This document shows positions 1 through 64,000 of a stretch of DNA of 64,000 bases, piece by piece. A model generated the notes under the pieces. The model was not told where the DNA came from, did not search any database, and saw only the letters and a program-made list of their open reading frames with translations. A program made the position numbers and the translations under genes. Location: positions 3,658,001 through 3,722,000 of the forward strand of contig NZ_CP070326.1 of the NCBI RefSeq assembly GCF_016917755.1, written 5' to 3'. The DNA is from Streptomyces noursei. Lineage in GTDB: Bacteria; Actinomycetota; Actinomycetes; Streptomycetales; Streptomycetaceae. Positions within the stretch are counted from its first letter, which is position 1. Each line of letters starts with the position of its first letter.

Positions 1-84
1 GCCGCAGCGCTCTCGCCGGAGGCGTCCCTGGCCCTGATCGAATCAGCGGCGGAGGAATACCGAAAATGCGCACCTACGACCTGA
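1..84 (+). CDS. C-terminal end of a helix-turn-helix (Scr1/DUF5753-type) regulator, partial
   Basis: An open frame enters from the left edge and stops at TGA 82-84; its last residues read LSPEASLALIESAAEEYR followed by a few more. This resembles the usual tail of Streptomyces XRE/DUF5753 DNA-binding regulators, which are very often followed by a DUF397 protein, as here. It overlaps the next gene by 19 bases. The helix-turn-helix itself lies outside the window, so the assignment rests on the tail and the neighbour. Confidence 0.6.
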   Translation, partial: AAALSPEASLALIESAAEEYRKCAPTT

Positions 85-335
85 GCACGGCCGAGTGGCA
101 CAAGAGCAGCTACAGCAACGGCGAAGGCGGCAGCTGCGTCGAGGTCGCTCGCTGGCGTAAGAGCAGCTACAGCGGCCACAACAACGACGATTGCGTCGAG
201 GTCCGCGACGACCTCCCCGGCCTCGTCCCCGTCCGTGACAGCAAAAACCCGCACGGACCGGCGCTGGTCTTTCCGGTCGACGGGTGGTCGACATTCGTGG
301 ATGCCGTGAAGAGCGGCCAGTACAAGCCAATCTGA
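66..335 (+). CDS. DUF397 protein with duplicated first half-motif
   Basis: This 89-residue protein has the DUF397 signature: W-[HR]-K-S-S-Y-S, then CVEV, then VPVRDSKNPHGPAL and an aromatic-rich end. DUF397 proteins are small partners of Scr1-type helix-turn-helix regulators, and the end of such a regulator overlaps the start. Unusually, the opening motif occurs twice in a row: WHKSSYSNGEGGSCVEVA (about residues 11-28) and WRKSSYSGHNNDDCVEV (about 30-46). The protein therefore carries one and a half domains. ATG at 66 is the only good start. Biochemical role unknown; family assignment firm. Confidence 0.88.
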   Translation: MRTYDLSTAEWHKSSYSNGEGGSCVEVARWRKSSYSGHNNDDCVEVRDDLPGLVPVRDSKNPHGPALVFPVDGWSTFVDAVKSGQYKPI

Positions 336-385
336 GAGCGCCTCATCCGCGCACCATCCGCGTCTTCGCCACACCATCTCCACAA

Positions 386-415
386 GGCCCCGCCATCCGT
401 CCGGATGTCGGGGCC
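386..415 (+). terminator. Stem-loop terminator after the DUF397 gene
   Basis: GGCCCCG (386-392) pairs with CGGGGCC (409-415), and the loop holds a second paired segment (CATCCG/CGGATG). It lies about 50 bases after the DUF397 stop, before the conservon promoter region. There is no T tract, as is common in Streptomyces. Confidence 0.6.
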
Positions 416-589
416 GCATCACGTTACCGACCGGTCATCGACGACTGAATGCGACCTTCCACACTTCTCCGTCCACGCACGTCAAGGACCCTTACGGCGT
501 GTCAGGCGACAGGTAGCATCCGGTGATGTTCGGCGGCACGGCAGCCGTGGCGGCCGAGACATCCCCGTCCGTCCCAAACGAGGATCTCG

Positions 590-2083
590 ATGACATCCAT
601 ACCGCAGGCGCTGTTGTGGTGCCTCAGCGCAGGTACGGCCGCCGCCGTGGTGCTGGCGGCGCTCCTGGTCCGCGTGCGCAAGGAGCGGGCCGGCCTCAGA
701 GCCCGCCTGACCGCAGCCGAGGAACACAACAGCGCCACGCTCCACAGCAACACGGAGCTGTCGGCCAGGCTGCGGGCCACCGAGGCCGAGATCCGGCACC
801 TGGCCGAGGCCCGGCTGCCCGACCTGACCCTGGCGCTGGCCCATCCGCACGTACCGGTGCGCGGTCTGCTGGACAAACGATTCGGCGGGTCGGGGACCGA
901 CGAGGCGCTGGAGGCCGTGCTGACGCAGGTCGGCGAGGCGATCACCAAGGAGCGCACCCGGGTCGACGCGGCGGCGCAGTCCACGCTGCGCGGCGCGACC
1001 ACCACGATCCAGGCGCTGCTGTACCAGGTGCAGACCTCGTTGCAGACGATGCAGCACAAGTACGACGACCCGCAGATCGCGCAGGACCTGCTCGACGCGG
1101 ACTTCCTCAACGAGCAGGCGCTGCGCCGCGTCCAGGCCACCGGCGTCGTGTGCGGTGCCTGGCCGGGTCTGACCCGCGAGGACTCCTACCTCGCGGAGCT
1201 GGTGGTGGGCGCCACCTCGCGGCTGCGCGGCTACGAGCGGGTGCAGGTCAGCAACCAGCTGCGGGACCCGGTCGCGGTGGTGGCACGGGCCGTCGAGCCG
1301 ATCGCGATCACCGTCACCGAGCTGCTGGCGAACGCGCTGCACCACTCGCACCGGGAGCTGCCGGTCTCCGTCACGCTCCAGCAGGGCAGCCGCGGCGCCT
1401 CGGTGATCATCGACGACTACGGCGTCGGCATGCACGACGACGAGATCAAGCACGCGATGGAGCTGCTGGCGGGCGGCGACAGCCTGCTGCTGACGCAGCT
1501 CGGCGACCCGCCCCGGTCGGGCTTCGCCGCCGCCGGCCAGCTGGTGCGGCAGTACGGATTCGGGGTGCACGTGGAGCCGTCGCCGTACGGCGGGGTGCGG
1601 GCCGTGGTCTACATCCCGGGCGATCCGCTGCTGACCGTCCTCGACGCGGGCGCGCGGCCGATCTCGGTGATGGCGCCGATGCCGCACCGGGCCCCCGGCG
1701 GGCCGCGGGACCGGGCGGCGGTGCCGTCCACGATGCCGACCGGGGCGAGCGCCCCGGCCACCCCCGCGGCGGCCATGCCGGCGCCGCGCCCCGCGCCGGC
1801 CGAGCCCTACGCGGCGCCCGCGCAGCCGGCGCCGGCGGCCGCCGCACCGGAGCCGCAGCAGTCGCACCAGGACCAGGCGCCGGCCGAGGGTGAGTTGCCG
1901 CGCCGGCGCCGTCGTCGGCCGCAGTCCGAGCCGCAGCCCGAGTCCCACCCCGACACGATCAACCTGCGCTCCCCGGAGGAGACGGGGTCCCGCTGGGCGG
2001 CGCTCCAGCGAGGCACCGAGTCCGGGCGGGCCGCAGCCCATTCAGAACCCCCGCGCAGTCCCGAAGGGAACGCCCAGTCATGA
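590..2083 (+). CDS. cvnA: Conservon histidine-kinase-like ATPase CvnA
   Basis: 497 residues. One membrane segment lies near residues 9-27, followed by a helical region and an HATPase_c domain. The N box is visible (E244 to N248, TELLANAL) and the G1 box starts at D275-D276 with YGVGM. There is no obvious phospho-accepting H box, as usual for CvnA proteins. The last ~140 residues are a Pro/Ala-rich tail. It is the first gene of a five-protein conservon plus a second P450; its stop overlaps the next start (ATGA at 2080). CvnA proteins act at the membrane and assemble with CvnB, C and D in a G-protein-like complex affecting development in Streptomyces. GAGGA lies 5 bases before the ATG. Confidence 0.93.
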   Translation: MTSIPQALLWCLSAGTAAAVVLAALLVRVRKERAGLRARLTAAEEHNSATLHSNTELSARLRATEAEIRHLAEARLPDLTLALAHPHVPVRGLLDKRFGGSGTDEALEAVLTQVGEAITKERTRVDAAAQSTLRGATTTIQALLYQVQTSLQTMQHKYDDPQIAQDLLDADFLNEQALRRVQATGVVCGAWPGLTREDSYLAELVVGATSRLRGYERVQVSNQLRDPVAVVARAVEPIAITVTELLANALHHSHRELPVSVTLQQGSRGASVIIDDYGVGMHDDEIKHAMELLAGGDSLLLTQLGDPPRSGFAAAGQLVRQYGFGVHVEPSPYGGVRAVVYIPGDPLLTVLDAGARPISVMAPMPHRAPGGPRDRAAVPSTMPTGASAPATPAAAMPAPRPAPAEPYAAPAQPAPAAAAPEPQQSHQDQAPAEGELPRRRRRRPQSEPQPESHPDTINLRSPEETGSRWAALQRGTESGRAAAHSEPPRSPEGNAQS

Positions 2084-2508
2084 ACAGCCCCACCCGTCGC
2101 CGTGTCACCGAGGACAAGTCCTGGGTGCTGGCTCCCCTGTTGGAGCTGCCGCATGTCGTCCACGCCGCCGTCATCTCCGGCGACGGCTTCATCGAGGGTG
2201 CCTCGCCGGGCCTGTCGCGGGAGGCCGCGGAGGGCGTCGCGGCGATGATGTCGGCGCTCCAGGGCGCGGGGCGCGCGGTCACCGCGGCGTTCACCGAGCA
2301 GGACGACGCGCGGCTGCGGCAGACCGTGATCGAGTCCGACGAGGGTTTCGTTTTCGCGATACCGGCGGGTGAGAACACCTGCCTGGCCGTTTTCGCCGAC
2401 CCGGAGGTGAACATGGGCGTCGTCGCGCACCACATGCAGATCCAGGTGACGACCCTGGGCAAGAAGGTCATGAACAGCCCGGCTCGGGACCTCGGCAGCC
2501 AAGCATGA
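2080..2508 (+). CDS. cvnB: Conservon roadblock/LC7 protein CvnB
   Basis: 142 residues forming a single roadblock/LC7 domain (MglB-like), typical of CvnB. It has the VHAAVISGDGFIEG segment and the conserved long helix EAAEGVAAMMSAL. In other conservons CvnB binds CvnA and the GTPase CvnD and is thought to modulate GTP hydrolysis. It is coupled by 4-base overlaps to cvnA before it and cvnC after it, so all are made from one transcript. Confidence 0.93.
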   Translation: MNSPTRRRVTEDKSWVLAPLLELPHVVHAAVISGDGFIEGASPGLSREAAEGVAAMMSALQGAGRAVTAAFTEQDDARLRQTVIESDEGFVFAIPAGENTCLAVFADPEVNMGVVAHHMQIQVTTLGKKVMNSPARDLGSQA

Positions 2509-2867
2509 CGCCGCGCCAGAGCAGCGGACGGCGCCTCGTACCGGCCTATCTGGCGACCGGCGGACGCGCCCAACCGAGCCGCAACACGTTGGACCGGCTG
2601 ACCGTGCTGATCAGTGTGGACATGCCGATCACCAGCGAAGTGCGCCCCGAAGAGCACCGGATCCTGGAGCTGCTCCAGCCCGGGGCGCTGACTCTGGCCG
2701 AGGTGGCCGCCCACCTTCACCTGCCGGTGAGCGTGGTGAAGGTGCTGGTGGCCGACCTCGTCGATGCCGGGCGCCTGCACGCCCGAGTCCCCATACCCGA
2801 AGCCGAGCAATTCGACCGGCAGATCCTGGAGAGGGTTCTCGATGGACTCCGCTCTCTCAAGTCCTAG
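2505..2867 (+). CDS. cvnC: Conservon DUF742 protein CvnC
   Basis: 120 residues of the DUF742 family. The middle reads RPEEHRILELLQPGALTLAE followed by VAAHLHLPVSVVKVLVADLV, a winged-helix-like fold, and the end is ILERVLDGLRSL. CvnC is the third protein of the conservon complex; its molecular job is not known. The start ATG at 2505 overlaps the cvnB stop; the stop at 2867 lies inside the cvnD start region. Confidence 0.92.
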   Translation: MTPRQSSGRRLVPAYLATGGRAQPSRNTLDRLTVLISVDMPITSEVRPEEHRILELLQPGALTLAEVAAHLHLPVSVVKVLVADLVDAGRLHARVPIPEAEQFDRQILERVLDGLRSLKS

Positions 2868-3468
2868 CCCCGGCGCCGGGACCGGCAACATGTACCTCCG
2901 CGGCGAGAACCAGACGCTGGTGAAGCTGCTGGTCGCCGGCCCGTTCGGAGTCGGCAAGACCACGCTCATCCGCGCGCTCTCGGAAACCCCGCCGCTGCAC
3001 ACCGAAGAGGTGATGACGCAGAGCGGCGCGATGGTCGACGACCTCGCCGGCGTGCGGGACAAGACCACCACCACCGTCGCCATCGACTTCGGGCGGCTGA
3101 CGCTGCCCGGGGACCTGGTGCTGTACCTGTTCGGCACGCCCGGGCAGAAGCGGTTCCGCCCGCTGTGGCAGGACATCGCCCGCGGTGCGCTGGGCGCCCT
3201 GGTCCTCGCGGACACCCGCCGGCTGGCGGACTCGTTCGAGGTGATGGACATCGTGGAGGAGGCCGGGCTGCGCTACGCGGTCGCGGTCAACACCTTCCCC
3301 GACGCCCCGCAGTACGACGTGGAGAAGATGCGCGAGGCGCTCGACCTGCACCCGGACACCCCGTTGGTGCTGTGCGACGCCCGGGACCGGGCGCAGTCCG
3401 TCGACGCACTGATCGCGCTGGTCCGACACGTCCTGGACCACACGCCCGAGGAGAACCCGAACCCGTGA
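2842..3468 (+). CDS. cvnD: Conservon small GTPase CvnD
   Basis: 208 residues with a P-loop GPFGVGKTT (residues 33-41), a G3-like FGTPGQKRF and an NTFPDA segment where most Ras-like proteins have NKxD. This matches the MglA/Ras-like GTPases of conservons. The longer open frame begins at 2764, but ATG 2842 is preceded by GGAGAGG at good distance and gives the usual CvnD start, overlapping cvnC by 26 bases. The GTG start of the P450 overlaps the stop by 4 bases. Confidence 0.93.
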   Translation: MDSALSSPSPGAGTGNMYLRGENQTLVKLLVAGPFGVGKTTLIRALSETPPLHTEEVMTQSGAMVDDLAGVRDKTTTTVAIDFGRLTLPGDLVLYLFGTPGQKRFRPLWQDIARGALGALVLADTRRLADSFEVMDIVEEAGLRYAVAVNTFPDAPQYDVEKMREALDLHPDTPLVLCDARDRAQSVDALIALVRHVLDHTPEENPNP

Positions 3469-4883
3469 CTTCCCCGTACGAGCCGGGCGCCGCCCAGCCG
3501 CCGTCCTGCCCCGGACAGGCCGTTCCGCCGACGCAGGCCGCCGCTCCGCCGCCGGGCTGTCCGGCGCACGGGATGCCGCAGGCCCCGGCGCAACCGGACG
3601 CGTACGCGCCGGTGAGGCTGTACGGGCCGGAGTTCGCCGCCGACCCGCAGCGGATCTACGCGCATCTGCGGCAGTACGGGGCGGTGGCCCCGGTGGAGAT
3701 CGCGCCCGAGGTGCCCGCGCTGCTGGTGACGGACTACCGGGCGGCGCTGGAGCTGCTGAACGACGACACCACCTGGTCCAAGGACTCCCGGGCCTGGATG
3801 CAGACCGTCCCGCCGGACACGCCGGTCATGCCGATGCTGCACTGGCGGCCGAACGTCTTCTACAGCGACGGGCCGGCGCACGTCCGCTACCGCGACGTCA
3901 TCGTCGACAGCTTCAAGCTCGTCGAGCCGCACGAGCTGCGGGCCCGGGTGCACGACGCGGCGGACACCCTGATCCGGCGGTTCGGCGACCGCGGCGAGGC
4001 GGATCTGATCGCGGACTACGCGCGGCTGATCCCGCTGCTGATGTTCAACTCCCTCTTCGGGCTGCCCGATTCGTACAGCGACCGGCTGATCGCGGCGATC
4101 GCCGGAATGATGGAGGGCAACTCGCCGGAGGAGGCGCAGGCCGCCAACGAGGCGTACACGCAGTACATCATGGAGCTGGTCGGCGCGAAGAAGGCACAGC
4201 GCGGGCCGGACCTCACCTCGTGGATGATGGACCATCCCAACGAGCTGGGCGACGAGGAACTGATCCACAACATCATCCTCGTGATGGGGGCGGGCAACGA
4301 GCCGCTGGCCAACCTCATCGGCAACGCCCTCTCCCGCATGCTGTCGGACGACCGCTACTACAACACCGTCTCCGGCGGGGCACTGACCGTCCACGACGCC
4401 ATCAACGAGGTGCTGTGGAACGACCCGCCGATGGCCAACTACTCCGCGCACTTCCCGGTCCGGGACGTCTTCTTCCACGGCACCTGGGTGCGCGCCGGGC
4501 AGCTGGTGATGGTGTCGTACGCGGCGGCCAACAGCCAGTTCGACACCACGGGCGCCCAAGGCCCGGGGTCGGGCAGCGGATCACACCTGGCGTGGGCGGC
4601 GGGGCCGCACGCCTGTCCGGTGAAGCGGCACGCGCTGCTGATCGCCATCACCGCGATCGAGCGGCTCACCGCCTGGCTCTCGGACATCGAACTCGCCGTC
4701 CACCCAAGTGAGTTGGAGTGGCGCAACGGGGCCTTCCACCGGGCCTTGGCCGCCCTCCCGACCCGCTTCACCCCCATCACCCCGGACCAGGCAGGAGCCA
4801 CGCCATGGCAGACCAGCGGCCCTTCGTCATCGACCCCACCGGAGCCGACGTCCACGGCGAAGCAGCCCGCCTCCGCGCACTAG
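3465..4883 (+). CDS. Cytochrome P450, CYP157-like, without the ExxR motif
   Basis: 472 residues from GTG 3465, which overlaps the cvnD stop. Residues 1 to about 45 are Pro/Ala-rich. The heme loop is [12 protein letters not shown], so the heme-ligand Cys is present but followed by Pro. The K-helix, normally ExxR, reads E315-V-L-W318: the Arg is Trp. The I-helix reads GAGNEPLAN, without the usual acid-Thr pair. Loss of ExxR is a known hallmark of the CYP157 family, whose genes sit in conservons. It may be a structural or regulatory heme protein rather than a normal oxygenase; that is inference. Its end overlaps the next P450 by 79 bases. Confidence 0.92.
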
Positions 4884-6031
4884 GCCCCGCGGCCCGGATC
4901 GAGCTGCCCGGCGGCATCCGAGCCTGGGGCGTGACCGGTCACGCCCTGCTCAAACAGCTGCTCACCGACGACCGGATCTCCAAGAACCCGAGGGACCACT
5001 GGCCGGAGTGGCAGCGCCCGGAGATCCGCGGCAGCTGGCTCCAGTCGTGGATCGGCGTGACGAACATGTTCACCGCCTACGGCCCCGACCACCGGCGGCT
5101 GCGGAAGCTGATCGCCCCGGCGTTCACCGCGCGCCGCACGGACGCGATGGTGCCGCGGGTGGAGCAGATCACCCGCGACTTACTGGACGGGCTGGCGGCG
5201 CGCCCCGCGGGCGAGGTGATCGACCTGCGGGAATCCTTCAACCACCCGCTCCCCATGCAGGTGATCTGCGAGCTGTTCGGCTACCCGGAGGGTGCGCCGC
5301 GGAGCGAACTGGCCCGCGTCGTCGCCGAGATCATGGACACCACGGCCACCCCGGAGCAGGCCGCGGCGACCCAGCTGGCGGTGGCCGAGCTGCTCGGTTC
5401 GCTGGTCGCGGCCAAGCGCGCGGAGCCCACGGACGACCTGACCAGCCTGCTGGTCGCGGCCCGGGACGACGAGGGCCAGGGGATGACCGAGCGGGAGCTG
5501 CTGGACACCCTGCTGCTGGTCATCGGCGCCGGCCACGAGACCACCGTGGACCTGCTGGGGAACGCGGTGTTCGCGCTGCTGACCCACCCCGAGCAGCTGA
5601 AGCTGGTGCGGGCGGGCGGCGCGTCGTGGAACGACGTGATCGAGGAGACGCTGCGCTGGTCGCCGAGCATCGCCAGCCTGCCGCTGCGGTTCGCCGTCGA
5701 GGACGTCGAGCTGCCGCACGGCGAGGTGATCCGCAAAGGCGAGGCGCTGCTGCCGATGTACGCGGCGGCGGGCCGGGACCCCGAGCAACACGGCGCGGAC
5801 GCCGTCACGTTCGACGTCCGGCGGGCGGCCCAGGAGCACCTGGCGTTCGGGCACGGGGTGCACCACTGCATCGGCGCGCCGCTGGCCCGGCTGGAGGCAC
5901 GGACCGCGCTGCCGGCGCTCTTCGAACGGTTCCCGGACATCCATCTGGCCGTGCCGGCCGAGGAGTTGGCGCCGGCCGGCGGATTCATCGCGGGCGGGCT
6001 GGCGAGCCTGCCGGTGCGACTGACGGCCTGA
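4805..6031 (+). CDS. Cytochrome P450, canonical, second P450 of the conservon
   Basis: 408 residues from ATG 4805, with AGGAG 7 bases upstream, starting [13 protein letters not shown]. All P450 hallmarks are intact: I-helix GAGHETT, K-helix E281-T-L-R284, and heme loop [14 protein letters not shown] with Cys355. It resembles CYP154/CYP107-type soluble actinobacterial P450s. CYP157 and CYP154 genes are known to pair in some conservons, so a CYP154-like identity is likely but not proven. Electrons must come from ferredoxin and reductase encoded elsewhere. The longer upstream frame from 4718 is rejected because it starts deep inside the previous gene without a binding site. Confidence 0.92.
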
Positions 6032-6055
6032 GCCGGGCGGCCCCCGGCAGCATGC

Positions 6056-6089
6056 GGCCCCGCCACCGGTTGCGTCCGGTGGCGGGGCC
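6056..6089 (+). terminator. Terminator of the conservon operon
   Basis: A perfect 14-base inverted repeat, GGCCCCGCCACCGG (6056-6069) and its complement (6076-6089), with a 6-base loop, 25 bases after the last P450 stop. It could also serve the converging TerB gene. Confidence 0.8.
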
Positions 6090-6153
6090 GTCCTCGTGCC
6101 GGACGGCGCCTGGGGGCGGGGCGCCGCCGTGGGCCGGGGTCTCTTCCGGCGAC

Positions 6154-6873
6154 CTAGCCGCGGTAGCGCGGCGAGCGGGCCGCCGCGGCCAGCAGGCGGC
6201 CGATGTCCTCCGGGCGGAGCGTCAGGGCGGCGCCGGCGGTGCTGAGCACCTCGCGTTCGGCGGGGGTGCAGGGGCCGTCGGCGAGGGCGATCCGCGCGCC
6301 CTGGAGGAGCAGCGATTCCCGCCCGGCGGGGGCGAGGTGCGGCGCCAGCGGCTCCAGCGCCTCGTGGAGCTCTATGGCCAGCGCGGTGCCGCACGGGTCG
6401 AGGCCCCGATGTCCGCAGTGGCCGCCGGTGGCGGCCTGGTACGTGCCGGTCATCCGGCCGGTGTCGGCGGCCAGCGCGGCGAGCAGGGTGAGCAGGTGGT
6501 CCTCGGTGCAGTCGGCGGAACCGGCCGCGCGGACGGCGGCGACCGCGGTGTCGCGGACCGCGCGGGAGGCCGTGCCACCGGCCGCCAGCAGGGCCAGGGT
6601 CAGGGTGTGGACGGCGTCCCGGAGCATCGCGGAGAACCGGACGGTGGTGGGGTGGTCGAGCGCGTCCAGCCCGAAGTGGCCCTGGCAGGCGGAGCATTCG
6701 AGGATCGGCCCGGCGTCGCCGCGGGCGAGGACGGGAATGCCGAGGACGGTGAGGCGGCGCCGGCCGGTGCGGCGGAGGTAGTTGCGGTCGCCGCCGCAGT
6801 CGGGACAGAAGAACTCGCCGTCGGCGACGGTCCGCCACGATGTGCGCACCCCCACCACACATACGTTGCGCAT
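6154..6873 (-). CDS. TerB-family protein with N-terminal zinc ribbon
   Basis: 239 residues. The first 65 carry two CxxC pairs (C23/C26 in FCPDCGG and C60/C63 in ECSACQG), a zinc ribbon. Residues ~75-235 are helical and match TerB-like tellurite-resistance/calcium-signalling proteins (ALLAAGG, then ALADGPCTPAEREVLSTA, the typical second TerB half). The function of this small family is unknown. GGAGGG lies 8 bases before ATG 6873; GTG at 6876 is an alternative start. It stands alone, convergent with the conservon. Confidence 0.8.
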   Translation of the reverse strand: MRNVCVVGVRTSWRTVADGEFFCPDCGGDRNYLRRTGRRRLTVLGIPVLARGDAGPILECSACQGHFGLDALDHPTTVRFSAMLRDAVHTLTLALLAAGGTASRAVRDTAVAAVRAAGSADCTEDHLLTLLAALAADTGRMTGTYQAATGGHCGHRGLDPCGTALAIELHEALEPLAPHLAPAGRESLLLQGARIALADGPCTPAEREVLSTAGAALTLRPEDIGRLLAAAARSPRYRG

Positions 6874-7084
6874 CACGTCAGCCCTCCGTCATTCCCCACA
6901 GCCTTGAGGACATGGGAGGCGCCCCCATCGGCCACTTCGCCTTTCGTTACGTGATGTTAGCCACATCGGTGATGCGTCGTCAGCACCTCGTATCGGACAA
7001 CGGATGCTCCGCTGGCCGGAATACAGGCGGGGATGCGTACGGAGTGTGTACGGGACGCGGAACGCCCGCAGGGCGGATGCGGAA

Positions 7085-7121
7085 CGGCCCCGCCGCTCCG
7101 GGGTGCGGAGCGGCGGGGCCG
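7085..7121 (-). terminator. Terminator of leuA
   Basis: A perfect 16-base inverted repeat (7085-7100 and 7106-7121) with a 5-base loop, 26 bases past the leuA stop. Confidence 0.85.
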
Positions 7122-7146
7122 TGCGCGAGGTGACGCGAGGGGGGGG

Positions 7147-9038
<1,892 letters not shown>

Positions 9039-9196
9039 GATGCACAGTACGTTAGCGGAGGCGCGCAAGATCCGCAGTCGCGTATCAGTATGCGGGATCG
9101 CCCGGACGTAGCGCCGAATATGCGACCAACCACACGTTTTCGGGAACTTCGGCCGCTGCCAGTGACAGACGCATTACGCAGTGCCACCGTTTCCCT

Positions 9197-10288
9197 ATGA
9201 AGGAATCCGTGACCCAGACGCGCATCACACCAGCCCCCACGACGCCGGTCTTCTGCACGATCGTGCCGCCGCACATCCTCGGCAGGCTCGCCGAGTCCGA
9301 CGACCCCGCCTGGCACGAGCCCGCCCGCCGCACCCTGGAGCACGACGCCCTCCACCGCACCCGCCGCACCGGTCTCGCCGCCCAGGCCCGCGCCCCGCAG
9401 GAGGCCCGGGCCGCCGCCGACAAGCCCAACCGCACCGTCTACGACGCCGGCCACCAGCAGGACCTGCCCGGCACCAAGGTCCACTCCGAGACCGACGGCC
9501 CCTCCAAGGACGCCTCCGTCAACCGTGCGCACGCCGGCCTCGGCGCCACCTTCGAGCTCTACCTGAAGGTCTACGGCCGCAAGTCCATCGACGGCGCCGG
9601 CCTCCCGCTGGACGCCACCGTCCACTACGGCGAGAAGTACGACAACGCCTTCTGGGACGGCCAGCGCATGGTCTTCGGCGACGGCGACGGCCGGCTCTTC
9701 AAGGACTTCACCATCCCCGTCGACGTCATCGGCCACGAGCTGACCCACGGCGTCACCCAATACACCGCCAACCTCGACTACCAGGCCCAGTCCGGCGCCC
9801 TGAACGAATCCATCTCCGACGTCTTCGGCTCCCTGATCAAGCAGTACGCGCTGAACCAGACCGCCGACCAGGCCGACTGGCTGATCGGCGCGGACCTGCT
9901 CGCCCCGGGCGTGCACGGCAAGGCGCTGCGCTCGATGAAGGCCCCCGGCACCGCCTACGACGACCCGCAGCTCGGCAAGGACCCGCAGCCCGCCACGATG
10001 GCCGGCTACGTCCAGACCGCCGACGACAACGGCGGCGTCCACCTGAACTCCGGCATCCCCAACCACGCCTTCTACATCGTCGCCAGCGCGCTGGGCGGCA
10101 AGGCGTGGGAGCGCGCGGGCCAGATCTGGTACGACGTCCTGACCGGCGGCCACCTGGCCAAGAACGCCCAGTTCGCCGACTTCGCCAACCTCACCGTGCA
10201 GGCCGCCCAGACCCGCTACGGCGCGTCCGGCGCCGAGCACGAGGCCGTGGTCAAGGCGTGGTCCCAGGTGGGCGTGCTCGGCAAGTAG
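9197..10288 (+). CDS. M4 metalloprotease, protealysin-like
   Basis: 363 residues, a thermolysin-family zinc protease. Zinc ligands H180-E-L-T-H184 and E204 (GALNESISD) have thermolysin spacing, and the later NGGVHLNSGIPN carries the active-site His. There is no signal peptide. Instead the start has C20-T-I-V-P-P-H-I-L28, matching the short protealysin-type propeptide (PPxxL), and a variable ~50-residue linker precedes the catalytic part. Protealysin-like enzymes are often intracellular or exported without a classical signal, and have a short propeptide that is cut off. The next gene encodes a likely emfourin inhibitor, supporting this subfamily. Confidence 0.92.
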   Translation: MKESVTQTRITPAPTTPVFCTIVPPHILGRLAESDDPAWHEPARRTLEHDALHRTRRTGLAAQARAPQEARAAADKPNRTVYDAGHQQDLPGTKVHSETDGPSKDASVNRAHAGLGATFELYLKVYGRKSIDGAGLPLDATVHYGEKYDNAFWDGQRMVFGDGDGRLFKDFTIPVDVIGHELTHGVTQYTANLDYQAQSGALNESISDVFGSLIKQYALNQTADQADWLIGADLLAPGVHGKALRSMKAPGTAYDDPQLGKDPQPATMAGYVQTADDNGGVHLNSGIPNHAFYIVASALGGKAWERAGQIWYDVLTGGHLAKNAQFADFANLTVQAAQTRYGASGAEHEAVVKAWSQVGVLGK

Positions 10289-10355
10289 CCCGCCGCCCCG
10301 GGGAGGGTGTGGTCGCCGGCGCGACTATTCCCTCCCCTTCGGGTAGAAGCCCCCC

Positions 10356-10622
10356 ATGCGCATCCACATCCGCCGCACCGGCGGCTTCGCCGGCATCGAG
10401 CGCCACGCCGAGATCGACACCGCAGACCGCGCCGACGCCGTCGACTGGCACACCCTCGCCGACCGCGCCCTGGCCGCCGCCCACGCCGCCCCGCCCGCCG
10501 GCGTCCCCGACGGCTTCCGCTACACCCTCACCGTCGACGACCGGACCGCCTACTGCACCGACCCCCAGCTCACCGACGACCAACGCGAACTGATCACCCG
10601 CGTACTGAAAGAGGGGGCGTAG
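10356..10622 (+). CDS. Probable emfourin-type protease inhibitor
   Basis: 88 residues starting MRIHIRRTGGFAGIERHAEID, then a helical middle, then YTLTVDDRTAYCTDPQL and a helix at the end. The RTGGFAGI start and the F-x-Y-x-L-x-V strand match emfourin, the inhibitor encoded with protealysin-like M4 proteases. It lies 67 bases after the protease gene in the same direction. By analogy it binds the mature protease active site and keeps it silent inside the cell. The family assignment is from pattern memory plus context. Confidence 0.78.
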   Translation: MRIHIRRTGGFAGIERHAEIDTADRADAVDWHTLADRALAAAHAAPPAGVPDGFRYTLTVDDRTAYCTDPQLTDDQRELITRVLKEGA

Positions 10623-10696
10623 GCGGGGGCATAGGCGGGCGGGGCCCACCACCCCCATCCCCAACCCCGTTCCGGACCGGGCGAGTTGCACACCCC

Positions 10697-10725
10697 TTGA
10701 CACCGTTACCGACGGTTAACAGGAT
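10697..10725 (+). promoter_or_regulatory. Promoter of the beta-glucosidase gene with internal inverted repeat
   Basis: A perfect -35 TTGACA (10697-10702) is followed after 17 bases by CAGGAT (10720-10725). The transcript would begin at or just before the ATG at 10734, so it may be leaderless. The spacer holds ACCGT (10702-10706) and ACGGT (10712-10716), an inverted repeat that could be a repressor site. Inferred only. Confidence 0.5.
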
Positions 10726-10733
10726 CCCGGGAC

Positions 10734-12149
10734 ATGACACCGGAGCCCGGATCCGCACGCCCCTCTGCCCCCGATTCCACACCGTCGCCCGACCGTCCCT
10801 CCCCCCTCCCCCGCTTCCCCCGCGACTTCCTGTGGGGCGTGTCCACCTCCGCCGCCCAGATCGAGGGCGCGGTGGACGAGGACGGGCGCGGGCCCTCCGC
10901 CTGGGACGCGTTCGCGGCCGAGGCCGGGCGGATCAAGGACGGCTCGACCCCCCGGGTGACGACCGACCACTACCACCGGTACCGCGAGGACGTGGCCCTG
11001 CTCAAGGAACTGGGCGTCGGCGCGTACCGGTTCTCGGTGGCCTGGCCCCGGGTGGTGCCCGAGGGCCGCGGGGCGGTCAACGGCGCCGGGCTGGACTTCT
11101 ACGACCGGCTGGTGGACGCGCTGCTGGAAGCCGGGATCGCCCCCGTGCCGACGCTGTTCCACTGGGACACCCCACAGCCCCTGGAGGCGGCCGGCGGCTG
11201 GCTCGTCCGGGAGACCGCCGCACACTTCGCGGCGTACGCGGACACGGTGGCGGCCCGGCTCGGCGACCGGGTACCGCACTGGATCACCCTCAACGAACCC
11301 GCCGAACTGACCCTGCTGGGCTACGGCCTGGGCCAGCACGCACCCGGCCGGCACCTGCTCTTCGACGCACTGCCCGCCGCCCACCACCAGCTGCTCGGTC
11401 ACGGCCTGGCCGTCCAGGCACTGCGCGCCCGCGGCGCCACCAGCATCGGGATCGCCAACTCGCACGGCCCGACCTGGCCGGCGTCGAACTCCCCCGCCGA
11501 CACCGAAGCCGCCGACTTCTACGACCTGCTGCTCAACCGGCTCTTCGCCGAACCGATCCTGCTGGGGCGCTACCCCGACGAGGGCATCGCCGCGCTGCTC
11601 CCCGGCCCGGTCGCCGACGACCTCAAGACCATCTCCCAGCCACTGGACTGGTACGGCATCAACTACTACCAGCCGACCAGGATCGGGGCACCGGAGGCGG
11701 ACGACGGCGCCACGGCCTCGGGCTTCTCCGGCATCCGACTGCCCGCCGGCCTGCCGTTCGCCCCACGGGAGATCGAGAACCGACCACGGACCGGCTTCGG
11801 CTGGCCCGTCGTCCCCGAGGCACTCACCGAACTGCTGCTGACCTTCCACCAGCGGTACGGCGCCGCCCTCCCGCCACTGATGATCACGGAGAACGGCTGC
11901 GCCTACGACGGCATCGACGACCCCGAACGGATCGCCTTCCTGGACGCCCACCTACGGGCCCTGCGGACGGCCCTGGACGCCGGCGCCGACGTCCGCGGCT
12001 ACTTCGTCTGGTCCCTGCTGGACAACTTCGAATGGGCGGAAGGATTCCACCAACGGTTCGGCCTGGTACACGTCGACTACACGACACTGCGGAGGACGCC
12101 GAAGGCGTCTTTCCGGTGGTTCCGCGACGTGGTCGCTGCGCTTGGCTGA
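10734..12149 (+). CDS. GH1 beta-glucosidase
   Basis: 471 residues, full-length glycoside hydrolase family 1. The acid/base Glu is in TLNEPAE and the nucleophile Glu in ITENGCAYD; the start PRDFLWGVSTSAAQIEGA is the family signature. There is no signal peptide, so it acts in the cytoplasm on imported cello-oligosaccharides or aryl-glucosides. The first ~25 residues are a Pro/Ser-rich extension. It stands alone; no sugar transporter is adjacent. Confidence 0.95.
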   Translation: MTPEPGSARPSAPDSTPSPDRPSPLPRFPRDFLWGVSTSAAQIEGAVDEDGRGPSAWDAFAAEAGRIKDGSTPRVTTDHYHRYREDVALLKELGVGAYRFSVAWPRVVPEGRGAVNGAGLDFYDRLVDALLEAGIAPVPTLFHWDTPQPLEAAGGWLVRETAAHFAAYADTVAARLGDRVPHWITLNEPAELTLLGYGLGQHAPGRHLLFDALPAAHHQLLGHGLAVQALRARGATSIGIANSHGPTWPASNSPADTEAADFYDLLLNRLFAEPILLGRYPDEGIAALLPGPVADDLKTISQPLDWYGINYYQPTRIGAPEADDGATASGFSGIRLPAGLPFAPREIENRPRTGFGWPVVPEALTELLLTFHQRYGAALPPLMITENGCAYDGIDDPERIAFLDAHLRALRTALDAGADVRGYFVWSLLDNFEWAEGFHQRFGLVHVDYTTLRRTPKASFRWFRDVVAALG

Positions 12150-12183
12150 CTTCCCACGTAGCCGGCGCCGACAACGTGGGAAG
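12150..12183. terminator. Bidirectional terminator between GH1 gene and era
   Basis: A perfect 10-base inverted repeat, CTTCCCACGT and ACGTGGGAAG, fills the 35 bases between two convergent stops; an A-rich run at 12186-12190 follows on the + strand. Confidence 0.75.
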
Positions 12184-12184
12184 G

Positions 12185-13123
12185 TTAAAAACCCAGCTTG
12201 CGCAGCTGCTTGGGGTCGCGCTGCCAGTCCTTCGCGACCTTGACGTGCAGGTCGAGGAAGACCGGCGTGCCCAGGAGTGCCTCGATGTGCTTGCGGGACT
12301 TGGTGCCGACCTCCTTCAGGCGCTTGCCCTTGGGGCCGATGATGATGCCCTTCTGGCTGGGGCGCTCGATGTAGACGTTGGCGTGGATGTCCAGCAGCGG
12401 CTTGTCGGCGGGCCGGTCCTCGCGGGGGAGCATCTCCTCGACGACGACGGCGATGGAGTGCGGCAGCTCGTCGCGGACGCCCTCCAGCGCGGCCTCGCGG
12501 ATCAGCTCGGCGACCATGACCTGCTCGGGCTCGTCGGTGAGATCGCCCTCGGGGTAGAGGGCGGGGCCCTCGGGGAGCAGCGGGACGAGGAGGTCGGCGA
12601 GCAGCGACACCTGCTTGTCGCCCACCGCGGAGACCGGGATGATCTCGGCCCACTCGATGCCCAGTTCCTTGCCGAGCTGGTCGATGGCGATCAGCTGGGC
12701 GGCCAGCGCCTTGGAGTCGACCAGGTCGGTCTTGGTGACGATGGCCACCTTGGGGGTCTTCTTGATGTCGGCCAGTTCACCGGCGATGTAGCGGTCGCCG
12801 GGGCCGATCTTCTGGTCGGCGGGGAGGCAGAAGCCGATCACGTCGACCTCGGACCAGGTGGTGCGGACGACGTCGTTGAGCCGCTCGCCGAGGAGGGTGC
12901 GCGGCTTGTGCAGGCCCGGGGTGTCGACCAGGACCAGCTGGGCGTCGGGGCGGTGCACGATGCCGCGGACGGTGTGGCGGGTGGTCTGGGGGCGGTTGGA
13001 GGTGATCGCCACCTTCGTTCCGACCAGAGCGTTCGTCAGGGTGGACTTGCCCGCGTTGGGGCGGCCGACGAAGCAGGCGAAGCCCGCACGGTGGGGTGCG
13101 GTGGAGTCTGTACGAACACTCAT
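12185..13123 (-). CDS. era: GTPase Era
   Basis: 312 residues from ATG 13123, which has GGGGAG 10 bases upstream; the longer frame to 13198 has no binding site. The P-loop is GRPNAGKST (20-28), G3 is VDTPGL, G4 is TKTD, and the C-terminal KH domain includes GPKGKRLKEVG. Era binds 16S rRNA and helps 30S assembly. It is the last gene of the phoH-ybeY-CBS-CDA-era group, next to a deaminase-fold gene, echoing the cdd-era neighbours of other Gram-positives. Confidence 0.96.
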   Translation of the reverse strand: MSVRTDSTAPHRAGFACFVGRPNAGKSTLTNALVGTKVAITSNRPQTTRHTVRGIVHRPDAQLVLVDTPGLHKPRTLLGERLNDVVRTTWSEVDVIGFCLPADQKIGPGDRYIAGELADIKKTPKVAIVTKTDLVDSKALAAQLIAIDQLGKELGIEWAEIIPVSAVGDKQVSLLADLLVPLLPEGPALYPEGDLTDEPEQVMVAELIREAALEGVRDELPHSIAVVVEEMLPREDRPADKPLLDIHANVYIERPSQKGIIIGPKGKRLKEVGTKSRKHIEALLGTPVFLDLHVKVAKDWQRDPKQLRKLGF

Positions 13124-13229
13124 GACGCCCATTCTCCCCGATCCCCGCCGCGGCTCCGACCATCCGCCGCTCCCCGACCGCCACGGGGCGGGGCGCACAG
13201 GGGTGCGGCGCCCCGCCCGGTGGTGCGGC

Positions 13230-13592
13230 TCAGGCCGACGGGCCCGCCGGGACGTTGGCGCGCAGGGTGCCGTCGGGGGCGGCGAGCAGGACGGGGGTGT
13301 CCGGGCCGCCCAGGTCGCGGACGGCCGCGCGGTCGGCGTCGGCGGCCTGCTCGGCCTCGCTGACCACGGCCGCGGCCTCCAGGGACGTGGCGCCGCTGGC
13401 GACGGCCATCGCGACGGCCGTCTGGAGGGCGCTGAGCTTGAGGGAGTCCAGGGCGACGGTGCCGGCGACGTAGGTCCGGCCGGTCTCGTCGCGGACGGCG
13501 GCGCCCTCGGGGACGCCGTTACGGGCCCGCGCCGAGCGCGCGAGCGTGATGATCTTGCGGTCTTCGGGGTCCAGCGGTGCGGCTTCGGTCAT
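13230..13592 (-). CDS. Cytidine-deaminase-fold protein without catalytic residues
   Basis: 120 residues from ATG 13592 (MTEAAPLDPED). It follows the cytidine deaminase pattern (GAAVRDETGRTYVAGTV, then a long helix AVAMAVASGATSLEAAAVVS). Where active enzymes have C/H-A-E it reads ALQ, and where they have PCGxCR it reads ADRAAVR, so all zinc ligands and the catalytic Glu are gone. It cannot be a normal cytidine deaminase. Its place before era, where cdd sits in other Gram-positives, suggests a retained but repurposed protein. Function unknown. Confidence 0.75.
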   Translation of the reverse strand: MTEAAPLDPEDRKIITLARSARARNGVPEGAAVRDETGRTYVAGTVALDSLKLSALQTAVAMAVASGATSLEAAAVVSEAEQAADADRAAVRDLGGPDTPVLLAAPDGTLRANVPAGPSA

Positions 13593-13604
13593 ACGGGCGA
13601 GCAT

Positions 13605-14341
13605 ATGTGGGGGCCGGGCCGGGGCCTACGGGGCGGGCCCGTCGACCGTGGCGGAGGCGCGGGCCGTCCCGCTCGCCCGGGTGTCGCGTCCGCGGTGAGA
13701 ACGCACGATGGCTGAAGAGTCCGGTTGCCCCGCTCCCCTGTGCCGGGGCACCCGGCTCTTCAGCCAACGCCGTTTCCGGGTCCGCACCGGGCGGTGCCGC
13801 CGTGGGCATGCTGCCCGCGGGGGGCGTCGCCCGGTGCGGAGTCGTGTGTGACCACCGGATCGCCGGTCACCGTCGTCGGTGACCGGCCCCCCTCCCGGTG
13901 CCCGTGCTCGCGATGTCCGCGGCCTGGCCGGACGTCATCGCGAATGCTGCGGTGAGTTTTCCTTCACCGCCCGGCGGCGCCTCTCGAAAGGGCCGCGCCG
14001 GGGAAATCCGCCGCGATATTCACGGCGCCCCCGGATTCCCCACCTCGGGTCTTTCCACTCGCGGCGAGGGCATGATGCCGCCCGGGCGGTCCGCCCGCAG
14101 AGCTGCCGCGATGGTGGGCACCATCGCGGCTTTTCTTCCACGCATTTCGTTCAGCTTCCCTCTGCCACACAGCACCGACCCCCTTTTCGATGCCGGTTCG
14201 AAGATCTTTCCACGGAATTGGCGAGGGAATCCAGGGCTACCGGAAATGGCTTTGAGGATATTTCTGCTGCACTGCGGATCAGTAGCCGGGTGCGGGCGAA
14301 TGCCCCACAGGTCCGGTGCCGCGAGGGCGGCGGGCCGGCGG
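13605..14341. other. 737-base gene-free region rich in inverted repeats
   Basis: No convincing gene is seen between the deaminase-like gene and the CBS gene. Five inverted repeats follow each other: 13710-13765 (22-23 base arms, one mismatch and one bulge), 13781-13793 with 13828-13840 (perfect 13 bases, with a small inner hairpin), 13862-13887 (perfect 11), 14000-14041 (10-11 bases, one bulge) and 14105-14130 (perfect 11, T-tailed). The part after 14100 is less GC-rich than its surroundings. One minus-strand ORF (14170 to 13964) has AAGGGGGT before a GTG but no recognisable product. Confidence 0.6.
14105..14139 (+). terminator. T-tailed stem-loop inside the gene-free region
   Basis: GCCGCGATGGT (14105-14115) and its exact complement (14120-14130) with a 4-base loop, followed by TTTTCTTCC. 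This is a textbook intrinsic terminator for plus-strand transcription, although no plus-strand gene precedes it, so an unannotated transcript may end here. Confidence 0.6.
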
Positions 14342-15661
14342 TCAGGCGCCGGGGCCGTCACCCTGCGCGTCCGCCGCGCGGACCGGTTCGCAGAGCACCG
14401 TGACGATCTTGTTGCGGCGGCCGGCCGGCGACTCGGCGACCAGCCGCAGCGCCTTGAGGTCCGGGTCCGAGGCGTCGTCGGAGAGGTCCATCTCGGCGGT
14501 CGCACCGGCGATCGGGACCCGGCCCAGCAGCTTGGCGAGCAGCCCACCGACCGTCTCGACGTCCTCGTCGTCCAGTTCCGCCAGGCCGTACAGCTCGCCC
14601 AGCGCGCCGATGTCCAGCCGGGCGGTGACCCGGTAGCGGCCGCCGCCGAGATCCTGCACGGGCGGCAGTTCCCGGTCGTACTCGTCGGTGATCTCGCCGA
14701 CGATCTCCTCCAGGATGTCCTCGATGGTGACGATGCCGGCGGTGCCGCCGTATTCGTCGATCACCACCGCGACGTGATTGCGGTCCCGCTGCATCTCGCG
14801 CAGCAGATCACCGGCGTTCTTGGTGTCGGGGACGAACACCGCGGGGCGCATCGCCGTGGAGACCAGTTCGCTCTCCGCGTCCCGGCTGATGTGCACCTTG
14901 CGGGCGAGGTCCTTGAGGTAGACCACGCCGACGATGTCGTCCTCGTTCTCCCCGGTCACCGGGATCCGGGAGAAGCCGGAGCGCAGCGCGAGGGTCAGCG
15001 CCTGGCGGATGGTCTTGAACCGCTCGACGGAGATCAGGTCCGTGCGCGGCACCATCACCTCCCGGACGAGGGTGTCGCCGAGCTGGAAGACCGAGTGCAC
15101 CATCCGGCGCTCCTCGTCCTCGATCAGCGACTCCTTCTCGGCCAGGTCCACCAGCGACCGCAGCTCCGCCTCGGAGGCGAACGGGCCCTTGCGGAAGCCC
15201 TTGCCGGGGGTGAGGGCGTTGCCGAGCAGGATCAGCAGCTGCGGCACCGGGCCCATCACCCGGGCCAGCGGCAGCAGGACGTACGCCGCCGCGGTGGCGG
15301 TGTTGAGCGGGTGCTGGCGGCCGATGGTGCGCGGGGAGACCCCCACGGCGACGTAGGAGACCAGCACCATCACCGCGATGGCGACGGTCAGCGCCTCCCA
15401 GGTCGTGTCGAAGGAGCGCAGGCAGGCGTAGGTGACCAGGGCGCCGGCCGCCACCTCGCAGCCGACCCGCACCAGCAGGGCGACGTTGAGGTAGCGGGTG
15501 GGGTCGGCGGCGACCGCGGCGAGCTTGGCGCTGCCGCGGCGGCCGGAGCGGACCGCCTCCTCGGCGCGGAAGCTCGTCGTGCGGGTCAGCCCGGCCTCCG
15601 CGCAGGCGGCGAGCCAGGCGACCACGACGAGCAGTACCGCGACGGCGATCAGGGTGGTCAT
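14342..15661 (-). CDS. CBS-domain membrane protein (CNNM/CorC-HlyC type)
   Basis: 439 residues from ATG 15661. Residues 1 to ~140 are the DUF21 membrane domain with several hydrophobic segments, ~190-320 a pair of CBS domains ([11 protein letters not shown] and [20 protein letters not shown]), and ~340-420 the CorC/HlyC domain ([19 protein letters not shown]). Such proteins are linked to magnesium/cobalt transport; the 'hemolysin' name is historical. The gene follows ybeY with an 11-base gap, a conserved arrangement near phoH and era. Confidence 0.92.
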
Positions 15662-15672
15662 CGCGCGTCCCG

Positions 15673-16170
15673 TCAGGTCACGGTCGGGGCCGGCGAGGGG
15701 CCGGTCATCCCGCGCTCGGTCCGCCAACCGTCGACGATCGCGGCCTGCAGCCCGAACATCTCGGCCTTCTCGTCGGGCTCTTCGTGGTCGTAGCCGAGCA
15801 GGTGCAGCACGCCGTGGACGGTCAGCAGCTGGAGTTCCTCGTCCATGCTGTGGGCCGTCGGGGCCTCCGCGCCCTGCTTCTCGGCGACCTCCGGGCAGAG
15901 CACGATGTCGCCGAGAAGCCCCTGCGGGGGCTCCTCCTCGTCCTTGGACGGCGGACGCAGCTCGTCCATCGGGAAGGACATGACGTCGGTCGGGCCCGGG
16001 AGGTCCATCCACTGGATGTGGAGCTGCTCCATGGCCTCGGCGTCCACGACGATGACGGACAGCTCGGAGAGCGGGTGGATCCGCATCCGGGCGAGGGCAT
16101 AGCGGGCGACGTCCAGGATCGCCTGCTCGTCGATGTCCGTACCGGACTCGTTGTTGACGTCGATCGACAT
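15673..16170 (-). CDS. ybeY: Endoribonuclease YbeY
   Basis: 165 residues with the zinc motif [11 protein letters not shown] near the end and [10 protein letters not shown] in the middle. YbeY takes part in 16S rRNA 3' maturation and late 70S quality control. It lies 39 bases downstream of phoH in the same operon. Confidence 0.96.
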
Positions 16171-16209
16171 GGGGAAGGTGGGTCTCGCTTCTTGGTCGCG
16201 CAGCGCGGG

Positions 16210-17211
<1,002 letters not shown>

Positions 17212-17362
17212 GGGTAGGCCGGGTGGCCTGCTACCCCCATCCTTCGCTCATCACAGGTGCGGACCTCCGCGGAGGTGCCGGCACTGGCTCCTTGCGCTAC
17301 CAGAGTACGACGGGGCACTGACAAGCCGGACGGCTTTTCCGGGGCGACCGCGGGGTGCGCCC

Positions 17363-17409
17363 GAGCGCGTCGGCGGGGCGGCCCGGCGGACCGTGCCGCC
17401 GACGCGCTC
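17363..17409 (-). terminator. Terminator of the sugar kinase gene
   Basis: A perfect 14-base inverted repeat (17363-17376 and 17396-17409); the right arm reaches into the kinase stop codon at 17408-17410. Confidence 0.75.
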
Positions 17410-18601
17410 AGGCCGGGCGGCGGAAACCGATCGTGGGGACCGCGCGGGCCAGCGGCGCCGGTCCGGCGGGGCGCGCGGCGTCCGCGGCGCCGGACGGTCC
17501 GGCGGTGCCGTCGGGCGCGGGCAGCACGGCGTCCAGGAAGCCGTACTGGCGGCGCAGCCCTGCGGCGGCCCCGGTGTCGCAGGCCCGCACCCGGCTCCAC
17601 CAGGCGGCGATCTCCGTCCATCCGGGCGCGGAGAGCGAGCCGCCGAACTCCTGCACCGACAGCGCGGCGCTCAGCCCCGCGAAGGACAGCCGGTCGGCCA
17701 GCGGCCAGTCGGCGAGGGTGCCGGTGACGAAGCCGGCGACGAAGACGTCCCCGGCGCCGGTCGGGTCCAGCGCCTCCACCGCGATGGCGGGCACCTCGGC
17801 GCTCTCGCCGGTGCGGGCGTCCACCGCGTAGGCGCCCTCCGCGCCGAGCGTGACGACGGCGAGCGGGACGAGGTCGGCGAGCTTGCGGGCGGCGGCGCGC
17901 GGGCAGTCGGTGCGGGTGTAGCGCATCGCCTCCTCGGCGTTGGGCAGGAACGCCTCGCAGTGCTCCAGGTCGGCGAGGTCGGTGGGGTCCCAGCGGCCGG
18001 TGTCGTCCCAGCCGACGTCGGCGAAGATCCGGCTGCCGCGGCCGGCCGCGCAGCCCAGCCAGCCCTCCCGGCGGCCGGGGACGAGCGCGGCGACGCAGGC
18101 CCTGGTCGGCGGCGGGCAGCCGGGGGCGTGCCCGCCGTCGAAGGCGTGCTCCGGGGGCGGTGCCTCGTGGCCGTGCGAGACCATGGTCCGCTCGCCCTCG
18201 TAGGCCATGGAGACGGTGACCGGTGAGTGCCAGCCGGGGATCTTGCGGGAGAGCGCCAGGTCGATGCCCTCGCCCTGTTCCAGCGCCTCCCAGCAGTACT
18301 CGCCGTACATGTCGTCGCCGAACGCGGCGGCCAGGGAGGTGCGCAGCCCGAGCCGGGCCAGCGCGGTGGCCATGTTGGCGACGCCGCCGGGGCTGGAGCC
18401 CATGCCGCGGGCCCAGGACTCGGTGCCGCGGACCGGGGCGGAATCCAGGCCGGTGAAGATGATGTCGAGGAAGACGGTGCCGGTGAGGTAGACGTCGGTG
18501 GGCGGATCGCCGTCGCGGCGCACCGCGGCCAGCGGATCGAGCCCCGGGGGCACGGCGGCCGGCCCCGCGGGCGGTTGGACATCGCGTCGGCCACTGTTCA
18601 C
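17408..18601 (-). CDS. PfkB-family carbohydrate kinase
   Basis: 397 residues from GTG 18601 (VNSGRRDVQ), which has a purine-rich AGGGG upstream; the longer frame would run into the divergent gene. The family signature near the end is LDPTGAGDVFVAGF with the anion-hole GAGD, and GGVANMATALARLG is the first motif. It probably phosphorylates a sugar or nucleoside; the substrate is not visible. It is divergent from the GH4 glycosidase, which acts on 6-phospho sugars in many relatives, so the pair may serve one sugar pathway. Residues ~375-397 are Ala/Pro-rich. Confidence 0.9.
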   Translation of the reverse strand: MNSGRRDVQPPAGPAAVPPGLDPLAAVRRDGDPPTDVYLTGTVFLDIIFTGLDSAPVRGTESWARGMGSSPGGVANMATALARLGLRTSLAAAFGDDMYGEYCWEALEQGEGIDLALSRKIPGWHSPVTVSMAYEGERTMVSHGHEAPPPEHAFDGGHAPGCPPPTRACVAALVPGRREGWLGCAAGRGSRIFADVGWDDTGRWDPTDLADLEHCEAFLPNAEEAMRYTRTDCPRAAARKLADLVPLAVVTLGAEGAYAVDARTGESAEVPAIAVEALDPTGAGDVFVAGFVTGTLADWPLADRLSFAGLSAALSVQEFGGSLSAPGWTEIAAWWSRVRACDTGAAAGLRRQYGFLDAVLPAPDGTAGPSGAADAARPAGPAPLARAVPTIGFRRPA

Positions 18602-18668
18602 CGCGCTCGCCCCTCTCGTACTCAACTCGTGCCGCCAGTGTGCCTGATGCTGCGGTACGTTCCGCCCC

Positions 18669-20018
18669 ATGAGGCTCTCCATTCTCGGTGGTGGCGGCTT
18701 CCGCGTGCCGCTGGTCTACCGCGCACTGCTGGACGACCCGGCACGCTCCGTCTCCGAGCTGACGCTGTACGACACCGACCCGCGCCGGGTCGCGGTGATC
18801 AGCGACGTGCTGGCCCGGCTCGCACAGGGCCGTACCCGACCGGTACCCGTACGAGTGGCGGAAACTCTCGACGCGGCGCTGACGGGCGCCGACTTCGTGT
18901 TCTCCGCCATACGTGTCGGCGGTACCGCGGGCCGCATCCGGGACGAGCGGATCCCGCTGTCCGAGGGGGTGCTGGGCCAGGAGACGGTCGGTGCGGGCGG
19001 GGTCCTCTACGGGCTGCGCACGATCCCGGTGGCGCTGCACGTCGCCGAGCGGGTCGCGGCGCTCTCCCCGGGGGCGTGGGTCATCAACTTCACCAATCCC
19101 GCGGGGATGGTGACCGAGGCGATGGCACAGGTGCTGGGGGACCGGGTGATCGGGATCTGCGATTCGCCGGTGGGGCTGGTGCGCCGGGCGGCGCGGGCGG
19201 TCGGCGCGGACCCGGCGGCCCTGGAGGACCCGGCGCGGTCCGGCTACGACTACGTGGGCCTCAACCACCTGGGCTGGCTGCGTTCGTTGACCCTCGACGG
19301 CACCGATGTGCTGCCGGGCCTGCTGGGCGATGCCACGGCCCTGGGCTCCTTCGAGGAGGGCCGCCTCTTCGGCCCGGAGTGGCTCGGGGTCCTCGGCGCC
19401 CTCCCCAACGAGTACCTGCACTACTACTACTTCCGCCGGGAGACCCTGCACTCCGTACGGGACACCCGGGAGACCCGCGGGGAGTTCCTGGACCGGCAGC
19501 AGGGCGGCTTCTTCGAACGGGCCGCGGCGGCCGGTGCCCCGGACGCGGTGTACGACCTGTGGGAGCGCACCCGTCTGGAGCGCGAGGAGACGTACATGGC
19601 GCACAGCCGGGAGGCGACCGGCGGCTGGCAGCGGGACAGCGACGACCTGGAGGGCGGCGGCTACGACCGGGTGGCGCTGGCGCTGATGCACGCCATCGCC
19701 GGCGATTCCGGACGGCGGCTGATCCTCAACGTCCGCAACGGGCCGACGGTGCCGCAGCTGGCGCCGGACGCGATCGTGGAGACGGTCTGCGAGGTGACCG
19801 CCAAGGGGGCCCGGCCGCTGCCCTGTGCGCCGCTGCGCGCGGACCAGTTGGGGCTGATGCTCCAGATCAAGGCCGTCGAACGGGAGACGGTGGCGGCCGC
19901 CCTCTTCAAGGACCGCGACGCGGCCCTGCGCGCGCTGGCGCTGCACCCCCTGGTGGACTCCCCCGCGGTGGCCGCCCGCATCCTGCAACGGGCGGCCACG
20001 GACTCCGGGCGGACGTGA
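18669..20018 (+). CDS. GH4 glycosidase (6-phospho-beta-glucosidase-like)
   Basis: 449 residues of glycoside hydrolase family 4, which use NAD+ and Mn2+ in an unusual redox mechanism. The nucleotide-binding start is ILGGGGFRVPL; the metal/substrate motifs INFTNPAG, GICDSP (Cys ligand) and GLNHLGW (His ligand) are intact. The start ATG 18669 has no strong Shine-Dalgarno, suggesting a short or leaderless leader. The stop codon lies inside the first unit of a 16-base tandem repeat. Confidence 0.93.
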   Translation: MRLSILGGGGFRVPLVYRALLDDPARSVSELTLYDTDPRRVAVISDVLARLAQGRTRPVPVRVAETLDAALTGADFVFSAIRVGGTAGRIRDERIPLSEGVLGQETVGAGGVLYGLRTIPVALHVAERVAALSPGAWVINFTNPAGMVTEAMAQVLGDRVIGICDSPVGLVRRAARAVGADPAALEDPARSGYDYVGLNHLGWLRSLTLDGTDVLPGLLGDATALGSFEEGRLFGPEWLGVLGALPNEYLHYYYFRRETLHSVRDTRETRGEFLDRQQGGFFERAAAAGAPDAVYDLWERTRLEREETYMAHSREATGGWQRDSDDLEGGGYDRVALALMHAIAGDSGRRLILNVRNGPTVPQLAPDAIVETVCEVTAKGARPLPCAPLRADQLGLMLQIKAVERETVAAALFKDRDAALRALALHPLVDSPAVAARILQRAATDSGRT

Positions 20019-20086
20019 AGCCGGGCGGACGTGAAGCCGGGCGGACGTGAGGCCGGGCGGACGTGAGGCCGGGCGGACGTGAGGCC
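20007..20086 (+). repeat. Five 16-base tandem repeats overlapping the GH4 stop
   Basis: GGGCGGACGTGARGCC occurs five times head to tail; units 1-2 have A and units 3-5 have G at the variable position. The first unit contains the GH4 stop TGA (20016-20018), so each unit is a copy of the gene's last bases. Looks like slippage-driven expansion. Confidence 0.9.
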
Positions 20087-20096
20087 GGGGCCACGG

Positions 20097-20175
20097 GAAT
20101 TCCCCCGCCCCCGGCCGCGTTGTGGCCCCGCAGGGGGCGCCCGTACCCCCTACGGGATCCGTTCGGCCGCCCCCT
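20097..20175. repeat. Dispersed intergenic repeat, copy A
   Basis: About 79 bases that match 34631-34710. Shared blocks include GTTGTGGCCCCGCAGGGGG and CCCCCTACGGGATCCGTTCG. In both places it lies immediately downstream of a minus-strand gene, here the metallo-hydrolase. Its GC-rich inverted segments could act as a terminator. Confidence 0.8.
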
Positions 20176-20185
20176 AGGACCCGGG

Positions 20186-20815
20186 TCAGTGCCCCCGGGC
20201 GATCCACTCCGCCAGGTGCGGGGCCTCCTCCCCGATGGTCGTCGAGTCGCCGTGCCCGGTGCGGACCACGGTCGCCGGCGGCAGGGTCAGCAGCCGGTCG
20301 CGGATCGAGTCGACGATCGTCGGGAAGTCGGAGAAGGACCGGCCGGTGGCCCCGGGGCCGCCCTGGAAGAGGGTGTCCCCGGTGAACACGGTGTTCAGGT
20401 CGGGGGCGTGGAGGCAGACTGCGCCGGGGGCGTGTCCGGGGGTGTGCAGCACCCTCAGGTCGGTTCCGGCGATGGTCAATACCTGACCATCCGTCAGTTC
20501 CCCGTCGGGGGCGGTGTCCGGGTGGGTCTGCTTCCACAGCGGCAGGTCGTCGGGGTGCAGGAGGATCCGCGCCCCGGTGCGGGCGGCGAGCGCCGGCGCC
20601 GCGTCGATGTGGTCGTTGTGCGCGTGGGTGCAGATGATCGCGCGCAGGGTGCGTCCGTCGAGGGCGCGGAGGATGGCGTCGGCGTCATGGGCGGCGTCGA
20701 TGACGACCGCCTCCGCACCGTCGCCGACGATCCACACGTTGTTGTCGACGTCCCAGGTGCCGCCGTCCAGCGAGAACGTCCCTGAGGTGACGAGGTGGTC
20801 GACGCGGACGGTCAT
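20186..20815 (-). CDS. MBL-fold metallo-hydrolase partner of mycothiol formaldehyde dehydrogenase
   Basis: 209 residues, metallo-beta-lactamase fold with THAHNDHID, HTPGHAPGA, FTGDTLF and a final GHG. The ATG overlaps the dehydrogenase stop by one base (TGATG), so the two are translationally coupled. In actinobacteria this hydrolase gene regularly follows the S-(hydroxymethyl)mycothiol dehydrogenase gene and is thought to split S-formylmycothiol or a related thioester; that role is inferred. Confidence 0.9.
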   Translation of the reverse strand: MTVRVDHLVTSGTFSLDGGTWDVDNNVWIVGDGAEAVVIDAAHDADAILRALDGRTLRAIICTHAHNDHIDAAPALAARTGARILLHPDDLPLWKQTHPDTAPDGELTDGQVLTIAGTDLRVLHTPGHAPGAVCLHAPDLNTVFTGDTLFQGGPGATGRSFSDFPTIVDSIRDRLLTLPPATVVRTGHGDSTTIGEEAPHLAEWIARGH

Positions 20816-21900
20816 CACAGCACCACCACCGAGCGCAGCACGTCGCCGGCGTGCATCCGGTCGAAGGCCCGCTCCACCTCGTCGATCCCGATGGTCTCGG
20901 TGACGAACGCGCCGAGGTCGATCCGGCCCTGCTGGTGGAGGTCGATCAGCATCGGGAAGTCCCGGGAGGGCAGGCAGTCGCCGTACCAGGAGGACTTCAG
21001 GGCGCCGCCGCGGCCGAAGACGTCCAGGAGGGGGAGTTCCAGGGTCATCTCCGGGGTGGGCACGCCCACCAGGACGACCGTGCCGGCCAGGTCGCGGGCG
21101 TAGAACGCCTGCCGGTAGGTCTCCGGGCGGCCGACCGCGTCGATGACGACGTCCGCGCCGAAGCCGCCGGTCAGCTCGCGGACGGCCTCGACGGGGTCGG
21201 TGGTGCGGGAGTTGATGGTGTGGGTAGCCCCCATGGTGCGGGCCGTCTCCAGCTTCCGGTCGTCGATATCCACGGCGATGATCTTCGCCGCGCCGGCCAG
21301 CCGGGCGCCGACCACCGCCGCGTCGCCGACCCCGCCGCAGCCGATGACCGCGACCGCGTCGCCGCGACCGACCCCGCCGGTGTTGATCGCGGCGCCGATC
21401 CCGGCCATCACCCCGCAGCCCAGCAGCCCGGCGACGGCCGGTGCGACGCCCGGGTCGACCTTGGTGCACTGGCCGGCGGCGACCAACGTCTTGTCGGCGA
21501 ACGCCCCGATACCCAGCGCCGGGCTCAGTTCCGTGCCGTCCTTGAGCGTCATCTTCTGCCGGGCGTTGTGGGTGTTGAAGCAGTACTGGGGCCGCCCGCG
21601 CAGACACGCCCGGCAGGAGCCGCACACCGCGCGCCAGTTGAGGACGACGAAGTCCCCGGGGGCGACGTCGGTGACGCCCTCGCCCACCGACTCCACCACG
21701 CCGGACGCCTCGTGGCCGAGCAGGAACGGGAAGTCGTCGTTGATGCCGCCTTGCTTGTAATGCAGGTCGGTGTGGCACACCCCGCACGCCTGCACCTTGA
21801 CCACGGCCTCGCCCGGCCCCGGATCAGGCACCAGGATCGTCTCCAGCCGGACCGGCTCGTTCTTCCCCGGCGCCACGACGCCGCGCACTTCCTGTGCCAT
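20815..21900 (-). CDS. mscR: S-(hydroxymethyl)mycothiol dehydrogenase
   Basis: 361 residues from ATG 21900 ([12 protein letters not shown]). Zinc-dependent class III-type alcohol dehydrogenase: CGVCHTDLH and [12 protein letters not shown] bind the catalytic zinc, [15 protein letters not shown] carries the four structural-zinc cysteines, and the Rossmann motif is GCGGVGDAA. It oxidises the mycothiol adduct of formaldehyde (and can act as an S-nitrosomycothiol reductase). Mycothiol is restricted to actinobacteria, in line with the host. Confidence 0.93.
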
Positions 21901-22020
21901 CGGTACCGCCCCTCTTCGAAGATCACGTACGGGACCACTGTGGCGCACGGCCACCGAGTCGTGCCACACCGTACGGAAAGGGACCGGCCACGGACAGGAT
22001 CACGGCCGCGCCCGCCCGAG

Positions 22021-23328
22021 TCACCAGCGGGGCACCGCGGGGGTGGTCCAGCCGGGGTCGGCGCGCCGCATCGCGGCGGCGTCGTCGCGGTCCCGGTAGC
22101 GGCCGTCGTCGGCCAGCCAGCGGCGGTGCAGGGCGGCGAGCCGGGTGCGGTCGAGGGTGACGCCGAGGCCGGGGGCGTCGACGACGTCCAGGTGGCCGGC
22201 GCGGAAGGCCGGGCGCTCGGTGAGGACGTCCTCGGTCTGCCAGGGGTAGTGGGTGTCGCAGGCGTGGTCCAGGTTGGGGACGGTGGCCGCCACGTGGGTC
22301 ATGGCGGCGAGGCTGATCCCCAGGTGGGTGTTGGAGTGCATGGCCAGGCCGAGGCCGAAGGTGCGGCAGAGCGCGGCGAGTTCCCGGGTGGCGTGCAGTC
22401 CGCCCCAGTAGTGGTGGTCGGAGAGCACGATCCGGACGGCGCCCCTGGCGACCGCCTCGGGGATCTCCTCGAAGGTGGTGACGCACATGTTGGTGGCGAG
22501 CGGGACCGGTGTACAGGCCGCGACGTGGGCCATCGCCTCGGTACCGCTGACCGGGTCCTCCAGGTACTCCAGGACGTCGGCGAGTTCGTCCGCCACCTGG
22601 AGCGCGGTCCGTTCCGACCAGGCGCCGTTGGGGTCCAGTCGCAGCGGCCGGCCCGGGAACGCCTCGGCCAGCGCCCGGATCGCGGCGCACTCCTGGTCGG
22701 GCGAGAAGACCCCGCCCTTGAGCTTGAAGGACGTGAAGCCGTGGCGGTCGGCGAACCGGCGGGCCTGGGCGACGATGCCGGCCGGGTCGAGGGCGGCGCC
22801 CCAGTCGTCCGGCTCGCCCGGCCCGTCGGGGTGTCGCTCCCACCGGTAGAAGAGATAGGCGCTGTAGGCGACCCGGTCGCGCAGCGCGCCGCCGAGGAGG
22901 GCGTGCACGGGCAGGCCGGCGGCGTGCCCCCAGGCGTCGAGGCAGGCGACCTCGAAGCCGGAGCGGACCGAGCGCCGCAGTTTGCCGGCGGTGCGGACGC
23001 CGCGCAGTCCGGCGGCGTCGACGCCGTCCGGGCCGGCCGGCTCCGACGGGCCGCGCATCCGCTCGGCGAGCGCGGCCAGGCCGTTCAGGTCCGTGACCGA
23101 CCGGCCGATCAGGGCGGCGGCCAGCGGGCGGGCCAGGTCGAGGTATGCGGTGTCCCCGTAGGTCTCCCCCAGGCCGGTGGCGCCGCCCGCGGTGACCAGT
23201 TCGATGATCAGGCGTGGGGTGTACGGCTGGTGCACGCCGTGGGTGTTGAGCAGCGGGGGGTCGGCGACCAGGACCGGGGTGAGTCGGACCTCGGTGACGA
23301 CCAGGTCCGCGGGGCGGGGGGCGACCAT
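22021..23328 (-). CDS. Glucarate-dehydratase-like enolase superfamily enzyme
   Basis: 435 residues from ATG 23328, with GGAGA 9 bases upstream; ATG 23361 would add 11 residues. The catalytic FKLKGG (KxK), the metal-binding RLDPNGAW, YLEDP and later acids, and HSNTHLGIS with the general-base His match glucarate dehydratase. It would convert D-glucarate or a related aldarate to 5-keto-4-deoxyglucarate in the cytoplasm. A GntR-like site lies upstream. No other aldarate genes are adjacent. Confidence 0.88.
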   Translation of the reverse strand: MVAPRPADLVVTEVRLTPVLVADPPLLNTHGVHQPYTPRLIIELVTAGGATGLGETYGDTAYLDLARPLAAALIGRSVTDLNGLAALAERMRGPSEPAGPDGVDAAGLRGVRTAGKLRRSVRSGFEVACLDAWGHAAGLPVHALLGGALRDRVAYSAYLFYRWERHPDGPGEPDDWGAALDPAGIVAQARRFADRHGFTSFKLKGGVFSPDQECAAIRALAEAFPGRPLRLDPNGAWSERTALQVADELADVLEYLEDPVSGTEAMAHVAACTPVPLATNMCVTTFEEIPEAVARGAVRIVLSDHHYWGGLHATRELAALCRTFGLGLAMHSNTHLGISLAAMTHVAATVPNLDHACDTHYPWQTEDVLTERPAFRAGHLDVVDAPGLGVTLDRTRLAALHRRWLADDGRYRDRDDAAAMRRADPGWTTPAVPRW

Positions 23329-23342
23329 CGGCGTTCGTCTCC

Positions 23343-23357
23343 ATATGTAGACAACAT
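23343..23357. promoter_or_regulatory. Possible GntR-type operator
   Basis: ATATGTAGACAACAT lies 14 bases before the chosen start of the dehydratase gene. On the minus strand it reads TTGTCTACAT, close to the TTGTATACAA-like sites of FCD-type GntR regulators that control sugar-acid genes. Single site, no regulator gene nearby. Confidence 0.35.
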
Positions 23358-23543
23358 CCATGGACCGGGATGGAGGCTAGGGAGCGCGCCCACTCTCCGT
23401 CAAGAGCCGCGTCACAGCGTCCAGTTGGATCCCCGCACCACCCAACCCTTTACCAACCCTTTAATCTTCGCGCGTAGATACCTCTGCACCACCTCTGTTA
23501 CACCTACCCGGGACCATCCCCCACGCTTTTCAAGGAGCCGCGC

Positions 23544-24338
23544 ATGCCCCGTCCCGCCCTCTCCCGTCGTGTCCGCCTGGGCGGTGCGGTGGCCGCCGCG
23601 CTCGTCGCCGGCACCGCGGTGTTCGGCGCCGGCCAGGCCACCGCCGAGCACTCCGTGCCGCGCACCGACAAGGAGATCCCCAACCTCACCCTGGTGCAGG
23701 ACAAGATCAAGGCGTACTACGGCGACACGGTGACGGCCGACGGCGAGCACTACGCCTCCCCCACCAGCAACTACGCCCGCCAGGTCCGCGGCATAGAGGC
23801 CAAGGCCCGCACCTACCTGACCGGCGCGCTCGCCAAGAAGGGCACCGGCAAGGCCAAGCCGGCCATCGTCCTGGACATGGACGACACCACCCTGCTGACC
23901 TACAACTACGAGCTCAAGGTCGGCTTCAACTTCACGCCCAAGTCCCAGGACGAGTACCTGGAGCACACCGACATGGCCGCGGTCTTCGGGATGAACGACC
24001 TGGTCAACTGGGCCCACAAGAAGGGCGCCGAGGTCTTCTTCGTCACCGGCCGCAAGGAGGCGCAGCGCGACTGGAGCGTGCGCAACCTCAAGAACGTCGG
24101 CTACGGCGTCCCGCTGGACCGCGCCCACGTCTACCTGCGGGACAAGGAGCACCCGCCCGCCTACCTGCCCTGCGGCAAGACCTGCTCGACCATCGATTTC
24201 AAGTCGGGCACCCGCCGGCACATCGAGTCCCTCGGCTACCGCGTCGTCGCCAACTTCGGGGACCAGTACAGCGACCTGGAGGGCGGCGCGGCGGCGCGCA
24301 CCTTCAAGCTGCCCAACCCGATGTACTACCTGCCGTAG
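23544..24338 (+). CDS. Secreted HAD-family acid phosphatase
   Basis: 264 residues with a signal peptide (RRVRLGGAVAAALVAGTAVF, cleavage near ATAEH, residue ~34). The HAD nucleophile motif is VLD111-M-D113-DT, followed by FFVTGR and the late NFGDQYSDLEGG metal motif, as in class B/HAD acid phosphatases. It probably removes phosphate from organic phosphoesters outside the cell. AAGGAG precedes the ATG. The AT-rich stretch at 23440-23480 may hold the promoter. Confidence 0.9.
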   Translation: MPRPALSRRVRLGGAVAAALVAGTAVFGAGQATAEHSVPRTDKEIPNLTLVQDKIKAYYGDTVTADGEHYASPTSNYARQVRGIEAKARTYLTGALAKKGTGKAKPAIVLDMDDTTLLTYNYELKVGFNFTPKSQDEYLEHTDMAAVFGMNDLVNWAHKKGAEVFFVTGRKEAQRDWSVRNLKNVGYGVPLDRAHVYLRDKEHPPAYLPCGKTCSTIDFKSGTRRHIESLGYRVVANFGDQYSDLEGGAAARTFKLPNPMYYLP

Positions 24339-24343
24339 GCGGC

Positions 24344-24378
24344 GGCCCCCGGCGCCCTCCCAGGGGGCGCCGGGGCCC
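24344..24378. terminator. Bidirectional terminator between phosphatase and RNase Z genes
   Basis: A 13-14 base GC-rich inverted repeat (GGCCCCCGGCGCCC with its near complement to 24378) fills the 41-base gap between convergent stops. Confidence 0.75.
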
Positions 24379-24379
24379 C

Positions 24380-25285
24380 TCAGCGCCTCTTGGGGAGCGG
24401 CACCCGCAGCAGGTCCGTGGCAATGGTGAGTTCGCCGCCGAAGCCCGCCGCGCGCGCCTGCCGCTCGAAGTCGGCGGGGTCGGCGTAGCGCTGCGAGAAG
24501 TGCGTGAGCACCAGATGGCGCACGCCGGCGTCGGCGGCCACCCGGGCCGCCTGTCCGGCCGTCAGGTGCCCGTGTTCCTCGGCCAGTTGGACGTCCTCGT
24601 CGAGGAACGTGGACTCGATCACCAGCATGTCCACACCCGCCGCGAGCGCATGGACGCCGTCGCACAGCCGGGTGTCCATGACGAAGGCGAAGCTCTGGCC
24701 GGGGCGGGCCTCGCTGACCTCGTCGAGGGTGACGCCGTTCAGCTCGCCGGCCTGCTGGAGGCGGCCGACGTCCGGTCCGGCGATGCCGTGGGCGGCCAGT
24801 TTCTCGGGCAGCATCCGCCGGCCGTCCGGCTCGGTGAGGCGGTAGCCGTACGACTCGACCGGGTGCGAGAGCTTGCGCGCCTGGAGGACGTATCCCTTGG
24901 CGCGGTCCAGTTCACCGTCGGCGGAGACCGGCCGCTGGGCGATCCGGACCGTCTCCCGGTAGGCGGTGGCGTACCGCAGCCGCTCGAAGAACCGCTCGCC
25001 GCTGGCCGGGTAGTGGGCGGTCACCGGATGCGGCACCCGGTCGAGGTTGATCCGCTGGATCACCCCGGCCAGGCCCAGCGAGTGGTCGCCGTGGAAGTGG
25101 GTGATGCAGATCCGGTTGATGTCGTGGGCGGCGACCCCGGCCCGCAACATCTGGCGCTGGGTGCCCTCGCCGGGGTCGAAGAGCAGCCCCTGGCCGTCCC
25201 AGCGCAGCAGATAGCCGTTGTGGTTGCGGTGCCGGGTGGGGACCTGGCTGGCGGTCCCGAGGACGACCAGTTCGCGTACCGACAT
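24380..25285 (-). CDS. rnz: Ribonuclease Z
   Basis: 301 residues of the long metallo-beta-lactamase RNase Z family: [13 protein letters not shown] at the active site, [10 protein letters not shown] near the start, VMDTRLCDG and a late LTHFSQRY. It cuts the 3' trailer of tRNA precursors; this suits tRNAs that lack an encoded CCA, as both in this window do. It lies 6 bases after the HIT gene, one transcript. Confidence 0.95.
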
Positions 25286-25291
25286 GGCTCG

Positions 25292-25651
25292 TTATCCGGG
25301 GGGCCACTGGAGGCCGCGGCCACCGAGGACGTGCAGGTGGGCGTGGAAGACGGTCTGGCCGGCGCCGGAGCCGGTGTTGAAGACGACCCGGTAGCCGGTC
25401 TCCTCGATCTGGTCGTCGGCCGCGACCTCGCGGGACTCGGACAGTATGTCGGCGATCACCTTCGGCTCGGCGGCGGCGAGCTCCGCCGCGTTCGGGTAGT
25501 GGGCCTTGGGGATCACCAGGACGTGCGTCGGGGCCTGGGGGTTGATGTCGCGGAACGCGACGGTGGTCTCGGTCTCGCGGACGATCGTCGCCGGTACCTC
25601 TCCCGCCACGATCTTGCAGAACAGGCAGTCGGCCTGCGGTTCTCCCGCCAC
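25292..25651 (-). CDS. HIT-family nucleotide-binding protein
   Basis: 119 residues from GTG 25651, preceded by GGGAGGAG at 7 bases. CLFCKIVAGEVPA opens the domain and the catalytic histidine triad is FHAHLHVLGG. HIT proteins of this HINT-like group hydrolyse nucleoside phosphoramidates. It is the first gene of the HIT-rnz pair. Confidence 0.93.
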   Translation of the reverse strand: MAGEPQADCLFCKIVAGEVPATIVRETETTVAFRDINPQAPTHVLVIPKAHYPNAAELAAAEPKVIADILSESREVAADDQIEETGYRVVFNTGSGAGQTVFHAHLHVLGGRGLQWPPG

Positions 25652-25762
25652 CGGTGGACTCCTCCCGGGTCGCGCGGCATGCGCCGTACGCACCCTGCGT
25701 ACGCCCTCCGGATGCTAGCCGATCACCCCGGCACGTCCCGGGGGCGGCCCTTGGCGACCCTC

Positions 25763-25810
25763 CCCGGGGTCGGCCCCGGGGTCGGCCCTGGGGTCGGCCC
25801 CGGGGGCGGT
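25763..25810. repeat. Four 12-base GC-rich tandem repeats
   Basis: CCCGGGGTCGGC is repeated four times; the third copy has one change and the fourth three. It lies between the divergent HIT and OsmC genes and may affect promoter spacing. Confidence 0.85.
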
Positions 25811-25886
25811 CTCCCGGATCGCGGCCCGGCAGAGCCTAAGCTGATCTCTCAGACCGCATTGGCCCCACAAACGGGAGTTGTGCACC

Positions 25887-26318
25887 ATGGCAACCACGCG
25901 CACCGCCACCACCCACTGGGAGGGCAACCTCCTGCAGGGCAAGGGCACCGTCGCCCTGGAATCGTCCAAGATCGGCACCTACGACGTGAACTGGCCCGCC
26001 CGTGCGGAGCAGCCGGGCGGCGTGACCAGCCCCGAGGAACTGATCGCGGCGGCCCACTCCTCCTGCTACTCGATGGCCTTCTCGCACGGCCTGGCCGGCA
26101 AGGGCCACACCGTTGAGGCGCTGGACACCCGGGCCGACGTCACCTTCCAGCCCGGTGAGGGCATCACCGGCATCGTGCTGACCGTCAAGGCCCGGGTCCC
26201 CGGCCTGTCCGAGGCGGACTTCCAGGCCGCGGCCGAGGACGCCAAGAAGAACTGCCCGGTCAGCCAGGCCCTGGCGGGCGTCAAGAACATCACGCTGCAC
26301 GCCGAACTGCTCTGCTGA
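25887..26318 (+). CDS. OsmC/Ohr-family peroxidase
   Basis: 143 residues from ATG 25887, GGGAG 9 bases upstream (TTG at 25878 is less likely). The two redox cysteines are in AAHSSCYSMAFS and KKNCPVSQAL. OsmC-type thiol peroxidases reduce organic hydroperoxides. The ELIAAAHSSC pattern is closer to OsmC than to Ohr. Confidence 0.93.
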   Translation: MATTRTATTHWEGNLLQGKGTVALESSKIGTYDVNWPARAEQPGGVTSPEELIAAAHSSCYSMAFSHGLAGKGHTVEALDTRADVTFQPGEGITGIVLTVKARVPGLSEADFQAAAEDAKKNCPVSQALAGVKNITLHAELLC

Positions 26319-26329
26319 CGGACCAACGG

Positions 26330-26410
26330 CGGCGTGCCGGGCGGCCCTTGGGGCGGCCGGCACGCCGTGACGTCCCGTCGCCCGCGCCCTGCGGGCGCAC
26401 GACGGGACGT
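26330..26410. terminator. Two successive stem-loop terminators between osmC and rsmE
   Basis: The first has perfect 11-base arms (26330-26340 and 26357-26367); the second has perfect 11-base arms (26370-26380 and 26400-26410) with an inner GCGCCC/GGGCGC pair. They fill the gap between convergent genes. Confidence 0.8.
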
Positions 26411-26416
26411 TGCGGG

Positions 26417-27160
26417 CTAGCTCCAGCGGCCGGTGCGGCCCAGCAGCAGGGCGGTCGCCGCGGTGCCGGCCGTGGACGTCCGCAGCACGGACGCGCCCAG
26501 GCGGTACGGCTTGGCGCCCGCCTCGGCGAAGGCCGCCAGCTCCTCCGGCGAGACCCCGCCCTCGGGGCCGACGACCAGCACGATCGAGCCCTCGGTGGGG
26601 AGTTCGGCGGTGGCGAGCGGGGTACTGCCCTCCTCGTGCAGGACGGCGGCGAAGTCGGCGTCGGCGAGCAGCTGGGCGACCTGCTTGGTCGACAGCGGGT
26701 CGGCGACCCGCGGGAAGGTCAGCCGGCGGGACTGCTTGCCCGCCTCGCGTGCCGTGGCACGCCACTTGGCCAGCGACTTGGCGGCCCGCTCGCCCTTCCA
26801 CTGCGTGACGCAGCGCGCCGCGGACCACGGCACGATGGCGTCCACTCCGGTCTCCGTCATGGTCTCCACGGCCAACTCCCCGCGGTCGCCCTTGGGCAGC
26901 GCCTGCACCACGGTGAGGGTGGGCACCGGCGGCTCCTCGGTGCGCAGCCCGCTGACGGCGACGGTCAGCCGGTCCTTGCCCTCGACGGCGGCGACCGTGC
27001 CCTCCGCACCGGTCCCGGCGCCGTCGGTCAGCACGACCTCCTCGCCGACCCGCAGCCGCCGCACCGACACCGCGTGCCGGCCCTCGGGACCGTCCAGGGT
27101 CAGCGTGCCCCCGGCCCGTACACCGGCGAGCGACTCGACCAGGAAGACGGGCGCGGTCAC
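26417..27160 (-). CDS. rsmE: 16S rRNA m3U1498 methyltransferase RsmE
   Basis: 247 residues from GTG 27160. SPOUT-fold methyltransferase with the knot motif LVVGPEGGVSPEEL and LGASVLRTSTAGTAA. It methylates U1498 in 16S rRNA. The start overlaps the nitronate monooxygenase stop by 4 bases. From memory, RsmE often neighbours dnaJ/hrcA and HIT genes in actinobacteria, as here. Confidence 0.95.
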   Translation of the reverse strand: MTAPVFLVESLAGVRAGGTLTLDGPEGRHAVSVRRLRVGEEVVLTDGAGTGAEGTVAAVEGKDRLTVAVSGLRTEEPPVPTLTVVQALPKGDRGELAVETMTETGVDAIVPWSAARCVTQWKGERAAKSLAKWRATAREAGKQSRRLTFPRVADPLSTKQVAQLLADADFAAVLHEEGSTPLATAELPTEGSIVLVVGPEGGVSPEELAAFAEAGAKPYRLGASVLRTSTAGTAATALLLGRTGRWS

Positions 27161-28263
27161 ACCGCACCGCCCGGTCCGTAGCCCGGGCCGCCCAGGCCCA
27201 ACGAGACGCGGGCGGCGTCGAGTTCGGCGGCCAGCACCCCCACCAACTGCCCGGCGGGCATCTCCCGCGCCAGCCGATGCCCCTGCCCCGCCCAGAGGTT
27301 GAGCCCCTGCGCGTCACCCGCCTTGGCGGCGGCCTTGCGGACCGGGGCGGTGAGGTAGTGCACGGCGGGGTAGGCGGCCGGGGCGTACGGGCCGTGCTCC
27401 CGCAGGAAACGGTTCACCAGGCCGCGGGCCGGCCGCCCGGAGAACGCCCGGGTCAACTCGGTATGCGTGAAAAGAGGGTTGGTCAGCGCCTGCTTGTGCA
27501 GCGGGTTGGCGCCGGACTCGAGGGTGGCCAGGAACGCGGTGCCCAGCTGCGCCATCGAGGCTCCGGCGGCCAGCACCGCCGCGATCTGCGCGCCGCGCAT
27601 CAGCCCGCCGGCGGCGATCACCGGGATCTGCACCGTCTCCCGGACCTGGGCGAGCAGCGCCAGCAGGCCCAGCCCGGAGCCTGTCCCGTCGGCGTGCGGA
27701 TCGTCCCGGTGGGTGCCCTGGTGGCCGCCCGCCTCCACGCCCTGTACGCACACCGCGTCCGCGCCCGACCACTGGGCGGCCTGGGCCTCGGCGGCGGTGG
27801 TGACCGTGACGACGGTGTACGTGCCGACCTCGGCGAACGCGTCGAGGACCGCCCGCGAGGGGCAGCCGAAGGTGAAGGAGACCAGCGGCACCGGATCGTC
27901 GCGCAGGATCGCGACCTTGGCCTCGTAGCCGTCGTCGGTGGGGCCGTTGACGTCGCCGAGCTCGGTCTCGTACCAGGCGGTCTCGCCGGCGAGTTGCTCG
28001 CGGTAGACCTCGACGGCGGAGGTGTCGGTGAGGGCGGGCTGCGGCATGAAGAGGTTGACGCCGAAGGGCCGGCCGGTCAGCCCCCGCAGCTGTTTGATCT
28101 CCTGGTACATCCCGTCGGCGGTTTTGTAGCCGGCGGCCAGGAAGCCGAGGCCACCGGCCTCACAGACGGCGGCGGCCAGCTCGGGTCCGGAGCCGCCGCC
28201 CGCCATCGGGGCCTGCACGATGGGGTGACGGCAGAAATCGGTGAGCGCGGTGGGCATGCCCAC
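27157..28263 (-). CDS. Nitronate monooxygenase
   Basis: 368 residues, FMN-dependent TIM barrel of the 2-nitropropane dioxygenase family: QAPMAGGGSGPELAAAVCEA at the start, CVQGVEAGGHQGTH and VIAAGGLMRGAQIAAVLAAG in the flavin-binding half. It oxidises alkyl nitronates such as propionate-3-nitronate. It is coupled to rsmE. Confidence 0.92.
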   Translation of the reverse strand: MGMPTALTDFCRHPIVQAPMAGGGSGPELAAAVCEAGGLGFLAAGYKTADGMYQEIKQLRGLTGRPFGVNLFMPQPALTDTSAVEVYREQLAGETAWYETELGDVNGPTDDGYEAKVAILRDDPVPLVSFTFGCPSRAVLDAFAEVGTYTVVTVTTAAEAQAAQWSGADAVCVQGVEAGGHQGTHRDDPHADGTGSGLGLLALLAQVRETVQIPVIAAGGLMRGAQIAAVLAAGASMAQLGTAFLATLESGANPLHKQALTNPLFTHTELTRAFSGRPARGLVNRFLREHGPYAPAAYPAVHYLTAPVRKAAAKAGDAQGLNLWAGQGHRLAREMPAGQLVGVLAAELDAARVSLGLGGPGYGPGGAV

Positions 28264-28390
28264 ATCGTGTCACGCCCGGCACCCCACCCAGAACCGGGGC
28301 GGCGGTCACGGGAAACTCCCGGACCGCCGCCCCGGTCGGGGTGGCTCCTGCCTCGTGCCGCGCTCGCCCGGGGAACGATCCCAGGCGGAC

Positions 28391-28457
28391 GGCCGAACGA
28401 CTACCGTCCGTTGAAGGCATCCGTCAACCGCGAGAACAGTCCTTGCTGCCCCGGCTG
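28391..28457 (-). repeat. Displaced copy of the dnaJ 3' end
   Basis: 67 bases match 28493-28559 at 60 positions. Read on the minus strand it encodes QPGQQGLFSRLTDAFNGR and a stop, a second version of the last residues of DnaJ, 102 bases (34 codons, in frame) beyond the true stop. There is no start codon, so it is a remnant of a partial duplication unless the first stop is read through. Confidence 0.85.
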
Positions 28458-28502
28458 GCTGTGCCTGCCCGGGGGACACCCCCCGGACCCCCGGCCGAAC
28501 AG

Positions 28503-29639
28503 CTACCGCCCGTTGAACGCATCCTTCAACCGCGAGAACAGCCCCTGCTGCCCCGGCTGAAACTGGCCCTGGGGGCGCTCCTCGCCGCGCAGCTTGGCCA
28601 GTCGGCGCAGGAGTTCCTCCTGCTCCGGGTCGAGCTTGGTCGGGGTCTGCACCTCGACGTGGACGATCAGATCGCCCCGGCCGTTGCCGCGCAGGTGGGT
28701 CACGCCGCGGCCGTGCAGCGGGATCGACTGGCCGGACTGGGTGCCGGGCCGCACGTCGACCTCCTCCATCCCGTCCAGCGTCTCCAGCGGGCACTTGGTG
28801 CCCAGCGACGCCGCGGTCATCGGGATGGTGACCGTGCAGTGCAGATCGTCGCCGCGCCGCTGGAACACCGCGTGGGGGAGCTCGTGGATCTCGACGTAGA
28901 GGTCGCCGGCGGGGCCGCCGCCGGGGCCCACCTCGCCCTCGCCGGCCAGCTGGATCCGGGTGCCGTTGTCGACACCGGCCGGGATCTTGACCGTGAGGGT
29001 GCGGCGGGAGCGGACCCGTCCGTCGCCCGCGCACTCGGGGCACGGCGTCGGCACGACCGTGCCGAAGCCCTGGCACTGGGGGCAGGGCCGGGAGGTCATG
29101 ACCTGGCCCAGGAAGGACCGGGTGACCTGCGAGACCTCACCGCGACCGCGGCACATGTCGCAGGTCTGCGCCGAGGTGCCCGGCGCCGCGCCCTCGCCGC
29201 TGCACGTGGTGCAGACGACGGCGGTGTCGACCTGGATGTCCTTGGTGGTGCCGAACGCGGCCTCGCTGAGCTCGACATCGAGGCGGATCATGGCGTCCTG
29301 GCCGCGGCGGGTCCGCGAGCGCGGACCGCGCTGCGAGGCCGTGCCGAAGAACGCGTCCATGATGTCGGAGAAGTTGCCGAAGCCGGCGCCGAAGCCGCCC
29401 GCGCCGCCGGCACCGCCGGACTGCGAGAGGGGGTCGCCGCCGAGGTCGTAGACCTGCTTCTTCTGCGGATCCGAGAGGACCTCGTAGGCGGCGTTGATCT
29501 CCTTGAACCGCTCTTGGGTCTTGGGGTCCGGATTCACGTCCGGGTGCAGCTCGCGCGCCAGCCGCCGGAACGCCTTCTTGATCTGGTCCTGCGAGGCGTC
29601 CCGACCGACACCGAGGACCGAGTAGTAATCCGTGGCCAC
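28503..29639 (-). CDS. dnaJ: Co-chaperone DnaJ
   Basis: 378 residues. J domain with the HPD triad (RELHPDVNPD, residues ~30-40), Gly-rich linker with GGAGGFGAGFG, four CxxCxGxG zinc repeats (CTTCSGEGA, CDMCRGRGE, CPQCQGFGT, CPECAGDGR) and the C-terminal substrate-binding part. It stimulates DnaK ATPase. The GTG start at 29639 directly abuts the hrcA stop, so the HrcA/CIRCE system controls it. Confidence 0.96.
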   Translation of the reverse strand: MATDYYSVLGVGRDASQDQIKKAFRRLARELHPDVNPDPKTQERFKEINAAYEVLSDPQKKQVYDLGGDPLSQSGGAGGAGGFGAGFGNFSDIMDAFFGTASQRGPRSRTRRGQDAMIRLDVELSEAAFGTTKDIQVDTAVVCTTCSGEGAAPGTSAQTCDMCRGRGEVSQVTRSFLGQVMTSRPCPQCQGFGTVVPTPCPECAGDGRVRSRRTLTVKIPAGVDNGTRIQLAGEGEVGPGGGPAGDLYVEIHELPHAVFQRRGDDLHCTVTIPMTAASLGTKCPLETLDGMEEVDVRPGTQSGQSIPLHGRGVTHLRGNGRGDLIVHVEVQTPTKLDPEQEELLRRLAKLRGEERPQGQFQPGQQGLFSRLKDAFNGR

Positions 29640-30656
29640 TTACGACTCCGCGAGGATCTGTCCGACGTAACGTGCCACTGCGCGTACCGCTCCCATCGTT
29701 CCGGGGTAGTCCATGCGGGTCGGTCCGACCACGCCCAATTTCGCGACGGCCTCGTCGCCAGAACCGTATCCGACGGTGACGACCGAGGTGGACGTCAGGC
29801 CCTCGTGAGCATTCTCATGCCCGATGCGCACGGTCATGCCCGAGTCCTTGGCCTCCCCGAGCAGCTTGAGCATCACCACATGCTCCTCAAGGGCTTCCAG
29901 CACCGGCCGGATGGTCAGGGGAAAATCATGCCCGAAGCGCGTCAGATTGGCGGTGCCGCCGATCATGAGCCGCTCTTCGGTCTCCTCCACCAGAGTCTCC
30001 AGCAGTACCGACAGTACTGTCGAGACGGTCGCCCGGTCGTCCTGTTCGAAGGATTCCGGGAGATCCTGCACCAGCTGCGGGACGTCCGTGAAACGGCGGC
30101 CGACGATCCGGCTGTTGAGCCGGGCGCGCAGATCCGCCAGGGATGTCTCGCCGAACGGCGTCTGGCAGTCGATGAGCCGCTGCTCGACGCGGCCGGTGTC
30201 GGTGATCAGCACCAGCATCAGCCGGGCCGGGGCCAGCGCCAGGAGTTCGACGTGCCGGACCGTCGACCGCGTCAGGGACGGGTACTGCACCACCGCCACC
30301 TGCCGGGTCAGCTGCGCCAGCAGGCGCACCGTGCGGCCCACCACGTCGTCCAGGTCGACGGCGCCGTCGAGGAAGTTCTGGATCGCCCGTCGCTCGGGGA
30401 CGGACAGCGGCTTGACGCCGGCGAGCTTGTCGACGAAGAGGCGGTAGCCCTTGTCCGTCGGGATGCGGCCGGCGCTGGTGTGCGGCTGGGCGATGTAGCC
30501 CTCGTCCTCCAGGGCCGCCATGTCGTTGCGGACGGTGGCCGGGGAGACACCCAGCTTGTGGCGCTCGGTGAGCGCCTTGGAGCCCACCGGCTCCTCCGTC
30601 CCGACATAGTCCTGGACGATGGCGCGCAGCACTTCGAGCCTGCGTTCACTGAGCAT
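29640..30656 (-). CDS. hrcA: Heat-inducible transcription repressor HrcA
   Basis: 338 residues from ATG 30656, preceded by GGAGGTGGCGG. Winged-helix start with [20 protein letters not shown], followed by the GAF-like dimerisation part. HrcA binds CIRCE and is kept active by GroEL; it represses its own operon with dnaJ. A CIRCE element lies 44 bases upstream. Confidence 0.96.
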
Positions 30657-30699
30657 TCCGCCACCTCCAGTCGGCCGTCCCGCCGTGTCGTCTCTTCTC

Positions 30700-30726
30700 C
30701 TGGCACTCGCACGGGCCGAGTGCCAG
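30700..30726 (-). promoter_or_regulatory. CIRCE operator of hrcA-dnaJ
   Basis: CTGGCACTC (30700-30708), nine bases, GAGTGCCAG (30718-30726): perfect 9-base arms with the CIRCE spacing and the conserved GCACTC/GAGTGC core. It lies just downstream of the proposed -10, where bound HrcA would block transcription. Confidence 0.93.
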
Positions 30727-30736
30727 ACCCGGAGCC

Positions 30737-30767
30737 AGTGTACGGCCGGGTAGCACGGATGCGGCAA
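30737..30767 (-). promoter_or_regulatory. Probable promoter of hrcA
   Basis: On the minus strand TTGCCG (30767-30762) and TACACT (30742-30737) are 19 bases apart, and the CIRCE begins 10 bases beyond the -10. Spacing is slightly long but placement relative to CIRCE is typical. Confidence 0.55.
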
Positions 30768-31068
30768 GGGCGGGCGTACCGAGGGCTTACCCACCACCGC
30801 GGAATCCGACCCCCGGGTCGCCCCTGAGAGCCCCCTGACCGCACCCCGAGGTCCCCCTGATCCCGCCCCCACGGCCCCGGGCGAGAGCCCCGGGCGGTGT
30901 CCGTACCGGACCGGCGTCCGGCCGCTCGCCACGGGTGTGGGGCCACGCTGTCGCGGGGGCGCCAGGCCCCCGCGTCGTGCTGCCGCCGCGCTCCCGTCCG
31001 ATGCCCGCGGTGCGTGCCGGACGTCGGACGGCAGGCGGGAGTTCGACGACAGGGGCTAGCGTCTCGGT

Positions 31069-31803
31069 ATGCGCACCACATGGGAAGAGGCGGGCTGGGA
31101 GCGGCTCGGCGAGGGTGTCGTCCGGCGCCGGATGCCCGGCTGGGACGAGACGATCGGCGTGATCGCCGGCTCGGACGGCGTGCTGATCGTCGACACCGGC
31201 CCGACGCTCGGTGCCGGGGCCGAACTGCGCCGGACGGTCCGCGCGGTGCTGGGCCGCGATGTGACGCATGTCGCGCTCACCCACGCGCACTTCGACCACG
31301 TCCTGGGCACCGCGGCCTTCGCGGGGGTGGAGGTGTTCGGCGCGACCGGGCTGGCCGAGCTGCTGCGGCACGGCAAGGAGGAGCTGCGGGACTCCGCGGT
31401 CCGGCACGGCGTGGACCCGGACGCCGCGGCGGAGGCCGCGGACCTGCTGGTCGCCCCGCACCACCACGTGCACGGGGAGCTGACCGTCCGCCTCGGGGAC
31501 CGGGAGGTGCTGCTGGCCAACGTCGGCCCCGGTCACACCGCCCACGACCTGGCCGTCCTGGTGCCGGGCCGGGCCGGTGAACGGGAGATCGTGTTCTGCG
31601 GCGACCTCGTCGAGGAGTCCGGCGAGCCCCAGGCGGGCCGGGACGCACTGCCCCGGCTCTGGCCCGCCGCGCTGGACCGGCTGCTGGCGCTGGGCGGCGA
31701 GGACGCGGTGTACGTGCCCGGCCACGGCGCGGTGGTCGACGCCCGCTTCGTACGCGCCCAGCGGGACGCGCTGGCCGCCCGCTTCGGCACCGAATCGCCC
31801 TGA
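31069..31803 (+). CDS. MBL-fold hydrolase
   Basis: 244 residues with the metallo-beta-lactamase motifs THAHFDHVLG, GPGHTAHD, VFCGDLVEESGEP and VPGHG. Zinc or iron hydrolase of unknown substrate. The start ATG 31069 is in a run of purines without a strong binding site; the ~340 bases upstream hold the hrcA control region and otherwise nothing recognisable. It is followed after 82 bases by the DUF3097 gene. Confidence 0.85.
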   Translation: MRTTWEEAGWERLGEGVVRRRMPGWDETIGVIAGSDGVLIVDTGPTLGAGAELRRTVRAVLGRDVTHVALTHAHFDHVLGTAAFAGVEVFGATGLAELLRHGKEELRDSAVRHGVDPDAAAEAADLLVAPHHHVHGELTVRLGDREVLLANVGPGHTAHDLAVLVPGRAGEREIVFCGDLVEESGEPQAGRDALPRLWPAALDRLLALGGEDAVYVPGHGAVVDARFVRAQRDALAARFGTESP

Positions 31804-31885
31804 TCCGCCACCCCGCTTGACCGTCGCCCCGGCGCCCCGTGCACCGGGGACCACCGCCCCGCCGATCCCCAGGAAGCAGACCCGC

Positions 31886-32728
31886 ATGCACAGCAGGCAC
31901 TACAGCCCCGACCTCACTCCCCCCTGGAAGAAGCCGAAGCCGGTGCCCGAGGTGCCGGCCGATCCCGGGCTGGTCGTCGAGGAGGTGGTGACGGGCTACT
32001 GCGGCGCGGTCCTGCGGTGCGAGAAGACCGCCGAGGGCCCGACGGTCACGCTGGAGGACCGCTTCGGAAGGCAGCGGGTGTTCCCGATGGTGCCGCGCGG
32101 TTTCCTCCTGGAGGGCAGGACCGTCACCCTCGTCCGGCCGCAGGGCCGTCCGGCGCCGAGCGGCCCGGCGCGCACCGCGTCCGGCTCGATCGCGGTCCCC
32201 GGGGCGCGCGCCCGGGTCGCCCGCGCCGGTCGCATCTACGTGGAGGGGCGGCACGACGCGGAGTTGGTGGAGCGCGTCTGGGGCGACGACCTGCGGATCG
32301 AGGGCGTCGTCGTGGAGTACCTGGAGGGCGTCGACGACCTCCCGGCGATCGTCGACGCGTTCGCCCCCGGTCCGGACGCGCGCCTGGGCGTCCTGGTGGA
32401 CCACCTCGTCCCCGGCTCGAAGGAGTCCCGGATCGCGGCGGCGGTGACCGGGGAGCACGCGCTGGTCGTCGGCCACCCGTACATCGACGTCTGGGAGGCG
32501 GTGAAGCCGTCCTCGGTGGGCATCCCGGCGTGGCCGCGGGTCCCCCGGGGCCAGGACTGGAAGACCGGGGTGTGCCGGGCGCTGGGCTGGCCGGAGAACA
32601 CCGGTGCGGCCTGGCAGCGGATCCTGTCGCGGGTGCGGTCCTACAAGGACCTGGAGCCGGCGCTGCTGGGCCGGGTCGAGGAGCTGATCGACTTCGTGAC
32701 GGCGCCGGAGGGGGCGGACGGCCGCTGA
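31886..32728 (+). CDS. DUF3097 family protein
   Basis: 280 residues from ATG 31886 with AGGAAG 9 bases upstream. Matches the actinobacterial DUF3097 family: YSPDLTPPWKKPKPVPEVPA at the start, then IYVEGRHDAELVERVWGDDL, VLVDHLVPGSKESRIA and HPYIDVWEAVKP. The EGxxDAE and DHLVPGSKE segments resemble a Toprim-like nucleotidyl-transfer core, which is only a guess. Cytoplasmic, function unknown. Confidence 0.85.
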   Translation: MHSRHYSPDLTPPWKKPKPVPEVPADPGLVVEEVVTGYCGAVLRCEKTAEGPTVTLEDRFGRQRVFPMVPRGFLLEGRTVTLVRPQGRPAPSGPARTASGSIAVPGARARVARAGRIYVEGRHDAELVERVWGDDLRIEGVVVEYLEGVDDLPAIVDAFAPGPDARLGVLVDHLVPGSKESRIAAAVTGEHALVVGHPYIDVWEAVKPSSVGIPAWPRVPRGQDWKTGVCRALGWPENTGAAWQRILSRVRSYKDLEPALLGRVEELIDFVTAPEGADGR

Positions 32729-32823
32729 GGGCCCGCCGCGCACGGCGTGCGCCCCTGGTGCACGCCGTGCGCCGGACCGGCGGTGAGCGCACTCTGGTAG
32801 CAGCGATTCCGGAGGTGACCGCC

Positions 32824-33099
32824 ATGTTGAAGACCGCTGTCGGATGGCATGTCGAGCTGGAATTCGAGGAGGACACCCACCGCACCCGAGCCGCCGCGCT
32901 GGTACGGCTGCCCGACGGGACCGAAGTGCGGTCCCATGGTTATGCCAGCCGCCACCCGGCCGACGGGAATCAGCCCCGGGTCGGCGAGGAGGTCGCGGGG
33001 GCCAGAGCCCTCAACGATCTGGCGATGCAGTTGCTGACCAAGGCGCACGACGAGATCGACTCGGCATCGGGGCGGGTGTCGCGGCCGCTGACCCACTGA
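32824..33099 (+). CDS. DUF1876 small protein
   Basis: 91 residues starting MLKTAVGWHVELEFEED, with RAAALVRLPDGTEVRSHGYA and an end helix; this is the DUF1876 family common in actinobacteria. A near-perfect Shine-Dalgarno GGAGGTGACC (32811-32820) is 3 bases from the ATG, suggesting strong translation. Function unknown. Confidence 0.87.
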   Translation: MLKTAVGWHVELEFEEDTHRTRAAALVRLPDGTEVRSHGYASRHPADGNQPRVGEEVAGARALNDLAMQLLTKAHDEIDSASGRVSRPLTH

Positions 33100-33189
33100 A
33101 GTCCCCCAGCCGGTCGGGCCGTTGGACCGCTGGGCCGCTGACGCCGCGCCGCGACGGCCCGCCGGGAGGCGCCGGCCCGTCGGGAGGCG

Positions 33190-34431
33190 TCAGTCCACCA
33201 GATCGCGGACCACCGCGTCCGCCAGGAGGCGACCGCGGAGCGTCAGCACGGCCCGCCCCGCCTCGTACGGGCCGGGCGCCAGGAGGCCGTCGGCCACCGC
33301 GCGGGCGGCGGCGCTCGCCCCCGCGGGGGCGAGGAGGGAGAGCGGGCAGCCGGCGGCGAGGCGGAGTTCCAGGAGGATCCGCTCGACGCGGCGGTCCTCG
33401 TCGGCGAGCAGTTCGCGGCCCGCTCCCGGGGAGCGGCCCTCGGCCAGGGCCTGGGCGTAGGCGGCGGGGTGCTTGACGTTCCACCAGCGGACGCCGCCGA
33501 CGTGGCTGTGCGCGCCGGGGCCGGCGCCCCACCAGTCGGCGCCGGTCCAGTACAGCTCGTTGTGGCGGCAGCGGGCGGCCTCGGTGGTGGCCCAGTTGGA
33601 GACCTCGTACCAGGAGTAGCCGGCGGCGGTGAGGCGCTCCTCGGCGATCAGATAGCGGTCGGCGTGCACGTCGTCGTCGGTCATCGGGATCTCGCCGCGG
33701 CGGATCCGGCGGGCCAGCTGGGTGCCCTCCTCGACGATCAGGGCGTAGGCGGAGACGTGGTCCGGGCCGGCGCCGGTGGCGGCGTCGAGGGTGGCCCGCC
33801 AGTCGTCGTCGGACTCGCCGGGGGTGCCGTAGATCAGATCGAGGTTGACGTGCGCGAAGCCGGCCGCCCGGGCCTCGGCCACGCAGGCTTCGGGGCGGCC
33901 CGGGGTGTGCGTGCGGTCGAGGATCTTCAGGACGTGCTGCCGGGCGCTCTGCATGCCGAAGGAGACGCGGTTGAAGCCGGCCGCGCGCAGCTCGGCGAGA
34001 TAGCGCGGATCGACGGACTCCGGGTTGGCCTCGGTGGTGATCTCGGCGTCGGGCGCCAGCCCGAACTCGTCGCGCAGCGCGGCCAGCATCCGGCCGAGGT
34101 CGGCGGCCGGCAGCAGGGTCGGGGTGCCGCCGCCGACGAAGACTGTCTCCACCGGGCGGGGGTCGTCACCGAGCACCTTGCGGGCCAGCCGGACCTCCTC
34201 GACGAGGGTGTCGGCGTAGTTCTCGCGGGAGGCCAGGACGCCGCCGGGGCCGCGCAGCTCGCCGGCGGTGTAGGTGTTGAAGTCGCAGTAGCCGCAGCGG
34301 GTGGCGCAGTACGGCACGTGCAGATAGAAGCCGAGGGGGCGCTCGGCGGCGCCGGTCAGCGCATGGCGGGGCAGCGCCCCGTCCTGGGGCATCGGCTCAC
34401 CATCTGGCAGTGCGGAAGGCATGGGGTCCAT
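33190..34431 (-). CDS. hemW: Radical SAM heme chaperone HemW
   Basis: 413 residues (ATG 34431; ATG 34422 possible). The radical SAM cluster motif CATRCGYCDFN is near residue 41, followed by FVGGGTPTLL and the typical HemW segment VSFGMQSARQHVLKILDRTH. HemW-type proteins bind heme and an iron-sulfur cluster and are distinct from true HemN, which has an additional Cys. The gene is commonly near hrcA/dnaJ and lepA in actinobacteria, as here. Confidence 0.92.
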   Translation of the reverse strand: MDPMPSALPDGEPMPQDGALPRHALTGAAERPLGFYLHVPYCATRCGYCDFNTYTAGELRGPGGVLASRENYADTLVEEVRLARKVLGDDPRPVETVFVGGGTPTLLPAADLGRMLAALRDEFGLAPDAEITTEANPESVDPRYLAELRAAGFNRVSFGMQSARQHVLKILDRTHTPGRPEACVAEARAAGFAHVNLDLIYGTPGESDDDWRATLDAATGAGPDHVSAYALIVEEGTQLARRIRRGEIPMTDDDVHADRYLIAEERLTAAGYSWYEVSNWATTEAARCRHNELYWTGADWWGAGPGAHSHVGGVRWWNVKHPAAYAQALAEGRSPGAGRELLADEDRRVERILLELRLAAGCPLSLLAPAGASAAARAVADGLLAPGPYEAGRAVLTLRGRLLADAVVRDLVD

Positions 34432-34563
34432 TGTCCGTCATGCCGAACGGTTCCGGAGCGGGGTGCCCGGAGAGCGGGCGGCGGCCCCCGGGCAGCCGGG
34501 GCGGCGGGCCCGCGTCGACCACCACGGCGGGCCCGGGGCGGCTGTGGCGGCGGGCCCGGGGCA

Positions 34564-34624
34564 GCCCCGGGGCGGCGCCCGGGGCGGCGCCCGGAGCGGC
34601 GCCCGGAGCGGCGCCCGGAGCGGC
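34564..34624. repeat. GC-rich 12-base tandem repeats
   Basis: About five units of GCCCGGRGCGGC in a row (a 13-base variant, then 34577-34624). Located between hemW and the dispersed repeat copy B. Confidence 0.85.
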
Positions 34625-34630
34625 CGGCTG

Positions 34631-34710
34631 GAATACCGCCCCCGCCCACCCGGTTGTGGCCCCGCAGGGGGGCCGCGCACCCCCTACGGGATCCGTTCGC
34701 ACCTCCCCTA
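34631..34710. repeat. Dispersed intergenic repeat, copy B
   Basis: Homologous to 20097-20175, with the same GTTGTGGCCCCGCAGGGGG and CCCCCTACGGGATCCGTTCG blocks. It touches the stop codon of the phosphatase gene, again directly downstream of a minus-strand gene and in the same orientation as copy A. Confidence 0.8.
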
Positions 34711-36840
34711 CGGGCGCCCGCCCGCCGCCTGGAGGACCATCAGCGCCAGGTCGTCGTCGGGCGGCGTGGGGCCGAAGGCGTGCACCGTGCGGCGGATGTG
34801 CTCGGCGATGGCCTCGGCGCTCCGCCCGGCCGCCGCGGCGAGCGCCGAGGCCAGCCCGTCCTCGTCGTCGAAGAGCCGCCGGCCGCAGCGACGCTCGGTC
34901 ACCCCGTCGGTGACGCACAGCAGCGTCTCCCCGGGGCAGAGGTCGAAGGACTCGCTGACGTACGACGCGTCCTCGACGACGCCGAGCAGCATCTGCGGGG
35001 CCGCCGCGACCCGGACCGCGCCGTCGACGCCCAGGACCAGCGGCAGCGGGTGGCCGGCGCTGGCGAGAGTGCAGCGGGCACCGCCGTCACCGCCGCGGTA
35101 CGGGACGATCTCGCCGTAGAGCAGGGAGAGGAAGCGGGCCTGTTCGCCCTCCTCGCGGATCTCCACCGGGGCCTCCGCGCCCGCGCCGGCCGCCGCCACC
35201 GCCGCCGCGACCGCGGCGACGGAGTCCGCGGCCTCCCGGGCCATGGTCTTGTTGAGCCGGTCCAGGACCTCGGCGACGCCGAAGCCGTCGCGGGCCAGCA
35301 GCCGCAGCACCGGCCGGGCCAGCCCGGTGACCGCGGCGGCCTCGGGCCCGGAGCCGCAGACGTCGCCGAGCGCGAAGCACCAGCGGCCGTCGCCTGCGTC
35401 GAAGAGGTCCCAGAAGTCACCGCCGGCCCAGGCGCCCTCGCGCGGCTCGTAGACCACCGCCGACGCGACCCCGGGCACCCGCGCCCGCCCCTGGGGCAGC
35501 AGCCGGCGCTGGAGGACCCGGCTGATGCGTTCCTGGCGGCTGTAGGCGCGGGCGGTGGCCACCGCCCGGGCGGCCCGGCGGCACAGGTCCTCGGTCAGCG
35601 CGACCACCTCGCCGGGGAAGCGGCGCAGCCCGGCCCGGCCGAGGAGCAGGGTGCCGTGCCGCCGGCCGCCGGCGACCAGGGGGCAGGCCAGGGCCGCGCC
35701 GCCGGTCTCGCGGCCGGCCGGCTCGTACGGCCAGGGCCAGGGCACCGGGACCGGCCGGCTGTCGGTGCTGCCGTCGTCGCCCAGGCCCGGCGGCGCCTTC
35801 TCCAGGGAGGCCCGCAGCGAGTCGATCCGGCCCTCGGACAGGTGCCATACCCGGGCCAGCCGCGGCACCTCACCGTCCTCGCTGAGGCCGCGCCCGGGGG
35901 CGCCGCCGTCGCCGTCGTGCAGCCACACCGCGCACCAGTCGGCGAGCCGCGGAACGATCAGCTGGCAGGCCAGCGAGGCGACCTGGTCGGCGTCCAACTG
36001 TCCGGAGAGCAGGTCGGACGCCTCCGCGAGGAAGGACAGCGCGCCGTTGTCGACGCCGCCGCGGTCCCGTTCGGGGCGGTCCTCGGGCGGCGCGGGGCGG
36101 CGCGGCACCGGGGCGAGGAGCTCGGAGGCCCGTAGTGCGCGCCGGAACGTCCGGTCGTCGAGGACTCCGTAGGCGTCGAGGGCGTCGGCGGCATCGGGGG
36201 CGCCGGCGGCATCGGCGGTGCCGAAGGCGTCGTAGGTGCCGTAGCTGTCGTAGGCGTCACAGGTGTCGTAGGCGTCGTAGGTGCCGTCGGCGGTGTCCGG
36301 CTCGGGCCAGGCGGCGTCCGGGCCGCCGACCGGCAACCGGAACCACACCGTCTTCATCGCCCGCCGGTAGGTGACGCCCCAGGCTTCGGCCACCGCGCTG
36401 ATCAGCCGGAGCCCGTGGCCGCCGCCCTCGTAGGCCCCGGTGTCCTCGCGGGCCCGGACCGGCTGGGTGGGGTGCCGGTCGGAGACCTCGACGACCAGGC
36501 CGGGGCGGGGCTGCTCCTCGGGAACGGCGTCCGGGGGGTCGTCGGGGTGCGGCACCGGCTCCTCGGCGGGGTCGAGCCGGCAGAGCACGTCGACGGTGGT
36601 GCCCGCGTGCACCACCGCGTTGGTCACCAACTCGCTGACCAGCAGCACCGCTTCGTCGGCCAGCCGGTCGGTGAGCCGGTCGGCGCCCGGCAGCCGGCGC
36701 GCGGTCCAGTCGGCGAAGGCGGCCCGGACGAACTGCCGCGCGGCCGCCGCGGCCCGTGGGTCGCCGGGCAGCGTGGCCCGCAGGGAGCGGGCGGCGGCCC
36801 CGGTAACGTCGTCCCGTCCGGCCGAAGTTGTCATCCTCAT
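34708..36840 (-). CDS. SpoIIE-type PP2C phosphatase with ATPase and GAF domains
   Basis: 710 residues from ATG 36840, GGGAG 7 bases upstream. Residues ~20-170 are an anti-sigma-type HATPase (LVSELVTNAVVHA, then GGGHGLRLI); ~185-235 an acidic Asp/Tyr/Ala-rich linker with repeated DAYD-like units; ~265-440 a GAF-like sensor; ~470-700 the SpoIIE phosphatase (GGDFWDLFD, FALGDVCGSG, LCVTDGVTE, DDDLALMVL). Such proteins both phosphorylate and dephosphorylate anti-anti-sigma factors in Streptomyces stress and development. No sigma partner is adjacent. The signal sensed is unknown. Confidence 0.92.
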   Translation of the reverse strand: MRMTTSAGRDDVTGAAARSLRATLPGDPRAAAAARQFVRAAFADWTARRLPGADRLTDRLADEAVLLVSELVTNAVVHAGTTVDVLCRLDPAEEPVPHPDDPPDAVPEEQPRPGLVVEVSDRHPTQPVRAREDTGAYEGGGHGLRLISAVAEAWGVTYRRAMKTVWFRLPVGGPDAAWPEPDTADGTYDAYDTCDAYDSYGTYDAFGTADAAGAPDAADALDAYGVLDDRTFRRALRASELLAPVPRRPAPPEDRPERDRGGVDNGALSFLAEASDLLSGQLDADQVASLACQLIVPRLADWCAVWLHDGDGGAPGRGLSEDGEVPRLARVWHLSEGRIDSLRASLEKAPPGLGDDGSTDSRPVPVPWPWPYEPAGRETGGAALACPLVAGGRRHGTLLLGRAGLRRFPGEVVALTEDLCRRAARAVATARAYSRQERISRVLQRRLLPQGRARVPGVASAVVYEPREGAWAGGDFWDLFDAGDGRWCFALGDVCGSGPEAAAVTGLARPVLRLLARDGFGVAEVLDRLNKTMAREAADSVAAVAAAVAAAGAGAEAPVEIREEGEQARFLSLLYGEIVPYRGGDGGARCTLASAGHPLPLVLGVDGAVRVAAAPQMLLGVVEDASYVSESFDLCPGETLLCVTDGVTERRCGRRLFDDEDGLASALAAAAGRSAEAIAEHIRRTVHAFGPTPPDDDLALMVLQAAGGRP

Positions 36841-37065
36841 TGAGCAACTCCCGAGCAGTTCCCCAGCGACGCCGGATGCGCCAACGCCAGAGTGACAGAA
36901 CGAGCCCGCACATAAGCGGTGAGTCACGGAAGTGCGTGGTCAGAGGGGTCAATTCGGCTGACGCGGCATGGCAGTTGGCCGGCGCGCCACGGCACCCCGC
37001 AGGGCCCGCCCGGAGCGCGCCGGACCGCCGGCCGCCGGACGGGCACGAGGGTGCGGCGCGGGGGC

Positions 37066-37085
37066 GCCCCGGGCACTCCCGGGGC
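37066..37085 (-). terminator. Terminator of the acyl-CoA synthetase gene
   Basis: Perfect 8-base arms GCCCCGGG and CCCGGGGC with a 4-base loop, 26 bases past the stop at 37111. Confidence 0.65.
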
Positions 37086-37110
37086 CCGCACCGCACCGCG
37101 CCCGCCGCCG

Positions 37111-39000
<1,890 letters not shown>

Positions 39001-39028
39001 GGCGTCCTCCGGGGCCCGCTTCGTTGCT

Positions 39029-39046
39029 GGTGACTCGCGAGTAACC
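39029..39046. promoter_or_regulatory. Palindromic operator upstream of the acyl-CoA synthetase
   Basis: GGTGACTCGCGAGTAACC has a perfect 10-base core ACTCGCGAGT and near-symmetrical flanks (GGT and ACC). It lies 29 bases before the GTG start. Its size and symmetry fit a TetR-type regulator of fatty-acid genes, inferred only. Confidence 0.55.
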
Positions 39047-39234
39047 TTGAGCAGTGATCAGAGTAGAGCGCGTGACGCCGCCACGTAAGGGGCTGCACCC
39101 GACTGGTTCACGATGTGACCCGAGCGATAAGTGCACATGACACGCGCTTGACCGATGGGCCCCGAAGCGTCGTCCGGCCGGCCCCGCCGCCCCGAAGAAC
39201 GCCGCCGCCCCGAGGCGCCACCGGGAAACGGCAC

Positions 39235-39266
39235 GGGGCGCCGGCTCCCTGAGGAACCAGCGCCCC
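39235..39266 (-). terminator. Terminator of lepA
   Basis: GGGGCGCCGG (39235-39244) pairs with CCAGCGCCCC (39257-39266), one mismatch, 39 bases past the lepA stop. Confidence 0.65.
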
Positions 39267-39304
39267 GCCCCTGCGTCCCGCGCCCGCCGCGCGTCCCGCT
39301 TCCG

Positions 39305-41179
39305 CTACTTCTTCGCCTTGCCTTCGCCCTCGGAGTCGGAGGACAGCACCGCGATGAACGCGTCCTGCGGGACCTCCACGTTGCCGACCATCTTCATCCG
39401 CTTCTTGCCCTCCTTCTGCTTCTCCAGCAGCTTCCGCTTACGGGAGATGTCACCGCCGTAGCACTTGGCGAGGACGTCCTTGCGGATGGCGCGGACCGTC
39501 TCACGGGCGATGACCCGGCTGCCGATGGCGGCCTGGATCGGCACCTCGAAGTTCTGCCGCGGGATCAGCTCGCGCAGCTTGCCGACCAGCCGCACGCCGT
39601 ACGCGTACGCCTTGTCCTTGTGGGTGATCGCGGAGAACGCGTCGACCTTGTCGCCGTGCAGCAGGATGTCGACCTTGACCAGGTCGGCGGTCTGCTCGCC
39701 GGTGGGCTCGTAGTCGAGCGAGGCGTAGCCGCGGGTCTTGGACTTGAGCTGGTCGAAGAAGTCGAAGACGACCTCCGCGAGCGGCAGGGTGTAGCGGATC
39801 TCGACCCGGTCCTCGGAGAGGTAGTCCATGCCCAGCAGCGAACCGCGCCGGGTCTGGCAGAGCTCCATGATCGCGCCGATGAACTCGCTGGGCGCCAGGA
39901 TCGTGGCCCGGACGACCGGCTCGTGCACCACGTCGATCTTGCCGGTGGGGAACTCGCTGGGGTTGGTGACGGTGTGCTCGGCGCCGTCCTCCATCTCCAC
40001 CCGGTAGACCACGTTGGGCGCGGTCGCGATCAGGTCGAGGCCGAACTCGCGCTCCAGGCGCTCCCGGACGACCTCCAGGTGCAGCAGGCCCAGGAAGCCG
40101 ACGCGGAAGCCGAAGCCCAGGGCCGCCGAGGTCTCCGGCTCGTAGACCAGCGCGGCGTCGTTGAGCTGGAGCTTGTCCAGCGCCTCGCGCAGCTCCGGGT
40201 AGTCCGAGCCGTCGAGCGGGTACAGGCCCGAGAAGACCATCGGCTTCGGGTCCTTGTAGCCGCCCAGCGGCTCCTCGGCGCCCTTGTTGAGCTGGGTGAT
40301 GGTGTCGCCGACCTTGGACTGGCGGACGTCCTTCACGCCGGTGATGAGGTAGCCCACCTCGCCGACCGAGAGGCCGTCGGCGGCGGTCATCTCCGGGGAG
40401 TTCGTACCGATCTCCAGCAGCTCGTGGGCGGCGCCGGTGGACATCATCTTGATGCGCTCGCGCTTGGAGAGCGTGCCGTCGACGACCTTCACGTAGGTCA
40501 CCACGCCGCGGTACGGGTCGTAGACCGAGTCGAAGATCATCGCGCGGGCGGGGGCGTCCTTGACGCCGACCGGGGCCGGCACCTCGCGGACGACCTTGTC
40601 CAGCAGCTCGGGCACGCCGACGCCGGTCTTGGCGGAGACCTTCAGCACGTCCTCGGGCTCGCAGCCGACCAGGTTCGCCAGCTCGGCGGCGAACTTCTCG
40701 GGCTGCGCGGCCGGCAGGTCGATCTTGTTGAGGACGGGGATGATCGTGAGGTCGTTCTCCATCGCCAGGTAGAGGTTGGCGAGAGTCTGGGCCTCGATGC
40801 CCTGGGCGGCGTCGACGAGGAGGATGCAGCCCTCGCACGCGGCCAGCGAGCGGGACACCTCGTAGGTGAAGTCGACGTGGCCCGGGGTGTCGATCATGTT
40901 CAGGATGTGGGTGGTCCCACTTCCCTCTTCGCCCTCGGAGGGGCTCCAGGGCAGCCGGACCGCCTGGGACTTGATCGTGATGCCGCGCTCGCGCTCGATG
41001 TCCATGCGGTCGAGGTACTGCGCGCGCATCTGCCGCTGGTCGACGACACCGGTCAGCTGGAGCATCCGGTCGGCGAGCGTCGACTTGCCGTGGTCGATGT
41101 GCGCGATGATGCAGAAGTTACGGAGGAGCGCCGGGTCGGTACGGCTCGGCTCCGGCACGTTCGTAGGGGTCGCGGGCAC
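39305..41179 (-). CDS. lepA: Elongation factor 4 (LepA)
   Basis: 624 residues from GTG 41179 ([19 protein letters not shown]), the start used by relatives; no clear binding site precedes it. G1 is [10 protein letters not shown]3 DTPGHVDF, G4 NKIDLP. The tail [19 protein letters not shown] is the LepA-specific C-terminal signature. It is a ribosome-binding GTPase that helps initiation or back-translocation. It is divergent from rpsT, a conserved pair. Confidence 0.97.
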
Positions 41180-41518
41180 GCAGGGTCCATTCAGTGAACG
41201 CGGGTAGGCGGGACTCGGTCTTGTGATGTCCCCCCATCGTCCCATGACCGGCGGCGGTGGGGCGGTTCGGGCATCGGGGACGGGCGGGGCGCCCCCGGCG
41301 CCGACGGAGCGGGGCCCGGAGCGCGGAGGCGGGCGGCATCCACAGTGGATCCACGGGGCATCCACGGAGGCGGGGCGGCGAGGGCCCCGGCGCTCCCCCC
41401 GCCCGCGGCCCGGTTTGGGAGCGCTTCGGACCTGCTGGTAGTCTGGTCCACTGCGCTTCGTGCCCTCTCTCGTGCGCGGCGCAACTCGAAACTCCAACGA
41501 ACCTGAAAAGGCTCTTTC

Positions 41519-41785
41519 GTGGCGAACATCAAGTCCCAGTTGAAGCGGATCAAGACCAACGAGAAGGCTCGTCAGCGCAACAAGGCTGTCAAGTCCTCCC
41601 TGAAGACCGCGATCCGTCGCACCCGCGAGGCCATCGAGGCCGGTGACCTGGAGAAGGCCACCGCCGCGCAGGCCCTGGCGGCCAAGAAGCTCGACAAGGC
41701 CGTCAGCAAGGGTGTTCTGCACAAGAACAACGCCGCCAACAAGAAGTCGGCGCTGGCCAAGAAGGTCGCCGGCCTCAAGGGCTGA
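41519..41785 (+). CDS. rpsT: 30S ribosomal protein S20
   Basis: 88 residues from GTG 41519: [20 protein letters not shown], then Ala/Lys-rich helices to VAGLKG. It binds 16S rRNA early in 30S assembly. The GTG start and the weak binding site fit the low-efficiency, autoregulated starts known for S20. A TAGTCT box near 41440 may be the -10 of its promoter. Confidence 0.97.
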
Positions 41786-41795
41786 CCCTCTGCCC

Positions 41796-41814
41796 GACCG
41801 CGCCCGTCGCGGTC
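41796..41814 (+). terminator. Hairpin after rpsT
   Basis: GACCGCG and CGCGGTC, perfect 7-base arms with a 5-base loop, 10 bases after the stop codon. Confidence 0.6.
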
Positions 41815-41961
41815 ACCCTGCCGATCAGGGACCCAGCGGCCCCTCTCTCCGCTCCTTGTCGGTGCACCACCGCGCCGCACACGGCCTGCGTTCGCCACGC
41901 GGGTGCGGCGCACCCGGCTCCTCCGCGGCCCCAAGCCGCCGAGCAGCCACCCAAACTGGAT

Positions 41962-42027
41962 ACGAACGACCCCACCTGTGCCCCTTTGGGGCGGGTGGGG
42001 TCGTTCGTTTGCGGTGGGGTCGTTCGT
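41962..42027 (+). repeat. Inverted repeat with duplicated right arm
   Basis: ACGAACGACCCCACC (41962-41976) is exactly complementary to GGTGGGGTCGTTCGT, which occurs twice (41994-42008 and 42013-42027). The first pairing also encloses GCCCC/GGGGC. The left arm can pair with either copy; both are followed by a short T-rich stretch. Possibly a strong terminator for rpsT or a two-state RNA element. Confidence 0.7.
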
Positions 42028-42166
42028 TTGAGTGGAGGGCGCGGCGCCCGGGGCTCCTGCCGCCCGGCAGACATCGCCCGGGTGGCCTGTCGCCCGGACG
42101 ACATCGTCCGGATTTCCCAGTGCCCGGGTAGGTTCCGGTGCCGGAAACGTCCACTACTCTGCCGTC

Positions 42167-43180
42167 ATGTCCAATACGGGGGACCAGAACAATCCCTTCT
42201 CCGTGCCGCAGCCTCCTCCCGGCTACGGCCCGACGCCCGCCCAGCAGAACCCCTACGCCCGGCCGATCCCGCAGGGCACGCCGCCGGGAGCACCGCCCGC
42301 GGCACCACGGGGACCGGGCGGCTACGGCTACCCGGGCCACCCGGCGGCCGGCAGCCCTGGCATGCCGGGTGCGGCAGGCGCACCAGGTGTGCTGGGTGCA
42401 CCAGGTGTGCTGGGTGTGCCGCGCACGGTGTACGGGGCGCCGAGCGGCGGCACCCCTGGTGGGGCGGCCCGGCGGGGCGTCTCCGGCTGGCTGTGGGCCC
42501 TCGGTGGCGCGGTGGCCGCCACCGCGATCGGGACCTCCGTGATGTTCGCCACCGGAGCCTTCTCCTCGGCGCCCGACCCCGAACTCAAGGGCTACGCGTT
42601 CCGGGACGACCTGTGCGCCGCAACCTCCCTGACCCCCTTCGAGAACGCCCACTACAAGGCGAAGCCGAACACGGGCGGCAGCACCGGCTCGGGGTCCGGG
42701 TCGGGGTCGGGTTCTTCGGGTCCGTCGTCCCCGCCCAACCCGCAGCACAGCGGCTCGCGGATGAACTCCATGGACTCGATGTGGTGCAACATCTCCCTCA
42801 CCCCGGAGACCACCGGCACCAACGACTACTCCTCGACCTGGGTCTACAACTCCGTCACCCTGCACAAGAAGGCCGACCCGGGCCCGGAATTCGCCGATAC
42901 CTACCGCTCGTACGAGAAGCAGCAGACCTCGATCTCGTACAAGGTCGAGCCCGTCAGCGGCATCGGTGACGAGGCGTACCTCGTGACCCGCAGCGACACC
43001 CCCGGCAGCAACAACAGCACGTATGTGATCCTCGCCGTCCGCGACGGCTGGATGACGTACCAGTCGACGTGGTCCAGCTACACGCCGAGCAGCGGCAACG
43101 GGAAGCCGCCGAGCTCCGCCGAGATCGCCACAATGCTGGAATCCAGCGCGAAGGAGACCTTCAAGCGGTTGCGGGGGTGA
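42167..43180 (+). CDS. Membrane-anchored protein with Pro/Gly-rich N-terminus, unknown function
   Basis: 337 residues from ATG 42167. Residues 1-105 are Pro/Gly/Ala-rich and cytoplasmic, with a doubled GAPGVL unit. One membrane segment lies at ~106-130 (WLWALGGAVAATAIGTSVMF). The outer part has a Gly/Ser linker and a ~160-residue domain with two cysteines (DDLCAAT and MWCNIS), likely a disulfide. No family recognised. A TACTCT box ends 7 bases before the ATG and there is no binding site, so the mRNA may be leaderless; the longer frame from 42032 is therefore not used. Confidence 0.78.
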   Translation: MSNTGDQNNPFSVPQPPPGYGPTPAQQNPYARPIPQGTPPGAPPAAPRGPGGYGYPGHPAAGSPGMPGAAGAPGVLGAPGVLGVPRTVYGAPSGGTPGGAARRGVSGWLWALGGAVAATAIGTSVMFATGAFSSAPDPELKGYAFRDDLCAATSLTPFENAHYKAKPNTGGSTGSGSGSGSGSSGPSSPPNPQHSGSRMNSMDSMWCNISLTPETTGTNDYSSTWVYNSVTLHKKADPGPEFADTYRSYEKQQTSISYKVEPVSGIGDEAYLVTRSDTPGSNNSTYVILAVRDGWMTYQSTWSSYTPSSGNGKPPSSAEIATMLESSAKETFKRLRG

Positions 43181-43220
43181 TCCGCGGTTCCCGGAGCGTG
43201 AGGTGCGATTCCCGGGCACC

Positions 43221-43269
43221 GGTTGCCGGTTGCCGGTTGCCGGTTGCCGGTTGCCGGTTGCCGGTTGCC
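43221..43269. repeat. Seven tandem copies of GGTTGCC
   Basis: A perfect heptanucleotide run of seven units between the convergent ends of the membrane-protein gene and holA. Such short perfect repeats change copy number readily. Not inside a gene. Confidence 0.95.
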
Positions 43270-43284
43270 CAGCGTCTCGGCCGC

Positions 43285-44268
43285 CTACCGCGAGCGGGCC
43301 GCCCGCGCGATCGTCACCACGGCCTTCTCCAGGGCGTACTCCGGGTCGTCCCCGCCGCCCTTCACCCCCGCGTCGGCCTCGGCCACCGCGCGCAGCGCCG
43401 TGGCCACGCCGTCCGCCGACCAACCGCGCATCTGCTGCCGGACCCGGTCGATCTTCCAGGGCGGCATGCCCAGCTCGCGGGCGAGGTCGCCGGGGCGGGC
43501 GCCACGCGGGGCGGAGGCGAGCTTGCCGATGGCCCGGACGCCCTGCGCCAGTGCACTGGTGATCATGACGGGGGCGACCCCGGTCGCGATCGCCCAGCGC
43601 AGCGCCTCCAGCGCCTCGGCGGCCCGGCCCTCGACCGCCCGGTCGGCAACGGTGAAGCTCGACGCCTCCGCCCGGCCGGTGTAGTAGCGCGCGACCACGG
43701 CGTCGTCGATCGTGCCCTCGATGTCGGCGGCCAACTGCGCGCACGCCGACGCCAGCTCGCGCAGATCGCTGCCGATGGCGTCCACCAGTGCCTGGCAGGC
43801 TTCCGGCGTCGCCGAGCGGCCGGACGCCCGGAACTCACCGCGCACAAAGGCGAGCCGGTCGGCCGGCTTGGTCATCTTGGGGCAGGCCACCTCGCGCGCG
43901 GCCGCCTTGCGCGCCGCGTCCAGCAGCCCCTTGCCCTTGGCGCCGCCGGCGTGCAGCAGCACCAGGGTGATCTCCTCGGCGGGCGAGCCGAGATACGCCT
44001 TGACGTCCTTGATGGTGTCCGCGGACAGGTCCTGGGAGGCGCGCACCACCACGACCTTGCGCTCGGAAAAGAGCGAGGGGCTGGTCAACTCGGCGAGGGT
44101 GCCGGGCTGGAGCTGATCGGGGGTGAGGTCACGCACATCGGTGTCCGCGTCGGCCGCCCGGGCAGCGGCCACCACCTGCTGCACCGCGCGGTCGAGCAGC
44201 AGCTCCTCCTGCCCCACCGCGATCGTGACAGGAGCAAGGGGATCGTCGTTAGCTGTCTTCCTGGCCAT
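43285..44268 (-). CDS. holA: DNA polymerase III delta subunit
   Basis: 327 residues from ATG 44268 (MARKTANDDPLAPVTIAVGQ). HolA pattern: EELLLDRAV near the start, a degenerate ATPase fold, and the C-terminal clamp-loader domain (WKIDRVRQQMRGWSADGV). It opens the beta clamp. In streptomycetes it lies near comEC/comEA and rpsT, as here. Confidence 0.95.
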   Translation of the reverse strand: MARKTANDDPLAPVTIAVGQEELLLDRAVQQVVAAARAADADTDVRDLTPDQLQPGTLAELTSPSLFSERKVVVVRASQDLSADTIKDVKAYLGSPAEEITLVLLHAGGAKGKGLLDAARKAAAREVACPKMTKPADRLAFVRGEFRASGRSATPEACQALVDAIGSDLRELASACAQLAADIEGTIDDAVVARYYTGRAEASSFTVADRAVEGRAAEALEALRWAIATGVAPVMITSALAQGVRAIGKLASAPRGARPGDLARELGMPPWKIDRVRQQMRGWSADGVATALRAVAEADAGVKGGGDDPEYALEKAVVTIARAARSR

Positions 44269-44337
44269 CGCGTCCCAGCATCCCACGCCCCACCGACAAC
44301 CCCCTCCGCGCGCGGGCCCGACCGCCCGCCAGGCCCC

Positions 44338-44375
44338 TACGTCCGCGCCCGCTCGATACGTCCGCGCCCGCTCGA
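44338..44375. repeat. Two tandem 19-base repeats
   Basis: TACGTCCGCGCCCGCTCGA occurs twice in direct succession upstream of holA, in the gap to the next plus-strand ORF. No function suggested by the sequence. Confidence 0.85.
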
Positions 44376-44498
44376 TCCCGAGCTGATCCCGGCCTGAGCC
44401 CGCCGGCCGGCGTTCGGGGCGGGGCAGGGGGCGCGGCCCGTCCCGTGGTGCCCCGTACCCCGGTGCCCCGCCTGGCGCCGCTGCCCGACAATGGAGCG

Positions 44499-44753
44499 GT
44501 GAACGACACCCGCCACCAGCGCCACGTACTCGTCCTCCCCGACCGCGACGCCGCCGAGGAGGTGGCCGAGGCCCTGACCGAACGCTTCGGCGTCGCCGAG
44601 GAACCCCAGGTCGTACGGGACGCCCTGGCCGGCGAGGACGACGCCGAGGACGCGCAGTGGCTCGTCGTTGTCGAGGACCCCGACGCCGCCTACGACGCCG
44701 CCCGCCTGGACGCCCTCGCCGCCGCGTACGAGGGCTGGCGCGAGGCCGAGTAA
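44499..44753 (+). CDS. Small acidic protein of unknown function
   Basis: 84 residues from GTG 44499 (VNDTRHQRHVLVLPDRDAAE). It is rich in Asp, Glu and Ala, with a strand-helix start (HVLVLPDRDAAEEVAEALTE) and WLVVVEDPDAAYDAA. GGAG is only 2 bases from the GTG, so the start is uncertain. No domain recognised; codon bias supports a real gene. Confidence 0.6.
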   Translation: MNDTRHQRHVLVLPDRDAAEEVAEALTERFGVAEEPQVVRDALAGEDDAEDAQWLVVVEDPDAAYDAARLDALAAAYEGWREAE

Positions 44754-44813
44754 CCCCACCCCGGGCAGAGAGCCACCGAGGAACGGTCAGCTCCTCCCCC
44801 GCCTCCCCGCTCG

Positions 44814-45584
44814 CTAGCTCACGAGGACCGGTTCCCGTTCCAGCTCGATGCCGAAGTGGGTGCGGTACGCCGGGAGGATCTCGGCCGCGTCCAGCACGCG
44901 CTCCTCCCGGGCGCCGTCGGCGTCGCTGATCACCAGCGTGCGCCCGGAGAGCGTCACCCGACCGGTCTCCGTGAGCTGCGAGCAGACCAGCGACCTCCTG
45001 AACAGCGATTTCGGCGACGTACGCTGCCACCAGCAACCGGCCTCGAAGTCCCTGAGCTCACACGGGCGTTGTTCCAGGCGGTACTGCGGTTCCCCGTTCC
45101 GGTAGACGTCGAGGTCGCCCTGCGGTGTCTCCGCTATCCGGAAGACGCCCCCGGGATTCTCCTGGTCCTCGGCACTGTCCAACCGCAGCGGGTGGTGGCT
45201 GTTCCGCCCGAAGCCGACGTCCACGAGCCAGGGACCGGTGGGCAGGTGCACCCGCAGCGCGAGGTGGTCGTACGGAATCCCGAGCCCATCGGGCCCGCAC
45301 ACCCGCGCCGACAGCAACTCGACCTCGTAGCCCAGCGTCCTGAGAAGTGCGGCGAAGGCACCGTTGAGCTCGTAGCAGAACCCACCCCGACGCGCCCCGA
45401 CGATCTTGTCGAGCAGCGGCTGCTCCTCCAGCACGATCTCCTCTCCCAGATGGATGGCGAGGTTCTCGAACGGCACGGCCCGCAGATGACTCAGCTGCAG
45501 CGCACACAACGCTTCGGCGTCGGGCGCGGCCGGCCGGACAGTGGCTATCCGGCGGAGATAGGCATCGGCGGTGACAACGTCCAT
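44814..45584 (-). CDS. Arylamine N-acetyltransferase
   Basis: 256 residues with the NAT catalytic triad: Cys70 in RRGGFCYELNGAF, His107 in PYDHLALRV and Asp122 in LVDVGFG. It transfers acetyl from acetyl-CoA to arylamines or hydrazines; some actinobacterial relatives act on pathway intermediates. It lies 28 bases after comEC. Confidence 0.93.
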   Translation of the reverse strand: MDVVTADAYLRRIATVRPAAPDAEALCALQLSHLRAVPFENLAIHLGEEIVLEEQPLLDKIVGARRGGFCYELNGAFAALLRTLGYEVELLSARVCGPDGLGIPYDHLALRVHLPTGPWLVDVGFGRNSHHPLRLDSAEDQENPGGVFRIAETPQGDLDVYRNGEPQYRLEQRPCELRDFEAGCWWQRTSPKSLFRRSLVCSQLTETGRVTLSGRTLVISDADGAREERVLDAAEILPAYRTHFGIELEREPVLVS

Positions 45585-45612
45585 GAGGTGTGCGTCCTCT
45601 CCATTCCCTCTG

Positions 45613-48387
45613 TCATGTCGCGCGGCTCCCCACGCGCAGCGTGGCTCTCGGCGCCGCTCTCATCCCAGCGTGCCGTACGTGTCTTCGCATTCGTACGGAT
45701 CTCCGTGTACCGCACGATCCGTCCCGTGTGTCGCACGGCCGGACGATGCCGCCCGACTCCTGGCCGTCGCTCCGGCCGCCGCCCCGGCCTGTGGGCCGTG
45801 TCGCCGACCGTCTCCTGGACCGGCGCCCGCCGACCACCGCGGACAGCCTGCCGGGGGTGCCGACGACCGCGATGGCGCCATCGATGTCGGTACGCAGCAC
45901 CCGCGTGCCCCCGGCCCGCAGCGCCGCGACGGTACGAGGAGCGGGGTGCCCGTAAGGGTTTCCGGCGCCGCACGAGATGAGGGCCAGACGCGGCATCAGC
46001 CGCCGCATCAACTCGGGGTCCTGATAGGCGGAGCCGTGGTGCGCCACCTTGAGGACGTCGACGGCGGCCAGCTCCGGGTGGGCGGCCAACAGCGCCTGTT
46101 GCGCGGGGGGTTCAAGATCTCCGAGCAGCAGGACCGTCAGCCCGCCCGTCCGTACGAGCACGGCGACGCTGGCGTCGTTGGGCCCGGAGAACCCGTCGTC
46201 ACCGGCCGACGGCAGCCACGGGGATGCGCCCGGCCACAACACCTCCCAGGCGAGGGGACCCAGGTGGCGCCGCTCGCCCGGGGCCGCGCGGAGCACGGGG
46301 ACCCCGGCCCCGGCCGCCGCCTCCCGCACGAACTTCACCTGTCCGTAGGGCTCTTGCAACGTCGTGGTCTCGATCGCGCCGACCGAACGGCCGCGCAGCA
46401 CCCCGGGCAGGCCGTCCACATGGTCGGCGTGGAAGTGCGTCAGGATGAGGAGCGGGATCCGGTGGATGCCCAGCCCGGTCAGGCAGTGGTCGATGGCGCG
46501 GGGCTCGGGCCCGGCGTCCACCACCAGCGCGGTGCCGTCGCCGGCCGCCAGCACCAGTCCGTCCCCTTGCCCGACATCGCAGGCCACCACCCGCCAGTCC
46601 GGCGGCGGCCAACCTGTCAGCACGCGGGTCAGCGGCGCGGGGCGGCACACCGCAAGCACCAGGGCCAGCGCGGACAGCGCGCACAACCAGCGTCGGCGCA
46701 GCACCCGGCGGCCGACCGCCAGCAGCACCACTGTGGTGACGGCGAGCATCAGCCCGCCCACCCAGCCGCCGGGCCAGCCGACCTCCGCGCCCGGCAGCTC
46801 CGCCCCCGTGCGGGCAACGGCGGCGATCCACTCGGCCGGCCAACCCGCGCACCACGCCAACGCCTTGGCGACCGGCAGGGCGACCGGCGCGGCGGCGAGC
46901 GCCGCGAAGCCCAGGATCGTCGCGGGTGCCACGGCCAGCTCGGCGAGCAGATTGCAGGGCACGCCGACCAGCCCCACCCGCGCCGCGAGCACCGCGATGA
47001 CGGGTGCGCAGACCGCCTGGGCGGCGGCCGCGGCGGCGACCACCTCGGCGAGCCGGGGCGGCACCCGGCGGCGCTGGAGGGCCGCGCTCCAGCGGGGCGC
47101 GAGCAGCAGCAGCGCGCCGGTCGCCAGGACGGAGAGCAGAAAGCCGTAACGCCGGGCGAGCCAGGGGTCGTAGAGGACCAGCAGCAGGACGGCGGCGGCG
47201 AGCGCGGGGAGCAGCGAGCGGCGACGGCCGGTGCCGATGGCGAGCAGGGTGATCAGACCGCAGGCGGCGGCCCGCAGCACGCTCGGGTCAGGGCGGCACA
47301 CGACGACGAAGCCGAGGGCGAGTGCTCCGCCGACCAGGGCGGTACCGCGCAGCGAGAGCCCCAGGCGCCGGGCCAGTCCGCGGCGTTCGGCCCGGGCGGC
47401 GAGGTGGGGCGGGCCGATCAGCAGGGCGAGCACGATGGTCAGGTTGCTGCCGGAGACGGCGAGCAGGTGCGTCAGGTCGGTGGTGCTGAAGGCGTCATCG
47501 AGATCGGGCGGCACCCGTGACACATCGCCGACGACGAGTCCGGGCAGCAGCGCGCGGGCATCCGGAGTCAGTCCGTCGGTCGCCCGGCGCAGCCCGTTGC
47601 GCAGGCTCCCGGCCAGCCGTTGCAGGGCGGACGGCGGCGCCACCTCGTTGGGCGGCCCGTCGGCGGTGACCCGCAGTACCGCGGCCGTCCGGTCCGCCGC
47701 CGCCAGCGGCGGTGCGGCCCGCGCCACCACCCGGATCCGGGTCGACGGCAGCAACCTGCGCCACTCCGGTGACGGCGATGGCGGCTCACCCGCAGCCTTC
47801 CCGTGCTTCGCGGCGCGCTGCTGCACGACGGCCAGCACGGGGGTACGGGCGGTGGTGACCCGCCCGTCCGGCGTCGCGATGCGAACGGCCTCGGCGGTGA
47901 ACACCAGCGCCGACGGCATCCTCTGCGAGCCGTGCACCTTGGGGCGGGTCACCCGCGGATCGTCGGTCACCTCCAGCTCCGCGGTGAGCCGTGCGTACCG
48001 GTGGGCCCATGTGGGCAGCGGCCCGCGCCGCACGTCCGCGGCGTGCAGCGCGGCGGACGCGGCCCCCGCCGCGGCGCAGAGCAGGACCGCCGCCAGCGCC
48101 ACGAGCGCCCCCGGGGACCGGCCGGGTGCAGAGTCGTGTCCCCGGGCGGACCGGCCGCCCTTCGCCCGGGCCCGCCACAGCGCGAGTGCCGCGAGCGCCA
48201 CGGCCATGGCGCAGCCCGCCGCCACCATGCCGCCCGGTGCGCCCAGGGCAACCGCTGCCGCCGCCCACGCCGCCCCCGCGGGGCCGACGAGTCGCAGGTC
48301 GGCGGGGCCGTCCTGAGGCGCGTCTGCCCTGCCGTACGACGGGTCGGCCAGGCCGGCAGGGTTCTCGTCCTCCGGAGTCGGCGTCAT
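45613..48387 (-). CDS. comEC: ComEC/Rec2-family DNA-uptake channel protein
   Basis: 924 residues. Several N-terminal membrane segments and a DUF4131-like extracytoplasmic part are followed by the Competence domain (LLAVSGSNLTIVLALLIGPP) and a C-terminal MBL domain with THFHADHVDGLPG and VDVLKVAHHGSAYQ. In naturally competent bacteria ComEC carries single-stranded DNA inward. The last ~65 residues are an Arg-rich tail beyond the usual end. The start overlaps the comEA stop by 4 bases. Confidence 0.93.
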   Translation of the reverse strand: MTPTPEDENPAGLADPSYGRADAPQDGPADLRLVGPAGAAWAAAAVALGAPGGMVAAGCAMAVALAALALWRARAKGGRSARGHDSAPGRSPGALVALAAVLLCAAAGAASAALHAADVRRGPLPTWAHRYARLTAELEVTDDPRVTRPKVHGSQRMPSALVFTAEAVRIATPDGRVTTARTPVLAVVQQRAAKHGKAAGEPPSPSPEWRRLLPSTRIRVVARAAPPLAAADRTAAVLRVTADGPPNEVAPPSALQRLAGSLRNGLRRATDGLTPDARALLPGLVVGDVSRVPPDLDDAFSTTDLTHLLAVSGSNLTIVLALLIGPPHLAARAERRGLARRLGLSLRGTALVGGALALGFVVVCRPDPSVLRAAACGLITLLAIGTGRRRSLLPALAAAVLLLVLYDPWLARRYGFLLSVLATGALLLLAPRWSAALQRRRVPPRLAEVVAAAAAAQAVCAPVIAVLAARVGLVGVPCNLLAELAVAPATILGFAALAAAPVALPVAKALAWCAGWPAEWIAAVARTGAELPGAEVGWPGGWVGGLMLAVTTVVLLAVGRRVLRRRWLCALSALALVLAVCRPAPLTRVLTGWPPPDWRVVACDVGQGDGLVLAAGDGTALVVDAGPEPRAIDHCLTGLGIHRIPLLILTHFHADHVDGLPGVLRGRSVGAIETTTLQEPYGQVKFVREAAAGAGVPVLRAAPGERRHLGPLAWEVLWPGASPWLPSAGDDGFSGPNDASVAVLVRTGGLTVLLLGDLEPPAQQALLAAHPELAAVDVLKVAHHGSAYQDPELMRRLMPRLALISCGAGNPYGHPAPRTVAALRAGGTRVLRTDIDGAIAVVGTPGRLSAVVGGRRSRRRSATRPTGRGGGRSDGQESGGIVRPCDTRDGSCGTRRSVRMRRHVRHAGMRAAPRATLRVGSRAT

Positions 48388-49580
48388 GGCGTCACCAGGG
48401 GGCGCAGGTCGGCCAGGCGGCGCTCACCGATGCCGGCCACCTGTCGGAGCTGGTCCACCGAGGTGAACCCGCCGTGCCGGGTGCGGAATTCGATGATGTG
48501 GCGGGCCAGGACCGGCCCCACTCCGGGCAGGGCATCGAGCTGCTGCTCCGTCGCCGAGCTGAGGCTCACCGGCCCACTCGTCAGCCCCGACGTCCCGCTC
48601 CCGGCACCGCCTCCGCCACCCGTCGCCCCACCGGCCCCGGGCTGTCCGCCCGCGCCCGCGCCGCCCGTGGCGCCGGCGCCCTCCGCAGCGACCAGGATCT
48701 GTTCGCCGTCGGTCAGCAGCCGCGCCCGATTCAGCCCCCGGAGATCCGCTCCGCGCAACACCCCGCCCGCGGCCTGCAGCGCATCCATCACCCGGGAGCC
48801 CGCCGGCAACCGGTGCACCCCGGGTCGGTGGACCTTCCCCGCGACATCCACGACCAGCATCCGGCCCGCCCCGGCCGGCGGCCCACCCGTCGCCGGACCG
48901 CTGGAGGAGGAGTGCGCCGACGACCACGGCGGAGCCGGCGAGCGGGCGCCGGGGCCCGGCGCCGGAACCGTACGCTCGACATCCGGCGCACGCACCGGCT
49001 CCGGGCGCCCCGCCCAGAAGTGCTGGACCGCGAAGCCCACGGCCACCACGAGCACCAGGGCCAGCGCGCTCAGCGCCTTCGGGGTCGTACCGCACCGTAA
49101 CTGCACCCAGAGCGGCAGCCGTTCATGCACCGCCGACCACCAGCGTTCCTGCCGGCGGGCACCCGGCGGGTCGTGCTCCCGGGGCGGCGGCGCACGGTGC
49201 CCGTACGACGGTTTCGCCCCCGCGTCGGGCGGACGGCGACCACCGCCGGGACCCCTCGCCCCCGGACCCGTACGCCCCTCGGCGCTCCCGTCCTCCCTAC
49301 CGCCGCTGCTCCTCGTACCGACGCCCCGTACCGCCTCGGCGCCATGCCCCTCCTGGTCGGCGCCGAAGATCGCCGCGGCTCGGGCCCGCGTCCGTTCGCG
49401 TTTCCACTCCCGCACGCGGTCCCGTTCTCGCCGCCCCCAGCGCGCGGTCGGCACAGCGGAGGTCGAGGAAGCAGGGGGCGCAGCGGGCGGGAGGGACGGT
49501 CCGGCCGGTGACTCCGGCGCGGAAACGGAGACCGATACTGACGTCGCATCCGGCAAGGAAGCCGTTCGATAAGTGCTCAT
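48384..49580 (-). CDS. comEA: ComEA-like helix-hairpin-helix DNA-binding protein
   Basis: 398 residues from ATG 49580 (MSTYRTASL); ATG 49628 would add 16 residues, and neither has an ideal binding site. A long cytoplasmic disordered part (~1-165), a membrane segment at ~184-206 (LSALALVLVVAVGFAVQHF), an SLBB domain (LVVDVAGKVHRPGVHRLPAG) and a C-terminal double helix-hairpin-helix (LDALPGVGPVLARHIIEFR and VAGIGERRLADLRPL). ComEA binds double-stranded DNA at the cell surface. The N-terminal extension is much longer than in Bacillus ComEA. Confidence 0.92.
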   Translation of the reverse strand: MSTYRTASLPDATSVSVSVSAPESPAGPSLPPAAPPASSTSAVPTARWGRRERDRVREWKRERTRARAAAIFGADQEGHGAEAVRGVGTRSSGGREDGSAEGRTGPGARGPGGGRRPPDAGAKPSYGHRAPPPREHDPPGARRQERWWSAVHERLPLWVQLRCGTTPKALSALALVLVVAVGFAVQHFWAGRPEPVRAPDVERTVPAPGPGARSPAPPWSSAHSSSSGPATGGPPAGAGRMLVVDVAGKVHRPGVHRLPAGSRVMDALQAAGGVLRGADLRGLNRARLLTDGEQILVAAEGAGATGGAGAGGQPGAGGATGGGGGAGSGTSGLTSGPVSLSSATEQQLDALPGVGPVLARHIIEFRTRHGGFTSVDQLRQVAGIGERRLADLRPLVTP

Positions 49581-49650
49581 AGCCCTCGACGGTAGGCACC
49601 TCGCGCGGATCCCGCCGATCTGCGTCATATCCCGTGGATATCCGCGGAGT

Positions 49651-49659
49651 TGTGGATAA
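49651..49659. promoter_or_regulatory. Consensus DnaA-box sequence upstream of comEA
   Basis: TGTGGATAA is the exact complement of TTATCCACA, the classical DnaA box, in the comEA-degV gap, 71 bases before the comEA start. Only one is seen; it may be chance. Confidence 0.3.
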
Positions 49660-49800
49660 CTCCGTCACCCACACGGGCCTCCGGAACCCAGATCCGTCAC
49701 CGCCGCAACAGCCGTCACACAGGGGTCGGAAAGGTGTCGCCCCCACGGCCGCCACCTGCCGCACCACGGCTCACCGCGGCTCATGGCAGTCCACCGCGCT

Positions 49801-50646
49801 TCACCGCGGCGAGACCACGACCCCCAGCAGCCCCGGCCCCGTGTGCGCGCCGATCACCGCGCCGACCTCGCTGACGTGCAGCTCGTTCAACCCCGGCACC
49901 CGTTCCCGGAGGCGTTCGGCCAGCGCGTCTGCCCGCTCCGCCGCCGCGAGATGGTGGACCGCGATGTCGACCTGGCCCTCCCCCGCCCGCTCCGCGGCGA
50001 TCTCTTCCAGGCGTGCGATGGCCTTGGAGGCCGTGCGGACCTTCTCCAGCAGTTCGATGCGCCCGTCGTCGAGTTGGAGGATCGGCTTGACCGCGAGCGC
50101 GGAGCCGAGCAGCGCCTGCGCGGCGCCGATCCGGCCGCCGCGCCGCAGATAGTCGAGGGTGTCGACGTAGAAGTAGGCGGCGGTGCCCGAGGCGCGCTTC
50201 TCCGCGGCGGCCACCGCGTCGTCCATGTCCCCGCCGGCCTCCACCGCCTCCGCGGCGGCGAGGGCGCAGAACCCGAGGGCCATCGCCACCATCCCGGTGT
50301 CCACGACCCGTACCGGTACCGGGGCCTCCTTGGCCGCCAGCACCGCCGCGTCGTAGGTGCCGGAGAACTCCGACGAGAGGTGGAGGGAAACGACGCCGCT
50401 CGCCCCGGCCTCCGCGATGGCCCGATAGGTGTCCGCGAACACGGCGGGGCTCGGCCGTGAGGTGGTCACGGGCCGGCGCTTCTGGAGCGCCTGGGCGACC
50501 GATCTCGCGGAGACCTCGGTGCCCTCTTCCAGGGCCTGGTCCCCCAGGACGACGGTCAGCGGTACGGCCGTGATGTGGTGGCGGGCGACAGCCGCCCGCG
50601 GCAGGTAGGCCGTGGAATCGGTGACGATCGCGACATGGCGGGACAT
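49801..50646 (-). CDS. DegV-family fatty-acid-binding protein
   Basis: 281 residues from ATG 50646 (MSRHVAIVTDSTAYLP). DegV signatures: VTTSRPSPAVF, LSSEFSGTYDAA, VDTLDYLRRGGRIGAA, and GAVIGAHTGPGLLGV at the end. Homologues (FakB) bind fatty acids and present them to the kinase FakA; whether this host has FakA cannot be told here. No binding site is seen before the ATG. Confidence 0.93.
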   Translation of the reverse strand: MSRHVAIVTDSTAYLPRAAVARHHITAVPLTVVLGDQALEEGTEVSARSVAQALQKRRPVTTSRPSPAVFADTYRAIAEAGASGVVSLHLSSEFSGTYDAAVLAAKEAPVPVRVVDTGMVAMALGFCALAAAEAVEAGGDMDDAVAAAEKRASGTAAYFYVDTLDYLRRGGRIGAAQALLGSALAVKPILQLDDGRIELLEKVRTASKAIARLEEIAAERAGEGQVDIAVHHLAAAERADALAERLRERVPGLNELHVSEVGAVIGAHTGPGLLGVVVSPR

Positions 50647-51003
50647 GACTGGGAGGTTAGTCGGGGACGCGGGCGCCCGACAGTGCGGGCCCCTCCCCAA
50701 GATTTTCCAGGTTGTACCAAGGCACTGCCAAGTCCGCCCAGGTCACGGCCTGTCGGGAAGGGGAAAGAGTCGAAACGGAATGATCGCACAGCAGTTGGCT
50801 GATCGAATGGGCGCTGCGCGGGGGCCGGGAATGCCGCAGCCCGGGGGCTTGAGCTGCCGCACCACATGGACCGAGACGGCCGGACCGCAAGGACCGAAGC
50901 TGCCGCGCCACGCCCAGTCACCGGCCGAGGAGCCCATCGCCCCACGACCCCACCAGCCACCGAGCAGTCGCCCCGCCCTCCCCCAGGGAAGGCGAACCAG
51001 CAC
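50647..51003. other. 357-base gap without a recognisable gene
   Basis: Between degV and the coiled-coil membrane protein. It should hold the degV promoter; no convincing ORF, RNA or repeat is seen. Confidence 0.5.
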
Positions 51004-51792
51004 CTACCCTGCTATCCCGCCACCGCCGCCCTTCCCCCAACGGGACGGCTCCCGTCGCGGGCTCTTCTCCCACGGATACGTCGGCCGGGTGTGGGGATCC
51101 TGCGCGGTGATCGCAGGCGCCTCGTCCTCCACCGGACCCCGGGAATGCCCCTTCCCGCCCGCGCCCGAACCGGCCCCGGGTTCCCCGGCCGCGCCCGCCG
51201 CGCCCGCCGCCCCCGTCTGCTCCCGCTCGTGCTCCCGGCCCACCGGGGCGTCCGTCCAGTGCCGCAAGGCCCCCGCCTCCACGTCGATCTGGTCGCTCAG
51301 GGCGGCCAGATCGTCTTCGGCGAACTTGCGGGCCCGGTCGCGGGCGGCCCAGCGCAGCGACTCGGCGGAGTGCGTGATCCGCGCCAGCCGCTCCCGGAGC
51401 TCGGGGAGGCGGTCCGCGATGCTGGCCTTGCTGGGCTCGCTCTCCAGGCGGCGGAGGTCGTCGTCCAGCTCCCGGCCGTGCGCGCTGAGGCGTTCGAAGA
51501 GCCGGACCGCCTCGTCGAGCGAGGCGTCGTCGCAGGAGCCGGTCCGCAGGACCTCCTGGGTGGCCCGCATGGACGTGCGCAGCGAGAGCCGCAGTTGGGC
51601 CAGTTCGCCGACGACTCCGGGCTGGGTGAACTGCCGGGCCCGCAGGGTGGTGTCCTCGACCGTCCGTCGGGCCTGGGCGACCTTGCGGTCGACCCCGCGC
51701 TTGGCTGCCTGGACCGCCCTGACCGTGAGGAACACCCCGGCGACGACGAACAGCACGAAGAGCAACCCGAAGATGGCGACCGCGACTTCCAT
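51004..51792 (-). CDS. Membrane-anchored coiled-coil protein, unknown function
   Basis: 262 residues from ATG 51792, GGGGAG 5 bases upstream. One N-terminal membrane segment (VAIFGLLFVLFVVAGVFL, residues ~4-25), then a long charged helical region (~30-180) that should form a coiled coil, then an Ala/Gly-rich disordered tail ending in a basic stretch. Cytoplasmic orientation is likely. No family recognised; the longer frame from 51933 lacks a binding site. Confidence 0.8.
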   Translation of the reverse strand: MEVAVAIFGLLFVLFVVAGVFLTVRAVQAAKRGVDRKVAQARRTVEDTTLRARQFTQPGVVGELAQLRLSLRTSMRATQEVLRTGSCDDASLDEAVRLFERLSAHGRELDDDLRRLESEPSKASIADRLPELRERLARITHSAESLRWAARDRARKFAEDDLAALSDQIDVEAGALRHWTDAPVGREHEREQTGAAGAAGAAGEPGAGSGAGGKGHSRGPVEDEAPAITAQDPHTRPTYPWEKSPRREPSRWGKGGGGGIAG

Positions 51793-52009
51793 GGGCACTC
51801 CCCTGAGGTGTCGGCGGCGCCGGTTCTGTGCCGGCGCCCGTACCTCCACGGTAAACGCGTCGGGCAGGCCAGGGGTTCCAAACGAACCCCCAACCTGCCC
51901 GTAGGGGAAACCACCTATACGCGCGCGGGACACCGCTCCCGCCCACCGATCCGACCCGCAAAAGGCCAGTTCAGAGGCGGTTGCAGTGTGTTCCTGCGGT
52001 CAGGGCCGC

Positions 52010-52048
52010 GGCCGGGTGGGGGCTGCGCAGAGCACCCCTCACCCGGCC
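52010..52048 (-). terminator. Terminator of leuS
   Basis: GGCCGGGTGGGGG (52010-52022) pairs with CCCCTCACCCGGCC (52035-52048), one indel, 18 bases past the stop. Confidence 0.7.
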
Positions 52049-52065
52049 GGCCGGGCGCTTCCTGA

Positions 52066-54963
<2,898 letters not shown>

Positions 54964-55023
54964 CGTCCTCAAAGCTCCATCGATCGTCTCTGCCTGCGGC
55001 TGCTGCGGACACGGTTTCTGCGG

Positions 55024-55052
55024 AAACAAAAATGCCCCTCACTCAGGAGGGG
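55024..55052 (-). terminator. Intrinsic terminator (attenuator) before leuS
   Basis: On the minus strand CCCCTC, a 6-base loop and GAGGGG are followed by CATTTTTGTTT, a rare T-tailed terminator in this GC-rich genome. It lies 61 bases before the leuS ATG and 56 bases after the leader peptide stop, exactly where an attenuator should be. A competing hairpin (CCGACC/GGTCGG) lies between the leader ORF and the terminator. Confidence 0.85.
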
Positions 55053-55107
55053 AAGCCGCGCCGATACCGACCCGGGCGACCACAGCGAAGGGCCCGGTCG
55101 GGACTGA

Positions 55108-55146
55108 TCAGCGCGGCCCGCTAAGCAGAAGGCGTACGGCACACAT
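55108..55146 (-). CDS. leuS leader peptide (leucine attenuator ORF)
   Basis: A 12-codon ORF, MCAVRLLLSGPR, with three Leu codons in a row (CTT CTG CTT). It stands before a T-tailed terminator and leuS. A TACCCT box ends 6 bases before the ATG and there is no Shine-Dalgarno, so it may be leaderless like the leuA leader. Stalling at the Leu codons would favour the upstream hairpin and prevent termination. Inferred from layout. Confidence 0.8.
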   Translation of the reverse strand: MCAVRLLLSGPR

Positions 55147-55287
55147 GGCGCCAGGGTACCGCAGGGCACACAGGGCCCGCGCCCGGGATTCGCCCCGGGC
55201 GCGGGCCCTGCCCCGTTGTCCCCGTCCCCCCGTCGGCGCGCCCATGAGGTCACGGGGCGGCGGAGGAGCGGGGGCGGGGCCCCTGCG

Positions 55288-57246
55288 TCAGGGACGGTAG
55301 GAGCTCACGTATCCGGCGCCCGGGCTGCCGACGCCGGTGACGTCGTCATAGCCGACGGTGGCCTGCAGGGAGCTGTCCTTGCCGAGGCTGCGCAGCGAGG
55401 TGATGGTGCCCTTGGCCGCGTCGACGCCGTTGGCGAAGTCGACCCGGACGACCGCCAGGTCGCGGCCGGCACCCAGCGGGTGGTCGGTCACGTCGTGGTA
55501 GGCGGCGGTGCCGTAGCGCTGGTAGATGGCCGGGTTGGCGAAGCCGATGGCGACGCCGTGCCGGGCCTGCTGGGCCAGCGCCTGGACGCCCGCGATCACC
55601 GGCGCGGCCAGGGAGGTGCCGCCGATGCGGTACTCGTCGTAGCCGAGCTTGCCGTTGGGCAGCGTCTGGGTCTGGCCGACCAGGAAGCCGGTGTTGGGGT
55701 CGGCGACCGCCGAAATGTCCGGAACGGTGCGCATGGCGTTGCCGCCGTTGGCCTTGGCCAGCGCGTCCGGGACGACTCCGCGCTGGTAGAAGGGCTGCGC
55801 GACGGCCTTGCTGGTGCCGCCGCCCGCGCCACCGTTGAAGGCGCCGGGGAAGTCGGTCCAGTCGTTGCCGTCCTTGGAGAGCACCGCCTTCTGGGTGCCC
55901 CAGCCGGTCTCCCACAGGTAGCCGTTGCCCTTGCCGACGGCCAGGGAGGTGCCGCCGACCGCGGTCACCCATGCGGAGTTCGCGGGGGTGTCGACCTGCT
56001 TGGTGCCGGTGTTGGCGACCTCGTCACCGTTGTCGCCGGAGGAGAAGTAGAAGCCGATACCCTCGACCGCGCCGCGCTGGAAGAGCTGGTCGTAGGCGGC
56101 GGCCACGTCCGGGGTCTCGTTGGCCTCGACGTCGCCCCAGGAGTTGGAGACGATGTCGGCCAGGTGCCCGTCCACGACCTTGCCGAGCGAGTCCATCAGG
56201 TCGTCGTCGTTGCAGGAGGCGGCGCCGACGTAGACGATGCCCGCGTCGGGGGCGACCGCGTGCACGGCCTCGACGTCGAGGGTCTCCTCTCCGTACCAGC
56301 CGGCCGCCTTGCAGTCGTCGATGTGCGTGTAGCCCTTCGGCAGGACCTGCGACAGCTGACCCTTGCGGTAGCGGGGGTCGCCGTTGCGGGCGGCGTAGGT
56401 GTCCGCGTCCTTGGCGATGGTCGGCGAGGCGTAGGCGTCGGTGATCGCGACGGTGACGCCCTTGCCGGTCCACTTCTTCGCCTCGTAGGCGGCGCGCAGC
56501 TGCTTGCCGGTGTAGCCCTTGATCGCGTACGGCGCCTTGCCCCCGTAGGCCGACGGCAGGCTCTCGTTGGTCCGCGACCCGTAGTACGTGGAGAACGGCC
56601 CGGAGTTGCGGAAGACGGGGGACGGCGGCGGCAGTTCGGCGGAGTGGTGCCGGGCCAGCCGGGGCGCGTTGTCCAGGCCGGTGACCGTCAGGACCGCGTC
56701 GGAGACGGACGCGGGCGCGGAGGCGGTGGCCGACGGCGCGTGGTACGTGTGGCCGTTCTTGCGGTAGTTGTGCAGGTCGGTGGCGAAGGCCCGCTCGGCG
56801 GCGGCCGCCTCGCCGGTGACCGTGACATAGCGGTCGGTGGTGCCGGTGACCGTCAGGCCGGACTTCTTCAGCCAGGCGGTCACCCTGGCTATCTGGTCCT
56901 GGGTGGCACCGTAGCGGGCGCTCACCTGGGCCGGGCTCAGGTACTTCCCGTACGCGGCGGAGTGCGGGTCGGCGACGGCCTTGGCGTAGTCCGCGAGGCC
57001 CTTGGCGTCCCGGCCGGCCAGGTAGACCCGGGCGTTGACCGCGGTGGAACCGGCGGTGGAGCCCTGGTCAGCCTGCTCGGTGGCCCACCGCGGCTTGGTG
57101 CCCTGCAGTGCGTGCCGGCCCCCGTCGTGGCCCGCGGCGTCGGCGGCCGGTGCACCGAGCGCGAGCGCTCCGGCGACCAGCGGCAGTGCCGCTGCCCAGG
57201 CCAGACCCGCGCGGGCGCGCAGTGATCTGGTGCGGCTTGCTCTCAT
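55288..57246 (-). CDS. Secreted S53 (sedolisin/kumamolisin-like) serine protease
   Basis: 652 residues from ATG 57246, with AGGGGG just upstream. Signal peptide at residues 1 to ~38 (ending near AADA), a prodomain to about residue 215 with the S53 propeptide pattern, then the catalytic domain: E320 and D324 in YGEETLDVEA, the oxyanion region, and Ser545 in GGTSLAAP. The calcium site DVTGVGSP is at the end. An acid-tolerant secreted protease activated by prodomain removal. The AT-richer 57247-57500 upstream probably holds the promoter. Confidence 0.93.
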   Translation of the reverse strand: MRASRTRSLRARAGLAWAAALPLVAGALALGAPAADAAGHDGGRHALQGTKPRWATEQADQGSTAGSTAVNARVYLAGRDAKGLADYAKAVADPHSAAYGKYLSPAQVSARYGATQDQIARVTAWLKKSGLTVTGTTDRYVTVTGEAAAAERAFATDLHNYRKNGHTYHAPSATASAPASVSDAVLTVTGLDNAPRLARHHSAELPPPSPVFRNSGPFSTYYGSRTNESLPSAYGGKAPYAIKGYTGKQLRAAYEAKKWTGKGVTVAITDAYASPTIAKDADTYAARNGDPRYRKGQLSQVLPKGYTHIDDCKAAGWYGEETLDVEAVHAVAPDAGIVYVGAASCNDDDLMDSLGKVVDGHLADIVSNSWGDVEANETPDVAAAYDQLFQRGAVEGIGFYFSSGDNGDEVANTGTKQVDTPANSAWVTAVGGTSLAVGKGNGYLWETGWGTQKAVLSKDGNDWTDFPGAFNGGAGGGTSKAVAQPFYQRGVVPDALAKANGGNAMRTVPDISAVADPNTGFLVGQTQTLPNGKLGYDEYRIGGTSLAAPVIAGVQALAQQARHGVAIGFANPAIYQRYGTAAYHDVTDHPLGAGRDLAVVRVDFANGVDAAKGTITSLRSLGKDSSLQATVGYDDVTGVGSPGAGYVSSYRP

Positions 57247-57550
57247 GTAACCCCCTGCTGTGGCGATGCGGTGCGCTGCGTGGTGACGCCGCGCCGGTGC
57301 GCCGGTGCGCGACACCTCATCAGCGGTGAATGCGTCGGATGTGACGCTCACGCGATTCGCCACTCTTTCGGTGAACCGTTCATGTCAGGGTTATGCGATC
57401 ACCAAGAAGAGCCCAAGGAACCACAAGGAACGAACGGAATCAGTCACGAGGAGCGCACTCAACTCGCCACATCAGACAGGTTGTTGACCGAATATCAGGG
57501 CAACCCAGGAAGATCCGCGTACTGCGGACCTGCCGCCTCAGAATGCACAA

Positions 57551-57585
57551 CAGAGCGGGCCGCCCTTGACGGACGGCCCGCTCTG
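57551..57585 (-). terminator. Terminator after the first tRNA-Ala gene
   Basis: CAGAGCGGGCCG and CGGCCCGCTCTG, perfect 12-base arms, 8 bases beyond the tRNA 3' end. Confidence 0.85.
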
Positions 57586-57592
57586 CATTCTG

Positions 57593-57665
57593 TGGAGCTA
57601 AGGAGAATTGAACTCCTGACCTCCTGCATGCCATGCAGGCGCTCTACCAACTGAGCTATAGCCCC
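57593..57665 (-). tRNA. tRNA-Ala (anticodon GGC)
   Basis: 73 bases: acceptor GGGGCTA/TAGCTCC with one G-T pair, D-arm GCTCAGTTGGTAGAGC, anticodon stem CCTGC/GCAGG with loop ATGGCAT (anticodon GGC, reads GCC), variable loop AGGTC, and T-arm AGGAGTTCAATTCTCCT. Discriminator A; CCA is not encoded. Identical to 60763-60835. Confidence 0.97.
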
Positions 57666-57881
57666 AGGTTTTGTCTCCGCCGCGGTTTCCTTCCGGCTCC
57701 CCGCTGCGGCATCGCCTACATTACACGGACCCCCCGGCCTTCTGCCAAATCGCCCGCCCGCCACCCGGCCACCGCCCCTGGACGAAGCCCTTCGGGCCGC
57801 GGTGCCCCCGCGGGCCCTCCGGCGAGGCCCAAGGTACTGTCGGCGAACCGTGCCCGATTCGTCCCTTGGGAGCCGTACGCC

Positions 57882-59219
57882 GTGACCGCGCTGGATCCAC
57901 ACCGGCCCACCGAGCCCCGCGGCCCACGCCCCGGCGCGGGCGTGATCCGCCGCCACCCGGTGTGCGCAGCGGCGCTGACCTGCCTGGTCTCCTTCACCGC
58001 CTTCTGGATCGCACAGCGGCTGGCGCACGTCTCGATGGTGGACCTGATGGTCTACCGCGCCGAGGGCGAGACCGCCCGCGCCGGCAAGGACCTCTACGAC
58101 ATGGTGGCCACCTCCGCGCGGCTGCCCAACACCTATCCCCCCTTCGCCGCGCTGCTGTTCGTCCCGCTCACCTTCTTCGGCGTCCCGGTGATGCGCACCC
58201 TGGCCACGGCCGGGAACCTCGTCCTGCTCGTCGCCGTCATCCACCTCTCCCTCCGCCTGGTCGGCCGGCCCCGGCGGATGCCCCCGCTCGCCGCGACGCT
58301 GGCGCTCTCCGCCCTGCTGGTGTGGTGCGAGCCGGTCTGGACGACGCTGCGCTACGGCCAGATCAACCTCCTGCTCGCCGTGCTGGTGCTGTGGGACCTG
58401 ACCCGCCGGGACACCAACCGCTGGGCCGGTATCGGCATCGGCATCGCGGCCGGCATCAAGCTGACCCCGGCACTGTTCGCCGTCTTCCTCGCGCTGGCCG
58501 GCGCGGTCCACGCCGTCCGACGGCTGCGCTCCGGCGCCGGCTGGCGCGCCGCCTGGAACCCCTGGCTCCGGCAGGCCGCCGTCGCCACCGGCACGTTCGG
58601 CGCCACAGCCCTCCTCTCCGCGATCGTGCTGCCGCGCGACTCGCACCGCTTCTGGACCGAGATCGTGTTCGCCGCCGACCGGGTCGGCGAGGTGGAGATC
58701 ACCGCGAACCAGTCGCTGCGCGGCGTCCTGGCCCGGCTGCTGCACACCCACGACCCCGGCACCGCCTGGCTCGTCCTGGCCACCGTGGCGGCCGCCGCCG
58801 GGCTGGCGCTGGCCGCCGCGGCACTGCTGCGCGGCGAGCGCGCCTGGGCCACCCTGACCTGCGCGGCCACCGCCCTGCTGATCAGCCCGATCTCCTGGTC
58901 GCACCACTGGGTGTGGAGCGTCCCGATGCTGATCCTGCTGGGCTCCGAGGCGCTGCGGCACTCCGGGGCCGTGGCCCGCCGCTGGTGGACGGTGACCGGG
59001 GTGGTGGGGCTGCTGTTCTGCTCGTTCGCGCTGTGGTGGGTGCCACACCGCTGGCACCAGCACGAGGAACTGCACCAGAACGCCGGGCAGATGCTGCTCT
59101 CCGCGGTCTATCCGCTGGCCGGGCTCACGCTGCTGGTGCTGACCGCGGCCCGACTCCGGCGACCGGCCGGGGCCACCGCGATATCCCAGCCCGAGCCGGA
59201 CTCCGCGTCCACGGCCTAG
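57882..59219 (+). CDS. GT87-family membrane mannosyltransferase
   Basis: 445 residues from GTG 57882, GGGAG 9 bases upstream. About ten hydrophobic segments; the typical GT87 (DUF2029) motifs are VYRAEGETARAGKDLYD, YPPFAALLFVPL, GQINLLLAVLVLWDL, GIAAGIKLTPALF and ISPISWSHHWVW. Homologues such as PimE add alpha-1,2-mannose from polyprenyl-phosphate mannose to phosphatidylinositol mannosides or glycans outside the membrane. Confidence 0.9.
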   Translation: MTALDPHRPTEPRGPRPGAGVIRRHPVCAAALTCLVSFTAFWIAQRLAHVSMVDLMVYRAEGETARAGKDLYDMVATSARLPNTYPPFAALLFVPLTFFGVPVMRTLATAGNLVLLVAVIHLSLRLVGRPRRMPPLAATLALSALLVWCEPVWTTLRYGQINLLLAVLVLWDLTRRDTNRWAGIGIGIAAGIKLTPALFAVFLALAGAVHAVRRLRSGAGWRAAWNPWLRQAAVATGTFGATALLSAIVLPRDSHRFWTEIVFAADRVGEVEITANQSLRGVLARLLHTHDPGTAWLVLATVAAAAGLALAAAALLRGERAWATLTCAATALLISPISWSHHWVWSVPMLILLGSEALRHSGAVARRWWTVTGVVGLLFCSFALWWVPHRWHQHEELHQNAGQMLLSAVYPLAGLTLLVLTAARLRRPAGATAISQPEPDSASTA

Positions 59220-59554
59220 GGTCTGTCCGACGGGTCAGGGTCCCCGCCCGATCCCTCCGGGCCGCACCGCCCGTGGTCGTCACCGTCGTCACCCCGTGGC
59301 CCTCCCCGTGGTCGCTCGCGCGTCGCCGACCGTCGTCATGTCCGCCCCCGTCGCGCCGCCGCCCCCGGCGTGCTGTCGCGGACCCGCCGCCGGCCGTTCC
59401 GGCAGCGGTTCCGAGGCGTGAACGCCCCGCCGTTCCGCGGGAGTTCCGGATCACCGGAAACGATCGAAAGTGCTCGCAATCGCCCAACACGGCTCGAAAG
59501 ATGACCGCTTGGTGAGATTCGGGACCGCCCCGGTCTCACCCGGGGGCGCCCAAC
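59220..59554. other. 335-base gap between convergent genes
   Basis: No gene is seen. A GC hairpin GCCCCGG/CCGGGGGC (59527-59547) can end the minus-strand small gene, and TTCCGG-ATCA-CCGGAA is a perfect 6-base palindrome at about 59446-59461. Confidence 0.5.
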
Positions 59555-59788
59555 TCAGGCCGTGGCGAAGGAATAGAACCGTTTCAGCGTGCAGTGCTCG
59601 TCGAGCAGTCGGCCGTAGATCGGCTCCCCCTCAAGCTCGCGGTAGGTCTCGATGGGGTCGCCCTTTATGACCAGGGCGCGCGCGCATTCCTCGCACCAGT
59701 ACTGGTAGTCGGCGTTGACCGGTTCCATGTCGCGGACGATCGGCGTGCCGCTGCCGCACCAGTCGCACTTCCTGCTGTGGGCGCCCAT
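59555..59788 (-). CDS. Small four-cysteine protein, unknown function
   Basis: 77 residues with CDWC (residues 8-11) and CEEC (32-35), probably binding one zinc, followed by KGDPIETYRELEGEPIYGRL. Codon bias supports a gene. It lies 3 bases after the next zinc-ribbon gene, so both are co-transcribed. Confidence 0.7.
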   Translation of the reverse strand: MGAHSRKCDWCGSGTPIVRDMEPVNADYQYWCEECARALVIKGDPIETYRELEGEPIYGRLLDEHCTLKRFYSFATA

Positions 59789-59791
59789 CCA

Positions 59792-59968
59792 TCAGCTCCA
59801 ACTGTGGCCGCAGGCCGTACAGACGAAGGAAACACCGCCGCTGTCGCCCAGCACCTGCGCGACATGGGAGGAACCGCACGAAGGGCACTGGAAAGCCACG
59901 CCCCCGGTTGCGCACGCGGCGGGCGGGCCGAGCAGGTCGTCGACCTCCCCATGGATGCACGTGGGCAT
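59792..59968 (-). CDS. Zinc-ribbon miniprotein
   Basis: 58 residues from ATG 59968 with GGAGGAGA 7 bases upstream; the longer frame from 60010 is less likely. It has CPSCGSS and CTACGHSW, two CxxC knuckles forming a zinc ribbon, plus two further cysteines near the start. Possibly a regulator or RNA-binding helper; function unknown. Confidence 0.72.
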   Translation of the reverse strand: MPTCIHGEVDDLLGPPAACATGGVAFQCPSCGSSHVAQVLGDSGGVSFVCTACGHSWS

Positions 59969-60719
59969 CGCGATCTCTCCTCCCCTGGCGGCGCCGTCCG
60001 ATTCTGCCACGGACCGACCACCAGGTCAGGTCCGCCCACGGAGCAGCCCGGCCACCCCACCGGGCGCCGCCGCGCCGGCCGGCGCGAGAACACTCCCCCG
60101 CGGCACTCTTGACACCCCGCCCGCGTCTTCCGCCGCCCGACAATCGGGGAAGGACATCCCGAAAGGCGAGCTTGCCGACGGGACCGCCCACGGCCCCAAC
60201 CCCCCGACCGGCAGCACCAGTCCGGGCACGCCCACGCCTGCTCCGCGGCGTTCTCCCCACCCGCGCCCGCGCGCTCGCCCGCAGCCCGACTCCGCCCGCG
60301 ACGCCCTTGTGGCGGCCGTTCGCGAGGCCCCATGTCGCGGCCCGCCCCGCGACCACGACGGGGAGTTCCCGATGCCGGCAGCCCAACTCCGCGGCGCCCA
60401 CGGGCGGCACCGCACGTCGACGGGCCCGCCACAGAGTCCCCGATCGCCCGGCCGGCGCGGGCCGGCGCGGAGTGCGCGCGCCCGCGGGCGGCCGGCCCCT
60501 CCTCGACTGCCCACCCATCCGCGGCCCGCCTCCGGGACCGCGCGGAGTCGGGACGGCAGTGTGCGGGCGAAGGCGGGGGCGGCAGGGCCGGGCGCGAAGA
60601 GCCGCGCATGCCCGTGGGGTGACGTACCCCACAGTCCCGTGGGTGGCGGGGGACTTCCGGCGTGACGCCACACCACGCGCCGGTGAGAGCGGGCCGGGGC
60701 ACCGCATCCGGCCCAACGC
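59969..60719. other. 750-base GC-rich region without a supported gene
   Basis: Several long open frames cross this region on both strands, but their predicted proteins are low-complexity Arg/Pro/Gly/Ala and none has a binding site or a known fold. It separates the zinc-ribbon gene from the second tRNA-Ala and its terminator. It may contain the zinc-ribbon promoter. Confidence 0.6.
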
Positions 60720-60755
60720 GAAGATCCCCACCTCTTGAGGGAGGTGGGGATCTTC
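60720..60755 (-). terminator. Terminator after the second tRNA-Ala gene
   Basis: Perfect 15-base arms GAAGATCCCCACCTC and its complement with a 6-base loop, 7 bases beyond the tRNA 3' end. Confidence 0.9.
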
Positions 60756-60762
60756 CGGGCTG

Positions 60763-60835
60763 TGGAGCTAAGGAGAATTGAACTCCTGACCTCCTGCATG
60801 CCATGCAGGCGCTCTACCAACTGAGCTATAGCCCC
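60763..60835 (-). tRNA. tRNA-Ala (anticodon GGC), second copy
   Basis: Identical over all 73 bases to 57593-57665, with anticodon GGC and no encoded CCA. The immediate flanks are also similar at the 3' side (TCCACA), but the terminators are unrelated. Confidence 0.97.
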
Positions 60836-60951
60836 GGGTCTTGTTCCGTTCCCCCGAGGTTTCCCCCGGCGGCGCCGCGAACAAGATGAACTTTAGCCTG
60901 CGACCTGCCCAGATGTGAAATCCGGTCCGATCGCCCCCGTGCCGGGGGGGC

Positions 60952-61605
60952 TCAGTCGTCGTCACCGAGCACCGGCTCCGGCAGGGTGCCGGCGTTGTGC
61001 TCCAGCAGTCGCCAGCCGCGTGCGCCCTCTCCCAGCACGGACCAGCAGCAGTTCGACAGACCGCCCAGGCCCTCCCAGTGGTGGGCCTCCAGTCCGAGCA
61101 GCCGCCCGATGGTGGTGCGGATGGTGCCGCCGTGGCTGACGACGACCAGGGTGCCGTCGTCGGGCAGCTTGTCGGCGTGGTGCAGGACGACCGGGGCGGC
61201 CCGGTCGGCGACCTCGGTCTCCAGTTCGCCGCCACCGCGGCGCACCGGCTCACCGCGCTTCCACGCGGTGTACTCCTCGCCGTACCGGGCGAGGATCTCG
61301 TCGTGCGTCAGGCCCTGCCAGGCGCCCGCGTAGGTCTCCCGCAGCGCGGCGTCGTGGGAGACGTCCAGTCGCGTCAGAGCGGCCAGCTCGGCCGCTGTCG
61401 TCCTGGCCCGGCGCAGGTCGGACGCGATGATGGCGTCCGGCCGCAGCGCGGCCAGCAGACGGGCGGCCCGGCGGGCCTGGGCGAGACCGGTCTCGGTCAG
61501 CTCGATGTCGGTCGAGCCCTGGAAGCGGCGCTCAAGATTCCAGGCCGTCTGGCCGTGCCGCCACAGGACGACACGGCGGCCCCGACCACCCTTGCTGCCG
61601 TTCAG
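60952..61605 (-). CDS. Histidine phosphatase (phosphoglycerate-mutase-like)
   Basis: 217 residues. The catalytic RHG is in VVLWRHGQTAWNLE, and VVVSHGGTIRTTI carries the second His. No ATG or GTG lies in frame before the RHG motif; CTG 61605 overlaps the rsfS stop (CTGA) with GGAGA just upstream and is taken as the start. It probably hydrolyses small phosphoesters. Co-transcribed with rsfS and the LytR-like gene. Confidence 0.9.
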   Translation of the reverse strand: MNGSKGGRGRRVVLWRHGQTAWNLERRFQGSTDIELTETGLAQARRAARLLAALRPDAIIASDLRRARTTAAELAALTRLDVSHDAALRETYAGAWQGLTHDEILARYGEEYTAWKRGEPVRRGGGELETEVADRAAPVVLHHADKLPDDGTLVVVSHGGTIRTTIGRLLGLEAHHWEGLGGLSNCCWSVLGEGARGWRLLEHNAGTLPEPVLGDDD

Positions 61606-62036
61606 CGCAGGTCTCCGTCCGCGTCGCCTCCGGTGGTCCGGGCGTGCTCCGCGGCCTTGCCGCGGGTGGCCTTGGCCTCCTCGGGGAGGTCGATCTCCGG
61701 GCAGTCCTTCCACAGGCGCTCCAGGGCGTAGAACACCCGCTCCTCGCTGTGCTGGACGTGGACGACGATGTCGACGTAGTCGAGGAGCACCCAGCGGGCC
61801 TCGCGGTCGCCCTCGCGCCGGACCGGCTTGGCGCCGAGGTCCTTGTTGAGGCGTTCCTCGATCTCGTCGACGATCGCCTTGACCTGGCGGTCGCTGGGCG
61901 CGGAGGCCAGCAGGAAGGCGTCGGTGATCGAGAGGACGTCGCTGACGTCGTACGCGATGATGTCGTGCGCGAGCTTGTCGGCCGCCGCCAGGGCGGCGGC
62001 GTTGATGAGCTCGATGGAGCGGTCCGTGGCGGTCAC
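61602..62036 (-). CDS. rsfS: Ribosomal silencing factor RsfS
   Basis: 144 residues from GTG 62036, GGAAAG upstream (VTATDRSIELINAAA). RsfS/DUF143 pattern: AHDIIAYDVSDVLSITDAFL, ASAPSDRQVKAI and LLDYVDIVVHVQHSEERVFY. It binds L14 and blocks subunit joining in starvation. The gene is coupled to the following phosphatase. Confidence 0.96.
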   Translation of the reverse strand: MTATDRSIELINAAALAAADKLAHDIIAYDVSDVLSITDAFLLASAPSDRQVKAIVDEIEERLNKDLGAKPVRREGDREARWVLLDYVDIVVHVQHSEERVFYALERLWKDCPEIDLPEEAKATRGKAAEHARTTGGDADGDLR

Positions 62037-62169
62037 AAGCGGCTTTCCGGGTCGAGGGGGCCGCTCCGGCCGAGACGCAGGACGCGCGGCACAGCCGTGG
62101 CGCACCAGCAGTCCTGGGCAGCCGGATCGGCGGTCAGGTACCCCTCAAGGGTCTCACGGACCGCCGACA

Positions 62170-62200
62170 CTCCCGGCGGGGATTTCCACCCCACCGGGAG
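62170..62200 (-). terminator. Stem-loop between the LytR-like gene and rsfS
   Basis: CTCCCGG-C-GGGG (62170-62181) pairs with CCCC-A-CCGGGAG (62189-62200), only the central pair mismatched, 7-base loop. It lies in the 208-base gap, so it may be a terminator or partly separate expression of the two genes. Confidence 0.6.
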
Positions 62201-62243
62201 GTACCGGCATCCTGCCTGGTCAGACCCACGGTCCGCCGTCCGG

Positions 62244-64000
62244 TCAGCCCTTGTAGTCCTGACCCAGGACCACCGCGATGTCGGCGTTGGCGGCGACCTT
62301 CCCCTGCTGGACGGCGCTCGCCGGCAGGCCCAGCGTCTTGGCGACCTCGGCGGCCTTGGCCCGCTGCGCGGCGTCCGCGTACGTCACCTGGGAGGCGGTC
62401 GCGGTGCCGCCGCTGCCGCCGTCGACGAAGGTGTAGCCGCCGTTGAGCAGCGCGACCTGGGCCTTGCCGGTGGCGGCCTTGTCGCCGGTGCCGTTGCGGA
62501 CCGCGACCCGGGGGGTCGCGCCCGGGTCGGTCTTCTTGACCGTACCGCCCAGGATGTCCTTCACGACGCCGGCCGCGGTGCTCTGGCCGATCGTCCCGTC
62601 GGCCTGCACCGGCAGCACCTGGGTGTTGTACTTGTCGGTCTTCGCCAGCTCGGCCCGCTGTGCCAGCGAGCTGCCGAGCTGGGCCTCGGTGAGCGGCGGG
62701 TCGAGGATCTGGAGCAGCGCCTTCACGGTGGCGGTGGCGCCGTCCGCGTCGCTGGAGACCTTCTTCAAGGTGGCCTGCATGACCTGCCCGAACCGCTCCA
62801 ACTGCTTGGTCTGGGTGTCCCCCGGGCCCTGATAGGTGGCGTAGGCGACGGCCGCCTGCCCGTTGAGGAGCTGGCCGGCGCCCTGTTTGACCGCCGGGGC
62901 GCCGTTCTTGCCACCGGGGACGGAGGTGTCGGTGTCGACGGTGATCCCGCCGACCGTCTCGACGAGGTTCTCCAAGTAGGGCGTGTCCAGCCGCCAGCTG
63001 GCCTTCAGGTCGGCGCCCAGGAGGGTGTTGAGGGACTCCCGGGTCGCGTCGGTGCCGTCGTCCTTGACGGACTTGCCGAGCGTCGTGGTCGTGCCGTCGT
63101 CCTTGGTGACGATGAGGCTGTTGGGCAGGAGGAGGGTGGTGCCCTTGTGGGTGGTCTCGTTGTCCACCAGGAGGGCGGTGGAGCTGTTGCCTGTCTTGGT
63201 GTCCCGCAGGTTCACCACCAGGACGTCGCGCTTCTGCCCGCCGGCCTCGGCCGCGGCGCCGCCGGCCCCGCCGGACAGGCCCGGCAGCTTCCCCGCCCAC
63301 CACAGGTAGCCGACGCCACCGGCCACCAGGAGGGCCAGCACGACCGACAGTGCGATCAACCGGCTGCGGCCGCGCCGCTTGGCCTCCTCGCGCCGCTCGG
63401 TGCGGCTCTCGGTGAACTTCAGCCAGTCGATGACGTCTTCGGATTCCTCGTCGGGATCCTCGATGAACGCGAACTGCTCGGTGTGGTAGTTCTCGGCCGG
63501 CCCGCCCGTGGGGCCCGCCGCGCCGTTGGCCCCGGCGGGCGCGGGCGGCTCCTCGGTGGCGGCCGACGGCGCCGCACCGGTCCGCCCCTGGGGTGCCTGC
63601 TCGTACTGCGGCTGCCCGGGGTGCGGCTGCTGCTGCCCGTGGGGGTCCTGCTCGTACGGCGGCTGCTGGGCCTGCTGCGGGATCCAGTCCGCCTGGTGGG
63701 GCTGCTGCTGGGGCTGGGCGTACGGGTCGTACTGCTGCGGGTAGCCGGTCTGCTGCTGGACCTGCTGGCGGCCGTAGGCGTCGTAGTACTCCGACTGCCC
63801 CTGGTACGCCTGCGGGGCCGGCGGTGCCTGGCCGCCCTGCGCCCCGTATGCGTCATAGGGGTCGTAGGGGGACTGCGTGCCCGGCTGCCCGTAGGAGTCG
63901 TACTGCTGCTGCCCGTACGGTTGCTGCGCTTCGTACTGCTGCGGCGCTTCCTGGTGCACCGGTCGGCCGTACGCGTCGTAGGTGTAGCCCTGCCCCGGCT
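62244..64000 (-). CDS. LytR-like protein (LCP-like and LytR_C domains), 5' end outside window
   Basis: At least 585 residues; the frame continues past 64000 (the last in-frame codons before the edge encode GYTYDAYGRP, no start). A very long Gln/Pro/Tyr-rich cytoplasmic N-terminus, a basic turn (RRGRSR), a membrane segment (LIALSVVLALLVAGGVGYLWW), an LCP-like domain (~220-400) and a C-terminal LytR_C domain (PRVAVRNGTGDKAATG, then GQDYKG). True LCP proteins attach glycopolymers to the wall with Arg/Asp residues in SIPRD-like and RQ motifs; here these read LLPNS and ERFGQ, so the ligase activity is doubtful. Confidence 0.85.
   Translation of the reverse strand, partial: PGQGYTYDAYGRPVHQEAPQQYEAQQPYGQQQYDSYGQPGTQSPYDPYDAYGAQGGQAPPAPQAYQGQSEYYDAYGRQQVQQQTGYPQQYDPYAQPQQQPHQADWIPQQAQQPPYEQDPHGQQQPHPGQPQYEQAPQGRTGAAPSAATEEPPAPAGANGAAGPTGGPAENYHTEQFAFIEDPDEESEDVIDWLKFTESRTERREEAKRRGRSRLIALSVVLALLVAGGVGYLWWAGKLPGLSGGAGGAAAEAGGQKRDVLVVNLRDTKTGNSSTALLVDNETTHKGTTLLLPNSLIVTKDDGTTTTLGKSVKDDGTDATRESLNTLLGADLKASWRLDTPYLENLVETVGGITVDTDTSVPGGKNGAPAVKQGAGQLLNGQAAVAYATYQGPGDTQTKQLERFGQVMQATLKKVSSDADGATATVKALLQILDPPLTEAQLGSSLAQRAELAKTDKYNTQVLPVQADGTIGQSTAAGVVKDILGGTVKKTDPGATPRVAVRNGTGDKAATGKAQVALLNGGYTFVDGGSGGTATASQVTYADAAQRAKAAEVAKTLGLPASAVQQGKVAANADIAVVLGQDYKG

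Follow-up and report, generated by a model that had tools for sequence, protein, structure and literature searches.

The leuS gene in the analysed window (the whole stretch of 64,000 nucleotides from Streptomyces noursei) is preceded by a short leader ORF with leucine codons and by an intrinsic terminator, and the arrangement is probably a ribosome-mediated attenuator in function. The reading preferred here, to which we give a probability of slightly under 0.6, is that the leuS leader is a ribosome-mediated transcription attenuator that senses the charging of tRNA-Leu, with the leucine codons divided between sensor and target. A leuS leader in Streptomyces is already in print, and the bare finding is a confirmation; what goes beyond it is the wider spread of the element, together with the division of codons and the abutting hairpins.

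Anatomy and distribution of the leuS leader

The minus strand carries the -10 box, the leader ORF, the hairpins and leuS alike. Their order, 5' to 3', is box, leader ORF, a helix (P1) that encloses an inner hairpin (P2), the terminator (T) with its U run, and leuS:

55158-55153, minus strand: -10 box TACCCT, read from the sequence; its end lies 6 nt before the leader ATG, a spacing that fits a leaderless transcript
55146-55108, minus strand: leader peptide ORF MCAVRLLLSGPR, read from the sequence; leucine codons CTT CTG CTT
55125-55123, minus strand: candidate control codon CTT (codon 8, the last leucine codon); its first base is 8 nt upstream of where P1 begins
55117-55107, minus strand: 5' arm of the P1 helix, GCCGCGCTGAT, with the leader stop codon inside it; from covariation
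55102-55067, limits approximate, minus strand: P2, variable inner hairpin; from RNA folds
55065-55055, minus strand: 3' arm of the P1 helix, ATCGGCGCGGC; the arm ends 2 nt before the terminator stem
55052-55028, minus strand: intrinsic terminator T; from a consensus scan and covariation
54963-52066, minus strand: leuS, leucyl-tRNA synthetase of 965 aa, with Pfam leucyl editing and anticodon-binding domains

The leader ORF reads ATG TGT GCC GTA CGC CTT CTG CTT AGC GGG CCG CGC TGA, and the P1 helix is built partly from its last codons and its stop codon. T is a hairpin, CCCCTC-CTGAGT-GAGGGG, at 55052-55035, with CA next and TTTTT at 55032-55028; the scan found this one terminator-like site in 54900-55350, where 0.1 were expected by chance. 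The two elements expected of an attenuator, a short leader ORF with leucine codons and an intrinsic terminator between that ORF and the structural gene, were therefore both found. Leader-wide unusual stability, a further candidate signal, was not seen against shuffled sequences. The minimum free energy of the isolated window leader was not unusual (z = -0.04), and the case for the leader thus rests on comparison.

Four side observations concern the surroundings. The leuS frame is open 5' of its ATG up to a TTG in the U run (55029-54964), probably by chance. The same strand carries a gene for a Pro-kumamolisin type serine peptidase (55288-57363, minus strand) immediately upstream of the leader. 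Two tRNA-Ala(GGC) genes with equal scores are located 3 kb apart at 57592-57665 and 60762-60835 (minus strand). A second leucine leader, which had also been proposed for this window, is a real CTT-rich ORF at 9038-8991 (minus strand), with codons CTG CTT CTT CTT, before leuA (8904-7147).

The leader and a T run were present in all 81 leuS upstream regions of a set made up of the window and the 80 best among 460 confirmed loci (79 from Streptomyces and one from [Kitasatospora] papulosa). Across these genus loci, codon 6 was CTT in 77 and CTC in 4, codon 7 was CTG in 81/81, codon 8 was CTT in 79/81, and the stop codon was TGA in 81/81. A covariance model of ORF, P1 and T (R1) matched 197 of the 199 genomes of the genus and, at E<=0.01, 166 of 394 genomes of the class, from 68 of 137 genera, in a class-level search whose strict filters lost weak matches. 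When 40 stretches around model matches were read, leuS was directly downstream on the same strand in 39; the contig of the fortieth ends after 44 nt. At the level of the order, the leader was found in all 19 usable leuS upstream regions, 14 of them from other families (L103 was left out of this count, since its region had been taken from the wrong leuS end, the match in G037 being on the minus strand). The class-level set contained the leader in 20 of 40 leuS upstream regions, and no leader was found there upstream of leuS in families f6 and f15, nor in the f20 and f28 members of that set. One genome, G302, carries two different leuS genes, with a leader of its own on each (L210, L211).

The peptides are variable (MRGLLLLIGPR, MRTGLLLTEPR, MHCLLLLRLPR and others), and the leucine run is kept in nearly all. 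The leader ORF was parsed in 156 of 159 leaders tried, from 26 family codes; these counts, like those of P1 and T geometry below, are of leaders that were not de-duplicated. No start was parsed for L002, L009 and L181, of which L181 starts at a contig end, and the other two are intact by direct reading and were misread in the automated parsing; L218 also went unparsed in the start analysis. A TANNNT box preceded the start by 6 nt (135 leaders) or 7 nt (21 leaders) in 156/156, and because the parsing preferred box-bearing starts this figure means that such a start always exists. The -10-like box that had been noted before the leader ATG is thus present as TACCCT, at a conserved spacing. The original prediction named a transcription start downstream of 55108 as an observation that would speak against it; such a start is unlikely, given the conserved spacing of box and start and the leaderless homologue of S. 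lividans described in the available text of PMC8079986.

Sequence comparison shows conservation of both the leucine codons and the terminator far outside Streptomyces, and the predicted element is widespread in its class, with matches in half of the sampled genera. The proposal of a leucine leader with an intrinsic terminator before leuS is therefore strongly supported by conservation, which runs from 81/81 genus loci to well outside the genus, and by the covariation of the two helices.

Leucine codons in leuS and in its leader

The leuS gene of the window uses CTG for 76 of its 76 leucine codons, and neither CTC nor CTT occurs in it; CTC makes up 457 of the 1,444 leucine codons of the other window genes and 34% of those in the sampled genes of this genome. 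When 480 gene calls, drawn from roughly 0.8 Mb of this genome, served as the background, leuS stood out by far as the most extreme gene (p = 3.1e-14; next gene, 1.1e-5); the calls relied on a filter of GC by position, and some starts and a few genes among them will be wrong. Its leucine codon bias ranked 1/454. The same pattern was found in 80 related leuS genes, in which 89 CTC and 6 CTT codons together account for 95 of 6,063 leucine codons (1.6%). Of the 19 leader-bearing families sampled beyond Streptomyces, nine likewise have a leuS that is stripped of most CTC and CTT and uses almost only CTG for leucine. Both codons are read by tRNA-Leu(GAG) in standard decoding. The nine longest of 71 tRNA matches in the genome were checked, and these included two Leu(GAG), one Leu(CAG) and one Leu(TAA). 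As a side observation, leuA in the window contains no CTT and 6 CTC among its 38 leucine codons, which is rather low.

The leader holds the codon that leuS avoids. CTT occupied a fixed place before P1, two codons ahead of the codon that supplies the first G of P1, in 146 of 156 leaders and 23 of 26 families, and it constitutes 1.6% of the leucine codons in sampled genes of this genome. In one leader, L133, the other leucine codons were lost and only the CTT at the fixed place remains. The peptide of that leader, VASQQQRLIGPR (about 98-181 of its own region, minus strand), has glutamines in place of the leucine run, with the last CTT retained. With CTT in the A site, P1 begins at base 12 when counting from the start of the P-site codon, which is approximately where the ribosome begins to unwind mRNA; when UGA is in the A site, the entire 5' arm of P1 is within the ribosome.

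The CTG-only leuS may also be unrelated to the leader and reflect the gene's own history or a translational preference that applies generally, an explanation that is doubtful on balance and still a credible one. It would account for genus g68 of family f20 (L270 and L271, in genomes G215 and G205), in which leuS has 1-2% CTC plus CTT and no leader was found in the 500 nt upstream of the gene; another kind of control perhaps operates there. It would likewise account for the leader-bearing genes that are hardly purged, namely those of families f30, f16, f8 and f5, with one f20 gene among the unpurged. High expression, on the other hand, was ruled out as the cause of the CTG bias: the genes that we take to be rpoC, EF-G and EF-Tu, recognised from sequence or place, and rpoB, placed by search, use 34-56% CTC, so that high expression does not favour CTG here. 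The class Ia genes L219 and L220, taken as valS and ileS, use 27% and 34% CTC, respectively. Furthermore, leuS did not rank first for any other amino acid tested.

The comparison across genomes also argues against an unrelated origin. With strong purge defined as a leuS use of CTC plus CTT below a quarter of that in neighbouring genes, it was found outside the genus in 17 of 30 leuS genes with a leader versus 2 of the 19 in which no leader was detected (Fisher p = 0.002; p = 0.03 on family means), figures that are not corrected for phylogeny. G172 was left out of this comparison because no neighbour genes were found, and G302b, an open ORF, was counted apart. Thirteen of the 30 leader-bearing leuS genes outside Streptomyces were not strongly purged, and the link between purge and leader is loose, not strict. 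Of the two leuS genes of G302, one is purged (67 CTG, 1 TTG and no CTC or CTT in the part read) and the other is unpurged.

The possibility that every synthetase gene is purged of codons for its own amino acid was rejected. The thrS gene (L349) is ordinary, with rank 247/363, and L219 and L220 ranked 26/444 for valine and 30/152 for isoleucine. The alaS gene of the same genome (L351) is mildly biased, at rank 18/491 for alanine, with GCC in 77 of its 95 alanine codons versus a background of 57.5%; an AlaL leader is listed for S. lividans in the accessible text of PMC8079986.

Abutting hairpins and the proposed mode of control

The covariation of P1 and T was scored in two alignments. In A2, which has 95 rows and was fitted to the structure model, 11 of 16 pairs showed two-sided changes (6 of 10 in P1, 5 of 6 in T) compared with a mean of 3.9 after shuffling, and 0 of 500 shuffles were as high; this count includes 8 of 95 rows that are weak opposite-strand matches to the near-palindromic P1. 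Slid registers yielded only 1-4 two-sided pairs. In A1, a MAFFT alignment not fitted to structure, 4 pairs showed two-sided changes versus 1.2 after shuffling, with 1 of 500 shuffles as high. P1 was also retained in leaders whose stop codon has shifted upstream of the helix (MRAVTLLLM*; L094, L095 and L098), and it is thus not just a coding constraint.

The two helices adjoin each other and do not overlap. P1 was most often 10-11 bp long, and a search for T up to 5 nt away placed it 0-2 nt from P1 in 153 of 157 leaders, compared with 152 of 157 in a search up to 30 nt away (L002 and L209 were dropped from this geometry, and L110 is a false P1 match). The distance between the arms of P1 ranged from 3 to 62 nt over 157 leaders, which indicates that P2 is dispensable, and P2 is short or absent in other families. 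T has a GC-rich stem and, after it, a U-rich tail in most leaders; several families (f30, f35) show a weak or interrupted U tract.

The layout had been described as that of a classical attenuator. The leader ORF and the terminator of that description hold; an antiterminator that excludes T was sought as well, and its best candidate failed the controls. Under the classical three-way scheme, a ribosome at the leucine codons would mask the 5' arm of P1, and the 3' arm, freed from it, would pair with the loop of T and exclude the terminator. The candidate pairing joins GCGCGG of the 3' arm to CUGYGY of the terminator loop; 79 of 86 Streptomyces-family leaders and 10 of 11 leaders of family f21 allow all six pairs, 92% of cells pair compared with at most 75.5% in slid registers, and both an antiterminator and a terminator hairpin are said to be present in the available text of PMC1262725. 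However, the mean energy of the pairing was -6.2 kcal/mol versus -5.7 when the loops were shuffled (p<=0.05 in 1 of 119 leaders), and it was weaker than with arm and loop both shuffled (-7.1). The candidate is also weaker than T itself (mean -10.5), none of its pairs showed two-sided changes, and its register is broken in the window, f3g3, f30, f2 and the one f35 leader examined. The terminator/antiterminator pairing anticipated in the original prediction was therefore not recovered: this overlapping antiterminator, which was not borne out by the shuffle controls and whose pairing is interrupted in the window, was not accepted, and the three-way scheme is unlikely.

A pairing of the leucine codons with the 3' arm of T, which is possible in many families, was also rejected, since the triggering ribosome would block that helix and the pyrimidine-rich leucine codons pair with GAGGGG by composition. 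The hairpins might instead act on translation or RNA stability, through processing or reinitiation and not through premature termination, as the weak or interrupted U tracts of f30 and f35 and the rise in translation that leader ORFs can bring about via reinitiation (available text of PMC4833913) would allow; this is quite improbable, given the GC-rich stem and U-rich tail of T in most leaders and a T end situated 49-137 nt upstream of the first LeuS-like residue in the listed loci (L110, the false match, left out), which is far for reinitiation.

If the leader is a charging-sensitive attenuator, as preferred here, control could proceed as follows. Transcription would start at the leader ATG, as the spacing of the box suggests, and a ribosome would load on the 5' end as it emerges. 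If Leu-tRNA(GAG) runs short, this ribosome would wait at the leucine codons, mainly at the near-invariant CTT. By established ribosome geometry, P1 can stand intact at the leading edge of a ribosome that pauses at this CTT, whose first base is 8 nt upstream of the helix. The intact, abutting P1 would then hinder T from closing fully within the RNA exit channel and permit read-through into leuS, which is the weakest step of the scheme. When Leu-tRNA is plentiful, the ribosome would reach the UGA inside P1 and open the helix; the opened P1 would leave T free, and transcription would stop. The leuS mRNA, almost without CTC and CTT, could be translated in the very state that switches leuS on, which may be the purpose of the purge.

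Because P1 would stand when the ribosome waits, and read-through is wanted at that time, P1 should oppose T, and the abutment of the two helices offers a possible reason, namely that T would have no room to close in the exit channel. This antagonism is our inference. In RNAfold, P1 and T can form together, and over 66 distinct leaders the mean probability of T was 0.94-0.99 at each ribosome position tested. The modelled fold of the window itself runs plainly the wrong way, against the P1-T step: T has a probability of 0.99 while the ribosome occupies the leucine codons, which falls to 0.39 without a ribosome and to 0.01 once the ribosome occupies the stop codon, where another fold takes over.

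A more specific form of the same scheme is put forward tentatively, as a possibility that may well fail in part. Throughout the class, the leuS leader would read the charging of tRNA-Leu(GAG) through CTT and act by abutting, not overlapping, hairpins. The CTT would be placed exactly one ribosome-length before P1, and in Streptomyces and the nine purged families outside it, leuS would have been stripped of most codons of the sensed tRNA so that the enzyme can be made when that tRNA is empty. The leuS element of the class could qualify as a new Rfam family and raises the question of whether abutting hairpins can replace an overlapping antiterminator.

Comparison with known systems

The leuS case had been presented as the less familiar of the two leucine leaders. 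It was in fact already predicted in 2005, when classical attenuators were proposed for leuS of S. coelicolor and S. avermitilis (Seliverstov et al., PMC1262725), and reported in a 2021 reannotation based on RNA-seq (PMC8079986), as far as the available text of both papers goes. The latter describes LeuL2 of S. lividans TK24 as MRAVRLLLSEPR, leaderless and followed by a hairpin and a uridine stretch. The window leader resembles MRAVRLLLSEPR and sits upstream of leuS, and the closest relatives of the window's genome likewise place it in Streptomyces. Measured against the published descriptions in their available form, the present element thus involves the same gene, a near-identical peptide, a predicted leaderless transcript, and a hairpin with a U run. 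Those descriptions are of Streptomyces only; the comparison made here is class-wide and adds P1, by covariation, and the division between CTT and CTG, and the antiterminator claimed there is not confirmed. A literature search of open-licence papers returned no report of a leuS leader outside Streptomyces and no paper on the codon purge of leuS.

Two other kinds of element differ from the leuS leader as described. The LEU element of actinobacterial leuA is described, in the accessible passages of PMC1262725, as a pseudoknot whose base stem pairs the leucine codons with the Shine-Dalgarno sequence of the gene, and the leuA leader of S. lividans is said to be without a typical terminator in those of PMC8079986; the leuS element has P1 and a terminator. 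T-box riboswitches are alike in that a synthetase gene is controlled by tRNA charging. No T-box match at E<=10 was found in 54900-55350, and an Rfam search over the window brought nothing but two tRNAs to threshold; what stands before leuS is a leader ORF.

The closest parallel in principle is the leu operon attenuator of Salmonella and E. coli, which is controlled by rare CUA codons according to the available text of PMC1183508; in Salmonella, replacement of CUA by CUG in the leader lowered its sensitivity (Carter et al., cited in PMC1183508). Rare leucine codons of one isoacceptor as control codons are the shared feature. Unlike the leu operon attenuator as described there, the leuS leader has CUU as its putative control codon, is predicted to be leaderless, has a synthetase as its target and is without a demonstrated antiterminator, and its target gene is purged of the codons that the sensing tRNA reads. 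Under selective charging (Elf and Ehrenberg, in the part of PMC1183508 available), isoacceptors lose their charge unequally, and control codons are those read by the sensitive ones. The codon data fit this theory if the control codon of the leader belongs to an isoacceptor that responds to limitation; the target gene here avoids that codon. If this is true, leuS would be an unusually clean natural case of selective charging, with one codon used for 76 leucines, another that makes up a third of the sampled leucine codons of the genome, and a leader fixed on a third codon.
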